In this document: one piece after another, positions 1 through 10,423 of the stretch
How the letters are laid out: every line of letters starts with the position of its first letter
How positions within the stretch are numbered: the first letter of the stretch is position 1
Source: Parcubacteria group bacterium SW_4_49_11
GTDB taxonomy: Bacteria > Patescibacteriota > Minisyncoccia > SW-4-49-11
Reading direction: 5' to 3'
NCBI GenBank assembly: GCA_003021915.1
Contig: PXOY01000018.1
Coordinates: 1-10,423, forward strand
DNA length: 10,423 bases
Program-made: the position numbers and the translations under genes
The notes under the pieces: generated by a model
Databases searched by the model: none
What the model saw: the letters and a program-made list of their open reading frames with translations, nothing else
What the model was told of the DNA's origin: nothing

Positions 1-2
1 TG

Positions 3-575
3 GAGGAGCTGGATGGAGATTTGGATTTGTATGACCTGGAGAGCGCGGAAGGCTTAGAGTTGCCGGAAAAAATTGGAAGAGATTTACTGTTGAATGGCTT
101 GGAGAATGCGGAAGGATTGAAGTTGCCGCGAGAGATTGGAGGAGATTTACTGTTGAATGCCTTGAAGAATGCGGAAGGGGTGGAGTTTCCGGAGAAGATT
201 AAAGGAGATTTACAGTTAAGAGACTTGGAGAACGCGGAAGGCTTGGAGTTGCCGCAGGAGATTGGAGGAGATTTACTGTTGTATTGGTTAAGGAGCGCGG
301 AAGGCTTGGAGTTGCCGGAAAAGATTGGAGGAGATTTACAGTTAAGTGGTTTGGAGAGCGCGGAAGGGGTGGAGTTACCTTCTTCCTTTGATGGACCCCT
401 TCTCTTGAACAAAGAGATAACCTACGTTCCCCGCGAAATTCTTGATTCGGTAAGAACGAATTTGTCTAAAGACAAGTTGGAAGAACTATACGCGGAGTGT
501 GATCGCCGAGAACAAGGCCAAGACGACGAGCAACGAAAGGAAGCGATTCGCGATCGGTTAGCTGACGAAGATTAG
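3..575 (+). CDS. Leucine-rich-repeat-like protein, 3' part (5' end outside window)
   Basis: The reading frame is open from the first complete codon in the window, and the residues before the first possible start (TTG at 21) already follow the repeat pattern, so the gene begins upstream. The visible part is at least five 21-residue units of the form LELPxxIGGDLLLxxLxxAEG, then a half unit. A charged, helix-prone tail of about 60 residues follows (DKLEELYAECDRREQG and on) and ends at TAG. Regular Leu spacing with a conserved Pro suggests a solenoid fold like leucine-rich repeats. Such proteins usually bind other proteins, but no partner or enzymatic domain can be seen here. No signal peptide can be judged without the N-terminus. 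It runs toward a palindromic repeat block, and no T-tailed terminator is visible after it. The specific function is unknown. Confidence 0.8.
   Translation, partial: EELDGDLDLYDLESAEGLELPEKIGRDLLLNGLENAEGLKLPREIGGDLLLNALKNAEGVEFPEKIKGDLQLRDLENAEGLELPQEIGGDLLLYWLRSAEGLELPEKIGGDLQLSGLESAEGVELPSSFDGPLLLNKEITYVPREILDSVRTNLSKDKLEELYAECDRREQGQDDEQRKEAIRDRLADED
54..410 (+). repeat. In-frame 63-bp tandem repeats in the LRR-like gene
   Basis: Five full 63-bp units start at 54, 117, 180, 243 and 306, with a partial sixth from 369. Each encodes 21 residues. The units are similar at DNA level: GATTTACTGTTG or GATTTACAGTTA recurs at the same phase, and GCGGAAGG recurs at each junction. This suggests growth by unit duplication rather than only protein-level constraint. 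The last unit diverges after VELP (SSFDG), which marks the edge of the array. Confidence 0.85.
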
Positions 576-593
576 AGACCATCTCACAAGCTC

Positions 594-621
594 TTTATTA
601 CCTATTAGAATGCTGTATAAT
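594..621 (+). promoter_or_regulatory. Possible promoter reading into the palindromic repeat block
   Basis: A perfect TATAAT lies at 616-621, with TTTATT 16 bp upstream at 594-599. Transcription would start near 628, right at the edge of the CCCTAACGGG palindromic repeat, and no protein gene follows before the tRNA-Leu promoter. It may make a short RNA from the repeat, or be a chance AT-rich match. Confidence 0.3.
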
Positions 622-626
622 GAGGT

Positions 627-673
627 AACCTCCATTCCCTAACGGGTGTTTCCTCCTTAAAAGGAGGAAAACA
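627..673 (-). repeat. CCCGTTAGGG palindromic repeat, copy 1
   Basis: On the minus strand this reads TGTTTTCCTCC, a short A/T loop, GGAGGAAA, then CCCGTTAGGGAATGGAGG. The TTTCCTCC/GGAGGAAA arms form an 8-bp stem. The same layout recurs at 3179-3228 and 4581-4632 on the plus strand, and the CCCGTTAGGGAA block is identical in all three. There is no T-run after the stem on either strand, so it is not a typical intrinsic terminator. All copies are intergenic. A small palindromic (REP- or MITE-like) element is the simplest reading. Confidence 0.8.
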
Positions 674-681
674 GGTTGTGT

Positions 682-712
682 CTTCCTCTTTTTAAAGAGG
701 AAGGACGCGTCC
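682..712. repeat. Palindromes inside the first repeat block
   Basis: CTTCCTCTTT and AAAGAGGAAG form a near-perfect palindrome around 682-703. It is followed directly by GGACGCGTCC (703-712), a perfect 10-bp palindrome. They lie between the CCCGTTAGGG repeat and the two-hairpin element, giving four palindromes in about 180 bp. No protein gene fits this stretch: the open frame on the plus strand here runs straight through the tRNA. Confidence 0.6.
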
Positions 713-745
713 AAATTCGAGGTAGAGCGTCGGATGTCGCTAACG

Positions 746-867
746 GCAGTCCCCCGGAAATAGCTTCTCTTTTTAAAGAGAAGCGTAAAAACCGAAGGTT
801 TTTAAGTGCCCGTCAAATATCGACCCGAAGGGGGATGGAGTTCTTCAGATTTTTGAGATGCGTCCTA
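746..867 (-). repeat. Two-hairpin composite element, copy A
   Basis: On the minus strand this begins TAGGACGCAT (from 867). It runs through a 46-nt block (844-799, from AGAACTCC to CACTTAAAAA) that matches 44 of 46 positions with the block from 4688. Hairpin 1 follows (AAAAACC/GGTTTTT, plus coordinates 787-803), then hairpin 2 (GCTTCTCTTT/AAAGAGAAGC, 763-784), then CTATTTCC and GGGACTGC (ending at 746). The order is the same as in copy B. Stem sequences differ between copies while complementarity is kept, which suggests selection for structure. This copy lacks the TATATC iteron tail. Confidence 0.75.
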
Positions 868-873
868 CAAAAA

Positions 874-903
874 TTGACACTCGGAGGTGTTTTTGTCTAT
901 TAT
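874..903 (+). promoter_or_regulatory. Promoter of tRNA-Leu
   Basis: TTGACA (874-879) and TATTAT (898-903) are separated by 18 bp and lie just before the tRNA, with predicted initiation around 910 and the mature 5' end at 914. This is a good sigma-70-type promoter in the expected place for a single tRNA gene. Confidence 0.75.
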
Positions 904-913
904 GGGAGCAAAT

Positions 914-998
914 GCTGGTGTGGCGGAACTGGTAGACGCGTGGGTCTCAAAAACCCATGGAGCTTTGCTCCGTATCGGTTCGACCCCGATCACCAGCA
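914..998 (+). tRNA. tRNA-Leu (anticodon CAA)
   Basis: A complete class II cloverleaf can be drawn. The acceptor stem GCTGGTG (914-920) pairs with CACCAGC (991-997). The D arm is GCG/CGC with GGTAGA in the loop. The anticodon stem TGGGT/ACCCA (941-945/953-957) closes the loop CTCAAAA, with anticodon CAA at 948-950. The long variable arm is GGAGC/GCTCC (959-963/967-971). The T arm is ATCGG/CCGAT with loop TTCGACC. The long variable arm and discriminator A998 fit leucine, and CAA reads UUG codons. The 3' sequence after the discriminator is CCCA rather than CCA, so the tail appears to need the CCA-adding enzyme. Confidence 0.97.
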
Positions 999-1037
999 CC
1001 CAATTATAGTCTGTCCGAGGGGTACCTTCTCGTTCAC

Positions 1038-1068
1038 AAAAAAACTCAATATCGTCGATGATATTGAG
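1038..1068 (-). terminator. Intrinsic terminator of the minus-strand tail-anchored gene
   Basis: CTCAATATC (1045-1053) and GATATTGAG (1060-1068) form a 9-bp stem with a 6-nt loop. On the minus strand the stem is followed by seven T (complement of 1038-1044). It lies about 60 bp past the stop of the gene at 1131-1616. It has no T-tail on the plus strand, so it should not end the tRNA transcript. Confidence 0.7.
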
Positions 1069-1130
1069 GAGAGGGGTGGTCGGAATGATGTTTGAGAGAT
1101 GGTTTTGTCTCGGATACAAGGAAGATCACA

Positions 1131-1616
1131 CTAAGTTAACACAAATGTGAGGACCGGCAAAATACAGATCACGCCGAGCAATACGCCTCCCATGATAACC
1201 AACATTGCCAAAAACGCCTTTTCTACCGCTTTGACCTCTATGACAACTTCTTTTCGTTGCGAGATTGCCTCCAGGAGAAACGAAGCGCTATTTGAGGGAA
1301 ACGTCCGGTTAACTACGCGATGCGTAGCATCAAGGGATTCGGGATTATTGCACTGCGAAATGATGGCATCCAACTCATTTATGCTGGGAAAAATCTCAAA
1401 TGCTTCCCAGCAGAACGGGATAGCGTCGATTTCGCCTGCAGAAAGTTGTATATTGTGAAACAACTCCGCTCGAGCCGTGGCAGTGAGCTCTGCTAATCCA
1501 TTTTCCTGAAACAGACGGTGCATATACGTATACGGTGCTTCGTTTGCGTTACGTCCGTTATGGATCGCCTGCTCGATAGAACGCGTGGCTTCTTCAGGTA
1601 GGTTGTTAAGGTGCAT
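1131..1616 (-). CDS. Hypothetical tail-anchored membrane protein
   Basis: This encodes 161 residues that I do not recognise. About 125 residues are soluble and probably helical, with acidic and polar patches (LPEEATRSIEQAIHNGR near the N-terminus). They are followed by a single hydrophobic segment, roughly residues 133-160 (AFLAMLVIMGGVLLG and on), ending at the C-terminus. With no N-terminal signal, the layout is that of a C-terminally anchored membrane protein whose main domain faces the cytoplasm. It is a single-gene unit with its own TTGACA/TAAAAT promoter just upstream and a T-tailed hairpin downstream. It is divergent from serS. The ATG at 1616 sits about 25 bp after the predicted transcription start. 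No strong Shine-Dalgarno is present, only AAGAGAAG. Confidence 0.75.
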   Translation of the reverse strand: MHLNNLPEEATRSIEQAIHNGRNANEAPYTYMHRLFQENGLAELTATARAELFHNIQLSAGEIDAIPFCWEAFEIFPSINELDAIISQCNNPESLDATHRVVNRTFPSNSASFLLEAISQRKEVVIEVKAVEKAFLAMLVIMGGVLLGVICILPVLTFVLT

Positions 1617-1648
1617 CCACTTCTCTTGAAAAACGACAATGCAACGTT

Positions 1649-1677
1649 ATTTTAGAATGTTTTTACATAATTGTCAA
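1649..1677 (-). promoter_or_regulatory. Promoter of the tail-anchored gene
   Basis: On the minus strand TTGACA (1677-1672) and TAAAAT (1654-1649) are separated by exactly 17 bp. This is a near-consensus sigma-70-type promoter with a predicted start about 25 bp before the ATG at 1616. It lies in the divergent intergenic region shared with serS. Confidence 0.8.
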
Positions 1678-1754
1678 TATTTTTAAACTAAAAATTTTTT
1701 GCGTATACCGGGGTTTTCTATTAAAATTTCTCCTAAAATGTAATGCGAAAGACT

Positions 1755-3050
1755 ATGCTGGACAGCAAATTTATTCGGGAATATCGGATGCTTGTGCAAA
1801 ACGCCATAGAGGATAAAGGTGTGGATTTGGACCTTGAAGAGCTTCTTTCCCTCGATGATAAACGGCGTGAACTCCAACAAGAAGTGGAGGATATCCGGCG
1901 ACAGCGCAAAGAATACGCCTCTTATCTGAAAGGTGAACTCTCCGAGGAAGAAAAGCAAGAGTATCAGCAAAAGGGGAAAGAGCTGAAAAAGGAATTGCAA
2001 GCGAAGGAAGACGAGCTTAATGGCATGGAAGAGCGGTTTCAGACTCTTATGTATCACGTTCCCAACATCTATTCGGAAGACTCCCCGGTGGGGGAGGATG
2101 ACTCCGCGAACGTGACCATCAAAACCGTGGGTGACGTGCCGGAATTTTCGTTCGAACCGGCGGATCATATCCAGCTGGGCGAGAACCTCGGATTGATTGA
2201 TTTTGAGAGCGGGGTAAACATTAGCGGTTCGCGTGGCTATGTGTTAACTAACGAGGCAGTGAATCTCCATTACGCACTCTTGTGGTATAGCCTTCAACAC
2301 ATGCAGAAGCGCGGGTTTATGCCCGTCTCCACGCCCACGATTGTGAAAGGCGCGCATCTTTACAGCTCCGGTCATTTTCCCACTGAAAAGGATGAGGCAT
2401 ACAAAGTGGAAGATGCCTCCACCGAACGAGAATCGCGCTACCTCGCGGGTACGTCGGAAATTGCCATTTTAGGCATGTATCAGAACGCGGTGTTTGCCGC
2501 CGAGGACCTTCCGAAGCGCGTGTCCGCGATTAGTCCGTGTTATCGCTCAGAAGTGGGGAGTTATGGCAAGGATACGCAGGGCTTGTATCGCATGCACGAG
2601 TTTATGAAGGTGGAGCAGTTTGTGATTTCGCCGGGCAATGTGCGGGAGTCCGACTTTTTGCATCACGAAATGCTCACCTTTAGCGAGGAGATTATGCGCG
2701 CGTTGGAGCTTCCGTATCGGGTGGTGCAGGTGTCCACCGGTGATATGGGCCCGCCGAAGTATAAGCAATATGACATCGAGACGTGGATGCCGTCCCGAAA
2801 CGACTACGGAGAAACCCATTCCACGTCCAACATCACTGATTGGCAAGCGCGCCGAGCAAACATTAAATATGTCGCCGAAGACGGAAAGAAATATTACGCC
2901 CACACGCTTAATAATACGGCTATCGCCAGCCCGCGCATGCTGATCGCGATTTTGGAAAATTATCAGAACGCGGACGGCTCGGTGACGGTACCGGAGGTGC
3001 TGCGTCCGTATGTTGGGAAAGAGAGAATCGCAGTAGCAAGTAGCGAGTAG
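1755..3050 (+). CDS. serS: Serine--tRNA ligase (SerRS)
   Basis: Seryl-tRNA synthetase charges tRNA-Ser (and tRNA-Sec where present) with serine using ATP, in the cytoplasm. The N-terminal region (about residues 25-100) is rich in Lys, Glu and Gln, as expected for the long coiled-coil arm that grips the tRNA variable arm. The class II catalytic core follows: TSE at 233-235, motif 2 beginning YRSEVGSYGKDTQGLYR at 263 with the usual HEFxKVEQF, then SNITDWQARR. Motif 3 is HTLNNTAIASPR from 383, with Arg394 as the class II arginine. The family more often has HTLNGSGLAVGR, so motif 3 is a variant. The length of 431 residues is normal. I chose the ATG at 1755 (MLDSKFIRE) because SerRS proteins usually begin MLDxKxIRE; an in-frame ATG at 1743 would add four residues. 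Neither has a good Shine-Dalgarno. The last residues (about RIAVASSE) come from a TAG-rich repeat tract. Confidence 0.96.
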   Translation: MLDSKFIREYRMLVQNAIEDKGVDLDLEELLSLDDKRRELQQEVEDIRRQRKEYASYLKGELSEEEKQEYQQKGKELKKELQAKEDELNGMEERFQTLMYHVPNIYSEDSPVGEDDSANVTIKTVGDVPEFSFEPADHIQLGENLGLIDFESGVNISGSRGYVLTNEAVNLHYALLWYSLQHMQKRGFMPVSTPTIVKGAHLYSSGHFPTEKDEAYKVEDASTERESRYLAGTSEIAILGMYQNAVFAAEDLPKRVSAISPCYRSEVGSYGKDTQGLYRMHEFMKVEQFVISPGNVRESDFLHHEMLTFSEEIMRALELPYRVVQVSTGDMGPPKYKQYDIETWMPSRNDYGETHSTSNITDWQARRANIKYVAEDGKKYYAHTLNNTAIASPRMLIAILENYQNADGSVTVPEVLRPYVGKERIAVASSE

Positions 3051-3102
3051 CAGGTAGCAAGGAAATAGTATTTAGTAGTTAGAATATAGAATTTAGAATA
3101 GT
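3031..3102. repeat. TAG-rich short-unit repeat tract at the serS 3' end
   Basis: AGTAGCAAGTAGCGAGTAGC and similar GTAGC units are followed by TAGTATTTAGTAG and AGAATATAGAATTTAGAAT units. The tract is imperfect but clearly built of 5-8 nt units containing TAG. It overlaps the last six or so sense codons and the stop (3048-3050) of serS. The composition differs sharply from the coding sequence before it. Confidence 0.7.
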
Positions 3103-3178
3103 CGAGACATGCGGCGAACGGTGCGATATAGCGTTAAACTTTGCTATTGGCACGTGACCATGTAGGTGTACCTTGCTG

Positions 3179-3228
3179 TGTTTTCCTCCTTTTTAAAGGA
3201 GGAAAGACCCGTTAGGGAATGGAGGTTT
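3179..3228 (+). repeat. CCCGTTAGGG palindromic repeat, copy 2
   Basis: This has the same layout as 627-673, in the opposite orientation: TGTTTTCCTCC, TTTTTAAA, GGAGGAAAG, then CCCGTTAGGGAATGGAGG. The TTTCCTCC/GGAGGAAA stem is intact. It sits between serS and the HIT gene, just before the HIT promoter, and has no T-tail on the plus strand. Confidence 0.8.
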
Positions 3229-3265
3229 CGAGGCTATACTACACCTTATAAGACTTTTTAATGCT

Positions 3266-3295
3266 TTGGGGGAGTTCGTCGAGATGTGCTATACT
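3266..3295 (+). promoter_or_regulatory. Extended -10 promoter of the HIT-Nudix operon
   Basis: TATACT (3290-3295) is preceded by TGC, an extended -10 arrangement, with TTGGGG at 3266-3271 (18-bp spacer) as a weak -35. Transcription would begin near 3302. A start codon at 3261 is therefore not usable, and translation must begin at 3309 or 3321. The promoter before the beta-CASP gene (6740-6768) has the same TTGGGG and TGC features. Confidence 0.55.
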
Positions 3296-3320
3296 CTCCG
3301 TATTAAGAATGGCGTGTAAT

Positions 3321-3806
3321 ATGAGTGAGTGTCCGTTTTGTAAGCTGTATGAAGCAGGAAAGAATGTCTGGTATGAAAATGAGCACTTCTTCATTCAGTT
3401 TGAGCCGTATCCGGTTACGGCGGGGCACGTAAAGGTTATTCCCATACAGCATGTAACCTCTATGTTCCAGCTTTCAAAAGAAGCGTGGCATCAGATCTAT
3501 GATGCCTTAGCAAAGGGAAAGCATATTATACAGGAAACTGACTTAAAGACGGTGTATGAGGAGATGATAGAACATCCTTTAGACGACAATTCGCGGGCAT
3601 TAGCCAAACAGGTATTGGAAGAAAGACATTGGACACAGTCTCCTCACGCCTATAATTTCGGATGGAATGAAGGAAAAGCGGCCGGTCAGACCGTACAACA
3701 CCTTCATATCCACGTTATTCCGCGCTACGAAGGGGACACCCAAGATCCGGCGGGTGGAGTTCGCAAGGTGATTCCCGAAAAAGGCAACTACAAAAAGATA
3801 ACGTAA
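3321..3806 (+). CDS. HIT-family nucleotide hydrolase or transferase
   Basis: The histidine triad is clear: QTVQHLHIHVIPRY with His127, His129 and His131 (HxHxH), the catalytic loop that cuts nucleoside phosphoramidates, dinucleoside polyphosphates or adenylylated molecules. An N-terminal CPFC (Cys4, Cys7) resembles the zinc-binding CxxC of many bacterial HIT proteins. At 161 residues it is longer than a typical 110-140 residue HIT protein. The extra length is a mostly helical stretch of about 30 residues (KTVYEEMIEHPLDDNSRALA region) before the beta strand preceding the triad. I chose ATG 3321 (MSECPFC) because the family begins close to the CxxC; ATG 3309 would add MACN. The Nudix gene starts 4 bp downstream, so they are probably cotranscribed and both act on nucleotide-diphosphate-type substrates. 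The exact substrate cannot be read from the sequence. Confidence 0.92.
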   Translation: MSECPFCKLYEAGKNVWYENEHFFIQFEPYPVTAGHVKVIPIQHVTSMFQLSKEAWHQIYDALAKGKHIIQETDLKTVYEEMIEHPLDDNSRALAKQVLEERHWTQSPHAYNFGWNEGKAAGQTVQHLHIHVIPRYEGDTQDPAGGVRKVIPEKGNYKKIT

Positions 3807-3810
3807 CTCT

Positions 3811-4230
3811 ATGACGGAAACAGCTCCTCGCGTAACTCCCGGCGTGAAAGCCCTAATAGAAGAAAATGGCAAGATTTTAGCCCTCAAAACGGAGAATGAG
3901 AACGGAGCGTACTGGGTGCTCCCGGGCGGGCGCGTCAAATACGGAGAAGATCCGAAACACACGCTCAAGAGAGAAGTGAAAGAAGAACTTTCCGCTGATA
4001 TCATCCTCGGAAAACCGGCGGGCATGTATTATTTCTTTATTGGCGGCAACGATGAGGGAGATCAGGTGGTTTTGACCGTGGTTACGGCTACGCTCGAAGA
4101 AGAAATCGACCTTGCCCATGATCCGTCGGATGAGAATCTCACTGAGTACCGTTGGTTAACACCTCACGAATTCCTGGAGTTGAGCGATCCGTATTTACGG
4201 GAGTCTTTGGCGGAGTATTACGAGAAGTGA
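3811..4230 (+). CDS. Nudix hydrolase
   Basis: The 139-residue protein has a nearly perfect Nudix box at residues 40-62: G40, five residues, E46, seven residues, R54-E55-V56, E58-E59-L60. The only departure is Ser61 where Gly is commonly found. E55, E58 and E59 are the expected metal ligands. The preceding WVLPGGR is the usual entry to the box. The family hydrolyses nucleoside diphosphates linked to another group, including oxidised nucleotides, ADP-ribose and dinucleotides. The substrate is not identifiable here. It starts 4 bp after the HIT gene without its own promoter, so it is the second gene of that operon. The gene ends with TGA. The hairpin just downstream has its T-tail on the other strand and so is not its terminator. 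Confidence 0.93.
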   Translation: MTETAPRVTPGVKALIEENGKILALKTENENGAYWVLPGGRVKYGEDPKHTLKREVKEELSADIILGKPAGMYYFFIGGNDEGDQVVLTVVTATLEEEIDLAHDPSDENLTEYRWLTPHEFLELSDPYLRESLAEYYEK

Positions 4231-4245
4231 AACGTGTTGTGTGAG

Positions 4246-4285
4246 ATAAAAGAAAAGTCTTCCAGCGTTTGAAAACTGGAAGACT
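4246..4285 (-). terminator. Strong intrinsic terminator, minus strand
   Basis: AGTCTTCCAG (4256-4265) and CTGGAAGACT (4276-4285) form a perfect 10-bp stem with a 10-nt loop. On the minus strand the stem is followed by TTTTCTTTTAT. The plus side is followed by GTGGTGAG, so termination is directional and serves a transcript coming from the right. Confidence 0.8.
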
Positions 4286-4299
4286 GTGGTGAGATTTAG

Positions 4300-4467
4300 T
4301 TACTCACTAAGTAACTGGTTTATCTTCTTTTTCGGCCACGACACTGTTTCTTTCTTTTGGATTGTCTCCACTGCTTTTTTACGTAGGTTGGTATCCCTCT
4401 TAGCTTTTGCGATATCGGCTGTCGTCCATTCGTCTCGCCTCCGTTCAGGCTACTGTTTTGCGAGCAA
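4300..4467 (-). pseudogene. Possible broken small gene or small RNA unit, minus strand
   Basis: On the minus strand a frame without stops runs from 4449 to a TAA at 4302-4300 and would encode a lysine-rich peptide of about 49 residues (WTTADIAKAKRDTNLRKKAV and on). It has no start codon of its own. A TTG at 4467-4465 is in frame but is cut by a TAG at 4452-4450. A good Shine-Dalgarno (GGAGG, 4442-4438) with an ATG at 4429-4427 opens a different frame that stops after nine codons (MDDSRYRKS); a +1 shift there would join the long frame. Together with the flanking promoter and terminator this looks like a real transcription unit. It may be a degraded small gene, a frameshifted gene, or an RNA that does not code for protein. 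I do not recognise the peptide. Confidence 0.35.
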
Positions 4468-4468
4468 A

Positions 4469-4507
4469 CTGTAACAATATAATGTTTGATTTGTCAACCA
4501 ATTTCAA
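4469..4507 (-). promoter_or_regulatory. Candidate promoter of the minus-strand small unit
   Basis: On the minus strand TTGAAA (4507-4502) and CATTAT (4484-4479) are separated by 17 bp. A perfect TTGACA (4497-4492) also lies here with a poorer -10, TTACAG, at 17 bp. Initiation would be near 4472-4462. The predicted transcript would be about 220 nt, ending at the hairpin at 4285-4256. Confidence 0.45.
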
Positions 4508-4580
4508 CTATTCTAGAAGTTATCTCAAAAATATACGTTCGGTTACTGTAAAGTACAAACATAATCTCGGGATATGATTG

Positions 4581-4632
4581 TGTTTTCCTCCTTTTCTAAA
4601 GGAAGAAAAGCCCGTTAGGGAAAGGAGGATTT
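4581..4632 (+). repeat. CCCGTTAGGG palindromic repeat, copy 3
   Basis: The layout matches copies 1 and 2: TGTTTTCCTCC, TTTTCTAAA, GGAAGAAAAG, CCCGTTAGGGAAAGGAGG. The right arm has GGAAG in place of GGAGG, leaving one mismatch in the stem, so this copy has drifted. It lies about 20 bp before the start of the two-hairpin element. Confidence 0.75.
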
Positions 4633-4651
4633 GTTGCTATTCGGTTTATAT

Positions 4652-4787
4652 TTAGAACGCATTTCAAAATTAGAATACTTCGTCACGAGAACTCCTTCCC
4701 TCTTCGGGTCGATATTTGACGGGCACTTAAAAAACATGAAATGTTTTTTACGGCTTTCTTTCGAAAGCCTATTTTCGGTGGGACTGC
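4652..4787 (+). repeat. Two-hairpin composite element, copy B
   Basis: The element begins TTAGAACGCATTTCAAAA. A 46-nt block (4688-4733) follows that matches copy A at 44 of 46 positions. Hairpin 1 is AAAAAACAT/ATGTTTTTT (4729-4737/4741-4749) and hairpin 2 is GGCTTTC/GAAAGCC (4752-4758/4763-4769), then CTATTTTC and GGGACTGC. Hairpin 1 has 9 bp here and 7 bp with a different sequence in copy A. Hairpin 2 also changes sequence while staying paired. This is the only copy that has both the upstream block and the iteron tail. Confidence 0.75.
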
Positions 4788-4924
4788 ATTTTAGCTCAAT
4801 TATTACTGGCATTGAGCAGGGAAACACAACCGTATATCTACCGTGTATCAATTTATATCCACTGTATATCATGCCCGAAGGGTATATATCGTGCTCGAAA
4901 AGCACATGTAATCTATCGTATATC
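4780..4924 (+). repeat. 31-nt core plus phased TATATC iterons, copy B
   Basis: The core at 4780-4810 matches 10234-10264 at 30 of 31 positions. GCTCAAT (4794-4800) and ATTGAGC (4811-4817) form a 7-bp stem around its 3' half in this copy. GAAACACAACC then leads into GTATATC-like motifs starting at 4832, 4843, 4853, 4864, 4884 and 4918. The first gaps are 11, 10, 11 and 20 bp, close to whole helical turns. Small hairpins lie between iterons (GTGCT/AGCAC at 4891-4904). Iterons on one DNA face suggest protein binding or curvature. No bound protein is known to me. Confidence 0.6.
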
Positions 4925-5012
4925 GAATTTACTGGCTTCGGGCTTCCGGATTCAGGCTTCTCTTTTAAGATTCCTTCTCGGTATTTGTGTGCAGTGTGGC
5001 TCATGTGTTAGT

Positions 5013-5043
5013 CTCGCAACCGTAGTTGTGAGATAAGTATAAT
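5013..5043 (+). promoter_or_regulatory. -10 box and overlapping inverted repeat before the membrane-anchored gene
   Basis: A consensus TATAAT (5038-5043) would start transcription about 5 bp before the ATG at 5055, making the mRNA almost leaderless. There is no good -35. In its place lies an inverted repeat, CTCGCAAC (5013-5020) and GTTGTGAG (5025-5032), eight pairs with one G-T. Its position over the -35 region is that of an operator or activator site, but it could also be the last hairpin of the neighbouring repeat element. Confidence 0.45.
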
Positions 5044-5054
5044 ACGTATATCGT

Positions 5055-5555
5055 ATGGACAGCAGTACGAAAACTACGAAAATTTGGAGTATTCTTCTTT
5101 TTGTGCTTGGTGTGGCGGTAATTATTCTCAGCGTGCGGGAACTGCTGCGGGAAGAAGATCAAGTTACAGAAATCAGTACCGCTCGAGAGTTTTCGGAATT
5201 GAGTCTCGCGCAATTATCCCAAAAGGCGGACGTGATTGTGAATGCAACCTTGTCCGAGCCGAGTTATCGGGTGAGCGAGCGTGATGATTCCAACGAACAG
5301 ATTGTGCTCGGGTCATTTGAGGTGAACACTCAAGAAGTGCTGGAAGGTGAGCTCAACCAAAGCGCTTCTCTCGAGGTTTTTGGTGGAACCGCCGACACCG
5401 AACAAGGACAAACGATCAAACATACCGCCAACAGTGCGCCGAAACTGGAACCCGATACGGAATATGTGCTTTTTTTACGTGAGAATACCGCCGAAGACGA
5501 CTCGGTGTATCGGCTCGTTGATGCCGAAACAATTCGTAGGAGTGATTTAGAGTAA
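5055..5555 (+). CDS. Membrane-anchored extracytoplasmic protein of unknown function
   Basis: The 166-residue protein begins with a short polar stretch (MDSSTKTTK), then one hydrophobic helix at about residues 10-28 (IWSILLFVLGVAVIILSV). A predicted beta-rich domain of about 130 residues follows. No lipobox cysteine is present after the helix, so it is probably a single-pass signal-anchor protein with its main domain outside the membrane. The pattern ADVIVNATL, then FEVNTQEVLEGEL, a GG turn, then LEPDTEYVLFL resembles small beta-sandwich domains found in secreted proteins, in which a V..VLxG strand is followed by a GxxYxxFL strand. That is a similarity of pattern only, and I assign no function. 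It is a monocistronic unit, convergent with the Hsp20 gene through a shared terminator. Confidence 0.8.
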   Translation: MDSSTKTTKIWSILLFVLGVAVIILSVRELLREEDQVTEISTAREFSELSLAQLSQKADVIVNATLSEPSYRVSERDDSNEQIVLGSFEVNTQEVLEGELNQSASLEVFGGTADTEQGQTIKHTANSAPKLEPDTEYVLFLRENTAEDDSVYRLVDAETIRRSDLE

Positions 5556-5575
5556 TCAGCGCTTACACATCATAC

Positions 5576-5615
5576 AAAAACGCCGCTTAAGGAAAGACCT
5601 CCTTGGCGGCGTTTT
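5576..5615. terminator. Bidirectional intrinsic terminator
   Basis: CGCCGC (5581-5586) pairs with GCGGCG (5606-5611), continued inside by AAGGA/TCCTT (5589-5593/5600-5604) and flanked by AAAAA on the left and TTTT on the right. Both strands therefore show a GC stem followed by T residues. It lies between the convergent stop codons at 5555 and 5626 and should end both transcripts. Confidence 0.9.
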
Positions 5616-5625
5616 GCACGTGAAC

Positions 5626-6057
5626 TTACTGACTCGGACTGATGTTGATTTTTTGCGAGCGGGTTTCTTCGGCTTTGGGGAGGGTGATCTCGAGGATCCC
5701 TTGATCAAAGCGCGCGTTCGACTCTTGCGGTTTCACCTGAACAGGGAGACTCACTGAACGGGTGAAGGATTCGTCGCGCATTTCTTTGTAGTAGTAGCGA
5801 CGGTTTTCATCTCCTTCGTTGGTGTCTTCCTCCTGTTTGTTCCCCGTGACGGTAAGGACGTTATCCTCGATGTTGATATCAACGTTGTTCTCATCAAAGC
5901 CGGGTGCTTTCACGTGGACGACAACGTTGTTTTCATTCTCATACATATCAAGCTCTGTTTCCGTGGGTTGGAAACTCGAGAACGTCGTTGGCGTGCTTCC
6001 GAACACGTTGTCAAACACGTTTTCAGGGTCAATGAGTGCTAAGGGGCGTCGTGCCAT
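5626..6057 (-). CDS. Hsp20/alpha-crystallin family small heat shock protein
   Basis: The 143-residue protein is an ATP-independent holdase that binds unfolding proteins in the cytoplasm. The alpha-crystallin domain spans about residues 35-135. It has the typical start ETELDMYENENNVVVHVKAP, the NVDINIEDNVLTVTG strand pair, FTRSVSLPVQV, and the signature ARFDQGILEITLPK (the A-x-x-x-x-G-x-L motif). The C-terminal extension contains INI, a match to the I-x-I motif that links dimers into larger oligomers. The N-terminal arm (MARRPLALIDPENVFDNVFG) is short. Upstream of the ATG there is a weak AAGG about 10 bp away. I see no CIRCE inverted repeat or other heat-shock operator in the 73 bp before it. 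Confidence 0.95.
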   Translation of the reverse strand: MARRPLALIDPENVFDNVFGSTPTTFSSFQPTETELDMYENENNVVVHVKAPGFDENNVDINIEDNVLTVTGNKQEEDTNEGDENRRYYYKEMRDESFTRSVSLPVQVKPQESNARFDQGILEITLPKAEETRSQKINISPSQ

Positions 6058-6130
6058 AAGCCAAAAACCTTAGTTTTTTGCTTAAAGCCGATCTCTACGC
6101 ATGTTTCATCCATTTGTAATGGTACGCATA

Positions 6131-6727
6131 TTATCCGTCTGATGTCAAGGAGTGTTCTGAATCGGTTAACGGAATCCGTAAGTCCCATTTGGTAATTAAA
6201 TCATGGACCTCGGAAATGGTGTTCAGCTGCGACGTGTCTCTCTTCGCGTTGTCAGCATCCGGAGCCATATCGCTTTCGATAAGATAACTCTCCATCCCCA
6301 TATCCACCGCAGGTTGATAGTCATATTTGATGCTATCGCCGATCATCGTGGCGTTGGTAACGGAGAGGTTGTGTTCTTCAAGGACCGTCTTCATAATGCG
6401 TGCCTTGCCTTCGGGGTCTTTATCGGGTGCGGCGTACCAGTACCATTCCTCAAAAAACGGGAAGAGATTAAAATGCTCCAACTTTTGACGATGCTCTTCC
6501 CGCGCTTCCGCCTGCGGTTTTGGAGACATGGAAATCAAGACCAAGGTAAAGCCGTACGCGTACAGTCCCGCCACCGTTTCGTACACATGGGGACACAATT
6601 CCATATGTGAGAGGTAATTGTCTTTGGTTTCCGGATCCAGATAGATCCAATGCGTGACATCGCCGCGCTTGGTCTTGGCGGGATACCATAAGGTGCCGTC
6701 TCCGTCGAGAAAAATAATATGCTTCAT
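6131..6727 (-). CDS. HAD-superfamily phosphatase
   Basis: The 198-residue protein has the four HAD signatures. Motif I is FLDGDGTLW with nucleophile Asp8 and general acid Asp10. Motif II is in LISMSPK (Ser66 or Ser68). A motif III lysine is near PDKDPEGK (103 or 108). Motif IV is MIGDSIKYD with Asp131 and Asp136. The family transfers a phosphoryl group through an aspartyl-phosphate, needs Mg, and in small soluble members like this usually acts on small phosphorylated metabolites. DGDGTLW and a small cap between motifs I and II recall the magnesium-dependent phosphatase and histidinol-phosphatase-like branches. The substrate is not resolved. The gene is divergent from the beta-CASP gene, with 80 bp between the starts. 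I could not find a convincing promoter or Shine-Dalgarno for it. The C-terminal 30 residues look disordered and acidic. Confidence 0.88.
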   Translation of the reverse strand: MKHIIFLDGDGTLWYPAKTKRGDVTHWIYLDPETKDNYLSHMELCPHVYETVAGLYAYGFTLVLISMSPKPQAEAREEHRQKLEHFNLFPFFEEWYWYAAPDKDPEGKARIMKTVLEEHNLSVTNATMIGDSIKYDYQPAVDMGMESYLIESDMAPDADNAKRDTSQLNTISEVHDLITKWDLRIPLTDSEHSLTSDG

Positions 6728-6739
6728 AGAAAGGGTTAT

Positions 6740-6768
6740 TTGGGGAAGTATCAGAGATATGCTAAACT
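6740..6768 (+). promoter_or_regulatory. Promoter of the beta-CASP and acetyl-CoA synthetase operon
   Basis: TTGGGG (6740-6745) and TAAACT (6763-6768) are 17 bp apart, with TGC directly before the -10 (extended -10). Predicted initiation near 6775 leaves a leader of about 33 bp. The element resembles the HIT-operon promoter at 3266-3295. Confidence 0.45.
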
Positions 6769-6807
6769 ACATATAAATATTCGTAAAGTGTAAACACCAA
6801 CACACAT

Positions 6808-8083
6808 ATGATCACCTTGCAGTTTTGCGGCGGCGCGCGTTCGGTCACGGGCGGAAACTATCTTGTAGACAACGGACGAGTAAAATTTTTGCTGGAATGC
6901 GGCATGGCCCAAGGGAGTCAGGAGGCTGAACAAAGCAATTACGAACCGTTTGCGTACGAGCCTTCCGTGATTGATTTTTTGATAGTGACGCACGCGCATA
7001 TTGATCATATGGGACGGGTGCCGAAGTTAGTCAAAGACGGCTTTGACGCGCCGATTTATTCCACCCCGCCCACGAAAGACATTTCTCGTATTGCGCTCGA
7101 GGACAGCGTCTCGGTTATGAAAAACGAAAAGACCGAGACGCCCTTACTTTTTGATATGGAGGACGTGAACGCCGGTTTGGGTCACCGATCACGACGAAGA
7201 GCGCAAGAAAAAAATTGTGCTTTCCGGAGATATGGGAAATATTCCTTCGGTGCTTTTGAACCAGTACGCGTACATTGAACAAGCGGATTACGTTTTGGTG
7301 GAATCGGTGTACGGAGATCGCATTCACGAAGACAATTCAGAGCGTTCGCTTATTTTAAAGAAGGCGCTGAAGGATACGATCGAGCGCCAATCCACACTTC
7401 TTATCCCTACGTTCGCGATTGAGCGTACGCAGGACCTTATTTACGAGATGAATGACTTGGTTACCAACAACGACGGGAGCGGCAAACGACTCGGCCGTGT
7501 GGGAGAAATTGACGTCTATCTTGATTCTCCGATGGGCATTGAGGTCACGAAAGTGTTCCGAAAGTACACGCAATACCTGAACGAAAGCGCACGCAAACAT
7601 GCAAAAAACGACGAAATCTTTCAGTTTCCGTTCTTTACAATGACGTCCTCCACCGAAGAGTCCATGGAGATTAACACCGCTCCCAATCCGAAAGTAATCA
7701 TGGCCGGTGCCGGCATGTCCACGGGCGGACGTATTCTCTATCATGAGGAGCGCTACCTCGAGAATCCCGATAACATTATTCTTTTTGTCGGGCATCAGGT
7801 AGCGGGCACCACCGGGTACGCTATCAAAGAAGGAGATACGCCGATCTACATTCACGGCAGTCCGGTGGAAAATAACATCGAGAAGCGCGTGATCGACGGA
7901 TACTCGGGACACGCCGATCAGGCGATGCTGTTGAATTGGCTTTCGGAATTTCAAACGAATCCCGAAAAAGTGTTTATCGTGCAGGGAGATAAAGCAGCGA
8001 GTGAGGCGTTGGCGCACAAAGCGCGCCATGTTTTGGGGTACAAAACCTGTGTCCCTCGGCCCAACGAACTCGTAAGTCTCTAA
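6808..8083 (+). pseudogene. Beta-CASP metallo-beta-lactamase RNase-like gene, broken by internal deletion and frameshift
   Basis: Two overlapping frames (6808-7278 and 7217-8083) together make one family member (COG1236/Ysh1-like RNA-processing exonuclease). The first carries the metal motif THAHIDHMG (His62, His64, Asp66, His67). The second carries the metal aspartate in LSGDMGN, motif A region LVESVYGDR, motif B GAGMSTGGR and motif C SGHADQ. Good similarity in frame 1 stops at about MEDV (near 7166). In frame 2 it resumes with WVTDHDEERKKKIVLSGDMG, readable from 7178, with a TGA in that frame at 7166-7168. The segment normally between them, about 30-40 residues with the GHxxGS histidine (metal motif 3), is missing. 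This is more than a single-base slip. The full enzyme would be inactive unless the deletion is an assembly error. The acetyl-CoA synthetase gene follows after 10 bp. Confidence 0.85.
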
Positions 8084-8093
8084 CCTTTGACGT

Positions 8094-10157
8094 ATGGAAC
8101 GACTCTTTTATCCGCGGCGACTGGTGGTAGTAGGTGCTTCGCGCAATCCGCGCAAAGTGGGCTCGCTCATCCTCAAAAATATTCTGGAGAGTAACTACGA
8201 AGGAGAGTTAACCGCTGTTAATCCGCATGAGGATTCGATTATGGGCGTCCCAACGGTGCACGACGTCTCGGTAATTAAAGCGCCGATCGACGTAGCGATT
8301 ATTGCCATCCCCGCCCAAGCTGTTCCGGAAGTGTTAGAACAATTGGGTGAGCGGCGGTGTAAATACGCCGTGGTTATTTCGTCCGGATACGGAGAAACGG
8401 ATAAGAAGGGCGAGGAGCGAGAAGAAGAGCTCGTGAAAATCGCGAATCGCTACAATATCACGTTGGTCGGCCCCAATTGCTTGGGGGTGATTAACGCCTC
8501 CTCGGCCGCGCACGCCTATAACGGCTCGTTCGCGCTTTCCTCACATATCAAAGGTTCGGTTTCCTTAATCTCGCAGTCAGGTGCCTTAATTTCTTCGGCT
8601 CTTGATTACGGGGCGCAGGCCGGTTTCGGGTTCAATAAAGTAATCAGTATTGGCAACCAAGCGGACTTAGATGTACTCGATGGCATTTCTTATCTTGCCG
8701 AAGATGACAGTACCGACGCCATCGCCGTATACGTGGAAGGCTTGAAGCACGCGGAAGAATTGATGAAAACGCTTTTGGAGATTGAGAAACCGGTCATTCT
8801 TCTCAAACCCGGGTCCACCAATGCCGCGAAAGAAGCGATTTCTTCGCATACCGGCTCCCTCGCGGGTGAAGAACGCGTCATTCGCGAACTATTTGAAGAA
8901 GTGAACGCCATTCAGGTGGACTCGCTTGAGGAAATGTTGAGTACGATGCATCTCTTTTCTATGCATCAAAACGTCTCTAAGCGTGACGTGGGGGTGGTGA
9001 CGAACGCCGGCGGCGTAGGCGTCATAGCCGTGGATACGCTCTCGCGAGCAGGGCTTTCCCTCGCTTCTCTTCAGAAAAAGACCCAAGAGGCGCTCAAAGA
9101 TTCCCTGCCGGACGCGGCTGCGGTGTCCAATCCCGTAGATGTATTGGGAGACGCGGGGCATGAAGAATATCATGCTGCCGTACAGGCCGTTTTAGAAGAA
9201 GGAGAAGTGGGAAGCGTCGTCGTGGTTGTCACGCCCCAGATTATGACACCGATTAAGAAAATCGCCGAAGCACTGAGACGGTTGGCAAAACAGTATCCGC
9301 ATAAGCCGCTTGTTCCCATTTTTGTGGGAGGGGATGGCGTACAGCCCGCGTTTGATCTGTTGCAAGGCAAACTCCCGGTGGCGCGCACGCCGAATGTCGG
9401 AATTGAAGCTTTGGCACGTCTGTATCATTACAGCGAAAACCCGCCCAATAAAAAGCTTTGGTCCCGTCCCACCCGCTACGTTAAAAAGCAGAGTCTGGAA
9501 CGCGTGGGCGAATTGATTTCTGAACAACGCACGGCAGGCGCGACGGCTTTGGACTTTGACACGATTTCGGTCATTGGCGAAGAGTTTGATATTCCCTTCC
9601 CCAAGTTTGATTATGTGGAGGCCGAAGAGCAGTTGGGAGAGATTTGGAAGTCGTATCAGAAACCGGTGGCGATGAAAGCTGTCGCCCCCGATGTTTTGCA
9701 TCGCAGTGACGAGGGGAAAGTGGAGACCAATCTTTTGAAATTGCCGGATGCCAAAGCGTTCTATCGGCGCGAGCAAGATCAGACCGTGATTATGCAACAG
9801 CAGATCATGGACGGAGTGGAAATGTTCGCAGGTGTCAAAACCGATCGCCAGTTCGGTAAAGTGCTTGTGGTAGGCCTCGGCGGTATCTACGCCGAGATAA
9901 TTGACGACACTGCAGTCGGTATTTTGCCCATAACCAAGCCGCGTATATGGCGACTTTTAAAACAGACCAAAAGCTATCAGGTGCTCAAAGGCGCGCGCGG
10001 AACGGTATATGATACGCAGTTTCTTGTCGATACCATCTACAACATCCATCTTTTCGCCATATCGTTTGAAGAAGTCAAAGAAATCGACGTCAATCCGCTC
10101 ATTGTTCAGGAGACAGGCGGCTACGTCGTAGATATGAAGGTGCTTTTGAAGGAGTAA
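8094..10157 (+). CDS. acd: Acetate--CoA ligase (ADP-forming), fused alpha and beta subunits
   Basis: The 687-residue enzyme converts acyl-CoA, ADP and phosphate to the free acid, CoA and ATP, giving substrate-level ATP from acetyl-CoA in fermentative cells. Domains in order: CoA-binding Rossmann fold (about 1-130, VVVGASRNPRKVG; VGPNCLGVINA), succinyl-CoA-ligase-like domains (about 145-290 with SLISQSGAL, and 300-430), and a C-terminal ATP-grasp domain (about 460-687, KPVAMKAVAPDVLHRSDEGK; GLGGIYAEI). The alpha-type catalytic His252 lies in SSHTGSLAG. The second phospho-histidine of this family corresponds to His536 in VLHRSDEGKV. Both are present, so the enzyme looks intact. It starts 10 bp after the broken beta-CASP gene and has no visible promoter of its own, so it probably depends on that gene's promoter. 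No Shine-Dalgarno precedes the ATG. Relatives may act on propionyl- or other acyl-CoAs, so substrate range is not certain. Confidence 0.93.
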   Translation: MERLFYPRRLVVVGASRNPRKVGSLILKNILESNYEGELTAVNPHEDSIMGVPTVHDVSVIKAPIDVAIIAIPAQAVPEVLEQLGERRCKYAVVISSGYGETDKKGEEREEELVKIANRYNITLVGPNCLGVINASSAAHAYNGSFALSSHIKGSVSLISQSGALISSALDYGAQAGFGFNKVISIGNQADLDVLDGISYLAEDDSTDAIAVYVEGLKHAEELMKTLLEIEKPVILLKPGSTNAAKEAISSHTGSLAGEERVIRELFEEVNAIQVDSLEEMLSTMHLFSMHQNVSKRDVGVVTNAGGVGVIAVDTLSRAGLSLASLQKKTQEALKDSLPDAAAVSNPVDVLGDAGHEEYHAAVQAVLEEGEVGSVVVVVTPQIMTPIKKIAEALRRLAKQYPHKPLVPIFVGGDGVQPAFDLLQGKLPVARTPNVGIEALARLYHYSENPPNKKLWSRPTRYVKKQSLERVGELISEQRTAGATALDFDTISVIGEEFDIPFPKFDYVEAEEQLGEIWKSYQKPVAMKAVAPDVLHRSDEGKVETNLLKLPDAKAFYRREQDQTVIMQQQIMDGVEMFAGVKTDRQFGKVLVVGLGGIYAEIIDDTAVGILPITKPRIWRLLKQTKSYQVLKGARGTVYDTQFLVDTIYNIHLFAISFEEVKEIDVNPLIVQETGGYVVDMKVLLKE

Positions 10158-10180
10158 TTTGTCGAATTACTACGGTCACT

Positions 10181-10240
10181 GAAGAAACCTGGGGTTTCTT
10201 CCGGCCTCTTACGAGGCCTATCTTCCAACAATGGGGACTG
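10181..10240 (+). repeat. Two-hairpin composite element, copy C
   Basis: Hairpin 1 is GAAGAAACC/GGTTTCTTC (10181-10189/10193-10201) with a 3-nt loop, and hairpin 2 is GGCCTC/GAGGCC (10203-10208/10213-10218) with a 4-nt loop. CTATCTTCC and GGGACTGC follow. The stems differ in sequence from copies A and B but keep order, loop sizes (3 nt and about 4 nt) and the CTATyTTC linker. The conserved upstream block of A and B is absent. It begins 24 bp after the acetyl-CoA synthetase stop and has no T-tail, so it is not an obvious terminator. Confidence 0.75.
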
Positions 10241-10346
10241 CATTTTAGCTCAATCATTACTGGCGGTGAACAGCTATTACGGAGGAAAACACAACCGTAT
10301 ATCTACGGTATATCGCGCCGCCAGGCGCATATATCCATCGTATATC
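10234..10346 (+). repeat. 31-nt core plus phased TATATC iterons, copy C
   Basis: The core at 10234-10264 is 30 of 31 identical to copy B. GAAAACACAACC then leads into iterons GTATATC at 10297, GTATATC at 10308, ATATATC at 10329 and GTATATC at 10340. The spacings are 11, 21 and 11 bp, again whole helical turns. A hairpin GCGCC/GGCGC (10315-10319/10324-10328) lies between the second and third iterons, where copy B has the unrelated but also paired GTGCT/AGCAC. Confidence 0.65.
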
Positions 10347-10404
10347 TTTTATGGCTACTCCCTTATTTGGTAGGATACATGTATAGCAACAAAACAAACC
10401 CCGT

Positions 10405-10423
10405 ATGAATACCACGCCTCAAA
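10405..10423 (+). CDS. Possible start of the next gene (partial)
   Basis: ATG at 10405 opens a frame (MNTTPQ) that runs to the window edge with no stop. It follows the repeat block by about 60 bp. There is no clear Shine-Dalgarno or strong promoter (TATAGC at 10382 is weak). Six codons are too few to name it, and it may not be a gene. Confidence 0.3.

Follow-up and report, generated by a model that had tools for sequence, protein, structure and literature searches.

E1, a twin-hairpin repeat family of a Patescibacteria genus, has covarying stems and is probably a dispersed DNA palindrome

Known repeat systems and the place of E1 among them

Several kinds of short repeat with palindromic or hairpin-forming sequences have been described in bacteria. 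The REPs are characterized as palindromes of 20-40 bp tagged with GTAG or CGTC, and those with the CGTC tag as dispersed palindromes without a dedicated transposase (PMC3733652). The BOX, RUP and SPRITE repeats of Streptococcus pneumoniae are small interspersed repeats present only in close relatives and were judged parasitic by their describers (PMC3049150). The IS200/IS605 elements are reported to have subterminal secondary structures and to target the lagging strand (PMC6006769), and stem-loop sequence families (SLS) have been catalogued in 40 genomes (PMC2267715).

The window, the whole stretch of 10,423 nucleotides analyzed here, comes from the 0.49 Mb genome of Parcubacteria group bacterium SW_4_49_11 (G000) and holds three copies of a repeat, all of which belong to one family that we name E1. 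With the REP/REPIN repeats mobilized by RAYT (TnpA-REP) it shares the short, high-copy intergenic palindrome, the conserved unpaired motif beside a variable stem and the frequent occurrence in clusters, but it differs from them in its two different adjacent hairpins, in its TCGA end and in that no E1-flanked Y1 gene was found in the flanks examined. Where a REP would carry its GTAG or CGTC tag, at the base of the stem, E1 has KCACT before hairpin 1 and TATTTTC after hairpin 2. Like the CGTC-tagged REPs as described, it is a dispersed palindrome for which no dedicated transposase was found; unlike them, it is longer, has no CGTC at the stem foot and lies in nested mosaics. BOX repeats have a modular build, as does E1. 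Docking at the 3' ends of tRNA genes, which is seen in E1, is absent from the summary description of BOX, RUP and SPRITE, the level at which these repeats were compared. The SLS, likewise compared by description, fall in the same broad class, that of repeated stem-loops, and their summary does not include Patescibacteria. E1 further differs from IS200/IS605 derivatives in being unlike the end hairpin of the IS200 element of G000 and in having no strict target tetranucleotide. In sum, E1 works like the REP/BOX-type repeats, yet has neither the tag nor the transposase association of the REPs.

Architecture and distribution of E1

The E1 unit is laid out as TCGA, about 7 nt, ACGGKCACT, hairpin 1, a single C, hairpin 2, TATTTTC, a spacer, GGGACTGC and a tail, with the unpaired linkers ACGGKCACT, TATTTTC and GGGACTGCC being conserved. 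It is roughly 100-120 nt long (102-122 nt in 16 G000 copies delimited by a loose pattern running from a TCGA-like end to GTTGAAC). Its left end, TCGA, is fixed, and an intact TCGA stands where expected in 98 of 134 copies. The right tail varies and has no sharp end; GTTGAAC is often present in the tails of the G000 copies. The three window copies represent three types of stem (Table 1). A reading made earlier from the sequence only had described tandem hairpins at three loci, with their order and their arms, and these were recovered at all three; its motif CTATyTTC breaks down in copy A, which has CTATTTCC, and its start at 4652 lies too early for copy B, since the element begins later and 4688-4708 resembles a left arm belonging to a different repeat, E2. 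Folded as single-stranded DNA, copies A, B and C have z scores of -4.2, -3.4 and -3.3 against dinucleotide shuffles, of which 0, 1 and 0 in 200 fold as well; each of the folds contains both hairpins. Folded as RNA, they have z scores of -4.8, -3.3 and -2.6 against such shuffles, and in copy A the best such fold loses hairpin 1 to an alternative pairing.

Table 1. Positions of E1 copies, their parts and related repeats. E1 copies A-C and E3 are given in window coordinates and probable distant relatives in coordinates of their loci; the three E1 copies were themselves in the training set of the covariance model that scores them.
Feature	Position	Strand	Details
E1 copy A, type 3 stems, model span	735..824	-	TCGA left end 823-820; covariance model R1, 71.0 bits, E 4e-15
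Copy A hairpin 1	786..804	-	arms TAAAAACC/GGTTTTTA
Copy A hairpin 2	763..784	-	arms GCTTCTCTT/AAGAGAAGC
Copy A 3' linker TATTTCC and GGGACTGC	746..762	-	
E1 copy B, type 1 stems, model span	4708..4799	+	TCGA left end 4709-4712; covariance model R1, 97.1 bits, E 1e-21
Copy B hairpin 1	4728..4750	+	arms TAAAAAACAT/ATGTTTTTTA
Copy B hairpin 2	4752..4769	+	arms GGCTTTC/GAAAGCC
Copy B TATTTTC, spacer and GGGACTGC	4770..4787	+	
Copy B right-hand tail ATTTTAGCTCAAT...ATTGAGCAG	4788..4819	+	direct repeat D7, common to copy C
E1 copy C, type 2 stems, model span	10161..10253	+	TCGA left end 10162-10165; covariance model R1, 73.9 bits, E 8e-16
Copy C hairpin 1	10181..10201	+	arms GAAGAAACC/GGTTTCTTC
Copy C hairpin 2	10203..10218	+	arms GGCCTC/GAGGCC
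Copy C TATCTTCC, spacer and GGGACTGC	10219..10241	+	
E3 near copy A	627..673	+	inverted repeat I2; family search
E3, no E1 inside	3180..3227	-	family search
E3 upstream of copy B	4581..4628	-	family search
Distant E1-like twin hairpins, G164	L167 9672-9923		
Distant E1-like twin hairpins, G164	L168 185-270		
Distant E1-like twin hairpins, G164	L171 2-64		
Distant E1-like twin hairpins, G056	L174 14740-14878		
Distant E1-like twin hairpins, G056	L177 8235-8318		

As a DNA query, copy B has at least 30 matches in G000 and at least 27 in G001, the sole congener among the relatives returned (23 candidates were scored in each genome), and none in 34 further relatives. Profile searching gave 67 matches at E < 1e-10, of which 64 were aligned with MAFFT after removal of one duplicate and two that were cut by contig ends. 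A covariance model built from this alignment, the kind of search proposed with the sequence-only reading, recovers 78 matches in G000 and 65 in G001 (E <= 0.001), which amounts in G000 to about one match per 6 kb (78 in 494,541 bases). The detailed analyses below use the 134 aligned matches at E <= 1e-5 in the examined stretches of the two genomes, 133 of them distinct. Four of the 134 are cut at contig ends, and the family may thus break assemblies.

In comparisons with Rfam, only a tRNA in the window passes the curated threshold and E1 remains unmatched, and the two microRNA matches found elsewhere are both far below threshold. This agrees with the earlier view that E1 is no named RNA family, and the broader proposal of a new repeated structured element, be it an RNA or a mobile palindrome, is borne out by a family that is multi-copy, structured, covarying and below every Rfam threshold. 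An exact-pattern search of GTDB contigs returned 15 stretches, all from the Candidatus Paceibacterota assembly JAHEOE01, whose coordinates match and identify it as G001; two exact E1 patterns had no match in viral contigs, and the literature searched on Patescibacteria yielded no description of an E1-like family.

When 383 genomes of the class were scanned with a sequence-trained model, under stricter filters that distant copies may escape, four had matches: clear ones in G000 and G001 and a single weak one in each of G164 and G056. Twin hairpins resembling E1 are present in the inspected parts of the latter two genomes (74 kb and 194 kb, respectively); they comprise AAGAAACC/GGTTTCTT and a second hairpin, accompanied by motifs like TTTCCnAyACGGG. 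A profile of 23 type 2 copies, picked after these matches had already been seen, reaches E 9e-8 in G164 and 6e-4 in G056, and two further weak matches in G164 have E 0.0018 and 0.0049; in the controls the best E values are 2.2 for reversed sequence and 4.3 for the family members without E1, of which 51 kb was searched. Judged by their sequences, these elements, which come from two other families of the class, are probable distant relatives of E1. As the type 2 matches beat the controls, E1 proper, which is confined here to one genus, probably belongs to an older superfamily. In some of the G164 and G056 elements there is an apparent third hairpin behind TTTCCnAyACGGG.

Covariation of the stems

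RNAalifold, applied to the 64-copy alignment, predicts exactly two hairpins with 15 pairs, 9 of which are changed on both sides. Across the 133 distinct copies, 96.0% of the 1,960 stem cells are paired (shuffled mean 76.8%, with 0 of 500 shuffles as high). Changes on both sides affect 343 stem cells against a shuffled mean of 96, and the covariation score of 0.461 compares with 0.136 in shuffles and at most 0.157 with slid partners. The number of pairs with changes on both sides (9 vs 7.9 in shuffles, 60 of 500) and that of further pair types (33 vs 30.4, 37 of 500) are not clearly above the shuffled values. The 134-match alignment was fitted to the covariance model and is therefore biased toward the structure, and the independent MAFFT alignment of 64 copies agrees with the same picture.

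Hairpin 2 occurs as ten distinct fully paired stems and hairpin 1 as three main types, the first of them (type 1) an A-tract/T-tract stem; most of the aligned copies have KCACT before hairpin 1 and TATTTTC after hairpin 2. The earlier statement that nearly every stem pair had changed on both sides was overstated: it applies to 9 of the 15 pairs among the 133 distinct copies, and the A-T core of hairpin 1 is nearly invariant. An outer helix closing both hairpins (CGG with CCG) is 82% paired on columns that are nearly constant and thus lend it no support.

RNA or DNA

Covariation is commonly read as the signature of a structured RNA, which was one of the two options that the sequence-only reading named for the compensatory changes. 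Three tests instead speak for DNA, and the step from such changes to an RNA is unsupported. The first concerns mismatches: RNA stems tolerate G·U and not A·C. In the stems of E1 there are 26 G·T and 17 A·C mismatches among 1,960 cells (p 0.22), as opposed to 16 and 0 in the acceptor and T stems of 29 distinct tRNAs from G000, G001 and some relatives (Fisher p 0.0026), a control in which the acceptor arms were positioned for maximal pairing with G·U scored as a pair, so that a low A·C count was favored. Near-intact E1 copies have ratios of 8:3 and 7:4 (against the tRNAs, p 0.056 and 0.019), and this weaker contrast indicates that the power of the test is modest. As to orientation, the copies in codirectional regions comprise 18 in sense and 29 in antisense (p 0.14), or 21 and 28 with looser gene calls, and hence show no sense bias. 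Finally, three sites occupied in G000 are empty in G001: no E1 is present behind the ortholog of the CoA-ligase-like gene (protein 80% identical), at tRNA-Trp, where the whole spacer differs between the two genomes and a clean insertion is not readable, or within about 170 nt behind tRNA-Gly(TCC).

Template switching, by which the arms of a palindrome are kept matched, is a published mechanism (PMC8794818). It could yield the covariation of E1 with no selection at the RNA level, and it may have such a role here.

Genomic context and insertion sites

Genes were called by a simple longest-ORF method and ARAGORN, with ORFs that overlap E1 or are shorter than 110 aa set aside. By these calls the 134 copies fall in 101 regions between genes, of which 25 are convergent, 2 divergent and 37 codirectional, the other 37 having one neighbor unknown; the excess of convergent over divergent regions is significant (p 6e-6). 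One copy is present in 74 regions, two in 21 and three in 6. Among the 50 cases with an upstream gene on the same strand, the left edge of E1 lies between -2 and +6 nt from the 3' end of that gene in 16, one further distance is 20 nt and the remaining 33 are at least 59 nt; comparable distances to gene 5' ends (n=33) have a minimum of 10. The 16 junctions comprise 10 tRNA and 6 coding genes, one of the latter (locus L123) showing no TCGA there. In the window, the CoA-ligase-like gene has its stop codon at 10155-10157, and the TCGA of copy C begins 4 nt past it. Behind several tRNAs, two or three units form arrays at a spacing of about 100 nt. This strand-specific abutment at gene 3' ends could also reflect a role at transcript ends.

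Sorting by regular expressions, confined to left junctions, places 59 of the 134 inside other repeats (28 in E3, 26 in E2 and 5 in hairpin 1 of another E1), and 22 in E1 arrays; a further 16 abut gene ends, and the other 37 lie elsewhere, 5 of them directly after a truncated E1 left end. The 56 distinct contexts 5' of TCGA have no strict target site and show weak preferences, with C at 43% in position -1. A DDE-type MITE would be expected to have terminal inverted repeats and a target duplication; in E1 the left end is fixed and the right one variable, and no duplication was seen by eye. Insertions into E3 and E1 seem, again by eye, to have removed some of the target sequence. The unsharp right end, the lack of a strict target motif and of a duplication, and the apparent loss of target argue that the process is not a clean transposition. 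In 63 of 102 regions, E1 reads along the strand of negative GC skew (p 0.022). A permutation test of the correlation gives p 0.005, and this bias, calculated from short stretches, is a weak hint of a fork-linked orientation.

Partner repeats

E3 and its apparent relative E2 constitute a second twin-hairpin family, with at least 32 matches in G000 and at least 33 in G001 (25 candidates scored in each) and none for E3 in 34 other relatives. E1 is often nested in this family, and copy A lies inside or beside both E2 and E3. Another genus of the same taxonomic family, g4, has twin hairpins of the form CCC..GGG / CTCCCTCC..GGAGGGAG whose letters are unlike those of E3; they match in 3 of 18 genomes searched (37 times in G005, 6 in G004 and 2 in G006; for instance, at loci L159 and L164 of G005 and L165 of G004). 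The E1, E2/E3 and g4 families together imply that much of the intergenic DNA examined is a mosaic of palindromic repeats. Repeats of the CCGTATATCTACGGTATATC type (E4) are found at 4826-4925 and 10295-10350 of the window, behind copies B and C, and behind other E1 copies. Degenerate repeats of the AGTAGC/ATTTAGTAG type occur at the end of the serS frame (3025-3090), and similar ones behind several E1 copies elsewhere.

Search for a mover

Five families of enzymes were searched for, and none of the transposase or recombinase genes found has E1 in its examined flanks. G000 and G001 have one Y1 transposase match each. That of G000 is an ordinary IS200-type tnpA with an end hairpin of its own, different from E1, and with no E1 within its 1.5-kb flanks; that of G001 also has no E1 in its examined flanks and forms an IS200/IS605-like tnpA-tnpB pair with a tnpB-like gene, next to apparent phage-tail-type genes, on a 3.3-kb contig (C54, locus L059) that is possibly foreign to the bin. 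Phage_integrase-family genes number one each in G000 and G001, with no E1 in the flanks examined, and one or two in all five E1-free members of the family, by which a tyrosine recombinase is disfavored as the mover. Reverse transcriptases were found in none of 7 genomes and IS110 in neither of 2, and a DDE_Tnp_1 gene is present once in G001, with no E1 alongside, and not in G000. Both genomes are incomplete (74% and 88%), and the mover could therefore be missing from the assemblies.

Interpretation

Between the two options left by the sequence-only reading, the mobile palindrome is the better one, even with no mover found. We consider E1 to be probably a non-autonomous dispersed DNA palindrome of the REP/BOX/MITE type that spreads via single-stranded, fork-linked events. 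The basis for this is its high copy number, its location between genes, the restriction of its close form to one genus, its nesting in other repeats and in itself, its presence or absence at orthologous sites and its covarying stems. During replication, E1 would spread in the form of a folded single strand. Its unpaired linkers ACGGKCACT, TATTTTC and GGGACTGCC would serve for recognition or as guides, and its stems would be recognized through their shape and not their letters; template switching across the palindrome may partly keep the arms matched. The TCGA left end would then join tolerated sites, including those immediately past the 3' end of a tRNA or coding gene. Any effect of E1 on the host is probably incidental. 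A wider version, which we put forward tentatively and with the odds against it, makes E1 a bloom, specific to one genus, within an older superfamily of twin-hairpin single-stranded DNA elements that extends across the class (Paceibacterota/Minisyncoccota). In this version E1 would dock its TCGA end directly after tRNA and protein genes, at their 3' ends, would be moved by an as yet unrecognized type of enzyme and would have its stems kept paired by template switching.

The strong covariation, the conserved unpaired linkers, which could be single-stranded binding motifs, and the left edges at gene 3' ends, 10 of 16 of them at tRNAs and several followed by two- or three-unit arrays, would also suit a structured RNA, be it a multi-copy small RNA or a 3'-UTR element made by read-through from tRNA and protein genes. 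Such an RNA is nevertheless unlikely, given stems with no excess of G·U, the 18 sense against 29 antisense copies, the three orthologous genes that do without E1 in the sister species, the lack of an Rfam match, the loss of hairpin 1 when copy A is folded optimally as RNA and an outer helix unsupported by variation. The 143 matches in two small genomes would be an unusual number for a small RNA. Less likely again is that E1 is selected as a bidirectional transcription terminator, or as a module of 3' ends, at sites downstream of genes and in convergent regions: the 25 convergent against 2 divergent regions and the A-tract/T-tract stem of type 1, with TATTTTC after hairpin 2, are what it would predict, but type 2 copies have no T-run behind either hairpin, the orthologs of three E1-bearing genes have no E1, and insertions that spare promoters would likewise avoid divergent regions.

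The docking at tRNA 3' ends and the tandem arrays also recall the sites of tyrosine recombinases, such as integron attC or tRNA attachment sites, with tandem accretion behind tRNAs; the attC core is GTTRRRY, which GTTGAAC of the G000 right tails fits. We regard this as very improbable, since Phage_integrase-family genes are just as present in all five E1-free family members, the array spacing of about 100 nt leaves no room for cassette genes, and E1 has two hairpins and not the one fold of attC.

The lineage of G000 is known for streamlining, and the density of E1 is remarkable for a sub-megabase genome. If the DNA palindrome reading holds, covariation can arise in dispersed DNA palindromes, which would be a warning for the calling of RNAs; were the superfamily real as well, it would provide a natural case of strong covariation without RNA. 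The comparison of G·T with A·C mismatches offers a cheap means of discriminating RNAs from DNA palindromes, and the docking at gene 3' ends combined with the missing transposase turns the mode of spread into a concrete question.

Other genes of the window

At 3-575 the window codes for a protein of leucine-rich-like repeats of 63 nt (21 aa) that has no Pfam match. A metallo-beta-lactamase/beta-CASP nuclease-like protein (Pfam Lactamase_B; Beta-Casp, RMMBL) is specified in two frames, 6808-7278 and 7217-8083, a split that, as read from the sequence, is apparently a frameshift or a sequencing error near 7190-7217.
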